A stretch of DNA of 64,000 nucleotides. Source: Glycomyces lechevalierae (GTDB lineage Bacteria; Actinomycetota; Actinomycetes; Mycobacteriales; Micromonosporaceae). The notes under the pieces are model-generated. The model did not search any database and was not told the DNA's origin. It worked only from the letters and a program-made list of their open reading frames with translations. The stretch covers positions 1 through 64,000 of the forward strand of contig NZ_JAPZVQ010000011.1 in assembly GCF_027622945.1 (NCBI RefSeq). Reading direction: 5' to 3'. Positions within the stretch are counted from its first letter, which is position 1, and each line of letters begins with the position of its first letter. The position numbers and the translations under genes are program-made. Below, piece by piece: positions 1 through 64,000 of this stretch.

Positions 1-919
1 CTTCCAACTGGGGGAGGCGGCCGGTGTCCTTGCCTTGCAACGTCTCGATGTCCACGACTAGGTCGAGGGTGGCGGTGTGGCCGTGGCGGGTGGCGGCTTG
101 CGGGGAGGATCCGTACCCGGCCAGGAGCTGGTGGAGCGCTTCAGCGTTCCGGTTCGCCTGCGCGGGCAGCAGGCCCTCACTGTCGTCTTCGCTGCCGGCC
201 TCGGTGTCTTCCTGGCGAGGCGGCGGGCAGGCGGTCTTCAAGTACTTGTCCAACAGCCGCCCGGTCGCCTCCGAGAGCGTGCCTTCCAAGTGCCACATGC
301 CATTGCCGGCCTCGGTGAGTTCGAGGCGCTGCAGGGACTGCTCACCCAACTCGTCGAACAGCTCGGTCTCCTCGGCGATCGACGCCCACAGCTCATCGAG
401 GTGCCGCCGCAGGTCTTTGAAGGAAGCATGGGCGCAGTACTCAGCCACCATGGCCTCGGGAGTCGCGCACTCCACCGAGGCATCAAAGGGCGAAGCGACC
501 GGGGCCCTGAACGGGGTGCGGGCGAAGAGTCTCATGGCGGGGGTCTGGTCGAGTTGGCGGACGGCATAGGCGACCTGGTCGATCCTGGCCGTTCCCGTCG
601 TTGCCGCTTTGGCCAGGATCCGGAACTTCCCTGACAGTCTTGCGATGGCCGCGATGGATCCTGCCGTGTTGAACGTGAAGTCGAACTGGGACAGCAGGAG
701 GTCCCTGAGGGCGGAGAACCCGAACTCCGAGCGGTGCAGGCCCTGTTCCTTCATCGCGATGACCGAGGCCAGTACCGAGGCGTGCTGGGTGTTGATCAGC
801 GAGGCGGCCTCATCGAGGGCCGAACGGATCGCCGCGGCCTGAGAACGGCGGTCAGCAGAAGGAGAGAGGATCGAGGCGGAGGAGAGGGCCGGAGTGGTGT
901 GGGTGTCGCATGCGGCCAT
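1..919 (-). CDS. DUF222 (13E12-type) protein, C-terminus beyond window
   Basis: The frame starts at an ATG (complement of 917-919) with GAGGAG about nine bases upstream. It stays open for 306 codons to the left edge, so the C-terminal part is missing. The translation begins MAACDTHTTP, then has an Ala/Ser-rich stretch and a long helical region with the spacing of DUF222. In this family DUF222 normally precedes an HNH nuclease domain. The HNH motif would lie outside the window and is not seen. These proteins occur in many copies in actinobacteria, and their role is not established. Codon usage with strong G/C in third positions favours this strand over the antisense frames. Confidence 0.8.
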   Translation of the reverse strand, partial: MAACDTHTTPALSSASILSPSADRRSQAAAIRSALDEAASLINTQHASVLASVIAMKEQGLHRSEFGFSALRDLLLSQFDFTFNTAGSIAAIARLSGKFRILAKAATTGTARIDQVAYAVRQLDQTPAMRLFARTPFRAPVASPFDASVECATPEAMVAEYCAHASFKDLRRHLDELWASIAEETELFDELGEQSLQRLELTEAGNGMWHLEGTLSEATGRLLDKYLKTACPPPRQEDTEAGSEDDSEGLLPAQANRNAEALHQLLAGYGSSPQAATRHGHTATLDLVVDIETLQGKDTGRLPQLE

Positions 920-1281
920 GGGTCTCGCCTCCTCACCTGTTCTCGAATGATCTGCCTGTTTTCGCTTCCCTGTTCGTACTTCAATGATGACATCCCATCG
1001 TGCTGGTGTCATCACCCGATAGAGTGAACATTCCATAGAGGACTATCAATACCTCGCCCCACCTCCACCCCAACCCCCCTGAGGCGCAATACAAACCAAG
1101 GGAGAATCGCCGCCCAGAGTCCCACCCCCGCGCTGCCTGTCAGCCGCTGGGCACACCCACCCGCCCTCAGGCCTCTTTGTCGCTGCCCGCCTTAAGTCGG
1201 ACCCAGACGGAGCGGCAAGAAGCAATGCACACCCGTGCTTTGAAACAAGCCCCTTCTGCCTTGCGCTCGGGCCCTTCGCGC
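920..1281. other. Intergenic stretch with no supported gene
   Basis: These 362 bases lie between the 5' end of the DUF222 gene and the 3' end of the NACHT gene. The left part, up to about 1040, is noticeably less GC-rich and probably carries the DUF222 promoter, but no convincing -35/-10 pair was found. An open frame of 79 codons on the minus strand overlaps the NACHT stop by four bases. It lacks a recognisable product and has poor third-position GC, so it is not called as a gene. Confidence 0.5.
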
Positions 1282-4200
1282 TCATTCGTGGACGAGTCCC
1301 ACCCCTGCAAACGATTCGAGGGCTTCGATCCTCCTCCGGAACCAGTGGCCTGATCGCAAGTCCAGCCGGATCAACTCGTCCGCCACCGCCTTCAAGCGCG
1401 CGAAGTCGACCGCGTTCGGGTCGAACCGGCGATCCTCCAACGACGCACGCGCCCCGACATCGCGCAACGCCAGATTGACCTCGGCCCAGCAGCGTTCGGT
1501 CTCATCAAGACCTGGATCATCCGCCAAGGCGCGCAGCCGGTCCAGCCCCTCGCGCTTCTTCTCGTATGAGATCGTCAGTGCCACCGAGACCCTTCCCAGA
1601 CCGCCGAATTCGGGGTCGTCGGCGAAGCGGCGCTGCAGCGTGATGAACTCGGAGAAGTTCTCCACGGGCACGTCCTCCGCGGCCTCGGCCCGCGCTTGAG
1701 CCGGGACCGAGCGATCCTCGATCATCTGGCTGACAAGCTCACCCCCGATTACACGCTCGAATTCGACGAATCGGCGTGCGGCGACTTCACGGGCGAACGG
1801 TTCGAGTGAGTCGCCCTCCGCGAGGTCGCGCAGGATCGGCAATCCAGTGCTCCGGTCGCGCTCCGCCAGCTCGTCGGCGGCGATGACCCTGGTCAGCCCG
1901 CGATCATTCTCGTTGGCGGCCAACGCATGCAGCAGCCGTTTCCCTTCCGTCGGCTGGAGCTTCGCGATCCCGGCCGCCGCGCAGGCCACGCGCCCGTCGA
2001 GTGTCGGCGGCCCCTCGGCGATGTCGCGAAGTGCGGAGAGTCCCGCTTCGCGATCGACCCGGGCAAGTGCCAGGGCCGCATCGGTCTGGGCTCGGCTGTC
2101 CAGTCCGAGATCCGAGGCGAACTCGGTCAACAGCTCTGTGCCGCGCACACGGTCGAGTTCCAGCAGCCTTCGGGCGGCCTCCACTCGGGCCTGGTCGTCG
2201 AGTTCGCGGCCGGTCGCGTACGCGGTGAGGAGTGCCTTCCCACGGTCGTCTCCGGACTTGTAGAGCCAGTAGGCGGCTTCGACGGTGAACGACCGGCACA
2301 GACCGGTCTCTTGGGCGAGCGGGAGCAGGAGTGAACGCCCGGTCTCACGGTCGACTTCCGCGACGTGCTTCGCCGCGTTGACTCGCGCCTTGTCGTCGAT
2401 GTCGGTGCCGGAAGCGAGGTCGCTCAAGAACGAGACCGCGTGATCGGGATCGAACCTGATCAGTTCACGCGCTGCGGACGCCCGTCCGTTGTCGCTCACT
2501 TCCTCGCTCTCCGAGATGCGGCGCAAGGAGACGACGGCGTGGGAAAGGTCGTAGCGTGCCAGAGCGGACGCCGCCTTGATACGGGCGTCTTCGAGCGCCT
2601 CGGGATCGTCTGCGAGTTCCGCGAGCTGGTCGGTCGCTTCGCTCTCGTCGAACTCGATGAGGCTCACCAGTACCTCAGCGCGATCCTCCGGCTGCAGTCG
2701 CTGGTCCGATCGCAGTGCTCGCAGGATCGTGAGTCCCTGTTCGCCGAGTCGCGGCATCAACGAGCGGACTGCCTCGATGCGGGCCGCGCCGGGAGCGTGG
2801 GGATCCTCGGCGAGATCGAGGAGACGCCGGCGCGCCGTCGGATGTCCGGCCCGCATCAGGGTCGAAAGGGCGTGCTCGCGCGCGAGATCGCTGATGGGGT
2901 CGTTGGCGATGTCCTCCAGCAAGGGGATCGCCGAGCGAAAGTCGTACCGCGACAAGTAGAACGCGGCACTGACTCGAGCGTGACCGTCGATACTCGGATC
3001 AGTCGCGTACCGGCGCAGCCGGTCGGTCATTCGTTCACGGCCGGCTCTCAGCATCTCATCGATCGCGTATACCTGGTCGCCGTCGCTCACGGACGGGTCG
3101 GATGCGATCGATTCGAGCATCGCGGTGTCGACCGGATCGCCGTCTTCCGCCCGCAGCCGTGCGACGACCATCCGGTTCACGGCGTCCAGCGACCGATCGG
3201 CCATCAGTCCCTCGAGTTCCCGTCGCGCGGGCTCGGGGTCCAGCTCACGGAGCTTGGAAAGAATCCAGATGCGCGTTACATTCGTCGCGAAGCGGTCCCT
3301 TGCCAGTTCCCACAGCAGGGCCACACCGGATTCACGGTCGTAGTCCGCCAGGCCCTCGGCGGCACTGGTGCGCAGGTTCGGATTCATCGCTCGGGTGGAG
3401 GCGATCGCTCGCAGCACAGCAGTTCCCGCATCTCGGTCGAACTCGCAAAGCCAGGTCGCGGCGAGAACTCGAGCGGAGTCTTCGAAGCCGCGCTCGTCGA
3501 TGAATCGGCGGAGTCGGTCTTCTGCCACAGACGCATCATGATCGGTCAACGCTCGGGCCGCGACCACCCGGTCGCTCGCGCTCACCTTCGGATCATCCGC
3601 GAACTCGATCAACCGGGACACGGTCTGCTCGGGCCAATAACCCGCAAGGGTCCGCAGCGCGGCAAGCCGGGCATAGTCGGGGTTGCTCGGATCCGCGGCG
3701 AGCCCATCGAGGGTCTCCCTTGCGGCGTCCAGGTCGTGCCCCGACAGATCGGAAGCGGCGGACCAGCGAATCCAGGGGTCGTTTCCCTCACCTGCGAAGT
3801 CGCGGAGCAAGTCGATCCCGCGACGCTCATGGATCGCCAGGCTGCTGGAGATCTCGACCCGATCGGTTTCGGATCGCCGGCCCTCCTCCACGAACCGGAA
3901 CAGCAGGTCCCTGGCATGCTTCACGGTGCAGAGCCCTCTGATCAATCGCCACCAGTCGGGATTCGGGTTCGGGGGCCAGGCCTCGAACACCGTCTCGATC
4001 AGCCCGTTCCGCAATTCGTGATCGATCCGGCCGGTCCCTTTGACGACGCACAGGCCCTCAGCCGCGATCCAGCCCAGCACTTGGGTGCAGTCCGCGCGTT
4101 CACCCATCATCTCGATGAGCGCCGACCTCTGGTCGTGCGGGAGCTGCGCGAAGGCGAAGATCGCGCTGATGCGGCGTTCAGGATCGAGGAAGGCGTCATT

Positions 4201-5772
4201 CCAATCTTTCGGGTTCCGGTAGGACGCAAGAGCATCGGGGGCCGCGAGGTATTCGGCGTAGGACTTGTGGACGAAGTGGGAGGTCGTGGTCCGAACATCG
4301 TGGACGAGACCGGTCGCCTCGAGGAGGGTCACCAGGGCCTCCAGTTCGCCGGGGTCCTTCGGGCGGACCTGGATCTCCATCAGGACGCAGGCGAGGCCGA
4401 CCACCGGCGGCTGCCCGGCGGCCAGATACCGCGATGCCAACACGCGCAGAAACTTCCGGATGGCTAGGTCGGCGGTGTCATGTCCGGGTTCACCTTCGGC
4501 GCCGTGCCACTTGTGGAGGAGCCGCAATGCGGGACCGTGCTTCTCGTGCTCGACACTCATGCGCTTGTGGAACTGGGCGATCCAGTGCTCGATCGCGTCG
4601 TGATAGATGTCGACGCGCCGAGACGGCAGTTCGAGGTGCCGGTCGTGGAAGTAAACCGTGGCCGCTACTCGGGCGAGCAACGGGAGCTTAAGGAGCTCAA
4701 GCAGATCGTCCTCGCCCTCCCAGCGTTTCAGGAAGCGATCTGCCTTCTCGACGGCTGCCGTGAACGCGGGCGACTCGGTCTCGCGGTCGGGAATGCTCGT
4801 CTCGGCGTTCACGAAGAACGCATGGAGCTGATCTGTAGTGAAAGGCCGCAGTTCGAACTCGGCCACACCGCGGCTCTCGAAACTCCGTCTGCGGTCGTCG
4901 GTGAGACCGCGGGTGGTGAACACGAATTTGCGCGCGCGGCTGTGCTTCGCCGTGTCCTCGATCGCCTCGAACACCAAGCGCTCGACCTGGGCGCGATCCT
5001 TGGCCTCGGTGATCTCGTCGAAAGCGTCGATCATCACGAGCCAGGTGAGGCCCTTCCCGGGCGGCCGGGTCAGCACGTCGGCGCTGGTCTCGCCGAATGC
5101 CTCGAGGATCGTGCTGCAGCCGACAAGCCTCCTCGCCGCGACGAGCAGCGGCCTGAACCTGGACACCGGGTCCGAAGACGGGGTTCGGTGCCGCAACTCG
5201 TGTTCCCAGTACCGGAGCAGGAAGGTCTTGCCGACGCCCGCCTCGCCGGTGATCGCGATGTGCCGGACTTTCGGGTCGAGGACGATGCTGTCGAAGCTGC
5301 GGCGCTGCTCGGCCGTCGTCTCCTGCGGCGTCTCCTCGAACCGTCCGCCGCCCCTGGCGCCGGGTTCCGCGGCGAGGTCGTTCTTGGTGTAGACGCGCAC
5401 GAGGTCGGGCAGGAAGTCGCGGTCGTACTCGAAGCCGGGCGCGGGCCGGTGTCCCGCTTCGAGGAGCTTCGCGGCCTCGGGGAGCACGCGGGGGTGGCGT
5501 CTCGCCCGGAGCCACGACCAGACGAGGACCGCGACGAGCACGGCGACGTACGCGCCGGCGGCGATCCAGCTCCATGGTTGGGGCGCAAGGAACACGGCGA
5601 TCGCGGCAGGGATCGCGGCGAGGGCCAGGAGGCGGCGGACGCGCGCGGTGTTCGACGCCGGCGCGTCGGCGCTCGGGTCGTTCTTGAAGTACCGGGCGAT
5701 CGCGGGGACCACGATGGGGGCGAGGGCGGCCGCCAGGGTCGCGACGGCGGGCACCCAGACTTCGGGTCGCAT
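1282..5772 (-). CDS. Membrane-anchored NACHT ATPase with C-terminal 33-residue helical repeats
   Basis: A 1496-residue STAND-class protein. The N-terminus has a hydrophobic segment (about residues 4-26) and two clear membrane helices (about 47-62 and 66-88). A NACHT ATPase core follows, with Walker A GEAGVGKT (176-183), Walker B LVMIDAFDE (245-253), a TTRG sensor-like motif (286-289) and the LPLLARVA motif (363-370). From about residue 650 to 1450 the chain is built of roughly two dozen copies of a 33-residue unit, pattern D..AR..AA..L...DR..G..LL..LA, which should form an alpha-solenoid. Bacterial NACHT proteins of this architecture are sensors. Several protect against phages, with the solenoid sensing and the N-terminus acting as effector. 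Here the effector would be membrane-embedded. The gene stands alone, divergent from a small membrane-protein gene. Its codon use looks less GC-extreme than its neighbours, which suggests transfer. Defence is inferred, not shown. Confidence 0.9.
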   Translation of the reverse strand: MRPEVWVPAVATLAAALAPIVVPAIARYFKNDPSADAPASNTARVRRLLALAAIPAAIAVFLAPQPWSWIAAGAYVAVLVAVLVWSWLRARRHPRVLPEAAKLLEAGHRPAPGFEYDRDFLPDLVRVYTKNDLAAEPGARGGGRFEETPQETTAEQRRSFDSIVLDPKVRHIAITGEAGVGKTFLLRYWEHELRHRTPSSDPVSRFRPLLVAARRLVGCSTILEAFGETSADVLTRPPGKGLTWLVMIDAFDEITEAKDRAQVERLVFEAIEDTAKHSRARKFVFTTRGLTDDRRRSFESRGVAEFELRPFTTDQLHAFFVNAETSIPDRETESPAFTAAVEKADRFLKRWEGEDDLLELLKLPLLARVAATVYFHDRHLELPSRRVDIYHDAIEHWIAQFHKRMSVEHEKHGPALRLLHKWHGAEGEPGHDTADLAIRKFLRVLASRYLAAGQPPVVGLACVLMEIQVRPKDPGELEALVTLLEATGLVHDVRTTTSHFVHKSYAEYLAAPDALASYRNPKDWNDAFLDPERRISAIFAFAQLPHDQRSALIEMMGERADCTQVLGWIAAEGLCVVKGTGRIDHELRNGLIETVFEAWPPNPNPDWWRLIRGLCTVKHARDLLFRFVEEGRRSETDRVEISSSLAIHERRGIDLLRDFAGEGNDPWIRWSAASDLSGHDLDAARETLDGLAADPSNPDYARLAALRTLAGYWPEQTVSRLIEFADDPKVSASDRVVAARALTDHDASVAEDRLRRFIDERGFEDSARVLAATWLCEFDRDAGTAVLRAIASTRAMNPNLRTSAAEGLADYDRESGVALLWELARDRFATNVTRIWILSKLRELDPEPARRELEGLMADRSLDAVNRMVVARLRAEDGDPVDTAMLESIASDPSVSDGDQVYAIDEMLRAGRERMTDRLRRYATDPSIDGHARVSAAFYLSRYDFRSAIPLLEDIANDPISDLAREHALSTLMRAGHPTARRRLLDLAEDPHAPGAARIEAVRSLMPRLGEQGLTILRALRSDQRLQPEDRAEVLVSLIEFDESEATDQLAELADDPEALEDARIKAASALARYDLSHAVVSLRRISESEEVSDNGRASAARELIRFDPDHAVSFLSDLASGTDIDDKARVNAAKHVAEVDRETGRSLLLPLAQETGLCRSFTVEAAYWLYKSGDDRGKALLTAYATGRELDDQARVEAARRLLELDRVRGTELLTEFASDLGLDSRAQTDAALALARVDREAGLSALRDIAEGPPTLDGRVACAAAGIAKLQPTEGKRLLHALAANENDRGLTRVIAADELAERDRSTGLPILRDLAEGDSLEPFAREVAARRFVEFERVIGGELVSQMIEDRSVPAQARAEAAEDVPVENFSEFITLQRRFADDPEFGGLGRVSVALTISYEKKREGLDRLRALADDPGLDETERCWAEVNLALRDVGARASLEDRRFDPNAVDFARLKAVADELIRLDLRSGHWFRRRIEALESFAGVGLVHE

Positions 5773-5900
5773 CAGTCCACCTTAGCGATCCGGGGCGAGA
5801 CCAGGTGCTCCGCAAGCGAGGCCGTTGCGCGGCGCTGGTTCGTCGGGCGGCGGGTCGCTATCCTGGGGTTCCCTTCCGCTCCTCGCCCAATGGAGTCGCG

Positions 5901-6314
5901 ATGACGTCCTCGGACGCCCCTCGTCATATCGAGATCCGGTACGCCCGCCGGTGGTCGGTCGTCATGTGCGCCATGGGCGTCGTGCTGCTGATCTGCGCGG
6001 CGCTGTCGCTGCTGATGCCGTTCGTGCCGACCATGGGGCCGTTCGCGCTCGCGGGCCTGGCGTTCCTGGCGGGCGGGGTCCGCTCGATGTTCCGGCCCCG
6101 GTACCGGTACGACACCGAGACCGGCGCGCTCACCGTGTACATGGCGGTCGGGCCGGGCACCAAGGGGATCGGGGCGGCGAAGGGCGAGCGCGTCTACTTC
6201 GACGGCAGGCGCGTCATGCGCGCGCTGCCGGACGGCGGCCGCCGCAAGGTCAGCACTGTCGGCGCGAACCGGGAGGACCTGGCGCGGCTGGTATCGGTAC
6301 TCCCCAAGGCATAG
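5901..6314 (+). CDS. Small two-helix membrane protein, function unknown
   Basis: A 137-residue protein starting at ATG 5901 with GGAG about seven bases upstream. The frame is open further upstream, but that part is Arg-rich and has no ribosome site. Two adjacent membrane helices (about residues 17-36 and 42-57 of the MTSSDAPRHI start) are followed by a basic cytosolic tail. The tail has alternating strands (RYRYDTETGALTVYM, GERVYFDGRRVMRALP), resembling a bacterial PH-like module. It is divergent from the NACHT gene with a 128-base gap, so the two may share a regulatory region. No family could be named with certainty. Confidence 0.7.
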   Translation: MTSSDAPRHIEIRYARRWSVVMCAMGVVLLICAALSLLMPFVPTMGPFALAGLAFLAGGVRSMFRPRYRYDTETGALTVYMAVGPGTKGIGAAKGERVYFDGRRVMRALPDGGRRKVSTVGANREDLARLVSVLPKA

Positions 6315-6329
6315 CCGAGTTTATCGTCC

Positions 6330-7016
6330 CTAATGGATGTCGATCGAGTCGTGGATCTCGTCGAGGATCGCGATCGCGCCGTCTTCGCCGTCGAGGTCGG
6401 CGGTTGAACCGACGGTCATCGTCCAGAGGACCGACTGCTCTTCGCCGAGGTCGACGACCGTGGCGCGCACCCACAACGTCATGTCGTCCGCGCCGACGCC
6501 GGCGCCGGGGACGCTCGCGGTCGCGGTGGCGGCTTGGTGGTCGCCGATCGTGAAGGCCTCGGACTCGATGGAGTGGTCGGCGTGCACTACCGCCGGGGAG
6601 CTGACGGCGACCAGCTCGGCCTGGATGCGCAGCTCCTCGTCGGGGACCTCGCCGCCGAAGTACGCGCCGAGCGAGTGGACCTCGACCAGGACGAACACGT
6701 CCTCCGACGAGTGCAGTCCGGACGTGGGGACCTCGGAGCCGGTGAGTTCGGCGGCCGCTTCGCGTTCGGCGTCGGTCATCGCGGACCAGCCATCGGGGAT
6801 GCGGTAGCAGAGCCGCGCCTCGTCGTCGATGAGGTGCGAGTCGTCCTCGGCGCAGGTGGAGCCGAACCGGTCCCAGGGCTGCCACACGAGCACCGTGATC
6901 GCCAGCAGCCCAAGGACTGTCGCGATGGCGGCGAGAGGCTTCCAGCGCGACCGCCCCCACCCCGGCGCTAGAGGCGGCGTCGGGTCGGGGCGGTCGGCGG
7001 GCGCGTGTTCCGTCAC
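6330..7016 (-). CDS. Membrane-anchored secreted-domain protein, unknown function
   Basis: 228 residues. A short Pro-rich cytosolic N-terminus (PADRPDPTPPLAPGW) precedes one membrane helix (about 27-45, PLAAIATVLGLLAITVLVW), and the rest is probably extracytoplasmic. The outer domain has two Cys (STCAEDDS, ARLCYRIPDG) that could form a disulfide, and the CYRIPDGW...LTGSEVP layout common to actinobacterial surface proteins of unknown role. It converges with the upstream small membrane-protein gene (stop codons 16 bases apart). No enzymatic motif is visible. Confidence 0.75.
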   Translation of the reverse strand: MTEHAPADRPDPTPPLAPGWGRSRWKPLAAIATVLGLLAITVLVWQPWDRFGSTCAEDDSHLIDDEARLCYRIPDGWSAMTDAEREAAAELTGSEVPTSGLHSSEDVFVLVEVHSLGAYFGGEVPDEELRIQAELVAVSSPAVVHADHSIESEAFTIGDHQAATATASVPGAGVGADDMTLWVRATVVDLGEEQSVLWTMTVGSTADLDGEDGAIAILDEIHDSIDIH

Positions 7017-7135
7017 GCGCCCAAGGTAAGCGGACTTGCCCGGGACCGGTCCCAGGAGCAGGTCCGGTCCCGGATCGGGTCGGCCCGGCCCTCGGCTTGC
7101 GATAGGCGCTGGACGCCGAATCGCGCCTGATCGGG

Positions 7136-7219
7136 GGCCGGGATGAGCGGCCCTGCACGCCGACCCGGTCGCTCAGCGGCCGGGATGAGCGGCACTGCAC
7201 ACCGGCCCGGTCGCTCAGC
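7136..7219. repeat. Tandem duplication of a 42-bp unit at the 3' end of the reductase gene
   Basis: Two directly adjacent 42-bp copies (7136-7177 and 7178-7219) differ at only three positions. Each contains GAGCG...CGCTC arms that can fold into a hairpin. The right copy includes the stop codon of the aldo/keto reductase gene (7215-7217). The unit may therefore act as a duplicated terminator for that gene. Confidence 0.8.
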
Positions 7220-8057
7220 CTCGCAGCTCGGCCAGGTCCTCTTCGCTGAGCACGACCGCGTCTGCCGCCATGTTCTCCTCCAGGTGCTCCAGCGAGCCTG
7301 TCCCCGGGATCGCCAGCACCGCAGGCGACTCGGCCAGGAGCGCGGCGAGCGCGACCTGCATCGTGGTGGCGCCCAAGCGTTCCGCGACCCTGGCGATGCG
7401 ACCGAGGTCGCGCGGGTCGAGGCCGCCGCCGAGCGGGAAGAACGGCGCGTAGGCGATGCCCGCGGCCTCGCACTCGGCGAGCATCGCCATGTCGTCCGCG
7501 TACGTGTTCTGCACCGCCGCGACCGGGGCGATCGCGCGCGCCTCGGCGAGCTGGGCCGCGTCGACGTTGCTGACGCCCAGGTGCCGGATCAGGCCCTCCT
7601 CGCGAAGCGCCGCGAGTACCGCGAAGCGTTCGGCGATCGACTCGTTTCCCGGCCCGGTCATGCCGCCCACGCGCAGGTAGACCAGGTCGAGGCGTTCCAG
7701 GCCGAGCTCCTGGAGGTCCGTCTCGACCAGGTCGCGGAGTTGCGCGGCGACGGCCTGACCGCTCGGGATGCCGTCGGGGCCGCGCAGCGGGCCGACCTTC
7801 GTCGCGATCACGAGGTCGTCGCGGTACGGGCTCAGGGCGGTGCGGATCATGTCGTTGGCCGACACGCCGTCCCGGCCGTAGAAGCCGGCGGTGTCGATGT
7901 GGTTCACGCCGAGTTCGACGGCGCGCTCGAGCACCTTGACCCCGGTCGCGGGGTCGCGAGTCGGGCCGTGGAAGGTGCCCCTGACCAGACGCATCGCGCC
8001 GAAGCCGAGCCGGTTGACGGGGAGGTCCCCGCCGAGGAGGTGAGTCGTGTTCGTCAT
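7215..8057 (-). CDS. Aldo/keto reductase
   Basis: 280 residues from ATG 8057 (MTNTTHLLGGDLPVNRLGFG). The open frame extends upstream into the divergent promoter, which is not credible coding. The family features are the VNHIDTAGFYG segment (catalytic Asp and Tyr), DLVIATKVG (catalytic Lys), LIRHLGVSNV and the NADPH-binding GTGSLEHLEENMAA near the C-terminus. It should be a cytosolic NADPH-dependent carbonyl reductase. The position of the fourth catalytic residue, normally His in LxxxH, reads VYLRVGG, so Arg replaces His as in some actinobacterial subfamilies. The gene is divergent from a LuxR-type regulator across a 24-bp palindrome, which suggests control by that regulator. The substrate is unknown. 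Confidence 0.9.
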   Translation of the reverse strand: MTNTTHLLGGDLPVNRLGFGAMRLVRGTFHGPTRDPATGVKVLERAVELGVNHIDTAGFYGRDGVSANDMIRTALSPYRDDLVIATKVGPLRGPDGIPSGQAVAAQLRDLVETDLQELGLERLDLVYLRVGGMTGPGNESIAERFAVLAALREEGLIRHLGVSNVDAAQLAEARAIAPVAAVQNTYADDMAMLAECEAAGIAYAPFFPLGGGLDPRDLGRIARVAERLGATTMQVALAALLAESPAVLAIPGTGSLEHLEENMAADAVVLSEEDLAELRG

Positions 8058-8094
8058 GGATCGAATCCTGTCCGCTGCAGGGCGGCCAAGGTAG

Positions 8095-8118
8095 GGCGTG
8101 GCAGCATGCTGCCACGCC
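8095..8118. promoter_or_regulatory. 24-bp perfect palindrome, probable operator
   Basis: A perfect inverted repeat with arms GGCGTGGCAGCA / TGCTGCCACGCC and no spacer. It is centred between the start codons of the aldo/keto reductase (8057, minus) and the LuxR-type regulator (8134, plus). Its position and symmetry fit a dimeric regulator site serving both genes. Which protein binds it is inferred from context only. Confidence 0.7.
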
Positions 8119-8133
8119 TGCCAGACTTGAGCG

Positions 8134-8799
8134 ATGCGCGAAGAGCAGGTTTTCACCGTTCACGGCGACACCGAACTGATGGTGCGCGCTGGTCACCTCT
8201 TCGAGTCCGCGCACACCGAGTTCATCTGCGCCGCAAGGGACCTCAGGACCTGGTCGCAGCCGGAGGCGCGGGCGTCGATCGGCTCGCGGATGCGCGCGGC
8301 GGGCGCTGCAGGGTTCAGCGTGCGGAAGCTGCTCAGCCCGGTCGCGCTGGCCGATGAGGAGGCGCGCGCGCATCTGCGGCACGTGGCGGGGCGGGGCGCG
8401 GTCGTGCGGATCAGCGGTTCGCAGCTGCCGCACGAGACGATCATGATCGACCGGCGGGTGATGATCCTCGCCGGGCGCGAGGCCGCGGGCGGCCGCGAGT
8501 ACACGGTGACGACGTCGAAGCCCCTGGTCGACGGGGTTTTCTCGCTGTTCCAGGCGATCTGGGAGGCCGCGCTCGACCTCGAGGCCTATCTCCGGAGCGA
8601 CGTGCCGCACCTCGATGCGGACGGCCGCATGGTCCTCGAAGCGCTCGCGTCGGGGCTCACCGACGCTTCCGCGGCGCGGCGGCTGGGCGTCTCGGTGCGC
8701 ACGTACCGGCGTCGCGTGGCCGAGTTGATGGCGAAGCTGGAGGCCGATTCCCGCTTCCAGGCCGGGCTGCGGGCGGGCGAGCTCGGCCTGCCGCGCTGA
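8134..8799 (+). CDS. LuxR-type HTH transcriptional regulator
   Basis: 221 residues. The last ~60 residues form a LuxR-type helix-turn-helix (DGRMVLEALASGLTDASAAR, then LGVSVRTYRRRVAELMAKLE). The N-terminal ~140 residues lack receiver-domain landmarks and read like the phospholipase-D-like sensor module of TrmB/LuxR hybrids (FESAHTEFICAARDLRTW, GSQLPHETIMIDRRVMILAG). The ATG at 8134 lies 16 bases downstream of a perfect palindrome, so autoregulation is likely. The ribosome site is weak. The probable target is the divergent aldo/keto reductase gene. Confidence 0.85.
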   Translation: MREEQVFTVHGDTELMVRAGHLFESAHTEFICAARDLRTWSQPEARASIGSRMRAAGAAGFSVRKLLSPVALADEEARAHLRHVAGRGAVVRISGSQLPHETIMIDRRVMILAGREAAGGREYTVTTSKPLVDGVFSLFQAIWEAALDLEAYLRSDVPHLDADGRMVLEALASGLTDASAARRLGVSVRTYRRRVAELMAKLEADSRFQAGLRAGELGLPR

Positions 8800-8810
8800 T
8801 CGTTCTTCCG

Positions 8811-8842
8811 CCGGGCCCGAACGTCGTCGCGTCCGGGCCCGG
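8811..8842. terminator. Bidirectional terminator hairpin
   Basis: Arms CCGGGCCCG (8811-8819) and CGGGCCCGG (8834-8842) lie between the convergent stop codons at 8799 and 8851. There is no clear T-tract, as is usual in this GC-rich DNA. Confidence 0.6.
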
Positions 8843-8850
8843 TTCGGGTG

Positions 8851-10329
8851 TCAGCGGGCCGCGAGCGCGGGGGCCTCGCTCGGTGCCGCCTGGTCTTCGG
8901 GTTCCTTGCGGCGGCGGGCGGGGATCGCGGCGGCGGCGATGCCGGCGAGCAGCATGATGAAGGCGGGCAACAGGAACCAGTTGCCGAGGCGGCCGTAGGC
9001 CGTCTCCACATGGCCGGTCGGAACATCGGCGACGGCGAGCCGCTCGTCCTCGGCGAGGACTGCTCCCGACGCGTCGCTGACGGTCATGAGGCCGATCTGT
9101 CCGGCGCGCACGAGCGAGAATCCTTGCTCCACACCACGAGTGACCGCGACGCGGCTGTGCCACCAGCCGTCCACAGTGAAGTCCAGGGCCGGAGCGAGCA
9201 CGAGTCCGGCGCCCTCGTCGCCGTACTCGGCGATCGTCGCGGTGTGGTCGAGGTCCTTGCAGATCGTCAGCGCCCAGCCCCGGTCGCCGACGAAGACGGG
9301 GCCCGCGTCAGAGGCGGTCATCCAGTCCTCAAGTCCCGGAATGAGGTTCTGCTTGTGGTACTCCCCCGTCGCGGACCCGTCGGCGGGAATCCAGACGGCC
9401 GCGTTGTAGGTGCCCTCGGCGTTCTCGATCGCGAGGCCGAGGACCAGGTCGATGCCGGACCCGGCGGCGAGCGCGGACCAGCGGTCCAGATACGGGGCGG
9501 TCTCCTCGCCCTTGACGTGGAAGATCTTCTCCGAGAGGACCAGCACGTCGAGGTCGTCGGCCGCGGCGAGGTCGGTGATCGCGTCCTGGTAGTCGGCGAA
9601 GAGGGCTTCGGCCTTGTCGGTGTCGACGTCGATGGAGTCCTCGTCGGTCGGCAAAGCGAGCGCCCCGGCGCGGATCGTCTCGCCCTGGTCGACGGGCCGG
9701 GCGAGGCCGTAGACGAGCGTGGCGGCCAGGCCGGCGGCCGCGAGGGCGGCGATGCCGATGCGGGCCTTGCGGACCGGGCCCCGGGCGAGGGCCGTCGCGA
9801 TCGCGGTCGGGACCGCGACGAGGAGGAACGTGAGGCCCCAGATGCCGGTCAGCGAGACGAGCTGGAGGATCGCCGGGTGGCCGGCCTGCGTGTAGGCGAA
9901 GCTCCACCATTCGCCGCCGGCCTCGGCGTTGACGACCGAGCCGACGTATTCGACGGCCACGACCCCGGAAGGCATGGCCAGGAACGCGAACCAGTGGCGG
10001 CCGCGCCGCATCAGGGCCCGGTACAGGAGCGTGACGGCCGTGTACATGCCGGTGAACATGAGCGCCGAGACGACGAGGAACACCGGCGGCATCTCGAGGG
10101 ATTCGGCCAGGTAGCGCCAGATCCGGGCCGTGCCGCCGAGCCAGGCGGCCTCGGTGGCGAGCAGCGCGGTCCAGAAGCCGACGCGCGGCACGGCCAGCAG
10201 CAGCGGGACCGGGGCGATCCACATGAGCCAGGAGACGGGTTCGAGCGCGAACCCGAACGCGAGCATGACGGCCGTCGCGGCGGCGGCGAGGGCCGCCCGC
10301 AGGCGGGGGCGTTCAGGCGAGGATGCCAT
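8851..10329 (-). CDS. Apolipoprotein N-acyltransferase-like membrane nitrilase
   Basis: 492 residues. The first ~210 residues hold about six membrane helices. The C-terminal half is a carbon-nitrogen hydrolase domain with the Glu-Lys-Cys triad visible as E267 (LSEKIF), K326 (EYHKQNLIPG) and C357 (TICKDLD). A final membrane helix lies near 455-475. This is the layout of Lnt, which N-acylates lipoproteins on the outer face of the membrane. The sequence is divergent from canonical Lnt and the true acceptor is uncertain. Its ATG (10329) lies inside the 3' end of the tetR gene (17-base overlap), so the two are translationally coupled, and the TetR probably senses a membrane- or substrate-related signal. 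Confidence 0.8.
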   Translation of the reverse strand: MASSPERPRLRAALAAAATAVMLAFGFALEPVSWLMWIAPVPLLLAVPRVGFWTALLATEAAWLGGTARIWRYLAESLEMPPVFLVVSALMFTGMYTAVTLLYRALMRRGRHWFAFLAMPSGVVAVEYVGSVVNAEAGGEWWSFAYTQAGHPAILQLVSLTGIWGLTFLLVAVPTAIATALARGPVRKARIGIAALAAAGLAATLVYGLARPVDQGETIRAGALALPTDEDSIDVDTDKAEALFADYQDAITDLAAADDLDVLVLSEKIFHVKGEETAPYLDRWSALAAGSGIDLVLGLAIENAEGTYNAAVWIPADGSATGEYHKQNLIPGLEDWMTASDAGPVFVGDRGWALTICKDLDHTATIAEYGDEGAGLVLAPALDFTVDGWWHSRVAVTRGVEQGFSLVRAGQIGLMTVSDASGAVLAEDERLAVADVPTGHVETAYGRLGNWFLLPAFIMLLAGIAAAAIPARRRKEPEDQAAPSEAPALAAR

Positions 10330-10888
10330 TGAGGAGCCTTTCGAGGGAATCGTGGCAGAGGTCGCGGAAGTCCTTGTCGGTCAAGGCGATGCGGCCGCCT
10401 TGGTGGAGGGCGACGAGGCCGTAGACGTTGGCGGTGAGGGCGAGGCCGACCTTCCAGGAGTCGGTCTCGGCGAGGGCGCCGTTCGCGATACCGGCATCGA
10501 TGATGCCGGTGAGCAGGCCGAACAGGCGGGAGCGGCCGCCGCTGAAGTCGTCGGGGAAGGCGCGGGCGCCTTCGCGCGGCTCGATGAACATGAACGCGAA
10601 CTGGCGGGGGCGTTCGAGCGCGAGGTCCACGAGGTCGTCGACGGCGCCGTGCAGGGCCTTGACGGTGTCGGCCGGGATCTCCTTGCGGCTCAAGCGCGCG
10701 AAGGTGTCGTCGAACAGGTCGTCGGCGACCCGCGCGAGCAGCGCCTCGCGGTTCGGGAAGTGCCGGTACACCGCCATCGGCGAAAGCCCCAGGGCGTCCC
10801 CGATCTTGCGCATGCTCACCGCCGCACTCCCGCCGTCGATGACGAGATCCTTTGCGACAGCCGCGATCTGCTCCGTAGTCGAAACCAT
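10313..10888 (-). CDS. TetR-family regulator
   Basis: 191 residues from ATG 10888 (MVSTTEQIAAVAKDLV). An ATG five codons upstream lies within the operator and is less likely. The HTH is SMRKIGDALGLSPMAVYRHF (about 25-44). The C-terminal ligand domain has the TetR_C_13-like WKVGLALTANVYGLVALHQGGR segment. It is first in a coupled operon with the Lnt-like gene. A 38-bp two-tier palindrome overlaps the start codon, so autorepression is strongly suggested. Confidence 0.9.
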   Translation of the reverse strand: MVSTTEQIAAVAKDLVIDGGSAAVSMRKIGDALGLSPMAVYRHFPNREALLARVADDLFDDTFARLSRKEIPADTVKALHGAVDDLVDLALERPRQFAFMFIEPREGARAFPDDFSGGRSRLFGLLTGIIDAGIANGALAETDSWKVGLALTANVYGLVALHQGGRIALTDKDFRDLCHDSLERLLNGILA

Positions 10889-10925
10889 GTTTACACCATA
10901 CACTTTTCTGTGTACGCCGTAAACA
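10888..10925. promoter_or_regulatory. Two-tier palindromic operator overlapping the tetR start
   Basis: Outer arms TGTTTAC (10888-10894) and GTAAACA (10919-10925) and inner arms TACAC (10899-10903) and GTGTA (10910-10914) share the same centre (10906.5). The nested symmetry suggests two TetR dimers bound to overlapping sites. The element covers the start codon and upstream leader of the regulator gene. Confidence 0.75.
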
Positions 10926-11125
10926 CACGGCCCGGAGCGAGCCGCCGGACCCGCCCCACCTGGGAATGTCGGAACCCTGTGTCACGGTGTTGAACCGGGG
11001 GCCCGCGAATTCGTCGGCCGACCAGGCCAACCCGACACGCCCGACCCCGGAGACGCGGCCGCGCCGGCCGCCGCCCGGACGCCAAACGTCCGGACACCGC
11101 ACTCCCAGACGCCGACAACACGAAA

Positions 11126-11161
11126 GCCGGGGCCCGAACGCAGCAGCGTTCGGGCCCCGGC
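11126..11161 (-). terminator. Strong terminator hairpin after the DHA2 transporter gene
   Basis: Perfect 16-bp arms (11126-11141 and 11146-11161) with an AGCA loop, 25 bases past the stop codon of the minus-strand MFS gene. Confidence 0.8.
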
Positions 11162-11185
11162 CTCATCGGTGTGCTGTTGGCGCGC

Positions 11186-12754
11186 TTAGCCGTTCGCCAG
11201 CGCGGGCTCCTCGCCCGCCGGGGTCTCGGCGAGGTCGACGGTCTCGCGCAGGCGCACCGGGCTGAGGAACAGCGCGGCGACGAACCCGGCGGCGGCGATG
11301 CAGGCCGAGATGAGGAACAGGTGCCCGGTCGCGTCCCCGTACGCGGCGCGCACGATCTCGGCGATCGGCGCGGGCATGGCGTCCAGGTTCAGGCTCGAGC
11401 TGCCGGAGCTCGCGGAGGCGTCGATGCCCAAGGCGGCCAGGCCGTCCGCGATCTTGTCGGCGACCTGGTCGGCGAGGACCGCGCCGAGGACGGAGACGCC
11501 GATGGTGCCGCCGAGCGAGCGGAAGAAGGTGATCGCGCCGGAGGCGGCGCCGAGTTCGCGCAGCGGCACCGAGTTCTGGACGACGAGCACGAGGTTCTGC
11601 ATGGACATGCCGACGCCGGTGCCGACGAGGAACATGCCCGCGCCCATGAACACGAGGTTCGTCTCGTGGTCGATGGTGGCGAGCATCGAGAACCCGCCGG
11701 TCAGCACCAGGGTCCCGGCGACGATGTAGGGCTTGACCTTGCCGGAGCGCGAGACGAGGCGGCCGGCGATAGCCGAGGCGATCATGACGCCGAACATCAT
11801 CGGGATGGTGAGCAGGCCCGCTTCGGTGGGCGAGAAGCCGCGCGAGATCTGGAAGTACTGGCCGAGGAAGACCGCGCCGCCGAACATGGCCATGCCGACT
11901 GCGAGGCTCGCGACGGTAGCGAGGGCCGGGTCTCGGCGTTTGAGGACGTGGACGGGGACGACCGGTTCGCGGACCTTGGTCTCGACGAGGACGGCCGAGC
12001 CGAGGAGGGTCACGGAGCCGGCGACCATGACGGCGGTCTGCCAGGAGATCCAGTCGAAGTCGTTGCCCACGAAGGTGACCCAGAGCAGGAGGAGGCTGAC
12101 GCCGGCGGCGATGAGGGTCGCGCCGAGGTAGTCGACCTTGACGTCGGTGCGCTTGGTCTCGGCGAGGTGGAGGGTGCGCGAGAGCATGGCGAACGCGGCG
12201 ATGCAGATCGGGACGGCGAGGAAGAAGCACCACTGCCAGCCGAGCCAGTCGGTGTCGGTGATCGCGCCGCCGAGGAGCGGGCCGCCGACGGTGGAGACGG
12301 CCATGACGCCGCCGAGGTAGCCGTTGTAGCGGCCGCGTTCCTTGGGGCTGACCATGGCGCCGATGATGACCTGGACGAGGACCTGCAGGGCGCCCATGCC
12401 GAGGCCTTGGACGGCGCGGAGGGCGATGAGCTGGCCGGTGTTCTCGACCAGGCCGCACAGGAGCGAGGCGGTCGCGAAGATGACGATCGCGATCTGGAGG
12501 AGGCGCTTCTTGTCGAAGAGGTCGGCGAGCTTGCCCCACACGGGGGTGGAGGCGGTGCTGGCGAGGAGGGTGGCGGTGACGACCCAGGTGTACTGGGACT
12601 GCGTGCCCTCGAGGTCGCCGACGATCTGCGGGAGGGCGACGGAGACGACGGTGGACGAGACCATGGCCGCGAAGAGGACCATGAGCAGGCCGGAGAGTGC
12701 CCTGAGGACTTCGCGGTGGGACATCGGCGCCGGTGCGGCGGTTGCGGCGGTCAA
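11186..12754 (-). CDS. MFS multidrug exporter, DHA2 (EmrB/QacA) family
   Basis: 522 residues with about 14 membrane helices. Recognisable landmarks are the first helix LSGLLMVLFAAMVSSTVVSV, motif A WGKLADLFDKKRLL, and ALRAVQGLGMGALQVLVQ (motif C region). The start is taken as TTG 12754 because AGGAGG sits seven bases upstream. ATG 12724 (MSHREVLRAL) is the alternative. Proton-driven export of toxic cations or antibiotics is the family role. The gene is divergent from a TetR gene across a pair of operator-like repeats, the standard arrangement for a ligand-induced efflux pump. Substrate unknown. Confidence 0.92.
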   Translation of the reverse strand: MTAATAAPAPMSHREVLRALSGLLMVLFAAMVSSTVVSVALPQIVGDLEGTQSQYTWVVTATLLASTASTPVWGKLADLFDKKRLLQIAIVIFATASLLCGLVENTGQLIALRAVQGLGMGALQVLVQVIIGAMVSPKERGRYNGYLGGVMAVSTVGGPLLGGAITDTDWLGWQWCFFLAVPICIAAFAMLSRTLHLAETKRTDVKVDYLGATLIAAGVSLLLLWVTFVGNDFDWISWQTAVMVAGSVTLLGSAVLVETKVREPVVPVHVLKRRDPALATVASLAVGMAMFGGAVFLGQYFQISRGFSPTEAGLLTIPMMFGVMIASAIAGRLVSRSGKVKPYIVAGTLVLTGGFSMLATIDHETNLVFMGAGMFLVGTGVGMSMQNLVLVVQNSVPLRELGAASGAITFFRSLGGTIGVSVLGAVLADQVADKIADGLAALGIDASASSGSSSLNLDAMPAPIAEIVRAAYGDATGHLFLISACIAAAGFVAALFLSPVRLRETVDLAETPAGEEPALANG

Positions 12755-12840
12755 GAGACGGCCTCCTAGGGTGTTGCTGGAGGAGGGCCGAGGGGTCGTT
12801 GAGCCCGGCGGCCGGAGACGTGGTGATCGAGGCGCGGGCG

Positions 12841-12897
12841 TAGTGAACGCAGCGTCTCTTATACCAAGATAGCATTTAGTGAACGCGTCGTTCACTA
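12841..12897. promoter_or_regulatory. Operator region between MFS exporter and TetR
   Basis: A near-perfect palindrome at 12877-12897 has arms TAGTGAACG and CGTTCACTA around CGT. A second copy of the left arm (TAGTGAACGC) lies 36 bp away at 12841-12850 with a degenerate right arm. Between them is an AT-rich patch (TTATACCAAGATAG) suited to -10 elements. This fits a TetR repressing both divergent genes. Confidence 0.75.
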
Positions 12898-12912
12898 CAG
12901 AAGGGATGGCCG

Positions 12913-13512
12913 GTGACCGATTCCACAGCGAGCCGCCGACGCGGCGACGACCTCGAGCGCGCGATCTTCGAGGCCGCCCTGGAGGAGTTGGCCGAGGTCG
13001 GCTATGCGAACCTCCGCATGGAGGCCATCGCCGCCCGCGCCAAAGCGGGCAAGGCGTCCCTGTACAAGCGCTGGCCCGACCGGGCGCACCTCGTGCGCGC
13101 CGCCGCACGCTACAAGGCCACCGAGGTCGAGACCGATTTCGAGCCGAGCGACGACGTGCGCGCGGACTTCGTGCGGGTCATGCGCTACATCGCGGAGTTC
13201 CAGGACGGGCCGTTCGGCGAGGCCATCCGCGGCTGGGTCGGCGAGCTCGGCGCCTCCCCCGCCGACGAGGCCGAGGCCGAGGACCTGCGGCAGCGGATCG
13301 AGACGCCGCGCATCATGGTCTTCGCCAAGATCCTCAAGCACGGCGTCGACCGCGGCGAGGTCCGCCCCGAGGCCCTCCAGCCGCGCGTCGTCAACCTCGC
13401 CCCGAACCTCCTCACCCACTACTTCCTCACCCGCGGCCACGCCGCGCCGCAGCAGGTCATCGACGAGATCCTCGACCAGGTCGTCATGCCCCTGATCGCC
13501 GCCGAACGCTGA
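12913..13512 (+). CDS. TetR-family regulator of the divergent exporter
   Basis: 199 residues starting at GTG 12913, with AAGGG nearby. The HTH reads LRMEAIAARAKAGKASLYKR (about 34-53). The C-terminal domain contains PRVVNLAPNLLTHYFLTRG, as in TetR_C_16-type regulators. The start lies 15 bp from a palindromic operator shared with the DHA2 exporter gene, so it probably represses both itself and the pump. Confidence 0.9.
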   Translation: MTDSTASRRRGDDLERAIFEAALEELAEVGYANLRMEAIAARAKAGKASLYKRWPDRAHLVRAAARYKATEVETDFEPSDDVRADFVRVMRYIAEFQDGPFGEAIRGWVGELGASPADEAEAEDLRQRIETPRIMVFAKILKHGVDRGEVRPEALQPRVVNLAPNLLTHYFLTRGHAAPQQVIDEILDQVVMPLIAAER

Positions 13513-13517
13513 CACGC

Positions 13518-13551
13518 CGAAGGGCCGGACGGTTTCCCCTCCGGCCCTTCG
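13518..13551. terminator. Bidirectional terminator between tetR and rtcB
   Basis: 12-bp arms CGAAGGGCCGGA (13518-13529) and TCCGGCCCTTCG (13540-13551) sit between convergent stop codons at 13512 and 13562. A short T-rich run follows on the plus side. Confidence 0.8.
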
Positions 13552-13561
13552 TCTTCGTTCG

Positions 13562-14749
13562 TCAGCCCTTGACGCAGACGACCTGGCGCAGCCGCGCCAC
13601 GATCTCCACGAGGTCCGACTGTGCGGCCATGACCGCCTCGATGTCCTTGTACGCGCCCGGGATCTCGTCGAGCACGCCCACGTCCTTACGGCACTCCACA
13701 CCCTCGGTCTGGGCGATGAGGTCCTCGGCGGTGAAGCGCTTCTTCGCCGCGTTCCGACTCATCTTCCGGCCGGCGCCGTGGGAAGCCGACTCGTACGCCG
13801 CCCCGTTGCCGAGCCCGCGCACGATGAAGCTCGAAGCGCCCATCGAACCGGGGATGATCCCCATGTCCCCCAGGCCGGCGCGGATCGCGCCCTTGCGGGT
13901 GACCAGCAGCTCCTGGCCGTCGTGGGTCTCCTCGGCGACGTAGTTGTGGTGCACGGAGATCTCGGGCTCGAAGCCGACCTTCGCGAACCGCTTCTTGACG
14001 ACCTGGCGGAACAGCGCCATCATGATCGCCCGGTTGCGGCGCGCGTACTCCTGCGCCCAGAACAGGTCCCGCCGGTAGGCCTCCATCTGCGGCGTGTCCG
14101 CGACGAACACCGCGAGGTCGGGGTCGGGCAGATCCGTGTTGTGCGGCAGACCCTTGGCCTTCTCGATGTGGTGCTGCGCCAGAGCGTTGCCCACGTACCG
14201 GGACCCGGAGTGGAGCATCAGCCACACCGCGCCATCATCGGATAGACACAGTTCGATGAAGTGATTCCCGCCGCCTAGCGTGCCGAGCTGCTTCATCGCC
14301 TTCGCCTCGGCCCGCCGGGCCACCTGAGGCGCGAGTTCGCCGAAGCCCGACCAGAACTCGTGCCAGCCGTGCAGACCCGTCTTGACGTGGCCTGTGTCGA
14401 CCGAGGTCTTGTGCATGGCCTGCCCGACCGGGATCGCCGCCTCGATCGCCGAACGCAGCCGCCCGAGATCGTCGGGCAGGTCGTCAGCGGTCAGCGAGGT
14501 CCGCTGCGCGGTCATCCCGCACCCGATGTCGACGCCCACGGCGGCGGGCGATACCGCCCCGCGCATGGCGATGACGGAACCGACGGTCGCGCCGATGCCG
14601 TAATGCACATCGGGCATGACGGCCACACCGTGGACCCACGGCAGCTTCGCGATGTTGTGGAGCTGTCCGAGCGCTTGCGGCTCGACGGCGTCGACGTCGC
14701 CCCACAGGCGGATTGGAGCCGCTTTGGACTTGAGATCGGTGAACGACAT
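13562..14749 (-). CDS. rtcB: RNA-splicing ligase RtcB
   Basis: 395 residues from ATG 14749, with AGGAG eight bases upstream. RtcB joins 2',3'-cyclic phosphate (or 3'-phosphate) and 5'-OH RNA ends using GTP and Mn2+. Diagnostic motifs are VGVDIGCGM (metal Cys77), LGGGNHFIEL (158-167), LHSGSRYVGN, VHHNYV, GSMGASSFIVRG, and SHGAGR with the guanylylated His324. All metal and GMP-site residues that can be judged by eye are present. No archease gene or RtcR activator is adjacent, so its activation and regulation here are unclear. It may serve tRNA or rRNA repair after ribotoxin cleavage. Confidence 0.95.
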   Translation of the reverse strand: MSFTDLKSKAAPIRLWGDVDAVEPQALGQLHNIAKLPWVHGVAVMPDVHYGIGATVGSVIAMRGAVSPAAVGVDIGCGMTAQRTSLTADDLPDDLGRLRSAIEAAIPVGQAMHKTSVDTGHVKTGLHGWHEFWSGFGELAPQVARRAEAKAMKQLGTLGGGNHFIELCLSDDGAVWLMLHSGSRYVGNALAQHHIEKAKGLPHNTDLPDPDLAVFVADTPQMEAYRRDLFWAQEYARRNRAIMMALFRQVVKKRFAKVGFEPEISVHHNYVAEETHDGQELLVTRKGAIRAGLGDMGIIPGSMGASSFIVRGLGNGAAYESASHGAGRKMSRNAAKKRFTAEDLIAQTEGVECRKDVGVLDEIPGAYKDIEAVMAAQSDLVEIVARLRQVVCVKG

Positions 14750-15006
14750 GGGAGGGGCTCCTTTCGTAGGGGCATTGTGGACAACCGGCCGAGTTGCGAC
14801 GTCAATAGTCCTATGCGCGAAGACGAAAGGGCAATGCATTTATCGACTGGTACGTCGATGGGTTCTCGATCGCGGTCTTGTCGTGGTGGAGGGAGGCAGG
14901 GCGACGACCGCCGCAGTGGGCCGTGTCACAGGCCAATGCGTCACCGATGATTCACGGAGGCCGGCGGAGTCCCTTCTTCGGAACCACCCGAGAAAGGATG
15001 CGACTG

Positions 15007-15669
15007 ATGGCCGACAGGGCAACCCGCCACACCAGAGCCGACAGCCGGGCGCTGTGGAGGATGATCCACGCTGAACGCGCCGCCTTGGCAGACGACCTCG
15101 CCGGGCTCGGCGACCGGCAGTGGGAGACGCAGTCGCTGTGCGAGGAGTTGACCGTGCGCCAGGTGCTGGCGCATCTGACCGCAGGCGCCAGTCTCAGCTG
15201 GAGCCGCTGGATGGCCGGGGTGATCAAGTGCCGGTTCGACTTCGACAAGCAGGTCGCCATGCGCCTGGCGGAGCGGATGGGTCGGACCCCGTCCGAAACG
15301 CTGGAGTCGTTCAAGGGCTCGGTCTCGAACACCAGCCGGGTGATCCCGCTCAAGGCGCTGCTCGGCGAGACCATCGTCCACGGCGAGGACATCCGCCATC
15401 CCCTCGGCGTCGAGCGTGCCTATCCGATGGAGACGATCACGCTCCTCGCCGAGTACTACCGGCAATCGGACTTCGTCGTCGTCGCCAAGAAACGCGTGGC
15501 CGATCTGCACCTGGTGGCCGAGGACGGCCCGTTCACCGCCGGCACCGGACCGATGGTCACCGGCACCACCCTGGCGCTGACGATGGCGATGACAGGTCGC
15601 GCGGCATACTGCGACCAGCTGCAAGGCGATGGCGTCACGCCGCTGCGGGAACGCTGCGCGAGCATGTAA
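15007..15669 (+). CDS. Maleylpyruvate isomerase-family (DinB-like, mycothiol-type) protein
   Basis: 220 residues. ATG 15007 is chosen because GAAAGG lies about nine bases upstream. An ATG at 14998 is possible. The N-terminus ALWRMIHAERAALADDL, then LCEELTVRQVLAHLTAGA and TIVHGEDIRHPLG, match the TIGR03083 / MDMPI_N family, a four-helix DinB-like fold with His metal ligands. Characterised relatives are mycothiol-dependent maleylpyruvate isomerases, and most actinobacterial paralogues are of unknown thiol-transfer function. It stands alone. Confidence 0.8.
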   Translation: MADRATRHTRADSRALWRMIHAERAALADDLAGLGDRQWETQSLCEELTVRQVLAHLTAGASLSWSRWMAGVIKCRFDFDKQVAMRLAERMGRTPSETLESFKGSVSNTSRVIPLKALLGETIVHGEDIRHPLGVERAYPMETITLLAEYYRQSDFVVVAKKRVADLHLVAEDGPFTAGTGPMVTGTTLALTMAMTGRAAYCDQLQGDGVTPLRERCASM

Positions 15670-15709
15670 GCCGGCAGGAACAGTACCGCCGAGACCATCG
15701 AGTCGCTGC

Positions 15710-16357
15710 TCAAGCATGCAAGGGGCCGTTCTCGGGTCCGTAGCCGGCGAGGAAGAGGTCCACTGCCGTCGCCACTGGGGCGGCGTGGCCGTCGGGGTCG
15801 TCGGTGCCGGCCAGCAGGCGGCGGTTCAGCGGGGCGCCGATCACCAGCCAGGTCAACTGCTCGGCGGCGAGGTGCGGATCGGGCGCGCGCAGGCGGCCGC
15901 GGTCGGCGAGGGCGCGCAGGGTCTCAGCCAAGGCGCGGATGTTGCGCTCCCAGCTGTCTTCGAGGTAGGCCGCCGCGACCTCGGGGAGGCGCTCGGCCTC
16001 GCTCGTCACGAGGCGGCGCATCCGCAGCACCTCGCGGCCGAGGATGCCCGCGCGCATGATCTCGGCCAGGGCGATCAGGCCCTCCCGCGTGTCCTCGGCC
16101 GACTCGAGGCGCTGGAGGTGGGGGCGCATCGCGTCGCGGCCGGCGTCGGCCCAGGCCCGGACGATCGCGGCGAACAGCGCGTCCTTCGAGGGGTGCTCGC
16201 GGTAGAGGGACGCCTTCGAGATCTGGGCACGCGCGGCGATCGCGTCCATGGTCGTGCCGGCGTAGCCGTGTTCGAGGAACACCGCGCGGGCGGTGTCGAG
16301 CAGGTCGGTGCCGGTCCGGCCGGAAGGGCGGCCGCGGCGGCGCGTCTCGGGAGGCAT
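15710..16357 (-). CDS. TetR-family regulator
   Basis: 215 residues. An RRRGRPSGRTG tail precedes the TetR HTH (TMDAIAARAQISKASLYREH, about 36-55). The C-terminal domain (RMRRLVTSEAERLPEVAAAYLEDSWERN) is the TetR_C_7 / AefR-like type. It is divergent from a DUF1761 membrane protein across three AGTACT motifs, so it likely represses that gene and itself. Confidence 0.9.
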   Translation of the reverse strand: MPPETRRRGRPSGRTGTDLLDTARAVFLEHGYAGTTMDAIAARAQISKASLYREHPSKDALFAAIVRAWADAGRDAMRPHLQRLESAEDTREGLIALAEIMRAGILGREVLRMRRLVTSEAERLPEVAAAYLEDSWERNIRALAETLRALADRGRLRAPDPHLAAEQLTWLVIGAPLNRRLLAGTDDPDGHAAPVATAVDLFLAGYGPENGPLHA

Positions 16358-16368
16358 GGCGCGATTTT

Positions 16369-16422
16369 AGTACTTGACCGGACTGAAAAATGGAGTAGGC
16401 TCTTTCAGTACTAGACAGTACT
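16369..16422 (+). promoter_or_regulatory. Promoter with three AGTACT operator motifs
   Basis: A sigma-70-like promoter faces the DUF1761 gene: TTGACC (16374-16379), 16-bp spacer, TAGGCT (16396-16401). The palindromic hexamer AGTACT occurs at 16369-16374, overlapping the -35 box, and twice downstream at 16407-16412 and 16417-16422. The placement fits repression by the divergent TetR. Confidence 0.6.
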
Positions 16423-16436
16423 CAAATGGAGCCGTC

Positions 16437-16814
16437 ATGATCCTCGCCATCGCCGCAGCCACCGTCGCCTCGTTCGTGTTCAGCGCGGCGCTGTACGCCT
16501 CCCGGCCGGTCGCCGAGCTCGTGCGGCGCCACAGCACCCCGCGCCCGGGCGTGCCCGTCGCCGTCCAGATGGGCGCGGTGCTCGCCCGCAGCCTCGTCGC
16601 CGCCTTCCTGCTCCTCGGCCTCATGCAGGCGGCAGGGTGGGAAGGGGCCGGCGCGGGGGCCCTGCTCGGGCTGGCACTGGGCGCGCTGCCGGCGGCCATC
16701 CTCTCGGGCGCCATCGTCCACGAAGGCGTCCCCGTGGTCCTCGCCGCCGTCCACGCCCTCGACTGGGTCGTGAAGCTGACCGTCATCGGCGCGCTCGTCG
16801 GCCTGCTCGCCTGA
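16437..16814 (+). CDS. DUF1761-family membrane protein
   Basis: 125 residues from ATG 16437. Four membrane helices are visible, beginning [20 protein letters not shown] and ending [15 protein letters not shown]. The length and the first helix match DUF1761, a family without known function. It lies divergent from a TetR gene and 25 bases upstream of a DUF1905 gene, probably in one operon with it. Confidence 0.75.
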
Positions 16815-16839
16815 ACCGCGCACTCGTCAAGGAGGAACC

Positions 16840-17121
16840 ATGCCCGAAGGACCGCTCGACCTCGAATTCACCGCCACGCTCGGCAAGGCCCGGCCCGGCG
16901 ACACCTGGACCTGCGTCCAGATGCCCGACTCCGCCGAAGTCTTCGGCACGCGCGGCCTCGTCAAGGTCTCCGGCACCATCGACGGCGTCCCCTTCCGCGG
17001 CGCCTTCATGGCGCTCGGGGACGGCACCCACAAGCTCCCCGTCGCCGCCGCGGTCCGCAAGGCCATCGGCAAGACGGATGGGGACCCGGTGCGTGTGCAC
17101 CTCACCCGGCGGCTGAACTGA
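16840..17121 (+). CDS. DUF1905-family protein
   Basis: 93 residues. The chain [20 protein letters not shown], then [20 protein letters not shown] and [17 protein letters not shown], follows the DUF1905 beta-barrel pattern that often accompanies YdeI-like domains. AAGGAGG precedes the ATG. It is likely cotranscribed with the upstream DUF1761 gene under TetR control. Biochemical role unknown. Confidence 0.85.
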
Positions 17122-17163
17122 ACCCGCGCCGACGCCGTGCCGCGGCGCTGCCGAAGGGCGGCG

Positions 17164-18078
17164 CTATTGGAGGGCTTCCACGAGAAGGTCGGTGAGGGCC
17201 TTCGCGTATTCGCCGTCGGGGTCGTAGTCGGGGTCGAACACGGTGAGGTCCATGCCGGCGCAGCGGTCGTCGGCGGCGCACGTGGTGATGATCTGGCTGA
17301 GCTCGCCCAGGGAGATCCCGCCCGGGGCCGGGCCGTCGACGGCGGGCATCACCGACGGGTCGAGCACGTCGGTGTCGACGTGCAGCCAGAAGGTCGCGAC
17401 CTCGCCCAAGGCGTCGAGCGCCCATTCGGCGGAGCGCCCTATCCCGTTGGCGCGCAAGGCGGGCACGGTGCGCATCGCGACGCCGGAGGCCTCGAGCTCG
17501 ACCCGGTGCGGGTCGTCCGAGCGCAGACCGAGCACCACGAGGTGGTCGGTGTCCACATAGGGTCGCAGGCCCCCGATGTCGGTCAGGTCGGGCTGGCCGC
17601 GGCCGGTCGCGAGCGCCAGCTCCTCGGCCGCCGCCGCGCCCACGTACTGCGAGTTCCCCGGGTGGCGGAAGTCGGAGTGCGCGTCGATGAAGACCAGGCC
17701 CCGGTCCTTGCGGTCGCGTTCGGTGCGCCGCCGGGCCGCCAGCGCGGGCCCGAGGAGGATCGAGCAGTCGCCGCCGAGGACGAGCGGGAAGCGCCGCTCC
17801 TGCCACAGCCGCTCCACCCGGTCGGCGAGGCGCCGCGTGTACTCGGCGATGGCCTTGGCCTGGCCGACGCCGTCGCCGGGCCGCCAGGCGGAGGCGTCGA
17901 AGCGGGGCGGGGTGAGGCAGCCGGCGTCGACGGCGTTGAGGCGGGAGACGAGGCGGTGGTCGCGGAGCGCGCCGGGGGCTTTCGCACAGCCGGGGACGGT
18001 GCTGGGGGTGGGCGGGCGGAGTCCGAGGTTGGAGGGCGCGTCGAGGACCGCGATGCGTCTCGTCCGAGTCGCTGGCAA
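17164..18078 (-). CDS. Arginase/agmatinase-family hydrolase
   Basis: 304 residues. The manganese-binding motifs of the ureohydrolase superfamily are intact: LGGDCS (His replaced by Cys as in some members), IDAHSDF and HVDTDVLDP. The chain then runs to GMDLTVFDPDYDPDGEYAKA where a Glu/Asp ligand is expected. The superfamily hydrolyses guanidino groups of arginine, agmatine, formiminoglutamate or guanidino acids to urea or formamide. The substrate cannot be assigned. The GGDCS variant and the lack of neighbouring arginine or histidine catabolism genes argue against a standard arginase. Confidence 0.85.
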   Translation of the reverse strand: MPATRTRRIAVLDAPSNLGLRPPTPSTVPGCAKAPGALRDHRLVSRLNAVDAGCLTPPRFDASAWRPGDGVGQAKAIAEYTRRLADRVERLWQERRFPLVLGGDCSILLGPALAARRRTERDRKDRGLVFIDAHSDFRHPGNSQYVGAAAAEELALATGRGQPDLTDIGGLRPYVDTDHLVVLGLRSDDPHRVELEASGVAMRTVPALRANGIGRSAEWALDALGEVATFWLHVDTDVLDPSVMPAVDGPAPGGISLGELSQIITTCAADDRCAGMDLTVFDPDYDPDGEYAKALTDLLVEALQ

Positions 18079-18162
18079 CGCTCACCTCCCACAGGGCACC
18101 GGCCACGCTAGCTTGTCACAGAGGACGGCCTCGGCACCAGTTCCGGCGCCTCCACCGAACGG

Positions 18163-18199
18163 CCGAACCTCCACGTCACGAGGTGACGCGGAGGTTCGG
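18163..18199 (-). terminator. Long terminator hairpin after the YbbN-like gene
   Basis: Outer arms CCGAACCTCC / GGAGGTTCGG (18163-18172, 18190-18199), single A and C opposing bases, and inner arms CGTCAC / GTGACG around GAG. It lies 27 bases past the stop of the minus-strand gene ending at 18226. Confidence 0.8.
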
Positions 18200-18225
18200 G
18201 TGGCCTTGCGGCGCGGGTCGATCGG

Positions 18226-19104
18226 TTAGAACAGGACGGCGCTGAGCTTGCGGCGGGCCTTCGCGACGGCCGGGTCGTCGACGCCGGCGACGGTGAACAG
18301 TTCGACGAGGCGCTTGCGCAGGCGCTCGCGGTCGTCGCCGAAGTTCTTGGCGACCAAGGCGATCAGCCGCTCGTAGGCGGCTTCGGCCTGCCCGGAGAGG
18401 AGCTGGAGGTCGGCGGCGGCGAGGGCCGCGTCGATGTTGTCCGGGTCGGCGTCGCTGATGGCGACGGCGTTGTCGGGGAGCGCGCCGACGCGGCGCAGCA
18501 TCCGCACCTGCGCGAGTCCGGCTTCGGCTTCGCCGGAGGCCGGGTGGTTCTTCAGGTACTTGTCGTAGGCGGCCTCGGCGGCGTCCAGGTGGCCTTCGAC
18601 CATGAGGTTCTCGGCGTTGGCCAGCTCGGGGTCGACCGGCTGGGGGACGTCGAGCCCGGCGGCCTGGGTGACGCGGCCGATCCACTGGCGCAGGCCCTGC
18701 TCGGACTGCGGGCCCTGCAGGAGGTCGAGTGGGCGGCCCTGGGCGAGCGCGACGACGGCGGGCAGGGACTGCAGTTGGAGCGCGGCGGCGAGCTGCTGGT
18801 TCTGCAGCACGTCGGCCTTGGCGAGCACCCACGCGCCGCCGGCCTCGGCGGCGAGGCGCTGCAGCAGGTCGCGCACTTGGAGGCTCTCGGGCACCTGGTC
18901 GGCCCAGAAGGCGACGATGACCAGCGCGTCGAGGGAGCGCTCGAGCACTTCGCTCTGGACGGTCGCGTCGGTGACGTCGATCGCGAGGACGCCTCCGCCG
19001 GAGAGGCCGCCCTGCTGGGACTGCGCGGCCTGCTGCTGCGCGGCGGCCGCGAGGGTGCTGAGGTCGACGCCTCCGGAGAATCGTGACGGTACCTGGTCGC
19101 TCAT
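18226..19104 (-). CDS. YbbN/CnoX-like thioredoxin-fold TPR protein
   Basis: 292 residues from ATG 19104. A Gln/Ala-rich N-terminus is followed by a thioredoxin fold (VIVAFWADQVPESLQVRDLL ... LQSLPAVVALAQGRP). The C-terminal half is TPR-like (AENLMVEGHLDAAEAAYDKYL, DLQLLSGQAEAAYERLIALV). This matches the CnoX/YbbN chaperedoxin layout that protects proteins under oxidative stress. The CXXC position reads ADQVPES and the chain has no cysteine there, so it cannot be a redox enzyme and would act as a holdase or adaptor. A solitary transcription unit ending in a long hairpin. Confidence 0.88.
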   Translation of the reverse strand: MSDQVPSRFSGGVDLSTLAAAAQQQAAQSQQGGLSGGGVLAIDVTDATVQSEVLERSLDALVIVAFWADQVPESLQVRDLLQRLAAEAGGAWVLAKADVLQNQQLAAALQLQSLPAVVALAQGRPLDLLQGPQSEQGLRQWIGRVTQAAGLDVPQPVDPELANAENLMVEGHLDAAEAAYDKYLKNHPASGEAEAGLAQVRMLRRVGALPDNAVAISDADPDNIDAALAAADLQLLSGQAEAAYERLIALVAKNFGDDRERLRKRLVELFTVAGVDDPAVAKARRKLSAVLF

Positions 19105-19187
19105 GGTGGTGATTCTTCCATTCTCATCGTGGCTCTGGAGCGGGGGCCGGGCGCGGTGTGGGACGCGCCGGGCCGGGAATAGGCGGG

Positions 19188-19652
19188 TCAGCGGCGTCCG
19201 GCGGCTTCGTCGCGGCCTTTGCAGGCGAGGCGGTCGGCGCGTTCGTTGCCCGGGTCGCCGGCGTGGCCCTTGACCCAGCGCCAGTCCACGGTGTGGCGGG
19301 CGGCGGCCTCGTCGAGGCGGCGCCAGAGGTCGGCGTTCTTGACCGGTTCCTTCTTGGAGTTGATCCAGCCGTTGCGCTTCCAGCCGTTCATCCAGGAGGT
19401 GATGCCGTTGCGCACGTACGAGGAGTCGGTGTAGAGCACGACGTCCATGGGCCGCTTGAGGGTCTCGAGGGCCTGGATGGCGGCCATGAGCTCCATGCGG
19501 TTGTTCGTGGTGGCCTTCTCGGAGCCGTACAGCTCCTTCTCGTGCTCGCCCCACTGGTAGTAGACGCCCCAGCCCCCTGGGCCGGGGTTGCCGGAGCACG
19601 CCCCGTCGGTGTAGATGACGGCGGTGTCCGCGTTCGCGTCCGGTTTCGGCAT
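19188..19652 (-). CDS. rnhA: Ribonuclease HI
   Basis: 154 residues, normal for the family. RNase HI degrades the RNA strand of RNA-DNA hybrids. The DEDD catalytic set is visible as D16 ([12 protein letters not shown]), E54 (NNRMELMA), D76 (YTDSSYV) and D140 (GNERADRLA), with the mobile His130 ([10 protein letters not shown]). The basic handle [20 protein letters not shown] is present. It lies ten bases downstream of the manganese exporter gene on the same strand and may be cotranscribed with it. Confidence 0.97.
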
Positions 19653-19662
19653 GACCGACAGC

Positions 19663-20250
19663 TTAGTCCGCGAGCGCCGTCACGGCCTCGATGCCCAGCA
19701 GGACGCCGATCACGAGGAACAGTCCGGAGGAGACGTACCGGATGACCTTCTCGGGGATGCGCTTGGCGACCCAGGCGCCGGCGAACACGGCGAGGAGGTC
19801 GGCGGCGAGCATGCCGGCGGTGCCGCCGATCCACACGCCCCACGGCTGGTAGCTGGAGCCCATGCCCATCGCGATGATCATGGTCTTGTCGCCGAACTCG
19901 GCGAGGAACATGGCGGTGACGACGGTGAGCAGGCCGGTGCGGCGCTCTTTGATGGGGCCTTCGTCCTCGTCGTCGCCGCTCTCGGGTTTGAGGCCCCAGA
20001 GGCCGAAGCCGATGAACATGACGGCGGCGGCGAGGCGGATCCAGTCGGTGGGGAGGAGGTTCCCGGCGGCGGCGCCGACGCCCACGGAGAGGCCGATGAG
20101 GGCGCCGATGGCGATGACGAGGCCGAGGACGACCGTGCGCATCCGGTACTTGGTGGCGAAGGTCAGCGCCATGAGCTGGCTCTTGTCCCCCATCTCGCCG
20201 ACGAAGACGGCGCCGAAGGCGATGCCGGCGGCGATGAGCAGTGCGTCCAT
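19663..20250 (-). CDS. UPF0016/TMEM165-family manganese exporter
   Basis: 195 residues with six membrane helices in two halves. Each half carries the family signature: [12 protein letters not shown] (about 18-29) and [12 protein letters not shown]. An acidic loop ([13 protein letters not shown]) separates them. Bacterial members export Mn2+. The assignment is reinforced by a yybP-ykoY manganese riboswitch in the leader. The RBS GGGAGG can be sequestered by a hairpin. Translation into rnhA follows after ten bases. Confidence 0.93.
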
Positions 20251-20432
20251 TGAGGGTGATCCTCCCAGTGTTCATGCCGGGAGGAGGGCAGTCGCGAACC
20301 TCGACCCGGCCGTACGGCCTTGGTCGAAGGTCTCGCTCGCCCCGTGGGAACCGAGGCCGTGCGGCCGGGCCCGAGGGCCAGTGTGTCGACCGCAGCGTTG
20401 GGAGCTACTCCCCTTCTGCGCTGGCAAGTGTA
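20251..20432 (-). promoter_or_regulatory. yybP-ykoY manganese riboswitch with expression platform
   Basis: Reading on the minus strand, a TACACT -10 box (20432-20427) is followed by the aptamer (about 20420-20322). The aptamer starts AAGGGGAGTAGCTCCC, carries the core GTCGACACACTGG and closes with CGAGCGAGACCTT, the conserved pieces of the Mn2+-sensing yybP-ykoY class. Downstream, a hairpin with arms TCGACC/GGTCGA (20301-20327) shares its first arm with the end of the aptamer. Arms CCTCCC/GGGAGG (20279-20284, 20261-20266) can bury the Shine-Dalgarno sequence. This suggests that Mn2+ binding frees translation of the exporter. The aptamer identity is strong. The switching scheme is inferred. 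Confidence 0.9.
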
Positions 20433-20486
20433 CGCGCGGGCCCGCCGCGGCGGCGACGGGCCGGTGCGTGACGTGCGCCGCGCCGG

Positions 20487-21719
20487 TCAGGCGGAGAGCG
20501 CGGTCGCCTTGTCGGCGTTCGGTTCGGGGGTCCGGTCTTTGAAGAGGCGGCGCAGGGTGAGCGGCCCGGCGAACGCGGCGAAGGCGGCGAGGACGGCGGG
20601 GACGAGGAGCCCGGTGGTGATGCTGGTGGCCTCGGCGATGTAGCCGATGGCGGCGGGGCCGATGAGGAGCCCGGTCGAGCCGGACATGGAGATGAGGGCG
20701 ACGTTCGAGGGCGTCCCCCCGGCTTGGCCGATGGCGCTGAACAGGACCGGGACGATGATGGCGATGCCGCTGCCGGCGAGGAGCCAGCCGGCCCAGGCGA
20801 GGGGGAGACCGCCGGCCACATCCGAGACAAGGACGAGGACGTAGCCGGCGGTGGCCAGGGTGCCGGCCCACAGGAGGGTGGGGCCGGGGCCGAGCTTCGC
20901 GCGGATGGGGTCGCCGAAGAGCCGGAAGACGGTCATGGCGACGGCGAAGACGGTGTACGAGAGGGGTGCGAGGGCGGCGTCGGCTTCGAGGACGTTGGCG
21001 GCGTGGAGGTTCGCCCAGTCGATCGCGCCGGACTCGATGAGGTGACCGCCGAGGCCGAGCACGAACAGGGCGGCGAGGAGCAGTGCGCCGATGCGGCGGA
21101 CGGGGGCTCCGCTGCTGCCGCCGGAGTTGTCTCGACCCGGGGGCGGCAGCAGCGGACGTGTGAAGGCGGCCATGGCGACCGCGCTGATGACGGCGACGGC
21201 GACGAGCACCGCCTGGCCGCCGAGGCCGACGCCGAGGGCGATCGCGGTGACGGCGCCGGCGAGGGCGCTGCCGAGGCTCCAGAGGCCGTGGAACGCGGAG
21301 ATGATGGGGCGCCCGCAGCGCTGCTCGAGCTCGACCGAGTGGGCGTTGATGCCGACCTCGATGAAGCCCACGCCGACGCCGTACAGGGCGGCGCACGCCA
21401 GGAGCGTCGTGTAGTTCGGGGCGAGGGCCGGGGCGATGAGCACGAGCTGCGTGGCCGGGGCGGTCCACAGGAGCAGTTTGCGGCTGGTCACGCGGTCGGC
21501 GACGCGGCCCGCGACGACCATCGAGCCGAGCCCGACGAGCTGGATGAGCAGCAGCGCGGTGCCGAGCTTCGCTTCGCCGAGGCCGAGCCGGGCGTCGATG
21601 CCGGGCAGCGAGGCGGCCCAGGCGCCCATGACGAAGCCGGAGGTGGCGAAGGCGCCGTGGAGCCCGATGCGGGCGCGGCGCAGGACGAGCGGGTCCTTGG
21701 TGTTCGTTGCGGTGGGCAC
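20487..21719 (-). CDS. MFS transporter
   Basis: 410 residues with about 12 helices. Landmarks include GAFATSGFVMGAWAASLPGI in helix 1, GRVADRVTSRKLLLW (motif A) and the central loop LLPPPGRDNSGGSSGAPVRR. It resembles the YbjJ-like family of MFS proteins, with sugar or small-molecule transport possible. GTG 21719 is chosen because AAGGA lies about 11 bases upstream and the longer frame would run through the operators. Divergent from a ROK regulator, so its substrate is probably the ROK ligand, perhaps a sugar. Confidence 0.85.
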   Translation of the reverse strand: MPTATNTKDPLVLRRARIGLHGAFATSGFVMGAWAASLPGIDARLGLGEAKLGTALLLIQLVGLGSMVVAGRVADRVTSRKLLLWTAPATQLVLIAPALAPNYTTLLACAALYGVGVGFIEVGINAHSVELEQRCGRPIISAFHGLWSLGSALAGAVTAIALGVGLGGQAVLVAVAVISAVAMAAFTRPLLPPPGRDNSGGSSGAPVRRIGALLLAALFVLGLGGHLIESGAIDWANLHAANVLEADAALAPLSYTVFAVAMTVFRLFGDPIRAKLGPGPTLLWAGTLATAGYVLVLVSDVAGGLPLAWAGWLLAGSGIAIIVPVLFSAIGQAGGTPSNVALISMSGSTGLLIGPAAIGYIAEATSITTGLLVPAVLAAFAAFAGPLTLRRLFKDRTPEPNADKATALSA

Positions 21720-21778
21720 AGCCGTTGGGGTCCTTGCACTCTCGACGGAGACGGGCCCGATGGCGACCCGCACATTTT

Positions 21779-21842
21779 TGTTCGCGATAAGAACATAACA
21801 AGGGCGGGGTTCGCCCGTCAAGGTTTATGTTCAAGCCGAACA
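21779..21842. promoter_or_regulatory. Two TGTTC-N-GAACA operators between MFS and ROK genes
   Basis: TGTTC-N7-GAACA at 21779-21795 and TGTTC-N5-GAACA at 21828-21842. The second lies about where the -35 region of the ROK gene should be, because a CATAAT -10 box at 21864-21869 places transcription start at or next to the ATG at 21876. The ROK protein is the obvious binder. Confidence 0.65.
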
Positions 21843-21875
21843 CAAAAACTTCGACGCGACTGGCATAATCCCTGC

Positions 21876-23045
21876 ATGCCCCAGACGATGACCAGCGCCG
21901 ACCTCCGGATCCACAACCAGGTCCGGCTGCTGCGCGCCGTCCACGACGCCGCCGAGCCCTTCACCCGGGCCGAGGCCGCCCGGCTGCTCGGCATCGGCCG
22001 CAACACCGCCGCCGCCCTCGTCGGCGAACTCGAACAGGCCCGCCTGCTGCACGAGGTCCCGGCCGAGACCAGCGGCCGCGGCCGGCCCACGACCCTCCTC
22101 GTCCCGCACCCTCAAGGGCCCCTGGCCTTCGCGGTCGACTTCCGCGAGGACACCTGGACCCTCGCCGCCGCCGAACTCGGCGGCGCCGTCACCGAACTCG
22201 AGACCGGCGAACACGACCGCACCCCGAACGTCTTCGCCGAGATCCGCGCGGCCGTGGCGCGGCACGAGACCCCGCGGCTCACGGTGCTCGGCTTCGCCAC
22301 CTCCGGCCCGATCCGCGACGGCCACCGCCTCCACATCTCCCACCTCGGCTGGGACGAGGTCGAACTCGGCGAACTCATCGGCCCCGACTGGCCGCGAACG
22401 GTGATCGACAACGACGCCCGCCTGGCAGGCCTCGCGGAAGCGAGACGGGGTGCGTTGCGCGGCATGGGAACCGCGCTCCACTTCCACATCGACTTCGACA
22501 TCGGCGGCACCCTGCTGCTCGCCGGAGACGCCCAGCGCGGCGGCCACAACATCGCAGGCGAGTTCGGGCACATGCCGCTGAGCGGGTCGACGCTGCGGTG
22601 CATGTGCGGCGTTCAGGGCTGCTGGAGCCTCGATGTGGGGGCGAACGCGCTCATCCGCAGGTTCGGGGAGGCCCCGGGATACGGGGCGGGCAGGGAGCTC
22701 GCTCAGGAGGTCCTGCGCCGGGCCGAGGCCGGAGATGTCGAGGCGGGCGCGGCGCTGGACGACAACGCGGCCGCGCTCGGGAAGGGCCTGGGGGCGCTGG
22801 CGAACGCGCTCGACCCGGAGGCGATCAGCCTCTCGGGGCTCGGTGTCGAGCTGATCCGGTTGCGGCGCGCAGTGATCGAGGCGCAATGCGTCGAGGCGCT
22901 GATGGAGTTCCGCCGGAACGAACCACCGCAGATCGTGGCCGGGAAGCTGGGCGGGGCGGGCCCGCTGCGAGGAGCGGCGGAAGTCGCCTGGGACGCCGTC
23001 CTCAACGCCGACTGGGTGAAGGCCCGGCTCACGGGCGGGCGCTGA
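21876..23045 (+). CDS. ROK-family transcriptional regulator
   Basis: 389 residues. The N-terminal winged HTH (FTRAEAARLLGIGRNTAAAL) is followed by the ROK sugar-kinase fold. The zinc signature GHMPLSGSTLRCMCGVQGCW is intact. The phosphate loop is degenerate (FDIDFDIGGTLLLAGDAQ), as in repressors rather than kinases. The -10 box CATAAT sits seven bases before the ATG and no ribosome site exists, so the mRNA is probably leaderless. It likely controls the divergent MFS gene through the TGTTC/GAACA sites. Confidence 0.9.
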   Translation: MPQTMTSADLRIHNQVRLLRAVHDAAEPFTRAEAARLLGIGRNTAAALVGELEQARLLHEVPAETSGRGRPTTLLVPHPQGPLAFAVDFREDTWTLAAAELGGAVTELETGEHDRTPNVFAEIRAAVARHETPRLTVLGFATSGPIRDGHRLHISHLGWDEVELGELIGPDWPRTVIDNDARLAGLAEARRGALRGMGTALHFHIDFDIGGTLLLAGDAQRGGHNIAGEFGHMPLSGSTLRCMCGVQGCWSLDVGANALIRRFGEAPGYGAGRELAQEVLRRAEAGDVEAGAALDDNAAALGKGLGALANALDPEAISLSGLGVELIRLRRAVIEAQCVEALMEFRRNEPPQIVAGKLGGAGPLRGAAEVAWDAVLNADWVKARLTGGR

Positions 23046-23508
23046 AACGGCCGGAGCGCGGTAGCGAATTCGCAGGTCAGGGGTACCTGACCCACGCTTG
23101 TGGTTCCGGTTGAGCCCTACGAGCGCAAGCACTGGGGATATCCAGGTCAGCGAACCATCCCTATCCCCCACCCTCCCAGAAGGGGACCGAAGTCTTGGGC
23201 CGAGCGTGACAGCGGGGACCGACAAGAACCGGCCGCAGACCGCCCCGCGAACACGGAATCCACTCGATCGGGTGAGGCAGGCGCGACCACAGTCACGGCG
23301 GCGGCCGGAGCGAGAGTACGGCATGTCCTTGCGGGCCAGCACCAGCGCGACCCTGAGGACGGTCCCGGGGCGGTTCGGGTGTTGCGACGGCGCTTCCCCT
23401 GCGCCGAAAGGCCGATGCCCGGGAATGCCGATCGGTCCGAGGACCGATGCGCGGCAAGGGGTTCGGGACGCAGGCTGGAGCGCGTCAACGCCCCTGAGGA
23501 GTCTGCAC
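23046..23508. other. 463-base gap with one hairpin and no supported gene
   Basis: Only one feature stands out: arms GGTCAGG / CCTGACC (23075-23081, 23086-23092) around GGTA, 30 bases past the ROK stop and a plausible terminator. Several open frames cross the rest, but their composition is that of antisense or chance frames and no product is recognisable. The last bases hold GAGGAG, the ribosome site of the CPBP gene. Confidence 0.5.
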
Positions 23509-24360
23509 ATGGTCCAGACGCTGTCCCCGTCGCGTCAGCGCCCGCTTGTCCGCCTGATCGCCGCTCGGCCGCTGCTGAGCTTCTTCGTCCTGTCGTTCGT
23601 GCCGTCGTTCGCGTACGAACTCGTCTGCATCTTCGTGCTGCGGCTCCCGTTGGTGCCCTGGATGTTCGCGGCGCCGTTCATCGGGCCGTTCGCGGCGGCC
23701 TTCGTCGTCACCGCAGCCACCGACGGCCGCGCCGGCGTGCGCGGACTGCTGCGCGACCTCGCCCGCTGGCGGGTGGGCGCGCGCTGGTACGCCGTCGCCG
23801 CGCTCGGCCTGCCCGCGCTGCTCATGCTGTGCGTGCTCCCGGTGTCCGGCGGACCGGCGGCGTTCCGGCCCGATCCCGCGGCGCTCGGCGAATGGGCGTT
23901 CGCGTTCGTCCTCGTGCTCATCGTCGGCGGCCCGCTCGGGGAGGAGCCCGGGTGGCGCAACTTCGCCACGCCGCGGCTCCAGGAGCGGTTCGGGCCGGTT
24001 GCCGGGACGCTCGTGCTCGGGGTGATGTGGGGCCTGTGGCACCTGCCGCTGTTCCTGATCGAGGGCTACAACCACGCCGGGAGCGACCTCGCCGCCACGG
24101 CCGCGCCGTACGCGGTGTTCCTCGGATTCACCGTGGCGATCGCGTTCCTGTTCACCTGGCTGTACAACCGCAGTGAGGGCAGCGGGCCGATCGCGGTCAT
24201 CGCGCACACGTTCTGCAACGTGTCGCTGCTGCCGGTGCTGTTCCCCGGCGTGGAGAACGACCTCCACTACGAGATCGTGCAGCTCGCGGCGTTCTCGTTC
24301 CTCGCCGTCGTCCTGGTCGTCGCGACCCGCGGCCGCCGGGGGTGGCGCGGGGCGCGATAG
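23509..24360 (+). CDS. CPBP-family intramembrane glutamic protease
   Basis: 283 residues from ATG 23509, with GAGGAG seven bases upstream. About seven membrane helices. The CPBP (Abi/Rce1-like) motifs are all visible: GEEPGWRNFATPRLQ (EExxxR), GLWHLPLFLIEG (motif 2 His) and VIAHTFCNVSL (motif 3 His/Asn). The family cleaves prenylated peptides or processes small peptides in the membrane, and in bacteria many members are linked to bacteriocin immunity or signalling. No peptide substrate gene is adjacent. Confidence 0.92.
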   Translation: MVQTLSPSRQRPLVRLIAARPLLSFFVLSFVPSFAYELVCIFVLRLPLVPWMFAAPFIGPFAAAFVVTAATDGRAGVRGLLRDLARWRVGARWYAVAALGLPALLMLCVLPVSGGPAAFRPDPAALGEWAFAFVLVLIVGGPLGEEPGWRNFATPRLQERFGPVAGTLVLGVMWGLWHLPLFLIEGYNHAGSDLAATAAPYAVFLGFTVAIAFLFTWLYNRSEGSGPIAVIAHTFCNVSLLPVLFPGVENDLHYEIVQLAAFSFLAVVLVVATRGRRGWRGAR

Positions 24361-24365
24361 GAAAA

Positions 24366-24461
24366 GGGGGGGGCCGGGCGGGGCCCCGCCCCCGGTATCG
24401 CCGGGCGGGGGGGGGGGCGGGGGCCGCTATCGCAACGGGGCGCCCCGGCCCGCCCCCCCCC
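24366..24461. repeat. G-run/C-run tract with long imperfect self-complementarity
   Basis: An 8-G run (24366-24373), an 11-G run (24407-24417) and a 9-C run (24453-24461) lie in under 100 bp between the convergent CPBP and araA genes. The outer runs can pair into a long imperfect hairpin, and the G-runs could form a quadruplex. It probably terminates both transcripts. The homopolymers are also prone to sequencing error. Confidence 0.65.
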
Positions 24462-24486
24462 TCCATGTATCGCCTTGCGGCGCTTG

Positions 24487-25983
24487 CTAGATGCCGCCCT
24501 CAAGGTGGTGGTACACCTGGTTCCAGCGGAGTTCCTGCTTGAACTCGCGGGCGTTGGTGCCCTCGCCGATGACGACCAGCTCGATGCCGGCGATCTCCGC
24601 GAAGTCCTCCAGGACCTCGCGGCCGAAGGCCTGCGTGAACGAGGTGTGGTGCGGTCCGCCCGCGGTCAGCCAGGACTCGGCGGAGGTCTGGAGGTCCGGC
24701 AGGGGCTCCCAGACGGCCCGCGCGACCGGCAGGTTCGGCAGGTCCTCGTCGGGCTCGACCGTGTTGACCTCGTTCGCCACCAGGCGGAGCCGGGTGCCGA
24801 GGTCCATCATGCCGACGCAGATCGCCGGGCCGGGCGGGGCGGTGAAGACCAGGCGGACCGGGTCCTCCTTGCCGCCGATGCCGAGCGGGTGGATCTCCGC
24901 CTTCGGCTGCTCCGAGGCGATCGTCGGGCAGACCTCGAGCATGTGCGCGCCGAGGATCTGCGGCGACTCCGCGCCCAGGTTGTAGGTGTAGTCCTCCATG
25001 AAGGACGTGCCGCCCTCGAGGCCCGTGGCCATGACCTTCATGAGGCGCACCAGGATCGAGGTCTTCCAGTCGCCCTCGCCGCCGAAGCCGTAGCCGTCGG
25101 CCATGAGGCGCTGCACCGCGATGCCCGGGAGCTGCTTGAGCGCGCCCAGGTCCTCGAAGGTGTCCGTGAACGCCTTCGCGCCGTGCTCCTCGAGGACGGA
25201 GCGCAGGGCCAGCTCGATGCGGGCCGAGTCGCGCAGCGACTCGTGGCGGTCGCCGCCGACGCGCAGCTCCGGCACCACGTCGTAGTCGGCCTCGTAGACC
25301 TTGACGAGGTCGTCCACGGCCTTGTCCTCGATGGACGCGACGCGCTCGACGAGCTCGTTGACGCCGTAGGTGTTCACCTCGACGCCGAGGCGGATCTGCG
25401 CCTCGGTCTTGTCGCCCTCGGTCACGCCGACGTAGCGCATGTTGTCGCCGAAGCGGATCAGTTTGAGGTTCTGGGCCTCGTTCCAGCCCAGCGCGGCGCG
25501 CGCCCAGTTGCCCACGCGCTCCTGGACCTGCGCGTCGGCCCAGTGGCCCACGACGGTCTTGCGGCGGTGGCGCATGCGGGTGAGCATGTACCCGAACTCG
25601 CGGTCGCCGTGGGCGGCCTGGTTCAGGTTCATGAAGTCCATGTCGATGTCGGCCCACGGCAGGTCGCGGTTGTGCTGCGTGTGCAGGTGCAGCAGCGGCT
25701 TCTGCAGCACGCCGAGGCCGGAGATCCACATCTTCGACGGGGAGAAGGTGTGCATCCAGGCGATTACGCCGACGCACGAGTCGTCGGCGTTGGCCTCCAG
25801 CAGCACCTTCCGGATCTCGTCCGGCGTGGTCAGCACGGGCTTCGCGACGACCTTGACCGGGATCGCGGGGGCGCCGTCGAGCCCGGCGACGATGTCGGCC
25901 GAGTTCTGGGCGACCTGCTCGATGGCCTCCGGGCCGTACAGGTGCTGGCTGCCGGTGACGAACCAGAGTTCCTTTGTTTCCAT
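24487..25983 (-). CDS. araA: L-arabinose isomerase
   Basis: 498 residues (E. coli AraA is 500). Converts L-arabinose to L-ribulose in the cytosol, a Mn2+-dependent step. The start [20 protein letters not shown] is diagnostic. Further landmarks are [47 protein letters not shown]-like [12 protein letters not shown], and the metal-binding MEDYTYNLG and AHMLEVCP segments. It is last in the araB-araD-araA operon. Its ribosome site AAGGAG lies at the end of araD, and the intergenic gap is only five bases. Confidence 0.97.
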
Positions 25984-25988
25984 TGGTG

Positions 25989-26678
25989 TTACTGCTCCTT
26001 GGGGGCGGGCTGCTGGCCGTAGACGTTCTGGTAGCGGTCGTAGAGCTTGTCGATGTCCGCCTGCGGGATCGGGATCGGCTCGCCGAGCTGGCGCGAGATG
26101 TGGACGGTGCGCGCCACGTCCTCGGCCATGACGGCGGCCTTCACGGCGGCCTTCGGGTCCTTGCCGATGGTGAACACGCCGTGGTTCTGCATGATCACCG
26201 CCGGGGAGCGGTGCCCCCGCAGGGTCTCGACGATGCCCTTGCCGATGGCGTCCGAACCGATGCGCGCGAACGGGCCGAGCGGGATCTCCCCGCCGAACTC
26301 GTCGGCCATCGCCGTGATGACGCACGGGATCGGCTCGGCGCGCGCGGCCCACGCGGTCGCGTACGGGCTGTGCGTGTGGACCACGCCGCCGACCTCGGGC
26401 ATCTCCTGGTAGACCACGTTGTGGCTCTCGGCGTCCGAGGAGGGCGCCAGGTCGCCGTCGAGGATCTTGCCCTCGAGGTCGGTCACGACCATCAGCTCGG
26501 GCTTCATGTCGTCGTAGGAGACGCCGCTCGGCTTGATGACGATCAGGTCGGTGCCCGGGACACGGCCCGAGACGTTGCCGCTGGTCCAGGTCACCAGGCC
26601 CCAGCGCAGCAGCTCGGCGTGCAGGTTGCAGACCTTGACCTTCATCTCCTCGACGGCCGGAGTCGTCTTGAAGCTCAT
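25989..26678 (-). CDS. araD: L-ribulose-5-phosphate 4-epimerase
   Basis: 229 residues (E. coli 231). A class II aldolase-fold zinc enzyme that makes D-xylulose 5-phosphate from L-ribulose 5-phosphate. Visible are [27 protein letters not shown], the zinc His pair in [15 protein letters not shown], and [13 protein letters not shown] with the third His. ATG 26678 has GGAGG upstream and overlaps the araB stop codon by four bases, so the two are coupled. Confidence 0.97.
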
Positions 26679-28339
26679 TTCGTTGCCTCCGTGGCGATCT
26701 TGTGCAGAGTGTGCAGTGCGCGGGAGCCGCCGCGGCCGAAGTGGTCGTGCAGCTCCTCGTAGACGGCGTACAGCTCGTCGTAGGCGTCGGCGCGGGCCTC
26801 GTCGGGGACGTACGCGTTGCGCTCGACCTTGCCCATGGCCTCGGAGGCCGCGAAGATGTCCGGGTAGACGCCGGCCGCGACCGCGGCGTGGATCGCCGAG
26901 CCCAGAGCCGGGCCCTGGCCGGAGGTGAGCACCGTGATCGGCATGCGCAGCACGTCCGAGTAGGTCTGCATGAGCCACTTGTTCTTCAGCAGGCCGCCCG
27001 CGGCGACGAACTCGTTGATCGGGACGCCCGCCTTGACGAGGGTCTCGACGATCATGCGGGTGCCGAACGCGGTGGCCTCCACCAGCGCCCGGTAGATGTC
27101 CTCCGGCTTGGACTGCAGGCCCAGGCCGAGGATCACGCCGTGCAGGTCGTGGTCGACGAGGACGGAGCGGTTGCCCGAGTGCCAGTCGAGCGCGACCAGG
27201 CCGTGCTGGCCGACGGCCTGCCCCTCGGCGAGCTCGGTCAGGTACTCGTGGATCGAGATGCCGCGCTGCTCGGCCTCGGCGGTGTACTCGCCGGGGACGC
27301 CGTTCTTGGTGAACCACGCGAAGATGTCGCCCACGCCGGACTGGCCGGCCTCGTAGCCCCACAGGCCCTTGGTGATGCCGTCGCGAACGACGCCGCACAT
27401 GCCCGGCGCCTCGGTCAGGTTCTCGCCGTTGACGACGTGGCAGGTGCTGGTGCCCATGATGGCGACCATCTGGCCGGGGCCGACGGCCTTCGCGGAGGCG
27501 GCCGTGACGTGCGCGTCGACGTTGCCGGCGGCGATCACGGTGCCCTCGTTCAGGCCGGTCCACTCGGCGGCCTGCGCGGTGAGCACGCCGGCCTTGTCGC
27601 CCAGCGGCAGGAGCGGGTGCTCCATCTTGGCGTTGAAGTCGGCGAAGTCGGGGTTGAGCGCGGCCAGGTACTCGCGGGAGGGACGCTCGCCGTCCTGCAC
27701 GATGCCCTTGTAGCCGGCGGTGCAGGAGTTGCGGGTCTCCTCGCCGCAGAGCTGCCACACGATCCAGTCGGCGGCTTCGATCCAGCGCTCGGCGCGGTCG
27801 TAGACCTCGCGGTCCTCCTCGAGGAGCTGCAGGCCCTTGGCGTAGGCCCACTCCGAGGAGATCTTGCCGCCGTAGCGGGGCAGCCACGACTCGCCGCGCT
27901 CGGCGGCGACGGCGTTGATGCGGTCGGCCTGGCCCTGCGCGGCGTGGTGCTTCCAGAGCTTGGGCCACGCGTGCGGCCGGTCGGCGAGGTCGTCCAGCTC
28001 GCACAGCGGGGTGCCGTCGGCGGTGGTCGGGAGGATCGTGCACGCGGTGAAGTCCGTGGCGATGCCCACGACCTGGTCGGGGCTCACGCCGGCGGCGGCC
28101 ACGGCGGCGGGCACGGCGTTGCGGAGCACGTCGACCCAGTCCTTGGGCGACTGGAGGGCCCAGCTGCGGCCGAGGCGGACGCCGGAGCCCGGGAGGGCCT
28201 CCTCGATGGCGCCGTGCTCGTACACGTGCTCGGCACTGGCCAGCTCGCGGCCATCGGCGACCGACGCGACGACGACCCGGCCTGACAGGGTGCCGAAGTC
28301 GATCCCGATAGCAACGGCACCGTTGTCGCTGCCAGTCAT
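26675..28339 (-). CDS. araB: L-ribulokinase
   Basis: 554 residues. A FGGY-family kinase that phosphorylates L-ribulose. The nucleotide motif [15 protein letters not shown] opens the protein. [38 protein letters not shown] and the C-terminal [19 protein letters not shown] follow the family. AAAGGAGG lies just before the ATG. It is first of araBDA. No AraR-type regulator is adjacent. An AACG-N8-CGTT element upstream is a candidate operator. Confidence 0.97.
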
Positions 28340-28397
28340 TGCGCCTCCTTTGGGGGTGCTCGTTTTCGACTCGTTCGTCGAGGTCCTTAAGGAAAAA

Positions 28398-28484
28398 GTG
28401 ATCGCTCACATGCTGTTGTTCCACCGCGTGAGGGCAGCGTATGCACAGAGTTTGATCCCCAACAACCTAACGCATTCACACGTT
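28398..28484 (-). promoter_or_regulatory. Candidate regulatory sites upstream of araB
   Basis: Two short symmetric elements lie 60-145 bases before araB. GTGA-TCGC-TCAC (28398-28409) and AACG-N8-CGTT (28469-28484) both resemble half-site pairs of LacI/GntR-type regulators. No convincing sigma-70 promoter could be fixed. Weak evidence. Confidence 0.3.
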
Positions 28485-28600
28485 CGATACCACCAGCGGT
28501 CCGGTGAACGGACGCCCGAACCGGAAATACCGGATCGATTCCGGCGCGCCTGAACCGCAACACGATACCCGGGTGTGACCGAGGTCCCGCGACGGCGCCC

Positions 28601-28734
28601 GTGCACAGCACTCCGTACATCGTATTCCGTACGCCGTATCCAGTGCGCAGTACGTTGTACGCCGCACACTGTACGACGTACGAGTAATGCGCATCCGCAT
28701 CGTCTCGTACGGCGTACGCCGTACTAAGTACGAG
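28601..28734. repeat. Heptad array: tandem 7-bp GTACGNN units
   Basis: Twelve consecutive 7-base units begin at 28601 and every seventh base to 28678 (for example GTACATC, GTATTCC, GTACGCC, GTACGTT, GTACGAC). Then come 22 unlike bases (28685-28706) and four more units (28707-28734: GTACGGC, GTACGCC, GTACTAA, GTACGAG). The consensus is GTACGNN with frequent GTAT, GTGC or GCAC variants. The 3' end abuts the -35 box of the SDR promoter. Seven-base arrays are known as cyanobacterial STRR repeats and as operators of ribbon-helix-helix proteins such as the omega repressor. Which applies here is unknown. Confidence 0.85.
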
Positions 28735-28759
28735 GTTATCCGCGATCACCGCCGGGTAT
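28735..28759 (+). promoter_or_regulatory. Sigma-B/F-type promoter of the SDR gene
   Basis: GTTA (28735-28738), 15-base spacer, GGGTAT (28754-28759). It matches the GTTT-N15-GGGTAT consensus of actinobacterial SigF/SigB with one change. It sits 58 bases before the ATG, directly downstream of the heptad array. Confidence 0.65.
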
Positions 28760-28816
28760 TCGCCGGGCCGGGACCCGGCCGAAGCCGAGGCCGGGCAGAG
28801 CGGAGAGGACAGACTG

Positions 28817-29662
28817 ATGGGCAAGCCGGGACAGCAGCAGGAACCTCCGGGCATGACCGAGGCCATGACGCCGAAGCCCAAGGACTCCATGGAGGGGTAC
28901 GAGGGCCGCGGCCTCCTCAAGGACCGCCGGGCGCTGATCACCGGCGGCGACTCCGGGATCGGGCGGGCCGTCGCGATCGCGTTCGCCAAGGAGGGCGCCG
29001 ACGTCGCCATCGCCTACCTCGAGGAGCACGAGGACGCCGAGCGGACCGCGGAACTGGTCGAGGCCGAGCGCCGCCAGTGCGCGCTGCTCCCCGGCGACCT
29101 CGCGGACCGCGACCACTGCCGCGAGGTGGTCGACCAGACCGTCAAGGCGCTCGGCGGGCTCGACCTGCTCGTCAACAACATCGCGACCCAGACGCCGGTG
29201 GAGCGGCCCGAGGACATCAGCGACGAGCAGTGGGAGCACACGTTCAACGTGAACATGCACAGCTTCCACCGGGTGACGCGGGCGGCGCTGCCGCACATGG
29301 GCGAAGGCGACGCGATCGTCAACTGCGCCTCCGTGAACGGCCTGCGCGGCAACAAGACGCTCATCGACTACTCGGCGACGAAGGGCGCGATCATCGCCTG
29401 GACGTACTCGATGGCGCAGGCGCTCGCGCCGCGCGGCATCCGCGTCAACTGCGTCGCGCCCGGTCCCGTGTGGACGCCGCTCATTCCGTCGACACTGCCC
29501 GAGGACCATGTGGAGGGCTTCGGCTCGAACACGCCGATGGGCCGCCCGGCCGAACCGGACGAACTCGCGCCCTCGTTCGTGTTCCTGGCCTCGAACACCA
29601 TGTCGTCCTTCATCACCGGCGAGGTGATCGCGGCCCTCGGCGGCGAGACCATGCCCGGCTGA
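28817..29662 (+). CDS. Stress-type short-chain dehydrogenase/reductase
   Basis: 281 residues. A Rossmann fold with TGGDSGIG (42-49), LVNNIATQ, the catalytic Ser in NCASVNG and YSATKGA (Tyr-x3-Lys). The N-terminal extension (MGKPGQQQEPPGMTEAMTPK ending before LLKDRRALITGG) is typical of the YhxC/YghA subfamily, often induced by general stress. GGAGAGGA precedes the ATG. It has its own sigma-B/F-like promoter and a strong terminator, so it is probably monocistronic. The substrate is unknown. Confidence 0.92.
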   Translation: MGKPGQQQEPPGMTEAMTPKPKDSMEGYEGRGLLKDRRALITGGDSGIGRAVAIAFAKEGADVAIAYLEEHEDAERTAELVEAERRQCALLPGDLADRDHCREVVDQTVKALGGLDLLVNNIATQTPVERPEDISDEQWEHTFNVNMHSFHRVTRAALPHMGEGDAIVNCASVNGLRGNKTLIDYSATKGAIIAWTYSMAQALAPRGIRVNCVAPGPVWTPLIPSTLPEDHVEGFGSNTPMGRPAEPDELAPSFVFLASNTMSSFITGEVIAALGGETMPG

Positions 29663-29677
29663 CCGATCCGATCCGCC

Positions 29678-29708
29678 CGTGCCCCGGCCGCATTGCGGCC
29701 GGGGCACG
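29678..29708 (+). terminator. Terminator hairpin after the SDR gene
   Basis: Perfect 14-bp arms (29678-29691, 29695-29708) with an ATT loop, 16 bases past the stop codon. Confidence 0.85.
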
Positions 29709-29897
29709 AACGTGCAGGTCAACGGCAGCGCGACGCACAATGTCGTACCCCTCTGTCAGGGTTCATACCGGGGGCCCATCGAAGTCCGATTTGCCGGGAC
29801 CCTCCGCTCACCTTTCCCGACACCGGGGACGGCGCCGACCGACCGGCGGCGCACCCGGAGCCGGGCGAAGACCTTCTGCGGCGCTCCCCCGAAAGAG

Positions 29898-29929
29898 GCG
29901 GACCGGCGGGCCATGGCCCGCCGGTCCGC
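29898..29929 (-). terminator. 32-bp perfect palindrome, terminator of the DUF3618 operon
   Basis: A gap-free palindrome with 16-bp arms beginning GCGGACCGGC and ending GCCGGTCCGC, 15 bases beyond the stop of the minus-strand operon. Together with the SDR terminator it insulates two convergent units. No other feature was seen between 29709 and 29897. Confidence 0.75.
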
Positions 29930-29944
29930 TGCTCCCGCGTCGCC

Positions 29945-30517
29945 TCAGTGGGTGAGGCGGCGCATCGCCTTCCTGCGCTGCTTCAGCACGGCCGTCGCGG
30001 CCGAGCCGAAGGCGTCCTTCGCCGCGGCCCAGCGCTTGCGGGCGGCCTTGCTCGCCGCCTTCCGGCGCAGCTCGGTCTCCTTGATCGCCTGCCGCGCCGC
30101 GTCACGCGCGGCCTTGGAGGACCGGCGCTGGTCGCGGATGACGTGCACGCCCACGATCGCGGCCACCGTCGCGCCCGCCGCCGCGACGGCCACCGTCAGC
30201 GGGTGGCGCCGCACCGGCGCGAACGGACCGTGCGCATGTCCGGCGTCAGGGTCGAGGCCCAGCCGCTCCTTCAGCTCCAGCACCGTGTCGTTGACCCGCC
30301 CGCGCGTGAACTCGGCGTCCCTCTCCAAGTCCCTGGTGGACTTGTACTGGTCCGCCTCTGCGTTCTGACGGGCCCATTCGTCCTGGTGCTCGCGCTTGAA
30401 CTCGGTCTCGCTCGGGGCCTCCACGTTCGGCCAGTACGGCATCGACACCGAAGGCGGCGGCGAGAGCCCGACTCCGGGCGGAAACGGCCCGTTCGTCGGG
30501 CCTGGCATACCGGTCAT
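29945..30517 (-). CDS. DUF3618-like single-pass membrane protein
   Basis: 190 residues. An acidic N-terminal region is followed by the DUF3618-type helix LERDAEFTRGRVNDTVLELK (about 63-82), one membrane helix (RRHPLTVAVAAAGATVAAIV, about 102-123) and a very basic C-terminal tail with many Lys/Arg/Ala. The start overlaps the stop of the holin-like gene by four bases (ATGA), so it is the third gene of an operon. In actinobacteria DUF3618 proteins commonly accompany PF07332 holin-like proteins. Role unknown, with cell-envelope stress suspected from the promoter type. Confidence 0.8.
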   Translation of the reverse strand: MTGMPGPTNGPFPPGVGLSPPPSVSMPYWPNVEAPSETEFKREHQDEWARQNAEADQYKSTRDLERDAEFTRGRVNDTVLELKERLGLDPDAGHAHGPFAPVRRHPLTVAVAAAGATVAAIVGVHVIRDQRRSSKAARDAARQAIKETELRRKAASKAARKRWAAAKDAFGSAATAVLKQRRKAMRRLTH

Positions 30518-31038
30518 CGGTCCATCCTCCCTTTCAGAGCCCGGACGTCCTCCCGGGCGTGCTCCATCGTCTCGTCAGGGACCGGCGGCAGTGCCGCGCG
30601 GAGCTTGGCGCGCCCCACCAGCGCGAAGATCCCCGCGACCGCCAGCAGCGCCACGCCCGTCACGATGGCGGCCAGCCAGGCCGGCCACACCAGCGCGAGC
30701 GCGATGCCCGCCGCGAGGGCCAGCGCCGCGCCGCCGTAGATCGCGATGACGCCGGCGAGGGCGAACATGCCGCCGCCGAACGCGCCCCGCTTGGCCTTGT
30801 CGCCGATCTCGCGCGCGGCCAGTTGGGCCTCGACGCGGGCCAGGTGCGCCACCTGGGAGGTCAGGTCGCCCACGATCTGGCCGACGGAGCGGTCCTGCTC
30901 GTCCCAGTCGTGGCGGCCGCGGCCGCGCCGGCCGTGGTCGGTCCGGGTGTCGTGGTCGGCGTCGGCCCAGCGTCCGCCGTGCTCGCGCTCGGCGGCGCGG
31001 ATGGCCTGCGCCTCGGGGTGGTCGTGTCGGACCTCCAT
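30514..31038 (-). CDS. Holin-superfamily III-like (PF07332) membrane protein
   Basis: 174 residues from ATG 31038, with GAGAGGTG upstream. A His/Asp/Arg-rich polar N-terminus precedes VGQIVGDLTSQVAHLARVEA, the amphipathic lead-in of the family. Two membrane helices follow (FGGGMFALAGVIAIYGGAAL and WPAWLAAIVTGVALLAVAGI). The family was named for phage holins, but chromosomal members are found in stress operons and no phage genes are near. Lies 23 bases downstream of the 110-residue gene and overlaps the DUF3618 gene. Confidence 0.85.
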   Translation of the reverse strand: MEVRHDHPEAQAIRAAEREHGGRWADADHDTRTDHGRRGRGRHDWDEQDRSVGQIVGDLTSQVAHLARVEAQLAAREIGDKAKRGAFGGGMFALAGVIAIYGGAALALAAGIALALVWPAWLAAIVTGVALLAVAGIFALVGRAKLRAALPPVPDETMEHAREDVRALKGRMDR

Positions 31039-31061
31039 GTCGTCACCTCTCTCCGCCGGGC

Positions 31062-31394
31062 TCAGGAGCGCCTGTCGACGGCGCGCTGGAGCTCGGCCTT
31101 GTTCATCTTGGATCGGCCTTCGATGTTCTTGCGGCGGGCCTCTTCGTAGAGCTGGTCCTTGGTGCGGCCCTTGGGCCCGGAGTGCGAACGCTGACCGCCG
31201 CGTTTCGCGGACGACATGTCCTTCGTGGAAGTGCGGCTGGCCTTCTTGGTCTCGCCCTTGCGGGCGCGTTCCTTGTTGACGGTGCGCGCGGCCATCTCCT
31301 CGGCCCGGTCGTGGCCCATGCCCCGGTCCTCGGCCTGGTCGCGGATGTGCTTGTACTGGCGTTCTTCCTTCTTGGTCCACTGTCGCTGCGGCAT
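31062..31394 (-). CDS. Plasmid-stabilisation-like small basic protein
   Basis: 110 residues, highly charged. The pattern QWTKKEERQYKHIRDQAEDR, EEMAARTVNKERARKGETKK, then a Rho_N/SAP-like tail TKDQLYEEARRKNIEGRSKM is that of a conserved actinobacterial family annotated as plasmid stabilisation protein. The tail suggests nucleic-acid binding. First gene of the operon with the holin-like and DUF3618 genes. A GTTT-N15-GGGAA promoter lies 53 bases upstream. No toxin partner is present, so a toxin-antitoxin role is unlikely. Confidence 0.85.
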   Translation of the reverse strand: MPQRQWTKKEERQYKHIRDQAEDRGMGHDRAEEMAARTVNKERARKGETKKASRTSTKDMSSAKRGGQRSHSGPKGRTKDQLYEEARRKNIEGRSKMNKAELQRAVDRRS

Positions 31395-31446
31395 GGCCCT
31401 TCACCTCCGCGGTGTCCGGTTTCGGCCAAGTGCGATGCGGATCGGG

Positions 31447-31470
31447 TTCCCCGCCCGGCTCGGTGGAAAC
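31447..31470 (-). promoter_or_regulatory. Sigma-B/F-like promoter of the three-gene operon
   Basis: On the minus strand, GTTT (31470-31467), 15 bases, GGGAA (31451-31447). One base departs from GGGTA. It is correctly placed 53 bases upstream of ATG 31394. Confidence 0.5.
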
Positions 31471-31625
31471 CTCGCGTGCGGCGGGCCCGGCGCTGGTCGG
31501 GGCGGTGCGCATACTTCGGCGGCGTCCGGGTAGCCCTCTTCGGCAAGCCAGGCTTGCGGGGGACTCCCGCCGCTCGGTGCGGTCTGTAGAGGGCTGCCGT
31601 GCCGCCCGGCGGAGCACCATAGATG

Positions 31626-31660
31626 AACGGCACTGCGGGAATCCGTCCCGCAGTGCCGTT
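31626..31660 (-). terminator. Terminator hairpin after the DUF4383 gene
   Basis: 15-bp perfect arms (31626-31640 and 31646-31660) around ATCCG, 17 bases past the minus-strand stop at 31677. Confidence 0.85.
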
Positions 31661-31676
31661 CTGCGCGCGCGTCGGG

Positions 31677-32204
31677 TCAGCGGGCGGCGCCGCGGTTGGT
31701 CTCGCCGAAGTCGCCTTCGCCGCGGGCCTCGCTCTCCTTGGGGAGCTTGGTGTGCAGGAAGAGGCCGAGCGCGATCATGCCGAGGCCGAGCACGAGGTGC
31801 AGCCAGTCGTCGGCGGTGTTGGCGGGCAGGAAGTTGCCCGCGTCCTGGTCGCCGACGGGGAATCCGTACATGCCGAGCAGCAGGTAGAGGACGCCGCCGC
31901 CGATGAGGTACCAGCGGGCGGCCCTGACGAACCAGGCCATGAAGAGGCCGAGGAGTCCGATGGCGATGTGGATCAGGTTGTGCAGCACCGAGACCTGGAA
32001 TATGCCGAAGAGTTCGGCCCCCGAGTCGGTGCCCGAGAAGGTCATGCTGGAGAAGTCCGTCGTGATGCCCGGGAGGAACCCGAGCACGCCGATCAGCACG
32101 AACACGAGGCCGACGCCCGAGGCGCCGTCCTGGACGGCGGTCGTGCGGCGCCGTTCGGCCTCCCACCAGTGGTGCCCGGTGGTGGACATCGGATGCGAGT
32201 TCAT
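31677..32204 (-). CDS. DUF4383-family four-helix membrane protein
   Basis: 175 residues. Four membrane helices: GVGLVFVLIGVLGFLPGI, LHNLIHIAIGLLGLFMAWFV, WYLIGGGVLYLLLGMYGF and HLVLGLGMIALGLFLHTKLP. The HNLIHIAIGLLGL motif and the DDWLHLVLG motif are characteristic of DUF4383. ATG 32204 is chosen because AAAGGAGGGG precedes it. The function of the family is unknown. It is divergent from transketolase, and each has its own sigma-B/F-like promoter. Confidence 0.88.
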   Translation of the reverse strand: MNSHPMSTTGHHWWEAERRRTTAVQDGASGVGLVFVLIGVLGFLPGITTDFSSMTFSGTDSGAELFGIFQVSVLHNLIHIAIGLLGLFMAWFVRAARWYLIGGGVLYLLLGMYGFPVGDQDAGNFLPANTADDWLHLVLGLGMIALGLFLHTKLPKESEARGEGDFGETNRGAAR

Positions 32205-32307
32205 CGTTCCCCTCCTTTCGGTGTACCGAGCGCGCCGCCGCGCCCGCCTATGGGCTTCCGGACGAGGCGGCTCGCTGCGGGATCCGAGCGGACCCGCGTG
32301 GTTCGAG

Positions 32308-32331
32308 TACCCGTGTGCGGCGCTGTGACAC
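32308..32331 (-). promoter_or_regulatory. Sigma-B/F-like promoter of the DUF4383 gene
   Basis: On the minus strand, GTGT (32331-32328), 15 bases, GGGTA (32312-32308). One mismatch in the -35 box. About 100 bases before ATG 32204. Confidence 0.45.
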
Positions 32332-32334
32332 CCG

Positions 32335-32358
32335 GTTTCGGGCCGGTGGGCGCGGGTA
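32335..32358 (+). promoter_or_regulatory. Sigma-B/F-type promoter of transketolase
   Basis: GTTT (32335-32338), 15 bases, GGGTA (32354-32358), an exact match to the consensus, 38 bases before the GTG start at 32396. Confidence 0.7.
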
Positions 32359-32395
32359 GTCCTGCCATTCAGGGACCCGACGCCATGGAGGAGCC

Positions 32396-32399
32396 GTGA
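32396..32399 (+). promoter_or_regulatory. GTG start codon of transketolase set by a strong ribosome site
   Basis: GGAGGAG (32387-32393) lies just upstream of GTG 32396. No in-frame ATG exists before the conserved N-terminus, so GTG initiation is the only start that keeps the family's length. Confidence 0.6.
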
Positions 32400-34234
32400 G
32401 CCTCATCGAGGAACGCACCAGTGACATCGCCGAGCTCGGCCAGCAGCTCCGCGTGGATGCGGTGCGCGCGTCGGCCCGCGCGGGGTCGGGGCATCCAACC
32501 TCGTCGATGTCGGCGGCCGACCTGATGGCGGGTCTCCTTGCCGGGCATCTGCACTACGACTTCGATCGCCCGCATCTGCCGGGGAACGACCGGCTGGTGT
32601 TCTCCAAGGGGCACGCGTCGCCGCTGCTGTACGCGATGCTGCGCGCGGCGGGCGCGATCGACGAGGAGCATCTGCTGACGTACCGCAGGCTGGGCTCCGA
32701 CCTGGAGGGGCATCCGACGCCGCGGCTGCCGTGGGTGGACGTGGCGACGGGGTCGCTCGGGCAGGGCCTGCCGATCGGGGTGGGGATGGCGCTGGGCGCG
32801 CGGCTGTCGGGGTCGCCGGCGCACGTGTGGGTGCTGTGCGGGGACGGCGAGATCGCGGAGGGCTCCATGTGGGAGGCGTTCGCGGCGGCCGCGGACTTCG
32901 GCCTGGGGAACCTGTGCGCGATCGTGGACGTGAACCGGCTGGGCCAGACGGGCCCGACCCGCTACGAGTGGGACACGGGGGCGTACGCGGCGCAGATCGG
33001 CGGGTTCGGCTGGCACACGATCGAGATCGACGGGCACGACCCGGAGCAGATCGACCAGGCGTACGCCGAGGCGGAGCGGCAGGACTCGCCGACGGCGATC
33101 CTCGCGAAGACCCGCAAGGGTAGGGGGGTCGCGGCCGCGGAGGACAAGGAGGGCCTGCACGGCAAGCCGCTGGACGAGCCGGAGAAGGCGGTCGTGGAGC
33201 TCGGGGGCGTGCGGGAGGCGCGCGTTCGCGTGAACCCGCCGCGGTCGAGCGAGCCGAGGCGCTCGCAGCCGTCGCTGCCGGTCGAGCGGCCGTCGTTCCC
33301 GGTCGGGAGCGACGCCGCGACGCGGGACGGTTTCGGGGCGGCGCTCGAGGCGCTGGGCGACGCGAACCCGGACGTGGTGGTCGTGGACGGGGAGGTCGCC
33401 GATTCGACGCGCACGGCCGCGTTCAGGAAGGCGTTCCCGAACCGGTTCTTCGAGTGCTACATCGCGGAGCAGCAGATGATCGGCGCGGCGGTGGGGCTGC
33501 AGTCGCAGGGGTGGATTCCGTACGCCGCGACGTTCGCCGCGTTCCTCACGCGCGCGCACGACTTCCTGCGGATGGCCGCCATCGGCGGGGCGGATCTGCG
33601 GGTCGTCGGCTCGCACGCGGGCGTGTCGATCGGCGCGGACGGCCCGAGCCAGATGGGCCTGGAAGACCTCGCGATGTTCCGGGCGCTGTGGCGCAGCGTG
33701 GTGCTGTACCCGTGCGACGCGAACCAGTGCGCGCATCTGACCGCGACGATGGCGGACCTGCCGGGAATCAGCTACCTGCGGACGACGCGCGCGGAGACGC
33801 CGGTGATCTACCGGGGCGACGAGCTGTTCCCCGTTGGCGGCAGCCGGACCCTGGTCGGTTCGGCGCACGACCGGGCGGTGATCGTCGCGGCGGGGATCAC
33901 GGTCTCGGAGAGCCTGAGCGCGGCCGAGCGCCTGGCGTCGGAGGGTCTCCCGGTGCGGGTCATCGACGCGTATTCGGTGAAGCCGCTCGACGCGGCCGCG
34001 ATCCGTCAGGCCGCCGCGGACACCGGGCGCGTGCTCACGGTCGAGGACCACTGGCCGGTCGGGGGTCTCGGGGACGCCGTCCTCGACGCCGTGGCCGGGC
34101 AGATCCCTGATGTGCGCTTCCACAAGCTCGCCGTGCGCGGCATGCCCGGTTCGGCCGGGCCGGCCGAGCAGTTGGCGGCGGCCGGGATCGATGCGGCCGC
34201 GATCGTGCGGGCCACGCAGCGGCTCGTGGCCTGA
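32396..34234 (+). CDS. tkt: Transketolase, short (TKTL/animal-like) type
   Basis: 612 residues. Thiamine-diphosphate enzyme of the pentose phosphate pathway. The TPP domain shows SGHPTSSMSAADLMAGLLAG, the motif GDGEIAEGSMWEA and DVNRLGQTG. The pyrimidine domain has the catalytic Glu in AEQQMIGAAVGLQSQG, followed by AAFLTRAHDFLRM. The C-terminal domain begins near GGSRTLVGSAHDRAV. The shortness and the low-complexity linker (about 280-300) fit the TKT/TKTL clade rather than the 660-residue bacterial type. It is therefore probably a second, stress-linked transketolase under a sigma-B/F-type promoter. Confidence 0.92.
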   Translation: MSLIEERTSDIAELGQQLRVDAVRASARAGSGHPTSSMSAADLMAGLLAGHLHYDFDRPHLPGNDRLVFSKGHASPLLYAMLRAAGAIDEEHLLTYRRLGSDLEGHPTPRLPWVDVATGSLGQGLPIGVGMALGARLSGSPAHVWVLCGDGEIAEGSMWEAFAAAADFGLGNLCAIVDVNRLGQTGPTRYEWDTGAYAAQIGGFGWHTIEIDGHDPEQIDQAYAEAERQDSPTAILAKTRKGRGVAAAEDKEGLHGKPLDEPEKAVVELGGVREARVRVNPPRSSEPRRSQPSLPVERPSFPVGSDAATRDGFGAALEALGDANPDVVVVDGEVADSTRTAAFRKAFPNRFFECYIAEQQMIGAAVGLQSQGWIPYAATFAAFLTRAHDFLRMAAIGGADLRVVGSHAGVSIGADGPSQMGLEDLAMFRALWRSVVLYPCDANQCAHLTATMADLPGISYLRTTRAETPVIYRGDELFPVGGSRTLVGSAHDRAVIVAAGITVSESLSAAERLASEGLPVRVIDAYSVKPLDAAAIRQAAADTGRVLTVEDHWPVGGLGDAVLDAVAGQIPDVRFHKLAVRGMPGSAGPAEQLAAAGIDAAAIVRATQRLVA

Positions 34235-34316
34235 GCTCGAGAACTCGAAAACGCCGCACAGGAGAACGACGCGAACGATACTCGTGTCAACGGCTCAACG
34301 AATGGAGACGAGCAGC

Positions 34317-34733
34317 ATGGCAACCGCACGCGACCTCATGCACACCGGGTGCACCTGCGTCAAAAGCAACGACACCGCCGCGAACGCGGCGAGGATGATG
34401 GCCGAGCTGGACGTCGGCTCGATGCCGATCTGCGGCGCGGACGACGACAAGCTCCACGGCATGGTCACCGACCGGGACCTGGTCTTGCAGGTCATGGCCA
34501 AGGGCCACGACCCCGAGACGTACACGGTCGACCAGCTGCCGCAGGGCCACCTGTTCCTCGCGGACGCGAACGAGGACGTCGACCTCACCATCGCCAAGAT
34601 GAAGGAGCACCAGATCAGCCGGCTTCCGGTGATCGATCAGGGCCGCCTCGTGGGCATCATCTCGCTCGGGGACGTCGCCCATCGCATGCCCGAATCGGTC
34701 ACCGGGGACCTCGCGGGCTCCATCAAGTCCTGA
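34317..34733 (+). CDS. Hrp1-like CBS-domain-pair protein
   Basis: 138 residues, essentially two CBS domains. The opening MATARDLMHTGCTCVKSNDT and LDVGSMPICGADDDKLHGMV resemble mycobacterial Hrp1 (Rv2626c), a hypoxia- and stress-induced secreted or cytosolic CBS protein. The second domain ends KEHQISRLPVIDQGRLVGII. CBS pairs bind adenine nucleotides. The start is supported by GGAG nine bases upstream. It follows transketolase by 82 bases without a separate sigma-B/F box and may be cotranscribed. A strong terminator follows. Confidence 0.88.
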   Translation: MATARDLMHTGCTCVKSNDTAANAARMMAELDVGSMPICGADDDKLHGMVTDRDLVLQVMAKGHDPETYTVDQLPQGHLFLADANEDVDLTIAKMKEHQISRLPVIDQGRLVGIISLGDVAHRMPESVTGDLAGSIKS

Positions 34734-34795
34734 CCGCGATCGGAAGCGCAGTCGGGACCGGAGCCCCTTGGGACGCAAGACCACAGGGGGTGGAA

Positions 34796-34829
34796 CGACG
34801 CCGCCGCGGCGAAAGCCGCGGCGGCGTCG
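34796..34829 (+). terminator. Terminator hairpin with GAAA tetraloop
   Basis: 15-bp arms CGACGCCGCCGCGGC and GCCGCGGCGGCGTCG around GAAA (34811-34814), 62 bases past the CBS gene stop. Confidence 0.85.
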
Positions 34830-34873
34830 CCGTCACCGCCCCGCTTCCCTAGGGCCGACGGCGGGACGCCGGT

Positions 34874-34897
34874 GTTTCGCCCGCACCGCCCCGGGTA
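34874..34897 (+). promoter_or_regulatory. Sigma-B/F-type promoter of the hemerythrin-like gene
   Basis: GTTT (34874-34877), 15 bases, GGGTA (34893-34897), an exact consensus match. The implied start of transcription is about 20 bases before ATG 34926. Confidence 0.7.
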
Positions 34898-34925
34898 CCT
34901 CCGGGATCTAGTGGAGGAGGCGGCC

Positions 34926-35474
34926 ATGACGCGCAACCACAACCTGATCAGAGTGCTCGCGGACGACTATCGGGCGATGGAGGAGGTCTTCGGCGAGATC
35001 GAAGCGCACGAGGGCCCGCCCGAACAGCGCAAGGACCTCGTCGACCACGCCCTCGCCGAAACGGTCCGCCAGTGGACCGCCGAGGAGCGGTACGTGTTCC
35101 CCGAAGTCCGCAGACACGTCCCGGACGGCGACGCACTGGTCGACCGCGAGATCGACGCGCACCACCGCATCGACGGTCTGCTGCTGGACCTGGAGGTCTT
35201 CGGGCCCGAGCATCCTCACTTCGAGCAGAAACTGCGAGAGTTCATCGACGACTACCGCCAGAACGTCCAGGAGGAGCGCCACAACCTCGTGCCCAGGCTC
35301 CAGGAATCCTGCAGCGAGGCCACGCTCGACGAACTCGGCGACAAGCTCCTGCGGGTCAAGGAGACCGCTCCGACACGGCCGCATCCGCAAGCAGCCCAGG
35401 TGTTCCCGCCCGAACGCGCACTGCAGCCGGGGGCGGGGTTCATCAACCGCATCCGCGACTCGATTCGGCCTTGA
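34926..35474 (+). CDS. Degenerate hemerythrin-like (HHE) protein
   Basis: 182 residues from ATG 34926, with GGAGGAGG upstream. The four-helix HHE pattern is recognisable (VLADDYRAMEEVFGEIEAHE, TAEERYVFPEVRRHV, EIDAHHRIDGLLLDLE, VQEERHNLVPRLQES). Several positions that are iron-binding His in canonical members read otherwise: DDY instead of DH, RQW before the first EE, and NVQ before the second. Only the AHH pair and the acidic EE motifs remain clear. Iron/oxygen binding may therefore be lost or altered. It has its own sigma-B/F-type promoter and terminator. Cytosolic. A stress role is inferred from context. Confidence 0.85.
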   Translation: MTRNHNLIRVLADDYRAMEEVFGEIEAHEGPPEQRKDLVDHALAETVRQWTAEERYVFPEVRRHVPDGDALVDREIDAHHRIDGLLLDLEVFGPEHPHFEQKLREFIDDYRQNVQEERHNLVPRLQESCSEATLDELGDKLLRVKETAPTRPHPQAAQVFPPERALQPGAGFINRIRDSIRP

Positions 35475-35488
35475 GCGGCACTTCGAGA

Positions 35489-35520
35489 CGGAGCGGCGGG
35501 CCCATCGGCCCGCCGCTCCG
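35489..35520. terminator. Terminator hairpin between hemerythrin-like and sigma genes
   Basis: 14-bp perfect arms (35489-35502 and 35507-35520) with a CATC loop. It lies between the convergent stop codons at 35474 and 35551 and can serve both. Confidence 0.8.
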
Positions 35521-35550
35521 GCGTGGTGCTCCGTTCATCGGACGACTCCC

Positions 35551-36348
35551 CTACCGGGGCGTCTTGTCCAAGCCGTCACGCAGATCCTCCAGCGTCCGGT
35601 GCAGGAGCCGGGAGACGTGCATCTGCGAGATGCCCACCTCCTCGGCGATCTGCGTCTGGGTCATGTCGCCGTAGTACCGCAGCGCCAGGATCTTGCGCTC
35701 CCGCTGCGGGAGCTCCTGGATCAGCGGCACCAGCGACTCGTGGTTCTCGACGAGTTCGAGCGCTACGTCCTCCTCGCCCACCGACTCGGCGAGCGTGGTG
35801 CGCTCCCCGTCGGCGAACGGCGGCTCGTCCAGCGATACCGCCCGGTAGGCCTGCCGCGCCTCGTAGCCCTCCTGCACCTCGGCGACCGTGATGTCGAGGT
35901 GCTCGGCCATCTCCTCATCCGTGGGCGGCCGGCCCAGGCGCTGCGACAGCTCGCCGCCGGCCTGGTTCAGCGCGATCCGCAACTCCTGCAGCCGGCGCGG
36001 GACGCGCATCGGCCAGCTCGTGTCGCGGAAGTGCCGTCTCACTTCGCCCATCACGGTGGGCACGGCATAGGAGAGGAAGTCCGCCCCCTGGTCGGGGTCG
36101 AAGCGGTCCACGGCGTGGATGAGGCCCACGGAGGCGACCTGCACGAGGTCGTCCTTCGCGATGCCCTTGCCCGCGAACCGCTGCGCGATGTGCTCCGCCA
36201 GGGGCAGGTGGCCGGTGACGAGCCGCTCGCGCACCTCTGCTCGGCGCGGGTCGGCCTCGTCCAGGGAGGCCAGCTCCCGGAACAGTGGCGCCAGGTGGCC
36301 GTACTCGTCCGAACCCTGTCGCTTGCTCTTCGATCGATTGTCTGCCAT
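35551..36348 (-). CDS. RNA polymerase sigma factor, SigB/SigF/SigG family
   Basis: 265 residues from ATG 36348 (MADNRSKSKRQG). Regions 2 to 4 are complete: region 2 LVQVASVGLIHAVDRFDPDQ and FLSYAVPTVMGEVRRHFRDT, region 3 LSQRLGRPPTDEEMAEHLDI, and region 4 ERKILALRYYGDMTQTQIAE then VGISQMHVSRLLHRTLEDL. This is a group 3 stress sigma factor recognising GTTT-N15-GGGTA promoters. Such a promoter sits upstream of the gene (36535-36559) and before five other transcription units within 8 kb. No anti-sigma or anti-anti-sigma gene (RsbW/RsbV type) is adjacent, so its control must lie elsewhere. Confidence 0.93.
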   Translation of the reverse strand: MADNRSKSKRQGSDEYGHLAPLFRELASLDEADPRRAEVRERLVTGHLPLAEHIAQRFAGKGIAKDDLVQVASVGLIHAVDRFDPDQGADFLSYAVPTVMGEVRRHFRDTSWPMRVPRRLQELRIALNQAGGELSQRLGRPPTDEEMAEHLDITVAEVQEGYEARQAYRAVSLDEPPFADGERTTLAESVGEEDVALELVENHESLVPLIQELPQRERKILALRYYGDMTQTQIAEEVGISQMHVSRLLHRTLEDLRDGLDKTPR

Positions 36349-36534
36349 GCGATCGCCCTCCAGTCCACGTGGACATCGGTTGAAGCATGTCTGCCCGCTC
36401 GGGGCCTGACGCTTCTCATTGTAAGACTGATTGGGGGCCAAAGGCAATGATTGGAGGTGAATTACGGATAGCTTGGGCGATAGGGGATTTCACGGGGCAA
36501 GGACCCCAGGTATCGCGATAACTGCCTGCCTGGG

Positions 36535-36559
36535 TACCCGTACGCGCTTTCGCCGAAAC
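36535..36559 (-). promoter_or_regulatory. Sigma-B/F-type promoter of the sigma gene (autoregulation)
   Basis: On the minus strand, GTTT (36559-36556), 16 bases, GGGTA (36539-36535). No other gene start lies between it and the sigma gene. The implied leader is about 180 bases. Confidence 0.6.
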
Positions 36560-36621
36560 CTCCGGCTGTGCCCATCATCGCCCTTCTTGGTAAAACTTCG
36601 TTGCGCCCCAACGCCTTCGGC

Positions 36622-38349
36622 TCAGAGGCCCGTGGTCTCGCGGTACTCGCCCCACTCCTCGCGCAGCGCCCCGCAGATCTCCCCCAGGGTCGCCTCGGCC
36701 CGGGCGGCCGCCAGGATCGGCTCGATGAGGTTCACGTCTCCCTTTGCGGCCGTGACGATCTCGGCCAGCGCGCGGTCGACGGCGGCGTTGTCGCGGGCGG
36801 CGCGGCGGCGGCCGAGCACGGCGTTCTGCTCGCGTTCGACCTCGCCGGAGATCCGCAGGATCTCGAGGTCGGGGGTGACGGTGTCGTGGAGTTCGGTGAC
36901 GCCGACGATGTGCTTGGTGCCGTCCTCGAGCTGCTGCTGGTAGGTGAAGGCGGCCTCGGCGATCTCGGCGTTGAACCAGCCGTCCTCGATCCCTTGCAGG
37001 ATCCCGGAGGTGACGGGTCCGATCTCGTGGCGGCCGGCGGCCGCCATGGCCACGGCGGCGGGGTCGTCGCCGGCCTCGCCGCCGAGGGCGAGGATCTGGA
37101 GGAAGATCTTCTCGGCCTCGGCCTCGATCTTGTCGGTGAGGGCTTCGACGTACCAGGAGCCGCCGAGAGGGTCGGCGACGTTGAGGACGCCGGTCTCGTC
37201 GCGGAGCACGGACTGGGTGCGCAGGGCGATCTCGGCGGACTGGTCGGTGGGGAGGGCGAGGGTCTCGTCGAGTGCGTTGGTGTGCAACGAGTTCGTGCCG
37301 CCCATGATGGCGGCGAGGGCTTCGACGGCGGTGCGCACGACGTTGTTGTAGGGCTGCTGGGCGGTGAGGGAGACGCCGGCGGTCTGGGTGTGGAAGCGGA
37401 GCCACTGGGCGCGGTCGGTCTTGGCGCCGTAGACGTCGCGGAGCCAGCGGGCCCAGATGCGGCGGGCGGCGCGGAACTTGGCGATCTCCTCGAAGAAGTC
37501 GATGTGGGCGTCGAAGAAGAACGAGAGGCCGGGGGCGAAGCGGTCGACGTCGAGGCCGCGCGAGAGGCCGAGTTCCACATAGGAGAAGCCGTCGGCGAGG
37601 GTGAACGCGAGTTCCTGCGCGGCAGTCGATCCGGCCTCGCGGATGTGGTATCCGGAGACGGAGAGCGGCTTGTAGCGCGGGATGTTGTGCGAGCAGTACT
37701 CCATGAGGTCGCCGATGAGGCGCAGGTGCGGCTCGGGCGGGAACAGCCACTCCTTCTGGGCGATGTACTCCTTGTGGATGTCGGTCTGGAGCGTGCCGTC
37801 CAGTGTGGAGATGTCGACGCCCTGGCGTTCGGCGGCGGCGAGGTACATGCAGAAGAGGGGGACGGCGGGTCCGGAGATCGTCATGGAGGTGGTGACGCCG
37901 CCGAGGTCGATGCCGGCGAAGAGCCGGTCCATGTCGGCGGTGGAGTCGATGGCGACGCCGCAGTGGCCGACCTCGCCGAGGGAGGCGGGCTCGTCGGAGT
38001 CGCGGCCCATGAGGGTGGGCATGTCGAACGCGACGGAGAGGCCGCCGCCGCCGGCCTTGAGGAGCATCTTGTAGCGGGCGTTGGTCTGCTCGGCGTTGCC
38101 GAAGCCGGCGAACTGCCGGATGGTCCAGGGGCGGCCGCGGTAGCCGGTGGGGTAGAGCCCGCGGGTGAAGGGGAACTCGCCGGGCCAGCCGATGCGGTCC
38201 ATGCGCGGGTCGGCGACGCCTTCGGGCGGGCCGTAGACCGGTTCGGTCTCGAGCCCCGAGAGGGTGGTGAAGTCGGCTTCGCGCTTGGCGGCCGACGCGT
38301 ACCGCTTGGCCCAGCGCTCCCGGCCCGCAGAGATCTGGTCAGCGTCCAC
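36622..38349 (-). CDS. Acyl-CoA mutase large subunit (methylmalonyl-CoA mutase family)
   Basis: 575 residues. GTG 38349 is preferred because GGGG lies six bases upstream and the longer frame has no family similarity. The TIM-barrel substrate domain is complete: RGRPWTIRQFAGFGNAEQTN, GGGGLSVAFDMPTLMGRDSD, VGHCGVAID, LDGTLQTDIHKEYIAQKEW and FHTQTAGVSLTAQQPYNNVV. The cobalamin-binding domain is absent, so it must pair with a separate B12-binding small subunit that is not in this window. The active-site region differs from both methylmalonyl- and isobutyryl-CoA mutases, so the substrate is open. A palindrome in its promoter suggests TetR-type control. Confidence 0.9.
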   Translation of the reverse strand: MDADQISAGRERWAKRYASAAKREADFTTLSGLETEPVYGPPEGVADPRMDRIGWPGEFPFTRGLYPTGYRGRPWTIRQFAGFGNAEQTNARYKMLLKAGGGGLSVAFDMPTLMGRDSDEPASLGEVGHCGVAIDSTADMDRLFAGIDLGGVTTSMTISGPAVPLFCMYLAAAERQGVDISTLDGTLQTDIHKEYIAQKEWLFPPEPHLRLIGDLMEYCSHNIPRYKPLSVSGYHIREAGSTAAQELAFTLADGFSYVELGLSRGLDVDRFAPGLSFFFDAHIDFFEEIAKFRAARRIWARWLRDVYGAKTDRAQWLRFHTQTAGVSLTAQQPYNNVVRTAVEALAAIMGGTNSLHTNALDETLALPTDQSAEIALRTQSVLRDETGVLNVADPLGGSWYVEALTDKIEAEAEKIFLQILALGGEAGDDPAAVAMAAAGRHEIGPVTSGILQGIEDGWFNAEIAEAAFTYQQQLEDGTKHIVGVTELHDTVTPDLEILRISGEVEREQNAVLGRRRAARDNAAVDRALAEIVTAAKGDVNLIEPILAAARAEATLGEICGALREEWGEYRETTGL

Positions 38350-38464
38350 GATGACACCCCATTTTCGCTCGTCACTGCCGTACCGGCTCGTCGCGGCCGC
38401 GGGCTCGTGACCCGCGGGCCCCGTCGGAGACCGTTCCGGCGAGCCCCGGTCGGGCTCAAGGCCC

Positions 38465-38486
38465 ATACTACTGAACGCTCGTTCAG
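38465..38486 (-). promoter_or_regulatory. Operator inside the promoter of the acyl-CoA mutase gene
   Basis: The palindrome CTGAACG-CT-CGTTCAG (38471-38486) directly adjoins TAGTAT (38470-38465, minus), a good -10 box for the mutase gene. The operator therefore fills the -10/-35 spacer, where a bound repressor would exclude RNA polymerase. The GAACG/CGTTC arms are of TetR type. No regulator gene is adjacent. Confidence 0.65.
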
Positions 38487-38627
38487 GCGTGCAGATTCGT
38501 GGTTCCTCTGGCTATTGCACCGCTTCAGGAGTGTCTTCGCAAATCGGGCGCCTTGGGGACCCCCCGATTCCATCGTTCCCGAGCGGTACGACACCGCATA
38601 TGCGCCCGAGCGGGCCTTACGGTTCGC

Positions 38628-39029
38628 TCAGTCGATGTCGCGCCAGGCGCGGAAGGCCTCGAGCTCGACGGCCACGAGCTGGCCCGGATGGAAGAGGCCG
38701 GTCACGATCACCACGGTGGCCGTGGGCTTGACGACGCCGAAGAACTCGCCGTGGACCCGGCCCACAGGGTCGGCGTGGGCCGGGTCGGTCACGTACAGCC
38801 GGGAGCGCACGACGTCCGAGACGCCGGCCCCGGCGTGGACCATCGCGTCCAGGGCGGTCCGGAAGGCCTCGCGGGCCTGCCCGGCGGCGTCGCCCCGCAG
38901 CTGCGGGCGCGCCTCCACATCAGCGGTGCAGGCGCTCGTGACCACCAAGGGCCCCACCGCGACCGCCCGCGAATAGCCGTAGAGCTGCGCCCACGGACCG
39001 GTCTCAGGCACCCGTTCGACCAGTGCCAT
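38628..39029 (-). CDS. Rid (YjgF/YER057c/UK114) family protein
   Basis: 133 residues. The fold signatures are GPLVVTSACTADVEA, AGQAREAFRTALDAMVHAGA, and the ending ATVVIVTGLFHPGQLVAVELE. In RidA proper an Arg begins this last segment and is needed for imine deamination. Here the position reads PTATVV, so the archetypal activity is doubtful. It starts 15 bases after the hisA stop and is the last gene of the his operon. Confidence 0.85.
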   Translation of the reverse strand: MALVERVPETGPWAQLYGYSRAVAVGPLVVTSACTADVEARPQLRGDAAGQAREAFRTALDAMVHAGAGVSDVVRSRLYVTDPAHADPVGRVHGEFFGVVKPTATVVIVTGLFHPGQLVAVELEAFRAWRDID

Positions 39030-39044
39030 GCGCGCCTCCTCGGT

Positions 39045-39776
39045 TTAAAGTCCCTTCAACAGGTTCAACGCCTCAGCGACCGTGAAGTTACGCTCGTACA
39101 GCGCCGTTCCCACGATGGCGCCTTCGACGCCGATGCCGGTGAGCCCGGCCAGGGCGCGGAGGTCGTCGAGCGAGGAGACGCCGCCGGAGGCGATGACCGG
39201 CTTGTCGGTGGCCTCGCAGACCGAGCGCAGCAGGTCCAGGTTCGGGCCCGAGAGCATCCCGTCGCTGTTCACGTCCGTGACGACGTACCGCTCGCACCCG
39301 GCGCGCTCGAGGCGCTCCAGGGTCTCGAAGAGCTCGCCGCCCTCGCGGGTCCAGCCGCGCGCGGCCAGCCGCCCGCCCTTGACGTCGAGGCCGATGGCGA
39401 CGCGGTCGCCGTACTCGCCGCAGATCCGGTCGCACCACTCCGGGTTCTCCAGGGCGGCGGTGCCGATGTTGACGCGGCGGGCCCCGGAGTCCAAGGCGCG
39501 CTTCAGGGTCTCGTCGTCGCGGATGCCGCCGGAGATCTCCACCTGCATGTCCACTTTCGACACGACCTCGGCGAGCAGCCCGTGGTTCGTGCCGCGCCCG
39601 AAGGCCGCGTCGAGGTCCACGAGGTGCAGCCACTCCGAGCCCTGGCGCTGCCATTCGAGGGCGGCCTCGATCGGGTCGCCGTAGGCCTTGCCGGAGCCGG
39701 CCACGCCCTGCACGAGCTGGACGGCCTTGCCGCCGGTCACGTCCACGGCGGGAAGAAGCTGAAGTTCGGTCATCAT
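39045..39776 (-). CDS. hisA: ProFAR isomerase HisA, PriA-type (HisA/TrpF) candidate
   Basis: 243 residues, (beta/alpha)8 barrel. The two half-barrel phosphate motifs are visible ([37 protein letters not shown]), with the catalytic Asp in [15 protein letters not shown] and in [14 protein letters not shown]. In actinobacteria this protein (PriA) usually also isomerises phosphoribosylanthranilate in tryptophan synthesis, and RGWTREGG is in keeping with that. A start at the second Met (39773) is equally possible. It follows hisH by seven bases. Confidence 0.95.
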
Positions 39777-39783
39777 TTGCCTT

Positions 39784-40404
39784 TCAGGAAGCCAGGTCCT
39801 TGATCCAGTTGGACAGCAGCGCGTACCCGGCGTCGCCGGACTTCTCGGGGTGGAACTGGGTGGCCGACACCGAGCCGCGCTCCACGGCGGCGATGAACGG
39901 CTCGTCGTGGGTGCAGATCGCGGCCAGCGCGCCCGGCGGCACGGCCTTGGCGGCGTAGGAGTGCACGAAGTAGAACCGCTCGGCCGGGTCGATCCCCGCG
40001 AACAGGCGCATGCCCGCGGCGGCTTCGACGGTGTTCCAGCCCATGTGCGGGATGCGCTGGGCGGCGAGGAGTTCCACGCGGCCCTCGAAGATGCCGACGC
40101 CGCTGGTGCGCACGCCGTGCTCGACGCCCTCTTCGAAGAGCACCTGCTCGCCCACGCAGATCCCGAGCACGGGCGCCTCGGCGGCGGCGCGCTCGCGGAT
40201 CACGGTGTCGAGGCCGTGCTTGAGCACGCCTTCCATGCAGGCGGCGTAGGCGCCCACGCCGGGGACGACGAGGCCGTCGGCGCGGCGGGCCGCGTCGAGG
40301 TCGCTCGTCAGGGTCACGTCGCCGCCGGCGCGCTCGAGGGCGCGGAAGGCGGAGCGGAGGTTGCCCGAGCCGTAGTCGAACAGGGCCACACTGGGTTTCG
40401 CCAT
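39784..40404 (-). CDS. hisH: Imidazole glycerol phosphate synthase, glutaminase subunit
   Basis: 206 residues. A class I glutamine amidotransferase that supplies ammonia to HisF. The catalytic Cys lies in [17 protein letters not shown], and the His/Glu pair in [35 protein letters not shown] opens the protein. The usual GICVGMQ reads GICVGEQ. HisF is not in this window. AGGGGA precedes the ATG, inside the tail of the preceding 52-codon gene. Confidence 0.96.
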
Positions 40405-40413
40405 CGGGTTCCC

Positions 40414-40572
40414 CTAGCCGTAGATCAGGTAGACGCCGCCGAGGAACGCGGCCACGGCGACGACCGCGACGACGATCGCGGCGGCGTACTTCGCTTTGCC
40501 GCGCAGGCTGAGGGCGCCGCCGAGGAGGACCCCGGCGAGCGCCATGAGCAGGATCGGCCCGGCGTAGCTCAC
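40414..40572 (-). CDS. 52-residue two-helix membrane protein in the his operon
   Basis: A complete small frame on the minus strand: GTG (40572-40570) to TAG (40416-40414). It encodes MSYAGPILLMALAGVLLGGA and then LSLRGKAKYAAAIVVAVVAV and AAFLGGVYLIYG. Two membrane helices flank a short basic loop (LRGKAKY). Its GTGA start overlaps the hisB stop, and its end lies nine bases before hisH, so it is translated within the operon. Codon third positions are almost all G/C. Its role is unknown. Confidence 0.8.
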   Translation of the reverse strand: MSYAGPILLMALAGVLLGGALSLRGKAKYAAAIVVAVVAVAAFLGGVYLIYG

Positions 40573-41177
40573 AGGACGCCCTTGGTCGAGGGGATGTCCG
40601 TGCCGTCGATGCGGGTGGCGTACTTCAGGGCGCGCGCGAGGGCCTTGAACTGGGCTTCGATCACGTGGTGCGCGTCGGGCTTCTGGCCGGGGTTGGCGGC
40701 GCGGAGCACGGTGACGTGCAGGCAGATCCGGGCGTGGTACGCGAAGGACTCGAGGATGTGACGGGTCATCGAGGTCGGGTAGTCGGTGTTGATCATCGGC
40801 GCGATGTCCATGGGCTCCTCGTGGACCATGTACGGGCGGCCCGAGAGGTCGACGACGGCGCGCGCGAGCACCTCGTCGAGGGGCACGGAGGCGTCGGCGA
40901 AGCGGACCACGCCGGCCTTGTCGCCCAGGGCCTCGGCGAAGGCCTGGCCGAGGGCGATCGCGGTGTCCTCCATGGTGTGGTGGGCGTCGATGTGCAGGTC
41001 GCCCTTGACGGCGATCTTGATGTCGAACCCGCCGTGCTTGCCGAGCTGGTGGAGCATGTGGTCGTAGAAGCCGACGCCGGTCGAGATGTCGACGGTCTTC
41101 TCGGTGCCGTCGAGGTCGACGTAGACGTCGACGCTGGTCTCGCCGGTGGTGCGGACGATGTGCGCGGTACGGCTCAC
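40569..41177 (-). CDS. hisB: Imidazoleglycerol-phosphate dehydratase
   Basis: 202 residues, the monofunctional type. Mn-binding motifs are visible: GVGFYDHMLHQLGKHGGFDI, DAHHTMEDTAIALGQAF, HILESFAYHA and PDAHHVIEAQFKALARAL. GTG 41177 overlaps the hisC stop (GTGA), and AGGAG lies upstream inside hisC. It removes water from imidazole glycerol phosphate. Confidence 0.96.
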   Translation of the reverse strand: MSRTAHIVRTTGETSVDVYVDLDGTEKTVDISTGVGFYDHMLHQLGKHGGFDIKIAVKGDLHIDAHHTMEDTAIALGQAFAEALGDKAGVVRFADASVPLDEVLARAVVDLSGRPYMVHEEPMDIAPMINTDYPTSMTRHILESFAYHARICLHVTVLRAANPGQKPDAHHVIEAQFKALARALKYATRIDGTDIPSTKGVL

Positions 41178-42286
41178 GGTTGTTGCTCCTGCAGGTCGAA
41201 CATGTCGGGTCGCTGCTCGATCGCCGTGTCGAAGGCGTCGAGCAGCGCGGTGGTCTCGTCCTCGGTCCCGGCGGTGATCCGCAGGCGGCCGGGGAGGCCG
41301 ACGTCGCGGATGAGCACGCCCCGGTCGAGGATCAGCTTCCAGACGGCGGCGGCGTCGCGCAGGCCGCCCACGAGCACGAAGTTCGCGTCGGAGTCGGCGA
41401 CGGGGAGCCCCTTGAAGCGGAGGTGCTTCACGATGCGGTCGCGCTGGTGCTTGAGTTCGTCCACTTCGGCCTGCAGCTGGGCGGCGCACGCGAGCGCGCC
41501 GCGCGCGGCGGCCTGGGTGATGCTCGAGAGGTGGTACGGCAGGCGCACCAGCAGCAGCTTCTCGACGAGCTCGGGGTCGGCGGCGAGGTAGCCGACGCGG
41601 GCGCCGGCGAACGCGAAGGCCTTGCTCAAGGTGCGGGTGACGACGAGCCGTTCGCGGCCTTCCAAGCGGCCCAAGGCGGTCGCGCGCGGGTCGCGGGCGA
41701 ACTCGGCGTAGGCCTCGTCGATGACGACGATGCCGCGGGCGGCCTCGTAGGCGGCGTCGACGACGTCCGCTTCGAGCGCGGTCCCGGTCGGGTTGTTCGG
41801 CGAGACGAGGAAGACCAGGTCCGGGTCGTGCTTCGCGATGGCGTCGCGCACGTACTGCGGGCTGAGCGTGTAGTCGGCTTCGCGGCCGGCGTCCACGAAC
41901 GCGGTGCCGGTGCCGCGGGCGAGCAGCGGGTGCATCGAGTACGAGGGCATGAAGCCGAGCACGGTGCGGCCGGGCCCGCCGAAGGCCTGCAGCAGCTGCT
42001 GCAGGATCTCGTTGGAGCCGTTGGCGGCCCACACGTGGTCGGCGGTGAGCCCGTGCCCGAGGTAGGCGGCGAGCTCGGTCCGGAGCGCGACGGCGTCGCG
42101 GTCGGGGTAGCGGTTGAGGCCGCGCAGCTCGCGCCCGATGAACTCGGCGACCACGGCGGCCACCTCTTCGGGGATCGCGAACGCGTTCTCGTTGGTGTTC
42201 AACTGGACCGGCACGTCGAGTTGCGGCGCGCCGTAGGGCGACTGCCCGCGCAGGTCCTCGCGGAGCAGGTTCTCGATCTCGGTCAT
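41174..42286 (-). CDS. hisC: Histidinol-phosphate aminotransferase
   Basis: 370 residues. A PLP fold-type I enzyme. [18 protein letters not shown] opens the domain, [15 protein letters not shown] and [13 protein letters not shown] bind the cofactor, and [17 protein letters not shown] carries the Schiff-base Lys. ATG 42286 overlaps the hisD stop by four bases. Confidence 0.96.
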
Positions 42287-43593
42287 TGCTGCTCGAATCT
42301 CGCGGACACGGCCTCGCCGTGCGACGGCAGGTCCTCGGAGTTCGCGAAGTTCACGACGTCGTCGGCGACGGCCGCGAGCGCTTCGCGCGTGTAGTCGATG
42401 ATGTGCACGCCGCGCAGGAACGTGTGCACGCTCAGGCCGGCCGAGTGGCGGGCGCATCCGCCCGTGGGCAGCACGTGGTTCGACCCGGCGCAGTAGTCGC
42501 CGAGGGAGACCGGCGAGTAGGCGCCGACGAAGATCGCGCCGGCGTTGCGGATGCGCAGCGCCACCTCGCGGGCGTCGGCGGTCTGGATCTCCAGGTGCTC
42601 GGCGGCGTAGGCGTCGGCCACGGCCACGGCCTCGTCGATGTCGGCGACGAGGATCGTCCCGGACTGCTCCCCCGCGAGCGCGGTCATGATGCGCCCGGCG
42701 TGGCGGGTCTCGGGCGCGCGGCGCTCGAGCTCGGCGTCCACGGCGTCGGCCAGGTCGGCCGAGTCGGTGATGAGGACCGAGGCGGCCGCCGGGTCGTGCT
42801 CGGCCTGGCTGATGAGGTCGACGGCGACGTGCGCCGGGTCGGCGGTCGCGTCCGCGATCACGGCGATCTCGGTGGTCCCGGCCTCGGCGTCGATGCCCAC
42901 GAGGCCGCGAACGGCCCGCTTCGCGGCGGTGACGTAGATGTTCCCGGGCCCGGTGATCATGTCGACCGGGGAGCACTCGTCGGTCCCGTACGCGAACATG
43001 CCGATCGCGGCGGGGCCGCCCACGGCGTAGACCTCGTCGATGCCGAGCATCCCGGCGACGGCGAGGATGCCCTGGTCGGGCAGGCCGTTGTTGTTCTTCT
43101 GGGCGGGCGAGGCGAGCGCGATCGAGCCGACCCCGGCGATCTGGGCCGGGACGGCGTTCATGATCACGGAGGAGGCGAGCACGGCGAGGCCGCCGGGCGC
43201 GTACAGGCCCACGCGGCCGACCGGCAGGTACCGCTCGGTGACGGTGCCGCCGGGCGCGACCTCGGTGACGACCTCGGGGAGGCGCTGGGCCTCGTGCGCG
43301 GCGCGCACCCGGTCGATCGAGGTCTGGTAGGCGCGGCGCAGCTCCGGGTCGAGGTCCTCGACGGCGGTCTTGATCGCCTGCTCGGGGACGCGCAGGTGCT
43401 CGAGGCGCACATGGTCGAAGCGCTCGACGATCTCCACGACCGCGGCCGTCCCGCGATGCCTGATGTCGTCGATCAGCGGCTGGACCGAGCGCAGGGCTTC
43501 GTTGACGTCGAAGGCGGCGCGCGGCATCAGCTCGCGCAGGGCGCGGGCCGAGTAACCGGGTACTTCTCCTGAAAGGTCGATGCGTCTGAGCAC
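42283..43593 (-). CDS. hisD: Histidinol dehydrogenase
   Basis: 436 residues. A zinc and NAD enzyme that performs the last two oxidations of histidine synthesis. [40 protein letters not shown] and the catalytic region [18 protein letters not shown] are plain, as is [20 protein letters not shown] near the C-terminus. It is first of the hisDCB-(small)-hisHA-ridA operon. No upstream attenuator was seen in the 45-base gap to the next gene. Confidence 0.97.
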
Positions 43594-43638
43594 GGTCCAA
43601 GCGTAGTTGCCCGGGTTTCCAGGTCAAAAGGCATACCG

Positions 43639-44421
43639 CTATTCGGGAGCGTCCGTTCGAAGGCTGGGCCGACGTGACCAGCCGGCGCAGACGGTGTAAG
43701 TGAAGGTCGCGGCGAGGGCCATGACCGCCAGGGCCCCGAGCTGGAGCGCGTCGAGGGCCGTTGTGAAGTTGCCGACCTTCAGCGCCGCCCAGGCCGCGGC
43801 GGGGTCGAGCTCGACGAACAGCACCGACGGCGGGCGCCACATGTGGGCGCCGGCGGGCGCGCGCTCGACCGCGTCCCAGAACGCCTGCCACTCGTTCGCG
43901 CCGATCTTCCAGGCCACCACCTGGCAGCCGATCGAGCCGATGACGAGCCCGAGGAGGAGGATCGGGCCGCGCCGCCCGCGCATGGCCGTCCACGCCATGA
44001 TCGCGGCGACGATCCCGAGGACCAGGCCGATCCCGGCGAACACGAGGTCGCCTTCGACGTAGCCGCTCGGGTAGGTCTCGGTAGAGGCCCATCTGCCGCT
44101 TTCGACGATCACGAACTCCACGCGCGGGGTGAGGATCTGCCACAGCATCGCGGCGGGCAGGCCGATCGCGGTCAGGACGACGGCGAGGAACCCGGCGGCG
44201 GCGAGGTCGCGGCCGATGGTCCGCTCCGAGCGCGGGGTCCTGCCGTAGACGTTCGCGTCGTCGCGGGCGTCGGCTCGCGGCGGGTCCGCCGGAGCGACGG
44301 CCGCGCCCTCCCTGCCCGCACTGTCGTTCCGGCCGGCACTGTCGTTCCGGCCCGCGCTGTCCTCCCAGCCCGCACTGTCGCCGGGGCGGAGGTTCACGGT
44401 GCGTTCGGCGTCGTCAGTCAC
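43639..44421 (-). CDS. Four-helix membrane protein with DSAGRN repeats (DUF2567-like)
   Basis: 260 residues from GTG 44421. A hydrophilic N-terminus has about four copies of the hexapeptide DSAGRN/DSAGWE (GDSAGWEDSAGRNDSAGRND), then four membrane helices: LAAAGFLAVVLTAIGLPAAM, FAGIGLVLGIVAAIMAW, GPILLLGLVIGSIGCQVVAW and LQLGALAVMALAATFTYTVC. A polar stretch between helices 1 and 2 faces outward. The layout is that of DUF2567, found upstream of hisD in mycobacteria. Assignment by layout only. Confidence 0.65.
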   Translation of the reverse strand: MTDDAERTVNLRPGDSAGWEDSAGRNDSAGRNDSAGREGAAVAPADPPRADARDDANVYGRTPRSERTIGRDLAAAGFLAVVLTAIGLPAAMLWQILTPRVEFVIVESGRWASTETYPSGYVEGDLVFAGIGLVLGIVAAIMAWTAMRGRRGPILLLGLVIGSIGCQVVAWKIGANEWQAFWDAVERAPAGAHMWRPPSVLFVELDPAAAWAALKVGNFTTALDALQLGALAVMALAATFTYTVCAGWSRRPSLRTDAPE

Positions 44422-44494
44422 GCCTGGAATCCTGCCACAGCGGTGCCCGCGCCCGGCAGGGATGTACGGGAGCGGACGGTGCGGTACGCGGCGG

Positions 44495-45595
44495 TTACAA
44501 ACCGTCGACAATGGTCGCGGCGGCCTCGAACCACGCCGCGCGCGTCTCCGGCCGCAGCGCCGAGAACTCGATCTTCGCGCCCGGCTCCAGCGACGGGTCG
44601 TACGGCACCACCGCGCACGCGCGGGTGCGCTGCGAGAAGTGCCGCTGGAGGTCGTTGAGGAGCGGCCCGGGGTTCGGGGTCGGCATCGAGAGGAGCGTCA
44701 CGGCGTTCTTGACGAGGTTCCCGTAGCCGCCCTCTTCGAGGTGGTCGAGCATCCAGTCCGCGGAGAACGCCGCGTCCTCGCGCGGCACCGTGGTGACCAC
44801 GAGCCGGTCCACCGAGGAGACCACGGTGCGCCAGTTCGGGGACTCCACGTTGTTGCCCGTGTCGATGCAGACGATCCCGTGCGTGCGGGTGAGGATGTCG
44901 AGCACGCGGAGCACCGTGGTCGGGTCGAGGCGACGCTGCAGCTTCGGGTCCTCGTCGCCCGCGAGCACGTCGAACGAGCCGTCCGAGGAGTGGCGCAGGA
45001 ACTCGTCGAGGTGCTCGGGCAGGTGCACCCCGGCGGCCTCGACCTGGTCGAGGTGCTCCACGAGGTGGCGGATGGTGCGCCCGTGCCGCGCGGACCCGGC
45101 CCGCAGGCCCAGGGTGCCGCGCAGTTCGTTGTCGTCCCAGGCGATCACGCCGCCGTTGCGGGCGGTGCCCATCGCGGCGGCCGAGAGCACTGTGGCGGTC
45201 GTCTTGTGCACGCCGCCTTTGGGGTTGATGAAGGCGATGACGCGGCTGCGGCCCAGGTCGCGGCGCAGGCGCTGCAGTGCGACGGGGCTCGGCTCCGTGC
45301 TCGCCTGGCGGCGCGGCTGCGGCGGCAGCCCCTGCTGGGGCGGGCGCACCTGGCCTTGGAGCTGCGCGGCCGTCGGCGGCGTCTGCGTGGCGACGGGAGG
45401 GCGGCGGCCGGCGGTGGGCACGGAGTAGTGCGGCTGTCCGGGCGGCGGACCGACCGGCGGGGACGGCGGATAGGCCTCGCGCGGCGGGGGCGTCGGGGTC
45501 TGCTGCGCGCCTCCGGCGCGCCCGCGACGTCCCAGGAGTTTCTGCCAACGGGAACCGTCTGACCGGTCGTTGTTCCAAGCTTCGGGCGTGTTCAC
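44495..45595 (-). CDS. ParA/MinD-like ATPase with Pro-rich N-terminus (EspI-like)
   Basis: 366 residues. A Pro/Gln-rich, probably disordered N-terminus of about 100 residues precedes a ParA-type ATPase: deviant Walker A FINPKGGVHKTTATVL, then VIAWDDNELRGTLGL (Walker A'), and VCIDTGNNVESPNWRTVV (Walker B region). The G-to-H exchange in GGVHKT is typical of EspI-like and actinobacterial SAF ATPases. Relatives assist ESX secretion or cell-pole processes. No ESX genes are seen here. Confidence 0.85.
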   Translation of the reverse strand: MNTPEAWNNDRSDGSRWQKLLGRRGRAGGAQQTPTPPPREAYPPSPPVGPPPGQPHYSVPTAGRRPPVATQTPPTAAQLQGQVRPPQQGLPPQPRRQASTEPSPVALQRLRRDLGRSRVIAFINPKGGVHKTTATVLSAAAMGTARNGGVIAWDDNELRGTLGLRAGSARHGRTIRHLVEHLDQVEAAGVHLPEHLDEFLRHSSDGSFDVLAGDEDPKLQRRLDPTTVLRVLDILTRTHGIVCIDTGNNVESPNWRTVVSSVDRLVVTTVPREDAAFSADWMLDHLEEGGYGNLVKNAVTLLSMPTPNPGPLLNDLQRHFSQRTRACAVVPYDPSLEPGAKIEFSALRPETRAAWFEAAATIVDGL

Positions 45596-45846
45596 TCACA
45601 ACCTCCTCTCGGGCGGACCAAGCTGCGGCGCGCAGTTGTTCAAGCCGACTCGAGCGTCGCCACCCCGACCGGAAACCATTACCACCCGCGACTATTAGAT
45701 CACGACGATCCCTCAAGGCCCGTTGCGAATCGCGGGCCCGGCGGCCCGGGGGTGAGGCGTGCGTTACGCCCGGAGCGGCGGTGCTTCAAGCGACAGTGCT
45801 TCAAACGTCGGTGCAGCGTCTTCTGCTCCCTCAGTCTAATGGCTCC
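45596..45846. other. 251-base gap, no gene seen
   Basis: Between the ATPase start and the rluD stop. A direct repeat of GTGCTTCAA occurs twice, at about 45780-45800. No hairpin or promoter could be supported beyond an AT-richer patch around 45690-45700. Confidence 0.4.
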
Positions 45847-46797
45847 CTAGGAGTCGTCTCGCAACCGCGCCAGTGCCAATTCGAGGTCGGCGGGGTATTC
45901 ACTCGTGAAGGTGACCGTCCCGCCCCGCGTCGGGTGCACGAACTCGAGCCGGTACGCGTGCAGCCACTGCCTGGTCAGGCCCAGCCGCTCGGCCATCGTC
46001 GGGTCCGCGCCGTACGTCGCGTCACCGACCAGCGGGTGCCCGAGCGCCGAGAAGTGGACCCGGATCTGGTGGGTCCGACCGGTCTCCAGCCCGACGTCCA
46101 TGAGGGACGCCCCGGGGAAGACCTCGATCGTGTCGTAGTGCGTGACGCTCGGCTTGCCGTCCGCCACGACCGCCCACTTGTAGTCGTGGCGCGGATGCCG
46201 CCCGATCGGCGCGTCCACCGTCCCCGACAGCGGGTCCGGATGCCCTTGCGCCACAGCGCGGTAGCGCTTCGAGACCCGGCGCTCCTTGAAGGCGCGCTTC
46301 AGCTCCGAGTACGCGGCCTCGCTCTTGGCGACCACCATCAGGCCCGAGGTGCCCACGTCGAGGCGGTGCACGATCCCCTGCCGCTCATCGGGACCGTGGC
46401 TCGAGATCCGGTAGCCGGCCGCGGCGAGACCGCCGGTGACGGTGGGACCGGACCAGCCCGGGCTCGGGTGCGCCGCGACCCCGACGGGCTTCATGACCAC
46501 GACGATGTCGTCGTCGTCGAACACGATCTCCAGGCCCTCGACGGGCTCGGCGGCCCGCACCAGCAGGTCCTCCGGCGGCGGCGGGAGCACCACGTCCAGC
46601 CACGCCCCCGCGCTCACGCGCTCGGACTTGGTCTGGCAGGGCGCCCCGTCGATCTGGACGTCCCCGGCCGCGACGAGGTCGGCGGCCACGGTCCGCGAGA
46701 GGCCCAGCAGGCGCGAGACGACCTGGTCGACCCGCTGCCCCTCGAACCCCTCGGGCACCGGGACGGAACGGGTCTGGCGCGCGGCGAGGTCGTTCAT
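45847..46797 (-). CDS. rluD: RluD-family 23S rRNA pseudouridine synthase
   Basis: 316 residues. An S4 RNA-binding domain ([20 protein letters not shown]) precedes the synthase domain with the catalytic Asp in [40 protein letters not shown] is the family signature. It isomerises uridines in helix 69 of 23S rRNA in characterised members. ATG 46797 overlaps the lspA stop by four bases. Confidence 0.92.
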
Positions 46798-47420
46798 GCC
46801 GCGGCCTCCTTCTTCTTCTCGTCCGCTTTGCGGGACTCGGGCGAGAACCCGTGCCCCGTCAGCTCGAGCAGCACGATGAGCACCACGCCGCAGCACAGCG
46901 CCGAGTCGGCGATGTTGAAGATCGGGAACGCTTGCGCGTCCGGCTTGAACACGCTGATGAAGTCCACGACATGCCCGTTCGGGAACCCCGGCTCCCGGAA
47001 GTACCGGTCCAGCAGGTTGCCCGCCGCGCCGCCGAGGACCAGGCCGATCGCGATCGCCCACACCGGGTACACGATCCGGCTCGAGAGCACGATCAGGAAC
47101 ACCACGACCGCCGAGGCGACCGTGGTGAAGATCCACGTGTAATCGGTGCCGAGGCTGAACGCCGCCCCCGAGTTCCAGGTCAGGTCCAGGTAGACCAGCC
47201 CGCCGAGGATCCGCACCGGATCGCTCGGATCCAGGTTGGCCTCGGCCAGGTTCTTCGTCCACTGGTCCAGACCGATCGCGAACGCGGCGATCAGCAGTGC
47301 CGCGATCATCAGCCCGACACGGCGGACGGGCTTCTTCTTCTCAGGGGTGGTGGGGCCCGGACCGTCGGCGGTCCCGGGCGGCGTGTCCTCGCTCAGCGTC
47401 GCTCCTCTAGCTGTTTGCAA
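46794..47420 (-). CDS. lspA: Lipoprotein signal peptidase
   Basis: About 200-208 residues, four membrane helices. The Asp protease motifs are visible: [20 protein letters not shown] with the first catalytic Asp, and [20 protein letters not shown] with the second. It removes signal peptides from prolipoproteins. The start is uncertain. TTG 47420 lacks a ribosome site. A CTG at 47396 overlaps the TraR/DksA stop (CTGA) and has GAGGAG five bases upstream. A hydrophilic, Lys-rich N-terminal extension ([13 protein letters not shown]) precedes helix 1. Confidence 0.9.
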
Positions 47421-47917
47421 CCGACGTCGAGGGTAGCCGACGGGAACGCGGCCAACCGCGCCGCCGGGATGGGTTTACCGCACCGCTCACAGAAGCCGTA
47501 CGTGCCCTCGTCGAGGCGCTCGAGCGCGTGGCTGACCTGCCTGATCCGCTCGGAGAGCGAATCGGCCACCGCGACCTCGTGCTCGTGCTCGACGGTCTTC
47601 GAACCGGAGTCGACCTGGTCGTCCCCGGCGGTGTCGCTCAACCGCTCGCGCTGGGCGAGGGTGATCGAGTCGCTGTACCGCTGCTGCTCGTCGATGAGCT
47701 CGTCCAACCGCTCTTTCAAGGCGGAACGCAGCTCCGCCTGCTCGTCCTCGGTGCGCAACTGCTGGGCCTCGGTCTCCTCGGGGGCGGACGGGACGGACGC
47801 GGCCTGCTTCGCGGCAGGCTTCGCCGCGGCGGCCTTCTTCACCGCCGCCTTCTTGGCCGGGGCCTTCTTGACCGCCTTCTTGGCGGCCTGCTTCTGGGTC
47901 TTCTTCGCTGGACTCAT
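47393..47917 (-). CDS. TraR/DksA-family protein with Lys/Ala-rich tail
   Basis: 174 residues from ATG 47917. The first ~40 residues are a Lys/Ala repeat (AKKAVKKAPAKKAAVKKAAA), like histone H1 tails. Then a coiled-coil pair (ELRSALKERLDELIDEQQRY ... SERIRQVSHALERLDEGTYG) and a zinc finger CERCGKPIPAARLAAFPSAT followed by LDVGCKQ. Only three of the usual four Cys are present. The family binds RNA polymerase via its secondary channel. It overlaps lspA and is first in traR-lspA-rluD. A sigma-70-type promoter lies 190 bases upstream. Confidence 0.85.
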   Translation of the reverse strand: MSPAKKTQKQAAKKAVKKAPAKKAAVKKAAAAKPAAKQAASVPSAPEETEAQQLRTEDEQAELRSALKERLDELIDEQQRYSDSITLAQRERLSDTAGDDQVDSGSKTVEHEHEVAVADSLSERIRQVSHALERLDEGTYGFCERCGKPIPAARLAAFPSATLDVGCKQLEERR

Positions 47918-48067
47918 GACGCGCCTCTGGAGGGGTATGTCGGCTCGGATTCCGGTGGCGTCAGAGCACGGCGGCGCCGCTCGTGCGGCCCGGATCGGGT
48001 GTTCGGCATGGCGTCTCCCGAAATCGCGTACTCGTGACGGCCTCGTCGAAACGAGGACAATGCGCGC

Positions 48068-48139
48068 CAGGCCCCGCCGAGGCGGGGTCCTGCCGCGCAG
48101 TTGAGCACACAGGATACGCAAGTCCTGCAAGTAGGTCAA
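48068..48139 (-). promoter_or_regulatory. Sigma-70 promoter and leader hairpin of the traR-lspA-rluD operon
   Basis: On the minus strand, TTGACC (48139-48134), exactly 17 bases, TATCCT (48116-48111). Ten-odd bases into the presumed RNA, arms CAGG-A-CCCCGC / GCGGGG-CCTG (48068-48092) form a hairpin in a leader of about 190 bases. The promoter is one of the best in the window. The hairpin's role, perhaps attenuation, is inferred. The rest of the 47918-48247 gap shows no gene. Confidence 0.7.
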
Positions 48140-48247
48140 TTACTTCGAGAACTTGTGTCCGGACTCCCCGTCACGACCAACCGCCATAAAAGCCGCTGGT
48201 CGGAAGAAGTGCCGCATAGGCAATCCCTTGCCGATTCCCGGAGCCGC

Positions 48248-48898
48248 TCAGCGACCGGCCGTCGGGACGAGGAGCAGGCGCGACACCGGCTCGCACATCG
48301 CGCACGGCGTGAAGCCCAGTTCGAGCGCCTCGGACACCGCCAGCGGCTCGTGGTCGCGGCCCGTCAGGTGCGAGCAGGCGGAGTGGTGGAAGCGGGGGCG
48401 GCCGTCGATGACGGCGACCTCGGTGTCCAGGCGCATGAGCGCCGCCGCCTCGATGCTCGTCATGCGCTGCTCGGTCGGCTCGTCGGACGTCGACTCGGGG
48501 GCGCGGTGGCGGCTGGCCGCCCCGCCGCGCGACTGGCGCGGCGGCATGTCCTCGAACCGCAGTTCGGGGTCGCGGTCCACCGCGTAGTCCGTGGGCTCGA
48601 AGACCTTGCCCTCGAGGAGCGGCATCTCCGTGGTCGGGGTGTCGTCCGCCCCGATCCGGCGGAACTGCTGGGTGTCGTCGTTGTCGACCCTCCGGCGCGT
48701 CTCCCGGGCGAGGTCGGCGCGGCGCGAGGTCACGCGGGGGCGCCTGGCCCCCCGGCCGCGGATGCTCGCATAGAGGGCCGCGCCGGCGGCGAGACTCGCC
48801 GCTATCGACGAGACCAGCAACTGGTTGTTCCCGGTGATCATGCCAGTGACCAGCAAGACCGCCGCGGTGACGAGGATCAGCAGGCTGCTGACGATCAC
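48248..48898 (-). CDS. Two-helix membrane protein with C-terminal Ada-like Cys motif
   Basis: 216 residues. GTG 48898 is chosen because GGGGAGGA lies six bases upstream. Two membrane helices (VIVSSLLILVTAAVLLVTGM and LLVSSIAASLAAGAALYAS) are followed by a long charged linker and a C-terminal module RFHHSACSHLTGRDHEPLAV then SEALELGFTPCAMCEP. The spacing H-x3-C...GFTPCxxCxP is that of Ada-type zinc Cys sites. It could sense alkylation or bind metal at the membrane's inner face. Function unknown. Confidence 0.75.
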   Translation of the reverse strand: MIVSSLLILVTAAVLLVTGMITGNNQLLVSSIAASLAAGAALYASIRGRGARRPRVTSRRADLARETRRRVDNDDTQQFRRIGADDTPTTEMPLLEGKVFEPTDYAVDRDPELRFEDMPPRQSRGGAASRHRAPESTSDEPTEQRMTSIEAAALMRLDTEVAVIDGRPRFHHSACSHLTGRDHEPLAVSEALELGFTPCAMCEPVSRLLLVPTAGR

Positions 48899-48991
48899 GT
48901 CGATTCCTCCCCTGCGCAAGGTAGCGGGGCCCTCGCGCGGTCCTTCGCGGCCCCCAGCGGGGACCGCGGCATCGTTGAAGCATGGTGCGGC

Positions 48992-49024
48992 GGTGAGGGC
49001 GGCGGTGCTACCCGCGCCCTCACC
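48992..49024 (-). terminator. Terminator-like hairpin downstream of divIVA
   Basis: 10-bp arms GGTGAGGGCG (48992-49001) and CGCCCTCACC (49015-49024), 107 bases past the divIVA stop. Confidence 0.55.
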
Positions 49025-49130
49025 CGCTCAACCATGGTTAACGAGGCGATCCCCGTTCAGGTTATGGCTCGGCGCAACGAATCTGCTCGAGCCGACCGGA
49101 GGAGGGTGTCCCGGGGAGGAGCGGGAGGGG

Positions 49131-50108
49131 TTACCCGCGCCCGCCCTGCATCACGAACGCGGACCGGGCGCCGGTGCGCTCGCTCGGGGGCGACTGCTGC
49201 GGGGCCTCTTCGAAGCCCTCGTCCTCGGTCCGGCCCTGCTGGCCGTTGAGGTCGCGCAGCTGGCTCTCGAGGTACAGCTTCAGTCGAGTGCGGTACTCGC
49301 GCTCGAAGGTCTTCAGCTCCTCGATGTTCTTCAGCAGCGACGAACGGGAGTCCTCCAGCTGGCCGATGACCTTCTGGCGCTCCTGCTCGGCTTCCATCTC
49401 CATGCGCTCGGCCTTGTCGCGGGCCTGGCCCACCAGGTCCTCGGCCGCGGCACGCGACTCGGTGACCAGGGACTCGGACTCGCGCTGGGCGTCGGTCAGG
49501 AGGGCCTTCGACTCGCGCTGGGCGTCGGCCATCATGGCCTTCGACTCGCGCTGCGCCTGCGAGACCATGGTCTGCGCCTCGCGCTGGGCCTCGGACACCA
49601 TCGACTGGGCCTCGCGCTGCGCCTCGCCGAGCACGGTGTCGGCCTCCCGGCGGGAGTCCTCCAGGTGCTCGTCCGCGGTGCGCTGGGCGACCATGAGGAG
49701 GCGCAGGGCCTCCTGCTCGCCGCCGCCGGCGGGGGCCGCGGCCTGCTGCGGCTGCTGCGCCAGCTCCTGCTGGAGCTGCTGCGCCTGCTGCTGCGCGGAC
49801 ACCATCTGCTGGTGCATCTCGTGCAGCTCGGCGTCGAGCTCCTGGAGCTGCTGCTCCATGGCGTGCTTCTCACGCTGCACCCGGTCGAGTGCGGCGGCCA
49901 TCTCGGCGTGGTCGGCTGCCCCGGGGGGAGCGCCGGCGCGGAGACTCTCGAGCTGTGCGCGAAGTTCGCCGTTCTCATCGCTGAGGCGTGCGAGCTCCCG
50001 CTCGACCTCATCGAGGAAACCGTCGACCTCGTCCTCGTCGTATCCGCGCTTCCCGAGCATGGGTTTCTTGAACGTGACGTTGTGAACGTCGGCTGGGGTC
50101 AGCGGCAT
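49131..50108 (-). CDS. wag31: DivIVA/Wag31 polar growth protein
   Basis: 325 residues from ATG 50108, with AGAAGGAG upstream. The N-terminal membrane-binding domain [20 protein letters not shown], with [20 protein letters not shown], is diagnostic. A Gln-rich linker (about 100-125) leads to a long coiled coil. Residues 163-217 consist of five 11-residue repeats [22 protein letters not shown]. The protein marks curved membrane at cell poles and recruits the wall-synthesis machinery. It lies in the conserved sepF-yggT-divIVA order downstream of ftsZ. Confidence 0.95.
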
Positions 50109-50190
50109 TCGAAACTCCTTCTCAGCTATTCGCCTGGCGCACAAGGCCACTCGACACGATAACCGTGCCGTGCACCCCCGCCCGGCGCTG

Positions 50191-50484
50191 CTAGGAAATG
50201 TTCCGCCCGACGACGAAGTCCATCAGGATCCACGTGATCAGCAGCAGCGCCAGGAACGCCAGATCAATCGATACAGTACCAAGCCTGAGAGGCGGAATCA
50301 CCTTCCTCAACCCCTTCAGGGGAGGGTCGGTCACGCTGTAGACCGTCTCGAGCAGGGCCGCGGACTTCGGTCCGGGCTCCCAGCGGCGGGAGAACTGCAC
50401 CACGACGCTGGCCACCAGGCGGGCCAAGAGGAAGAGGTAGAACGCGAAGAGCGCCAGATAGATCAGCTGCAGTGCCAGGTTCAC
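50191..50484 (-). CDS. YggT/YlmG-family membrane protein
   Basis: 97 residues. Two membrane helices ([20 protein letters not shown] and [19 protein letters not shown]) flank the conserved loop [20 protein letters not shown]. This family, called YlmG in the divisome cluster, is linked to division-site or photosystem assembly in other groups, and its exact role is open. It lies 22 bases after sepF and 82 before divIVA. Confidence 0.9.
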
Positions 50485-50506
50485 GGTTCGCAGTGTATCC
50501 CTCGGA

Positions 50507-51133
50507 TCAGGTCTGGTTGAAGAACCCGCCCTCGGCGATCTTGGCCTTGTCCTCCGCCGTCACCTGAACATGAGGAGGCGAGAGCAAGAACACGCGATTC
50601 GTCACCCGCTCGAACGACCCGCGGGTGCCGAAGATGAGGCCCGCCGCGAAATCGACGAGGCGCTTGGCGTCGGCCTCCTCCATCTCGGAGAGGTTCATGA
50701 TCACCGGGGTGCCGTCGCGGTAGCGCTCACCGATGGTGCGCGCCTCGTTGTAGGTCGTCGGGTGCAGCGTCGTGATCCGGTAGTTCGCGTGCTCCTCCTC
50801 GGCCGGGACCGGCCGCACGGTGGCGGGCTCGGCCAGCGCGAGGTTGTCCCGCGTCAAGGTCTCTCGCACACCGGTGTCGCGGGTGCTCTCGCGAGAGGAC
50901 AGCGGGGTCACCGAGCCGGAGCCGCGGTTGAGCTGGCGGACGGGACTGCGGTCCTCGGACGCGGTCCGGCCGACCCGGCCGGTGGTGCGCTGCGCGCCCC
51001 GCACCCGCTGAGGGGCCGCCTGCTGCTGCTCCTCGGCGAACTCGTCGTTTTCCTCGTAGCCGTTTCCGTAGCCGCGATCGTCCTCGTCCTCGATGAGGCC
51101 GAGCCAGATGCCTGCCTTCCGCATCGCGCCCAT
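50507..51133 (-). CDS. sepF: Cell division protein SepF
   Basis: 208 residues. The N-terminal amphipathic membrane anchor ([18 protein letters not shown]) is followed by a variable acidic linker and the C-terminal SepF domain: [60 protein letters not shown] and [11 protein letters not shown]. It tethers FtsZ to the membrane, essential in actinobacteria that lack FtsA. Part of the post-ftsZ cluster. Confidence 0.95.
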
Positions 51134-51273
51134 CGATCGTGCTCCCTCCTCGGGCCGCCCCTGTTGAGTCAGGTACGCGGTCTCATCCTAGCGCCGACTC
51201 CTTACACGGATGTGTTTTTGCCCGACTAGTAACCGTCGTCGGACGGCGATTCGTTCCACTGCTGCCCCACACC

Positions 51274-51981
51274 TTACGCCATCGGTTCACGTTCGCCGAG
51301 CACGTTTCTGCCCAGTCTGACCATTGTGGCCCCTGCTCGTACCGCGGCGCGGTAGTCGCCGCTCATGCCGGCCGAGACCTCGACGGCGGCGGGGTCGACG
51401 CGTTGCACCGCTTCGGAGCATTCGGTCAGTAGCGCAAAGGCTTTGGCAGGTTCCCAGCCGAGGGGGGCGACGGCCATGACGCCTTTGAGGGTGAGGCCGG
51501 GCGCGGCTGCGATGACCGCGGCGAGGGCTTCGAGTTCGGGGACGGGCGTGCCGCCGCGGGCGGTGTCGCCGTCGAGGCTCACCTGGATGAGGGCGTTCAG
51601 GTTGCGGCCGTGGGCGTTCGCGGCGGCACTGAGGGCGTTCGCGAGGGGGGCGCGGTCGACGGAGTGCACCCAGTGGGCGTACGCGGCGACGGACTTGGCC
51701 TTGTTGCGCTGGAGCTGTCCTACGAAGTGCCACACGGGTTCGAGGCCGGCGGCGGCGAGTTCGGCGGCCTTGGGGGCGGCCTCCTGGTCGCGGTTCTCCC
51801 CCAGGTCGGTCTGGCCGAGTTCGACGAGCGCGGCGGCGTCGGCGGCGGGGAAGGTCTTGGTGACGACGATGAGGCGGACGGCGTCCGGGGTGCGGCCGGC
51901 GTCGGCGCATGCGTCTGCGAGGTCCTCGCGCGTCCGGTTGAGGTTGTCCCGCAACTGGTCTCGGCGCGATCGGGTGGTCAA
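51274..51981 (-). CDS. YggS/PLPBP PLP-homeostasis protein
   Basis: 235 residues from TTG 51981, chosen because AGGA lies eight bases upstream and the length equals E. coli YggS (234). ATG 52035 would add 18 residues without a ribosome site. VRLIVVTKTFPAADAAALVE carries the PLP-binding Lys. TDLGENRDQEAAPKAAELAA, WHFVGQLQRNKAKSV and VSAGMSGDYRAAVRAGATMV complete the family. The protein binds PLP without known catalysis. It directly follows ftsZ on the same strand. Confidence 0.9.
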   Translation of the reverse strand: MTTRSRRDQLRDNLNRTREDLADACADAGRTPDAVRLIVVTKTFPAADAAALVELGQTDLGENRDQEAAPKAAELAAAGLEPVWHFVGQLQRNKAKSVAAYAHWVHSVDRAPLANALSAAANAHGRNLNALIQVSLDGDTARGGTPVPELEALAAVIAAAPGLTLKGVMAVAPLGWEPAKAFALLTECSEAVQRVDPAAVEVSAGMSGDYRAAVRAGATMVRLGRNVLGEREPMA

Positions 51982-52100
51982 GGTGAAGGTCCTAGCGGGT
52001 TCGGATCGGAGGGCCGGCGGACTGTGCAGACTCATGGCTCGCAAGCTTCGCCAAGGGCGCGGCCGCCGAGACGCGTCAGAGTCTCGACGGTCCGTCGCCG

Positions 52101-53213
52101 CTAGAAGCCGTCTTTCAGGAAGGCCGGGACGTCGACGTCGTCGAACAGGACCTTGCCGTTGCTCGACTCGCGCTCCGGTTCGGGCTTGGCCTCGCGCACG
52201 GGCTCGGGCTTCTGCTCGGGGAGCGTGGAGATCCGGGTCGGCTGGGCCAGTTCGAATTCGGCCTCGTCCTCGACGTCGAACCCGGCGGCGATGACCGTGA
52301 CGCGGGCCTCTTCGCCGAGGGCGTCGTCGATGACGGCGCCGAAGATGATGTTGGCGTCGGTGTGGGCGCAGTCGGAGACGAGCTCGGCCGCGTCGTTGAT
52401 CTCGAACAGGCCGAGGTCGGATCCGCCGGCGATGGAGAGGAGCACGCCGCGCGCGCCTTCCATGCTCTGCTCCAGGAGCGGCGATTCGATGGCGGCGCGG
52501 GCGGCTTCGACGGCGCGGTTCTCGCCGCGCGCGGAGCCGATGCCCATGAGCGCGGACCCCGCTCCGCTCATGACGCTCTTGACGTCCGCGAAGTCGAGGT
52601 TGATGAGGCCGGGCGTGGTGATGAGGTCGGTGATGCCCTGGACACCGGAGAGCAGCACCTGGTCGGCGAGGCGGAACGCGTCCATCATGGAGATGGAGCG
52701 GTCGCCGAGGTGCAGCAGCCGGTCGTTGGGGATGACGATGAGCGTGTCGCACTCGTTGCGCAGATCGTCTATTCCCGAGACCGCCTGGGTCTGGCGGCGC
52801 TTGCCCTCGAAGGCGAACGGCCGGGTGACCACGCCGATCGTGAGCGCGCCGAGCTTGCGGGCGATGTTGGCGATGACGGGCGCGCCGCCGGTGCCGGTGC
52901 CACCGCCCTCGCCGCAGGTCACGAACACCATGTCCGCTCCCTTGAGGACTTCCTCGATCTCGTCGCGGTGGTCCTCGCAGGCCTTCGCCCCGACTTCGGG
53001 GTTGGCGCCCGCGCCGAGGCCGCGGGTCAGTTCGCGGCCGACGTCGAGCTTGACGTCGGCGTCACTCATCAAGAGCGCCTGCGCATCGGTGTTGATGGCG
53101 ATGAACTCGACGCCCTTGAGGCCCGCCTCGATCATCCGGTTGACAGCATTGACGCCGCCGCCTCCGACTCCAACGACTTTGATGACGGCGAGGTAGTTGT
53201 GCGGTGGTGTCAT
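52101..53213 (-). CDS. ftsZ: Cell division GTPase FtsZ
   Basis: 370 residues from ATG 53213 ([20 protein letters not shown]). The tubulin signature [10 protein letters not shown] is at 101-110. [20 protein letters not shown] and the T7 loop region [20 protein letters not shown] are intact. A short acidic linker leads to the conserved C-terminal tail [13 protein letters not shown] for SepF/FtsW contact. Forms the division ring. 76 bases separate it from ftsQ, and promoters may lie within ftsQ. Confidence 0.98.
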
Positions 53214-53289
53214 CGCTGCTGCCTTCCTTCCCCTTCGGCCCTGGGTACGGCAAACGGGATGTGCGCGCACACCCGCTCCCCCCTTAACG

Positions 53290-54024
53290 CTAACTCACAG
53301 TGGGGGCATCTGGTGCGCTGACATCGACATGTTCGTAGCCGCCGGCCAACAATCGATCGGCGACCTCGGCTTTTTGCTCGCTTTGCGAACCGTCGCCCCA
53401 CCGGAGCGTCCGTCCATCTTCGAGATACAGGGTGACGCCGGCGGGCGAGGGGGATTCGACGTGTTCGACCTCGTCGGCGAGGTCGGCCGGGAGTGCCTGC
53501 AGGACAGTGAGGGTTTCGACGGTCGCCAGGTCGTCCGGTCCCGGGTCGGCGAGCTCGACCCTCCAAATAGATCCGGGAGCGGTGTCGGTCTCGTCGAATA
53601 CCACACCTTCCGAATCCACCATGAGAAAAGTCTCGTCGCCCACCGGAACGGCCATATAAGGCTCGCGTTCGGTGACGGCGACGCTCACCGCGTCGGGCCA
53701 CGCGCGGGTGACGTCGACGGACTTGACGGGGGCGAGCGCGGCGACGGCGGTCGCGATGGCATCGAGGTCGGCGCCGAGCACCGGGCCGCCGACGGCGTCC
53801 TGGCCGAGGGCGGCGACCTCGTCGGGGGTGAGGACGGCGGTGCCGGTGACCTCGATCCGCTTGACCTCGAACAGGGGCGTGGTCCACACGATCGCGAAGG
53901 CCGCCGCCAGAACCGCGAGCACGCCGATCGCGATCCACCGCAGGCGGCGGTTGGGCAGCTTGCGGCGCACCACGTGGACGAGCCGCCAGGGCCCGGGTTC
54001 GGACGTGTTCTCTGGGCCGCGCAT
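53290..54024 (-). CDS. ftsQ: Cell division protein FtsQ
   Basis: 244 residues. A basic cytosolic N-terminus, one membrane helix ([20 protein letters not shown], about 30-49) and the POTRA domain start [20 protein letters not shown]. The FtsQ domain follows with [20 protein letters not shown] and [11 protein letters not shown] periplasmic scaffold of the divisome. It has lost its usual neighbour: upstream lies the opposite-strand sip gene, so ftsQ must be started from the 97-base sip-ftsQ region. Confidence 0.92.
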
Positions 54025-54080
54025 GGGTCGATGATTCCATGCGCCGGCCGTTCCGCGGTGGCGGCTCGCCCGAGGCTTCG

Positions 54081-54103
54081 GATAAGGTTAGGCAAACCTT
54101 ATC
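54081..54103 (+). promoter_or_regulatory. IdeR/DtxR-type iron box
   Basis: Perfect 9-bp arms GATAAGGTT / AACCTTATC around AGGCA. The 19-base core TAAGGTTAGGCAAACCTTA agrees at 16 positions with the DtxR-family consensus TTAGGTTAGGCTAACCTAA. It ends 18 bases before the sip start codon and 57 bases from the divergent ftsQ start. Repression of sip under iron sufficiency is expected. Confidence 0.85.
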
Positions 54104-54121
54104 TATGAGGAGGAGTGCCGC

Positions 54122-55051
54122 GTGGCGACGCAGACCGAGGAACCGACCGAATCCGGTGTGGTCGAGACCGGAACCGTCCGGCCGTTCGAACTGTTCCCCG
54201 TGACAGTGCGGGCGCTGCAACGGTTGAGCCCCTCCTTCGTCCGGGTCACCTTCGCCGGCGAGACGCTCGAGCACTTCGCCGACAACGGCTACGACCAGCG
54301 GTTCAAACTCATCTTCCCCGCCGCCGCGTGCGGCTTCGACAAGATGCCCACCAGCGACCGCTGGTACTCAGAGTTGCGCGCCCTCCCCGAAGAAGAACAG
54401 TGCGGCGTGCGCACCTACACCGTCCGCGCGGTGCGCCCCGGCGAGGTCGACGTCGACATGGTCGTGCACGAGGCGCACGGCGACGACGAGTGCGGCCCTG
54501 CGCTGCGGTGGCTGCGCGACGCGGCCGTGGGCGACGAACTCCTCCTCCTCGGCCCCGACGCGCGCTGGGAGGGCCCGCACGGCGGCGTCGACTTCCACGC
54601 CCCCGACGGCGCCGAACTCCTCATCGCCGGCGACGAGACGGCCGCCCCCGCGATCGCCGCGATCCTCGAAGACCTCCCGATCACCGCGCGCGGCAAGGCG
54701 TTCATCGAAGTCCCCGAGGCCGCGGACGTGCTCGACCTCGACGCCCCCGCGGACGTCGAGGTCGTCTGGCTCCCGCGCGACGGCGCGGTCTGGGGCGACA
54801 AGCTCATCCCCGCCGTCACCGAGGCGGCCCGCGCCATGGACTTCGCCAGGACTGAGCAGTTCGACGAGAACGACGACGAGATGATCTGGGAGGCACCGCA
54901 AGAGGTCGCCCAGTGCGAGGCGTACGTGTGGATCGCCGCCGAGACCGGCGTCGTCAAGGCCCTTCGCTTCACCGTCCGCAAGGAGCTCGGCCTCCCGAAG
55001 GAGTGCGGCGCGTTCATGGGCTACTGGCGCAACGGCGCCGCCTGGGACTAG
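54122..55051 (+). CDS. Siderophore-interacting FAD/NAD(P)H reductase (SIP family)
   Basis: 309 residues from GTG 54122, with GAGGAGGAG upstream. The FAD domain shows SFVRVTFAGETLEHFADNGY and the RxYT motif GVRTYTVRAV. The SIP C-terminal domain has AGDETAAPAIAAILEDLPIT, YVWIAAETGVVKALRFTVRK and the ending GYWRNGAAWD. The enzyme reduces Fe3+-siderophores in the cytosol. The iron box upstream explains its control. Unusually it is set inside the division cluster between murC/uma2 and ftsQ, on the opposite strand. Confidence 0.93.
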   Translation: MATQTEEPTESGVVETGTVRPFELFPVTVRALQRLSPSFVRVTFAGETLEHFADNGYDQRFKLIFPAAACGFDKMPTSDRWYSELRALPEEEQCGVRTYTVRAVRPGEVDVDMVVHEAHGDDECGPALRWLRDAAVGDELLLLGPDARWEGPHGGVDFHAPDGAELLIAGDETAAPAIAAILEDLPITARGKAFIEVPEAADVLDLDAPADVEVVWLPRDGAVWGDKLIPAVTEAARAMDFARTEQFDENDDEMIWEAPQEVAQCEAYVWIAAETGVVKALRFTVRKELGLPKECGAFMGYWRNGAAWD

Positions 55052-55137
55052 CCCGCGGCAACCCTCATGCATCGATGCCGGTGCGCCCGCGCTGCGCGGT
55101 CGGTTTGGGGCGCAACCGGTTCTGAGTCGTGACCGCT

Positions 55138-55698
55138 TCAGATGCCGGTGAAGGCGGTCGTGTCGAGGTCGAAGTCGAAGGGGGCGGGGATCTCCGCCGG
55201 TTCGCCGAACCAGGACGTGCTCCGGGTGCGGTAGCCGCGGTCCGGGCCCGGGTCGGAGTGGACGGTGAGCATCCGCTCGTCCGTGTCGAAGAGCAGGTAC
55301 ACCGGCACGCCCGCGCGCCCGTAGATCTCGGTCTTGCGGTCCGCGTCCAGGTCGCGGGTGGCGGGCGTGGTCACTTCGGCGGCCAGCAGCAGCGCCTCGC
55401 CGGGGACGACGGCCGTCGCCGGGTCGAGCCGGGCCGTGTCGTAGACGGAGAGGTCCGGGCCGAGCACCGCCGCGGCGAACCCGAAGCGCATCGAAAGGGC
55501 CCCTATGTCGCGGCCCCGGCCGGCGCGCATGTCCAGTTGGCGCTGGATCGTGCGCAGCGGCTTCAAATACGGCGCCGGGAGCCAAGGGGTGATCACGATC
55601 TTGCCGTCGAGGACTTCCGCGCCGAGCCCGTCCGGGAGGACGAGCTCGGCCGCGGTCGACGTCAGGAACGCGAAGTCGTCGCGCAGTGGCGGTTCCAC
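55138..55698 (-). CDS. Uma2-family (DUF820) PD-(D/E)XK nuclease-like protein
   Basis: 186 residues from GTG 55698, 14 bases after the murC stop. The Uma2 fold is visible: LGPDLSVYDTARLDPAT, then LLLAAEVTTPATRDLDADRK and TEIYGRAGVPVYLLFD, which together give the D-ExT-K pattern of the PD-(D/E)XK core. Typical members read ExxSPST, so the Ser-Pro-Ser variant here is TTPAT. Function is unknown in general. It sits as the last gene of the mur transcript, an unusual place. Confidence 0.85.
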   Translation of the reverse strand: MEPPLRDDFAFLTSTAAELVLPDGLGAEVLDGKIVITPWLPAPYLKPLRTIQRQLDMRAGRGRDIGALSMRFGFAAAVLGPDLSVYDTARLDPATAVVPGEALLLAAEVTTPATRDLDADRKTEIYGRAGVPVYLLFDTDERMLTVHSDPGPDRGYRTRSTSWFGEPAEIPAPFDFDLDTTAFTGI

Positions 55699-55712
55699 GG
55701 TTCGCAGCGCGC

Positions 55713-57125
55713 TCAGGCCAGGAGCTCGTCCGGCATGAGCTGCACGGGCGGGGCGCCCATGGTGACGACCACGTCGCCTTCGCCCGCGAGGGCCTTCACG
55801 GCGGCGGGCACGTCGTCCCACTCGGCCACGAAGACCTTGTCCGCGTCCGGGAGGTTCACGGCGTCCAGGAGCGCCTGGCCGCCTTCGCCCGCGGGAATGT
55901 CCTCGCCGGGGCCGAAGATCTCCATCACGACGACCTTGTCCGCCAAGGAGAGCGCCTCGGCGATGTCCTCGCGCATGGCGATCGTGCGGTAGACGCGGTA
56001 GGGCTGGAACACGACGATGAGCTTGCCGGGCGCGGCGACCTCTTTGAGGGTCGTCACCGCGGCGGTCATCGCGGTCGGGTGGTACGCGTACTCGTCGAAG
56101 ACCGCGTAGCCGTCCTTCTCGCCGCGCTTCTCGAAGCGGCGCTTGACCCCGCCGAAGGCGGCGATGCCGGCCGCGACGTCCTCGGGCTCGAGGCCGACGT
56201 ACAGGCCGACCGCGATCGCGGCGGCCGAGTTCAGCGCGATGTGCCTGCCCGGCATGGGCAGGTGGAAGCGGCCGAGCACCTGGTTCTGGTACAGGACCGT
56301 GTAGTCGACGCCGTCCTTGCTGGACTCGACGTCGCCGAGCTGGATGTCCGCGCCGTCGGCGAAGCCGTACGTGGCGACGGTGCGGCCCTCGGCGCGGAGC
56401 TTCTTCGCGAGCGCGAGCGTGCCGGGGTTGTCGGCGCACAGGACGAGCAGGCCGTCCTTGTCCGTGTTGCGGCAGAAGCGCTCGAAGGCCTCGGTGAGCG
56501 AGTCCATGTCGCCGTAGGTGTTCAGGTGGTCGACGTCGATGTTGGTGACGATGCCGATCTCGGGGCGGAACCGCAGGAACGAGCGGTCCGACTCGTCGGC
56601 CTCGGCCACGAAGTACTCGCCGTCGCCGTGCGCCCCGGTGTGGGCGCCGATGTTCTCGCCGCCGTTCACATAGGACGGATCGAGGCCGGCGTGCGCGAGC
56701 ATCTGCGTGATGATCGCGGTCGTCGTGGTCTTGCCGTGCGTGCCGGTGACCACGATCGAGCGGCGGCCCGTCATCGCGGCGGCCAGCGCCTCCGAGCGGT
56801 GGTAGACGCGGATGCCGCGCTTGCGGGCCTCCACGACCTCCAGGTGCTGGTCGTTGATGGCGGTCGAGCGGACCACGGTGTCGATGCCGTCGAGGTTCGA
56901 CGGCACGTGCTCGCGGTGGAGCGTGACGCCGAGGCGCTCGAGCTCGGGCAGGCTCGGCCAGTCCTTCGTCTCGGAGCCGGTGACGTCGAGGCCGCGCGTC
57001 GCGTAGAGCCGGGTGAGGCCGTTCATGCCCACGCCGCCGACGCCGATGAACAGCGTGCGGCCCAGGTCCTCGGCCGTGACGCCCTCGTCGATCGGGCTCG
57101 TCAGGTCGTTCGGGTCGTCGCTCAT
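55713..57125 (-). CDS. murC: UDP-N-acetylmuramate-L-alanine ligase
   Basis: 470 residues. The Rossmann motif GRTLFIGVGGVGMNGLTRLY, the ATP loop TGTHGKTTTTA, EADESDRSFLRFRPEIGIVT with NIDVDHLNTYG, and PGRHIALNSAAAIAVG are all present. It adds L-Ala to UDP-MurNAc. ATG 57125 overlaps the murG stop by four bases. Confidence 0.97.
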   Translation of the reverse strand: MSDDPNDLTSPIDEGVTAEDLGRTLFIGVGGVGMNGLTRLYATRGLDVTGSETKDWPSLPELERLGVTLHREHVPSNLDGIDTVVRSTAINDQHLEVVEARKRGIRVYHRSEALAAAMTGRRSIVVTGTHGKTTTTAIITQMLAHAGLDPSYVNGGENIGAHTGAHGDGEYFVAEADESDRSFLRFRPEIGIVTNIDVDHLNTYGDMDSLTEAFERFCRNTDKDGLLVLCADNPGTLALAKKLRAEGRTVATYGFADGADIQLGDVESSKDGVDYTVLYQNQVLGRFHLPMPGRHIALNSAAAIAVGLYVGLEPEDVAAGIAAFGGVKRRFEKRGEKDGYAVFDEYAYHPTAMTAAVTTLKEVAAPGKLIVVFQPYRVYRTIAMREDIAEALSLADKVVVMEIFGPGEDIPAGEGGQALLDAVNLPDADKVFVAEWDDVPAAVKALAGEGDVVVTMGAPPVQLMPDELLA

Positions 57126-58240
57126 GCCTGCTCCAGCACTTTCAAGGTGTAGTTGCGCAGCGCCTCGTCGCCGGTGCGGCTGCCGAACGCGGCCGAGGCC
57201 CGCGACATCGCCGCGACCCGGTGCGGGTCGGTGATGACCGGGATGAGGTTCGCCTCGATCCACGAGGGGTTCAGGTTCTCGTCGTCGCAGAACATCGCGC
57301 CGCCCGCGTCCACGACGGGCCCGGCGTTGCGGTACTGCTCCTTGTTGCCCCAGGGCATCGGCACGAACACCGTGGGCACGCCCAGCGCCGAGACCTCCGC
57401 GACGGTCATCGAGCCGCCGCGCGCGAGCACCATGTCCGCGGCCGCGTAGCCGAGGTCCATGCGGTCGAGGTACGGCAGGGTCCGGTACGGCACCGGCAGG
57501 CCCTCGGGGATGTGGATCGGCTCCTCGCGGCGCGCGCCGGTGATGTGCAGGACCTGCACGCCACGGTGCGTGAGCGCTTGCGCCGCACCGGAGACCGCGT
57601 TGTTGATCGAGGCCGCGCCCTGCGAGCCGCCGTACACGAACAGCACGGGGCGGCGCGGGTCGAGCCCGAAGTACTGGCAGGCCTGGGCGCGCATCGCGTT
57701 CCGGTCGAGGTGCGCGATCTCGGGCCGCAGCGGCACGCCGGTGATCGTGCCGTCCGCGAGGATCGGCGAGGCCTGCGGCAGGTGCGGGAAGCCGAGCGCG
57801 AGGTTGTCGCTGAACTTGAGCGCCATCTTGTTCGCGACCCCGGGCGGGTCGTTGAACTCGAAGATGACCATGGGGGTCTTGCGGCGCCACGCGGCGAGGT
57901 ACGCGGGGACGGCCACGTAGCCGCCGAAGCCGACCACCACGTCCGCCTGGACCTCGTCCATGATGTCGCGGGTGGCCTTCATGGCCTTGAGCATCCGCGG
58001 GGCGGTGAGCAGCAGGTCGAGGTTGATCTTGCGCGGCAGCTGGTGGGCCGGGACGTTGCGCAGGTCGTAGCCCGCCTTGGGGATGAGGTCGTTCTCGAGG
58101 CCCTTCTCGGTGCCGAGGCAGGTCACGCGGACGTAGGGGTCATGCCGGCGCAGGCAGTCGGCGTAGGCCAGGAGCGGGTAGATGTGGCCGCCGGTGCCGC
58201 CGCCGGCGAGGACGACCGATCGAAGCTGAGGCAACGTCAT
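57122..58240 (-). CDS. murG: UDP-GlcNAc:lipid I N-acetylglucosaminyltransferase
   Basis: 372 residues. GGGTGGHIYPLLAYADCLRR opens the N-domain. VVGFGGYVAVPAYLAAWRRK and the C-domain loops FVYGGSQGAASINNAV and LARGGSMTVAEVSALGVPTV are intact. It makes lipid II on the inner membrane face. ATG 58240 overlaps the ftsW stop. Confidence 0.97.
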   Translation of the reverse strand: MTLPQLRSVVLAGGGTGGHIYPLLAYADCLRRHDPYVRVTCLGTEKGLENDLIPKAGYDLRNVPAHQLPRKINLDLLLTAPRMLKAMKATRDIMDEVQADVVVGFGGYVAVPAYLAAWRRKTPMVIFEFNDPPGVANKMALKFSDNLALGFPHLPQASPILADGTITGVPLRPEIAHLDRNAMRAQACQYFGLDPRRPVLFVYGGSQGAASINNAVSGAAQALTHRGVQVLHITGARREEPIHIPEGLPVPYRTLPYLDRMDLGYAAADMVLARGGSMTVAEVSALGVPTVFVPMPWGNKEQYRNAGPVVDAGGAMFCDDENLNPSWIEANLIPVITDPHRVAAMSRASAAFGSRTGDEALRNYTLKVLEQA

Positions 58241-59574
58241 GTCTTTCTGGTCGTAGTGGTCTTGGTGGACGCCGTTGTCTTGGAGGAGGTCTTTGAGGAG
58301 GCTGCGGTCTTCGAGGAGGCGGAGTCGGACTCGGCGCGGGGTGCGGGCGGCAGGGGGGCCCACAGCAAGCGTACGAGACGCGACGGGTTGCGGGCCCGCA
58401 GCGCCGTGGCGGCGTCGGGTTCGGCACGTGCGAACCCGGCCAGCATCCCGATGGCCGCGAGGACGACGACCAGCGCCGTGCCGCCGTCGGAGATGAACGG
58501 CAGCGGCACGCCGGTCATGGGGATGAGGCCGAGCACGCCGCCGATGTTGATGAACGCCTGGCCGGCGATCCAGATCGTGACGCCCGCCGCGACGAGCGCC
58601 CGGAACGGGTCGTCGGTGCGGCGCGCGATGCGGAAGCCCGTGTACACGAGCACCGCGAACAGCGCGAGGATCACCAGGCAGCCCACGACGCCCAGCTCCT
58701 CGGCGATGAGCGCGAAGATGAAGTCGTTGTGGCCGTTGGGGAGCCAGTCCCATTTCTGGCGGCTCTCGCCGAGGCCCACCCCGAACCAGCCGCCGTCCGC
58801 GATCGCGTAGTACCCCTGGATGGCCTGGTAGCCCCACGAGTCCGCGAAGTCCTCGGGACGCGAGAACGAGATGATGCGCTGCATCCGGTAGCCCTCGAAC
58901 GCGATGAGCACGGCCGAGCCGAGCAGGCCGACCGCGACGAGCACGCCGAGGATGCGCAGCGGCACGCCCGAGGCCCACAGGAGGCCGAGGAACATCGCCA
59001 GGATGATGAGCATCGTGCCGAGGTCGGCGTAGCCGATGACGATGAGCAGGAGCCCGGCGATCGGGAACATCGGGATCGCCAGCTCGCGCCAGGACGCGAT
59101 GCGCGGGCCGAGGCGCACCAGCGAGTCCGCGGCCCAGAGCAGCAGCGCGAACTTGGCGATCTCGGCGGGCTGGAACTGGAAGGGCCCCAGGTCGATCCAC
59201 AACTGGTCGGTGGCGAGGCCCGAGACGTCGCCGCCCGCGGCCTCCTGCTGCTTCTGCCGGATCGACATGACGACCAGGACGAGGCCGAGCAGGATCGCGA
59301 CGACGAGCAGCGGGCGGGACACGGCGCGGTAGGTGCGGGAGGGGAGGCGCTGGGCGACCCAGAAGCAGACGAGGCCGACCACGGCCCACACGACCTGCTG
59401 GAGGATCACGGCGAACGCGTTCCCGGTGGCCTCGTAGGACTCGACCATGGTGGCCGAGAAGACCATCACGAGCCCGATGGTGAGCAGCAGCGCCGAGGAG
59501 GAGAGCAGCAGGTAGTACGAGGCGAGCGGCCGGTCGAGCAGGCCGCGCAGCAACTCGGTGAACCCGCTCCTCAC
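58237..59574 (-). CDS. ftsW: Division-specific peptidoglycan polymerase FtsW
   Basis: 445 residues, ten membrane helices of the SEDS family. LGPFQFQPAEIAKFALLLWA, VIGYADLGTMLIILAMFLGL, GWFGVGLGESRQKWDWLPNG and the terminal PMTGVPLPFISDGGTALVVV are signatures. The cytosolic C-terminus is a Ser/Thr/Lys-rich tail of about 30 residues (SKTSSKTTASTKTTTTRKT), possibly a phosphorylation target. GTG 59574 overlaps the murD stop (GTGA). Polymerises lipid II at the septum with its PBP partner. Confidence 0.95.
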   Translation of the reverse strand: MRSGFTELLRGLLDRPLASYYLLLSSSALLLTIGLVMVFSATMVESYEATGNAFAVILQQVVWAVVGLVCFWVAQRLPSRTYRAVSRPLLVVAILLGLVLVVMSIRQKQQEAAGGDVSGLATDQLWIDLGPFQFQPAEIAKFALLLWAADSLVRLGPRIASWRELAIPMFPIAGLLLIVIGYADLGTMLIILAMFLGLLWASGVPLRILGVLVAVGLLGSAVLIAFEGYRMQRIISFSRPEDFADSWGYQAIQGYYAIADGGWFGVGLGESRQKWDWLPNGHNDFIFALIAEELGVVGCLVILALFAVLVYTGFRIARRTDDPFRALVAAGVTIWIAGQAFINIGGVLGLIPMTGVPLPFISDGGTALVVVLAAIGMLAGFARAEPDAATALRARNPSRLVRLLWAPLPPAPRAESDSASSKTAASSKTSSKTTASTKTTTTRKT

Positions 59575-60935
59575 TCGGTCTCGCCCTCGGTCAGGGCGCG
59601 GGCGGCGGCGGCGAACGCGTCCCCGCGGTGCGCGTAGGAGGTGAACATGTCGTACGAGGCGCCGGCCGGGGAGAGGAGCACGGTGTCCCCCGGTTCGGCC
59701 ATGGCGGCGGCGTGCGCGGCGACTTCGGTCATCACCGCATCGTCGCGGCCGTCGAGCACGACCACGGGGAGGCCGGGGGCGTGTCGCGCCAGCGCGTCGG
59801 CCACGAGCGCCCGGTCCTGTCCGATGAGGACGGCGCCGCGCATCTTCGGGGCGTACTCGGCGACGAGGCCGTCGACGTCGACGCCTTTGAGCTGGCCGCC
59901 GGCGACCCACACGATGGAGTCGTAGGAGGCGAGCGCGGCGGCGGCGGCGTGCGGGTTGGTGGCCTTGGAGTCGTCGACCCAGGTGACGCCGTGGTGCTCG
60001 ACGAGGGTGACGTTGCGGTGCGGTTCGGGCACGTACTTGCGCAGGGCGTCGCCGATGTCGGCGTGCGTGACGCCGACCTGGCGGGCGAGCGCGGCGGCCG
60101 CGAGGGCGTTGGCGACGTTGTGCCACCCGGCGGGGTGCACGTCGTCGACCGAGCAGATCTGCACCGGCTCGGGGCCGGTGTAGTCGACCAGGAAGCCCAG
60201 GGCCACGCCGAACTGGCCGGGCTCGGGGTGGTTGAGGGTGAACCCGGTGACCTCGGCCTCGGTGTGCTTGGCGAGGGCGACCACGGACGGGTCGTCGAGG
60301 TTGACGACGGCCTGCCCGCCGCGCCAGACAGCGGTCTTGGCCTCGGCGTAGGCGTCGAAGTTCCCGTGCCAGTCGAGGTGGTCGGGGGCGAGGTTGAGCA
60401 CGGCCCCGGCGGTCGGCGCGAGCGCGGAGGACCAGTGGAGCTGGTAGCTGGAGAGTTCGACGGCGATGACGTCGAAGGGGCCGTTGGCGGCGTGCACGAG
60501 CGGGACGCCGATGTTGCCGAGCGCGGCGGTGCGCAGGCCGGCGGTCTCGAGCATGGCGGCGAGCATCGTCGTGGTGGTGGTCTTGCCGTTGGTGCCGGTG
60601 ACGGCGAGCCAGCGGGCGGCGCCGGGTTCCCTGAGGCGCCAGGCGAGTTCGGGTTCGGAGAAGGTCTCGATCCCGGCGTCGTCCGCGGCGGTGGCGATCG
60701 GGTGGTGGGGCGGGAAGCCCGGGGAGAGGACCACCTGCTCGATCCCGTCGAGGAGCGCGGGGTCGAACGTGTCGGCGACGACGCAGCGGGCGCCGCGGGC
60801 GGCGAGCGCCTGCAGCCGTTCGGAGTCCTCGCGGTCGTAGACGGTGACGTTCGCGCCGCGGTCGAGGAGGATGTCGGCGCAGGCGGCTCCGGCGACTCGT
60901 GCTCCGGCGACGAGGACGTTGCTGGCGATCCTCAT
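59571..60935 (-). CDS. murD: UDP-N-acetylmuramoylalanine-D-glutamate ligase
   Basis: 454 residues. LVAGARVAGAACADILLDRG, ATP loop VTGTNGKTTTTTMLAAMLET, AVELSSYQLHW, NLAPDHLDWHGNFDAYAEAK and WVDDSKATNPHAAAAALAS, then AGASYDMFTSYAHRGDAF at the end. Adds D-Glu. It follows mraY by four bases. Confidence 0.97.
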   Translation of the reverse strand: MRIASNVLVAGARVAGAACADILLDRGANVTVYDREDSERLQALAARGARCVVADTFDPALLDGIEQVVLSPGFPPHHPIATAADDAGIETFSEPELAWRLREPGAARWLAVTGTNGKTTTTTMLAAMLETAGLRTAALGNIGVPLVHAANGPFDVIAVELSSYQLHWSSALAPTAGAVLNLAPDHLDWHGNFDAYAEAKTAVWRGGQAVVNLDDPSVVALAKHTEAEVTGFTLNHPEPGQFGVALGFLVDYTGPEPVQICSVDDVHPAGWHNVANALAAAALARQVGVTHADIGDALRKYVPEPHRNVTLVEHHGVTWVDDSKATNPHAAAAALASYDSIVWVAGGQLKGVDVDGLVAEYAPKMRGAVLIGQDRALVADALARHAPGLPVVVLDGRDDAVMTEVAAHAAAMAEPGDTVLLSPAGASYDMFTSYAHRGDAFAAAARALTEGETE

Positions 60936-60939
60936 CCCG

Positions 60940-62064
60940 TTACCCCGCGATCCGGAGGAAGTCGGCGAAGAAGAAGCCGAGGGCGATGGCGACGCCGATG
61001 CCGGCGATGATCCAGAATCGGACGACGATGGTCACCTCAGACCAGCCGGCGAGCTCGAAGTGGTGCTGGATCGGCGACATGCGGAAGACTCTTCGTCCGG
61101 TGAGTTTGAAGCTGGTCACCTGGATCATGACGCTGGCGGTGGTGATGACGAACAGGGCGCCGATGATCGGCAGGAGCAGGATCGTCTTGGAGGCGAAGGC
61201 GAGTCCGGCGATGAGCGCGCCGAGGCTGAGGGACCCGGAGTCGCCCATGAAGATCTGGGCCGGCGAGGTGTTCCACCACAGGAAGCCGAACATGGCGCCG
61301 GCGGCGGCCCCGGCGATGAGGGCGAGCTCCAGGGGGTCGCGCACGTTGTAGCAGAGGTTGTCGGCGGGCTGGGCGCCGCCGCACCAGTGGCGGTACTCCC
61401 AGAAGCCGATGATCATGAAGGCGAGGAAGGCCATCATGGAGGCGCCGGTGGCGAGGCCGTCGAGGCCGTCGGTGAGGTTGACGCCGTTGGCCGTGGCGTT
61501 GACGAGGAGGACGATCAGCAGGACCATGCCGATCTTGGTGATGTTCGGACCGATGTCGCTGGTGAAGGAGAGGTACGGGGTGGCGACGGTCTCGGAGATC
61601 TCCTTGGAGTCGATCGAGCCGGTGTAGTAGACGGCCAGGAAGCCGAAGGCGGTGGCGGCGATGGTGAGGCCGAGGACCTTCGCGCGGCCGGAGATGCCGC
61701 CGGAGTGCTTGCGGCGGATCTTGAGCCAGTCGTCGATGAAGCCGACGAAGCCGCAGGTGACGAAGAGTCCGATGAGGACGATGCCGGTGGCGGTGAAGCC
61801 GGTGGGGCGGTTGAAGGTGACGCCGTTGACCCGCTCGGGCAGGGCCATGAGGACCAGGTGGCCGCTGATGTAGGCGAGTACGGTGGTGAAGATGAAGACG
61901 ACGCCGCCCATGGTGGGGGTGCCGGCCTTGGCGAGGTGGGTCTGGGGGCCGTCGGTGCGGATGGGCTGTCCGGCCTTCAGGCGGCGGAACAGCTTCGCCG
62001 CGAGGGGTGTCAGCGCCATGGTGAGCGCGAACGCCACGAACGCGGCGACGATTACGGCTCTCAC
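60940..62064 (-). CDS. mraY: Phospho-MurNAc-pentapeptide transferase
   Basis: 374 residues, ten membrane helices. The conserved Asp loop reads [40 protein letters not shown] and [20 protein letters not shown], with [20 protein letters not shown], complete the catalytic site. It forms lipid I from UDP-MurNAc-pentapeptide and undecaprenyl phosphate. GTG 62064 overlaps the murF stop. Confidence 0.98.
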
Positions 62065-63431
62065 TGGTCTTTGTCCTCCTTGGCGCGCAAGTGGTCGGCG
62101 ACGTCCCAGGTCCGGTATCGGGAGCCTTTCACCAGGACGGCGTCGCCGGGGCGCAGCCGGCTGCGCAGCAGCGCGATGGCTGCGGCTTGATCGGGTACGT
62201 GGGTCGCGGTGACGCCGTCGGCACCGTCGACGATGGGTTCCGTGCCGTCTCCGACGGCGATGATCTCGTCGATGCCGGCGTCGCGGGCCTGCTCGCCGAG
62301 GCGGCGGTGGCAGGTCTCGCTCTGCTCTTCGAGGTCGGCCATGAGTCCGAGGACCGCGATGCGGCGGCCCTCGGTGGGGAGCTGCCCGAGGGTGCGGACG
62401 GCCGCGCCCATCGAGGCGGGGTTGGCGTTGTAGGAGTCGTCGATGACAGTGGTGCCGTCGGGTCGGGTGAAGACGTCCATGCGGCGCTCGGAGAGGCGGC
62501 CGGACTCGGAGAGCCACTCGGCGAGCGCGTCGAGCGGCGCGTCGAGCCTCCAGAGGACGGCGGCCGCGGCGAGCGCGTTGTAGACGTGGTGGAGTCCGTA
62601 GAGCCGCAGGCGGACTCGGGCGGAGCCGCCGGGGGTCCGGAGAGTGAAGGCGTAGCGGCCGTCGCCGGGTTCGAGGTCGGCGGCGGTGACGTCGGCGGGC
62701 TGCTCGATGCCGAAGGTGGTGACGCCGGCCCGGGTGGCCTCGGCCATGCGGGCGACGCGCGGGTCGTCGGCGTTGAGGACCGCGGTGCCCTCGGCGGCGA
62801 GGAAGCGCGGCAGCTCGGACTTGGCGCGGGCGGTGGTCTCGATGTCGCCGAAGCCGTCGAGGTGGGAGATGCCGACGTTGAGGACGGCGCCGATCTCGGG
62901 CGGGGCGATCTCGCAGAGCTGCGTGATGTGCCCGATGCCGCGGGCGGCGAGTTCGAGCACGAGGTATTCGGTGTCGGGCTCGACGCGGCAGACCGTGTAC
63001 GGGTGGCCGAGTTCGTTGTTGAAGTTGCCTTCGGTGGCGACGGTGGGGCCGAGGCGGGCGCAGAGCTGCCCGATGAGGTCCTTGGTCGAGGTCTTGCCGT
63101 TGGAGCCGGTGACGCCGATGATCCGGGCCCTGGACGCCGCGGCGACGTGCTTCGCGAGCCTGGTGAGCGCGTCGATGCCGTTGTCCACGTAGATCGCCGG
63201 GCCGTCGATCGGGCGGGTCGCGACGGTGGCGACCGCGCCCTGGGCGGCGGCTTTCTCGGCGAAGTCGTGGCCGTCGACCTTGTCGCCGGGGATCGCCAGG
63301 AACAGTCCGCCGGGCCCGGCCTTGCGGGAGTCGTACTCGACGCCGCCGGTGACGACCGCGTCAGGGTCGGCCGACTCGCTGAGCTTGCCGTCCATGACGG
63401 CGGCGACCTGGGCAAGGCTCATGGGGATCAC
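62061..63431 (-). CDS. murF: UDP-MurNAc-tripeptide-D-Ala-D-Ala ligase
   Basis: 456 residues. [16 protein letters not shown] opens the N-domain. [20 protein letters not shown] binds the UDP part, [20 protein letters not shown] is the ATP loop, [14 protein letters not shown] and [20 protein letters not shown] are diagnostic. Adds D-Ala-D-Ala. It follows murE by 45 bases. Confidence 0.97.
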
Positions 63432-63476
63432 GCGGCGGTCTCCTCCTGTTGTGGGTACGAGCGGTGTACGGGACTA

Positions 63477-64000
63477 TCACGCTTCAACGTCGTGCGCCGG
63501 TTTCACCCTCGCGGCATCGCGTAGCGCACGCGCGAGGAGTTCCCGGTCGTCGCTGGCCACCGGGCCCGCGGCGGTCTCGGTGACGGTCTCGTGGCCCTTG
63601 CCGAGGAGGGCGATGGTGTCGCCGGGGACGGCCAGTGCGGCGGCCTCCATGACGGCGGTTTCCCGTCCCGGAATATTACGGCAGGGCACGCCTTGGACGG
63701 CGGCCGCCACCTCGTCGCGGATGCGCGCCGGGTCCTCAGTGCGGGGGTTGTCGTCGGTGACGATGACCAGGTCGGCGGCGTGCGCGGCGGCGGCGCCCAT
63801 GAGGGGGCGCTTGGAGCGGTCGCGGTCGCCGCCGGCGCCGAGGATCGCGATGACGTTGCCGGGGGTGGAGTCGCGGAGGGCTTCGAGGACGGCGGTGATC
63901 GCCTCGGGCTTGTGGGCGTAGTCGACGACCCCGCGCACGGGGTTGTCGCCGGAGACGAGTTCCATGCGGCCGGGCACGCCGGTGCAGGAGGCGACGCCGG
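63477..64000 (-). CDS. murE: UDP-MurNAc-tripeptide synthetase MurE, N-terminus beyond window
   Basis: The last ~174 codons. The frame runs through the right edge (GVASCTGVPGRMELVSGDNP at the edge), so the N-terminal two thirds is missing. VVDYAHKPEAITAVLEALRD, GAGGDRDRSKRPLMG and TDDNPRTEDPARIRDEV are MurE landmarks. The DNPR motif selects meso-diaminopimelate, pointing to a DAP-type wall. LLGKGHETV lies near the C-terminus. Confidence 0.95.
   Translation of the reverse strand, partial: GVASCTGVPGRMELVSGDNPVRGVVDYAHKPEAITAVLEALRDSTPGNVIAILGAGGDRDRSKRPLMGAAAAHAADLVIVTDDNPRTEDPARIRDEVAAAVQGVPCRNIPGRETAVMEAAALAVPGDTIALLGKGHETVTETAAGPVASDDRELLARALRDAARVKPAHDVEA

Follow-up and report, generated by a model that had tools for sequence, protein, structure and literature searches.

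The TetR-family protein SimR binds its 17-bp operator as a single dimer, and binding as a dimer of dimers has been described for the same family (PMC4150764). In Streptomyces antibioticus, two operators are located between the divergent genes simR and simX (PMC5812520), while SCO7222 and ActR have three palindromes each (PMC3511530). Heptamer repeats of TAACTGA are known from Beggiatoaceae, cyanobacteria and Bacteroidetes, where they are intergenic, have a period of 7 bp and are distributed patchily (PMC4679880). A literature search covering the top-ranked matches and few subscription papers revealed no description of a natural array of the kind analyzed here. The excerpts of PMC3261101 and PMC10269677 contained no operator sequence of use, and for GTACNNNGTAC one paper was matched, on staphylococcal phages (PMC5435737).

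We analyzed a window of 64,000 nucleotides, i.e. positions 1 to 64,000 of contig C3 of the own genome G000 (C6, C8 and C15 are further contigs of it), which contains an array of heptads adjoining the promoter of a gene for an SDR family oxidoreductase. The array comprises 16 cores in 7-bp steps, and its partition into 12 and 4 units by a break of 22 bases agrees with the first-pass annotation (Table 1). Cores start at 28601, 28608 and so on up to 28678 in the first block and are found at 28707-28728 in the second. Ten cores are GTAC, and two each are GTGC, GCAC and GTAT, all six being one transition away from GTAC, while the triplets following the cores are of 12 different kinds among the 16 units. 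The annotated strict 7-base register holds within each block but not across the break, since the second block is off by one base (22 = 3 × 7 + 1). Also, the GTAC core of the annotated consensus GTACGNN is correct, but the G at the fifth position is only a preference and GTACNNN fits better. The array reached a score of 22.2, compared with at most 6.7 for the best of 300 dinucleotide shuffles. Allowing up to one mismatch, 14 two-unit matches were found, 13 of them inside the array (2.27 expected), and this number was equalled by none of 100 shuffles. Exact GTAC-N3-GTAC, with a spacing of 3, is present five times in the array (starts 28650, 28671, 28707, 28714 and 28721), and the array as a whole sequence is a single copy in the own genome. 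Cyanobacterial STRR elements are heptamer repeats of near-identical units. Repeats of this type, considered in the first-pass annotation, do not match the array because its triplets change between units, and a uniform microsatellite was rejected for the window array on the triplet count given above. Elsewhere in the window, a 42-bp duplication (7136-7219) and an 18-bp tandem repeat of 3.7 copies (44314-44380) were noticed.

Table 1. Features of the array and its surroundings (positions in the window).
Feature	Position	Strand	Basis
Ribulokinase gene araB, divergent neighbour	26675..28339	-	start 261 bp from array
Sub-array 1, 12 GTACNNN units (6 exact GTAC, 6 one-transition cores)	28601..28684		sequence, core count
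Interruption, 22 bases, register shifted by one base	28685..28706		sequence
Sub-array 2, 4 units, all cores exact GTAC	28707..28734		sequence, core count
Operator-like GTAC-TAA-GTAC adjoining the -35 box	28721..28731		putative binding site
Sigma-B-like SDR promoter GGTT-N16-GGGTAT	28734..28759	+	match to consensus; comparable site upstream of 15 of the 16 SDR orthologues of the genus
SDR family oxidoreductase, adh_short_C2	28817..29662	+	Pfam/NCBIfam matches

The promoter elements are GGTT (28734-28737) and GGGTAT (28754-28759), which fit a sigma-B-like pattern; the sigma-B consensus is GNNT-N14-16-GGGTAC/T. As had been annotated, the array extends to the -35 box of the SDR gene, with GGTT beginning at the last base of the last unit. 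The best NCBIfam match of the SDR protein was PRK06701.1 with 403.1 bits, slightly below the cut-off of 413.

For comparison with regulator genes, SimR homologues (40-56% identity, E ≤ 1e-40) were taken from 23 loci in 21 of 394 genomes of the class; the repressor encoded on C8, described below, falls under this threshold. Exact GTACN3GTAC was found upstream of 17 of the 23 homologues, and with up to one mismatch it was found upstream of 22, compared with 4 for a CATG control with the same tolerance. In other 450-bp stretches of these loci, the exact motif was present in 0/115 and the motif with up to one mismatch in 15/115. A spacing of 3 between the cores was seen at 17/23 loci and the next best spacings at 6/23, and GTAC-N3-GTAC is frequently present twice. 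Because of the upstream enrichment, the 0/115 elsewhere and the distinct spacing, GTAC-N3-GTAC is very probably the operator of the SimR-like subfamily. The four-heptad pattern was detected in 85 of 354 genomes of the family (reversed control, 6/354). Outside the genus, the motif has a SimR-like TetR gene as its neighbour at 11 of the 12 loci among the matches listed (12 of 67 matching genomes); at L149, one of these 12, such a gene was not found beside it. Within the genus, GTACN3GTACN3GTAC has 110 forward matches in 19/22 genomes, compared with 4 forward matches in 4/22 for the reversed control. A code for all TetR_C_1 proteins was rejected: in the own genome, only 2 of 13 such genes have the exact motif upstream and 7 of 13 have it with up to one mismatch, and the former count also speaks against an operator reading of the array. 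The spacing may resemble that of tetO. GTAC-N3-GTAC would provide a testable operator code for SimR-like repressors across actinomycetes and tie an odd repeat to one concrete protein family.

The repressor gene of the own genome (C8:102731-103474) encodes a protein with TetR_N and TetR_C_1 domains, whose closest solved relative by sequence is SimR (E 9.3e-29). In a fold search with its AlphaFold model (mean pLDDT 80.7), SimR chains were the top matches, with DNA-bound 3zql in first place (TM 0.67). Orthologues with at least 69% identity are present in 21/22 genomes of the genus, while the best match in G003 has 44%. The putative own operator, located between the repressor gene and a divergent glyoxalase/VOC gene (C8:102669-102707), has six in-register cores, five GTAC and one GTAT. 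In 19 aligned upstream elements of the repressor, cores reach 1.96 bits per position and spacer triplets 1.19. Of the 19 elements, 18 have GTAT as the second core, and the other cores are GTAC except for two changed ones in a single element. Three genomes are left out of the alignment, G009 because its element is interrupted, G001 because it has a longer variant run and G003 because its homologue has 44% identity, and GTAC pairs are visible in all three. Since six cores are nearly invariant and the triplets variable, the grammar of the window array is conserved at a putative TetR operator. Three more relatives of the C8 repressor (36-42% identity) are encoded in the own genome, and the one on C15 has exact GTAC-N3-GTAC upstream. 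The C8 repressor is the likely binder of the window array, with the three paralogues as further candidates. Paralogous TetR genes at L142, L144 and L145 have two GTACNNNGTAC sites 11-12 bp apart upstream, i.e. the same half-sites in another layout.

We favour the reading, which we hold evenly balanced, that the locus is a natural tandem array of overlapping SimR-type operators of which the one proximal to the -35 box may repress the SDR gene. The operator unit would be GTAC-N3-GTAC. GTAC equals its reverse complement, so that with a step of 7 bp each core could serve as the right half of one operator and the left half of the next. Since neighbouring operators would share a half-site, only every second operator would hold a dimer; the dimers would be spaced by 14 bp, with room for no more than about six on the first block and two on the second. 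A dimer on the last operator, covering about 17 bp, would abut the -35 box and impede RNA polymerase at the SDR promoter, and a ligand freeing the repressor would release the promoter. Extra units may raise local occupancy or avidity or soak up repressor, and their number may drift by gain and loss of units through slippage. As the repressor gene lies on C8 and the array on C3, outside the control region of the SimR-like gene, we call it an array of SimR-type units and not a canonical SimR operator; that no TetR gene stands beside it counts against the operator reading. This reading is well supported as to the kind of element and weakly as to its function at the SDR gene, whose control by the array we infer. 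What stands of the earlier proposal, as the best reading, is an array that is non-coding and offers several protein-binding sites next to the SDR promoter, its units matching the operators of SimR-like TetR proteins.

Among the 16 genomes of the genus with an SDR orthologue, G000 and G016 have an array at this site, G002 has two exact cores and 13 have none. In G017, G018 and G008, the araB-SDR order and the promoter are present but the array is absent, which speaks against the operator reading. Because of this absence, and because similar arrays are found at unrelated loci, the annotated cooperative platform controlling the SDR gene is weakened; both findings had been named beforehand as adverse to it, and each is partly true. 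In G000, G002 and G016, a GTACNNNGTAC pair is equally far from the SDR -35 box, although the other units are different or missing. This pair at fixed distance, seen in three related species, is the best sign of a possible local role at the SDR gene. G002 keeps the repressor and its operator, yet lacks most of the SDR array and the array at the amidohydrolase site described below, another point against the operator reading. Beside the SDR gene of G014, 420 bp (L024) show long G/C homopolymer runs and N, probably an assembly artefact.

When three heptads were searched for genome-wide with a tolerance of two mismatches, two further true arrays emerged in the own genome, namely the C8 element mentioned above and C6:115025-115187, with 7, 6 and 6 cores (changed ones counted) between genes for an alpha/beta-hydrolase and an amidohydrolase. 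At this site, 7 of the 22 genomes of the genus have an array and 15 do not, and all seven belong to one group of ten genomes. In a tree of the hydrolase, repressor and SDR proteins, this group is separated from the other twelve genomes with a support of 100 (some inner splits are weak, 47-56); a five-core array located 3' of folP in G001 (L112) lies outside the group. The arrays at the amidohydrolase site begin 4-16 bp past the hydrolase stop codon and their unit sequences are mostly unlike. Those of G014, G005 and G000 align at one end, where G014 is one 7-bp unit longer, and in G002 the site is clean and empty. Downstream of the hydrolase and upstream of the amidohydrolase, a separate palindrome closely resembling CTAGCCGNNCGGCTAG was noticed in 19/22 genomes of the genus (L175-L196), possibly the operator of another regulator. 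Further array sites are thiC/rplM (three genomes), 3' of folP (two), upstream of a histidine kinase gene (two), 3' of an alcohol dehydrogenase gene (convergent with a MerR gene), dnaJ/rsmE, 3' of a glutamate dehydrogenase gene, ROK/glucanase and OsmC/AraC (convergent). A Pfam search of the neighbours at two more array sites (L094/L102, L098) gave no family name, and the orientation of unnamed neighbours is uncertain because gene limits were taken from a simple ORF caller.

The arrays undergo fast gain, loss and unit turnover between related species, so that any effect on a neighbouring gene can only be inferred. Uniform stretches of GTACTGC, GTACGTT or GTACACC in the arrays of some relatives look like recent expansions. 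The uniform GTACACC array at L098:6014-6052 runs into a stretch of N, so this is its visible length only. For the orthologous arrays of G000 and G016, substitutions amounted to 2/48 in cores and 17/27 in spacers, although any register-true alignment pairs core with core anyway. For this reason, only close pairs are informative, and G014 and G005 gave 4/48 and 6/24 (p 0.07, not significant). We do not take this comparison as proof of selection and regard the 19 aligned repressor elements as the sounder evidence. An even-number rule, expected if each dimer takes two cores, was rejected because the result shifts with the threshold (even counts in 30/44 runs, in 13/40 with exact cores only, in 14/20 with one genome per site), and this dependence weighs against the operator reading.

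Beyond the family, a pattern scan of the whole collection gave at least 119 stretches from many phyla, and among the 119 matches listed only 3 have a SimR-like TetR gene in the locus, so most of the listed distant arrays are another matter. Among four units, 33 of the 119 listed stretches have at least three different triplets. Varied-triplet GTACNNN arrays among the matches listed come from Bacteroidota, Planctomycetota, Acidimicrobiia and further groups, and most of their loci have no SimR-like gene; Litoribacter ruber has arrays at L211, L234, L243, L245 and L268, and other taxa have further ones, including L213, L224, L252, L198 and L275. In viral contigs, five-heptad stretches numbered 29 for GTAC, 24 for CATG, 38 for TGCA, 19 for ACGT, 64 for GATC and 73 for CTAG, i.e. 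other self-complementary cores are as common there as GTAC.

A strong competing reading is a neutral or selfish expansion, which we consider possible rather than probable. Slippage and recombination would have amplified operator-like heptads, which would have reached intergenic sites that tolerate them; the repressor may bind there while no gene is usefully controlled. This agrees with arrays that occupy unrelated sites and are mainly confined to one group of ten genomes, with a position 2-16 bp past the stop codon of a named gene at 6 of about 12 sites, with two sites between convergent genes, with units that nearly all differ between species at one orthologous site, with the uniform, probably young stretches and with the clean absence in G002. 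Two observations burden the operator reading, as no promoter is expected between convergent genes (L081, L101) and the genes flanking the arrays have no common theme. Against mere expansion, the cores persist next to varied triplets: in 44 runs, selected for cores matching in 3 or more of the 4 letters, 188 of 248 cores are exact. A core pair also keeps its distance from the SDR -35 box in three species, and an element that is likely a real operator conserves this same grammar. By a wider and rather doubtful proposal, TetR-operator arrays would be a spreading regulatory repeat: born from the operator of the repressor, they would seed new intergenic sites within the clade, be resized by 7-bp units under half-site selection and put unrelated genes such as the SDR gene under or out of the control of one repressor. 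If this is true, operator arrays would be a natural means of regulon rewiring.

It is improbable that the arrays act purely as a DNA sponge, titrating the SimR-like repressor in trans and setting the induction threshold of the VOC/TetR pair with no local role. Decoy sites are a described mechanism (PMC7686491), and the two dispersed arrays offer 16 and 19 in-register cores (changed ones included) versus 6 at the operator of the repressor, but G002 and others have the same repressor without long arrays. The binder proposed in the first-pass annotation, a ribbon-helix-helix protein polymerising along the heptads, is probably wrong and as a reading very unlikely. Omega/ParG-type operators of this protein class are WATCACW heptads, so that the array shares only the 7-bp phasing, whereas its GTACNNN units are those of the SimR-like TetR operator and go with SimR-like TetR genes (11/12 loci listed and 17/23 loci); the idea was dropped once this tie was established. 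Mini-hairpins of GTAC-N3-GTAC in RNA or single-stranded DNA, with a 4-bp stem and a 3-nt loop, are scarcely credible and were rejected, since despite the self-complementary core and the 3-base spacer compensating neighbours are few (GTGC-GCAC two, ATAC-GTAT one) and most changed cores adjoin an unchanged GTAC.

Compared with the described systems, the favoured array of SimR-type operators is closest to SimR itself, whose two operators recall the frequent double occurrence of GTAC-N3-GTAC at the homologues; however, these are separate operators beside the regulator's own gene, whereas 12 and 4 cores are fused here in 7-bp steps far from the repressor gene. SCO7222, ActR, QacR and CprB likewise place several dimers on one control region, but on two or three sites beside the regulator gene instead of 16 half-sites. 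The TAACTGA repeats and STRR share the intergenic 7-bp period and, for TAACTGA, the patchy distribution, but one heptamer is repeated there, whereas only GTAC is constant here. The locus would offer a natural parallel to the operator arrays built in the laboratory, one in which cooperativity, titration and changes of the regulon via repeat number would be measurable. Like DNA sponges and the FROS arrays of the laboratory, it has many repressor sites in tandem, but those are engineered, whereas the arrays described here are natural and variable (PMC7686491, PMC5473772).
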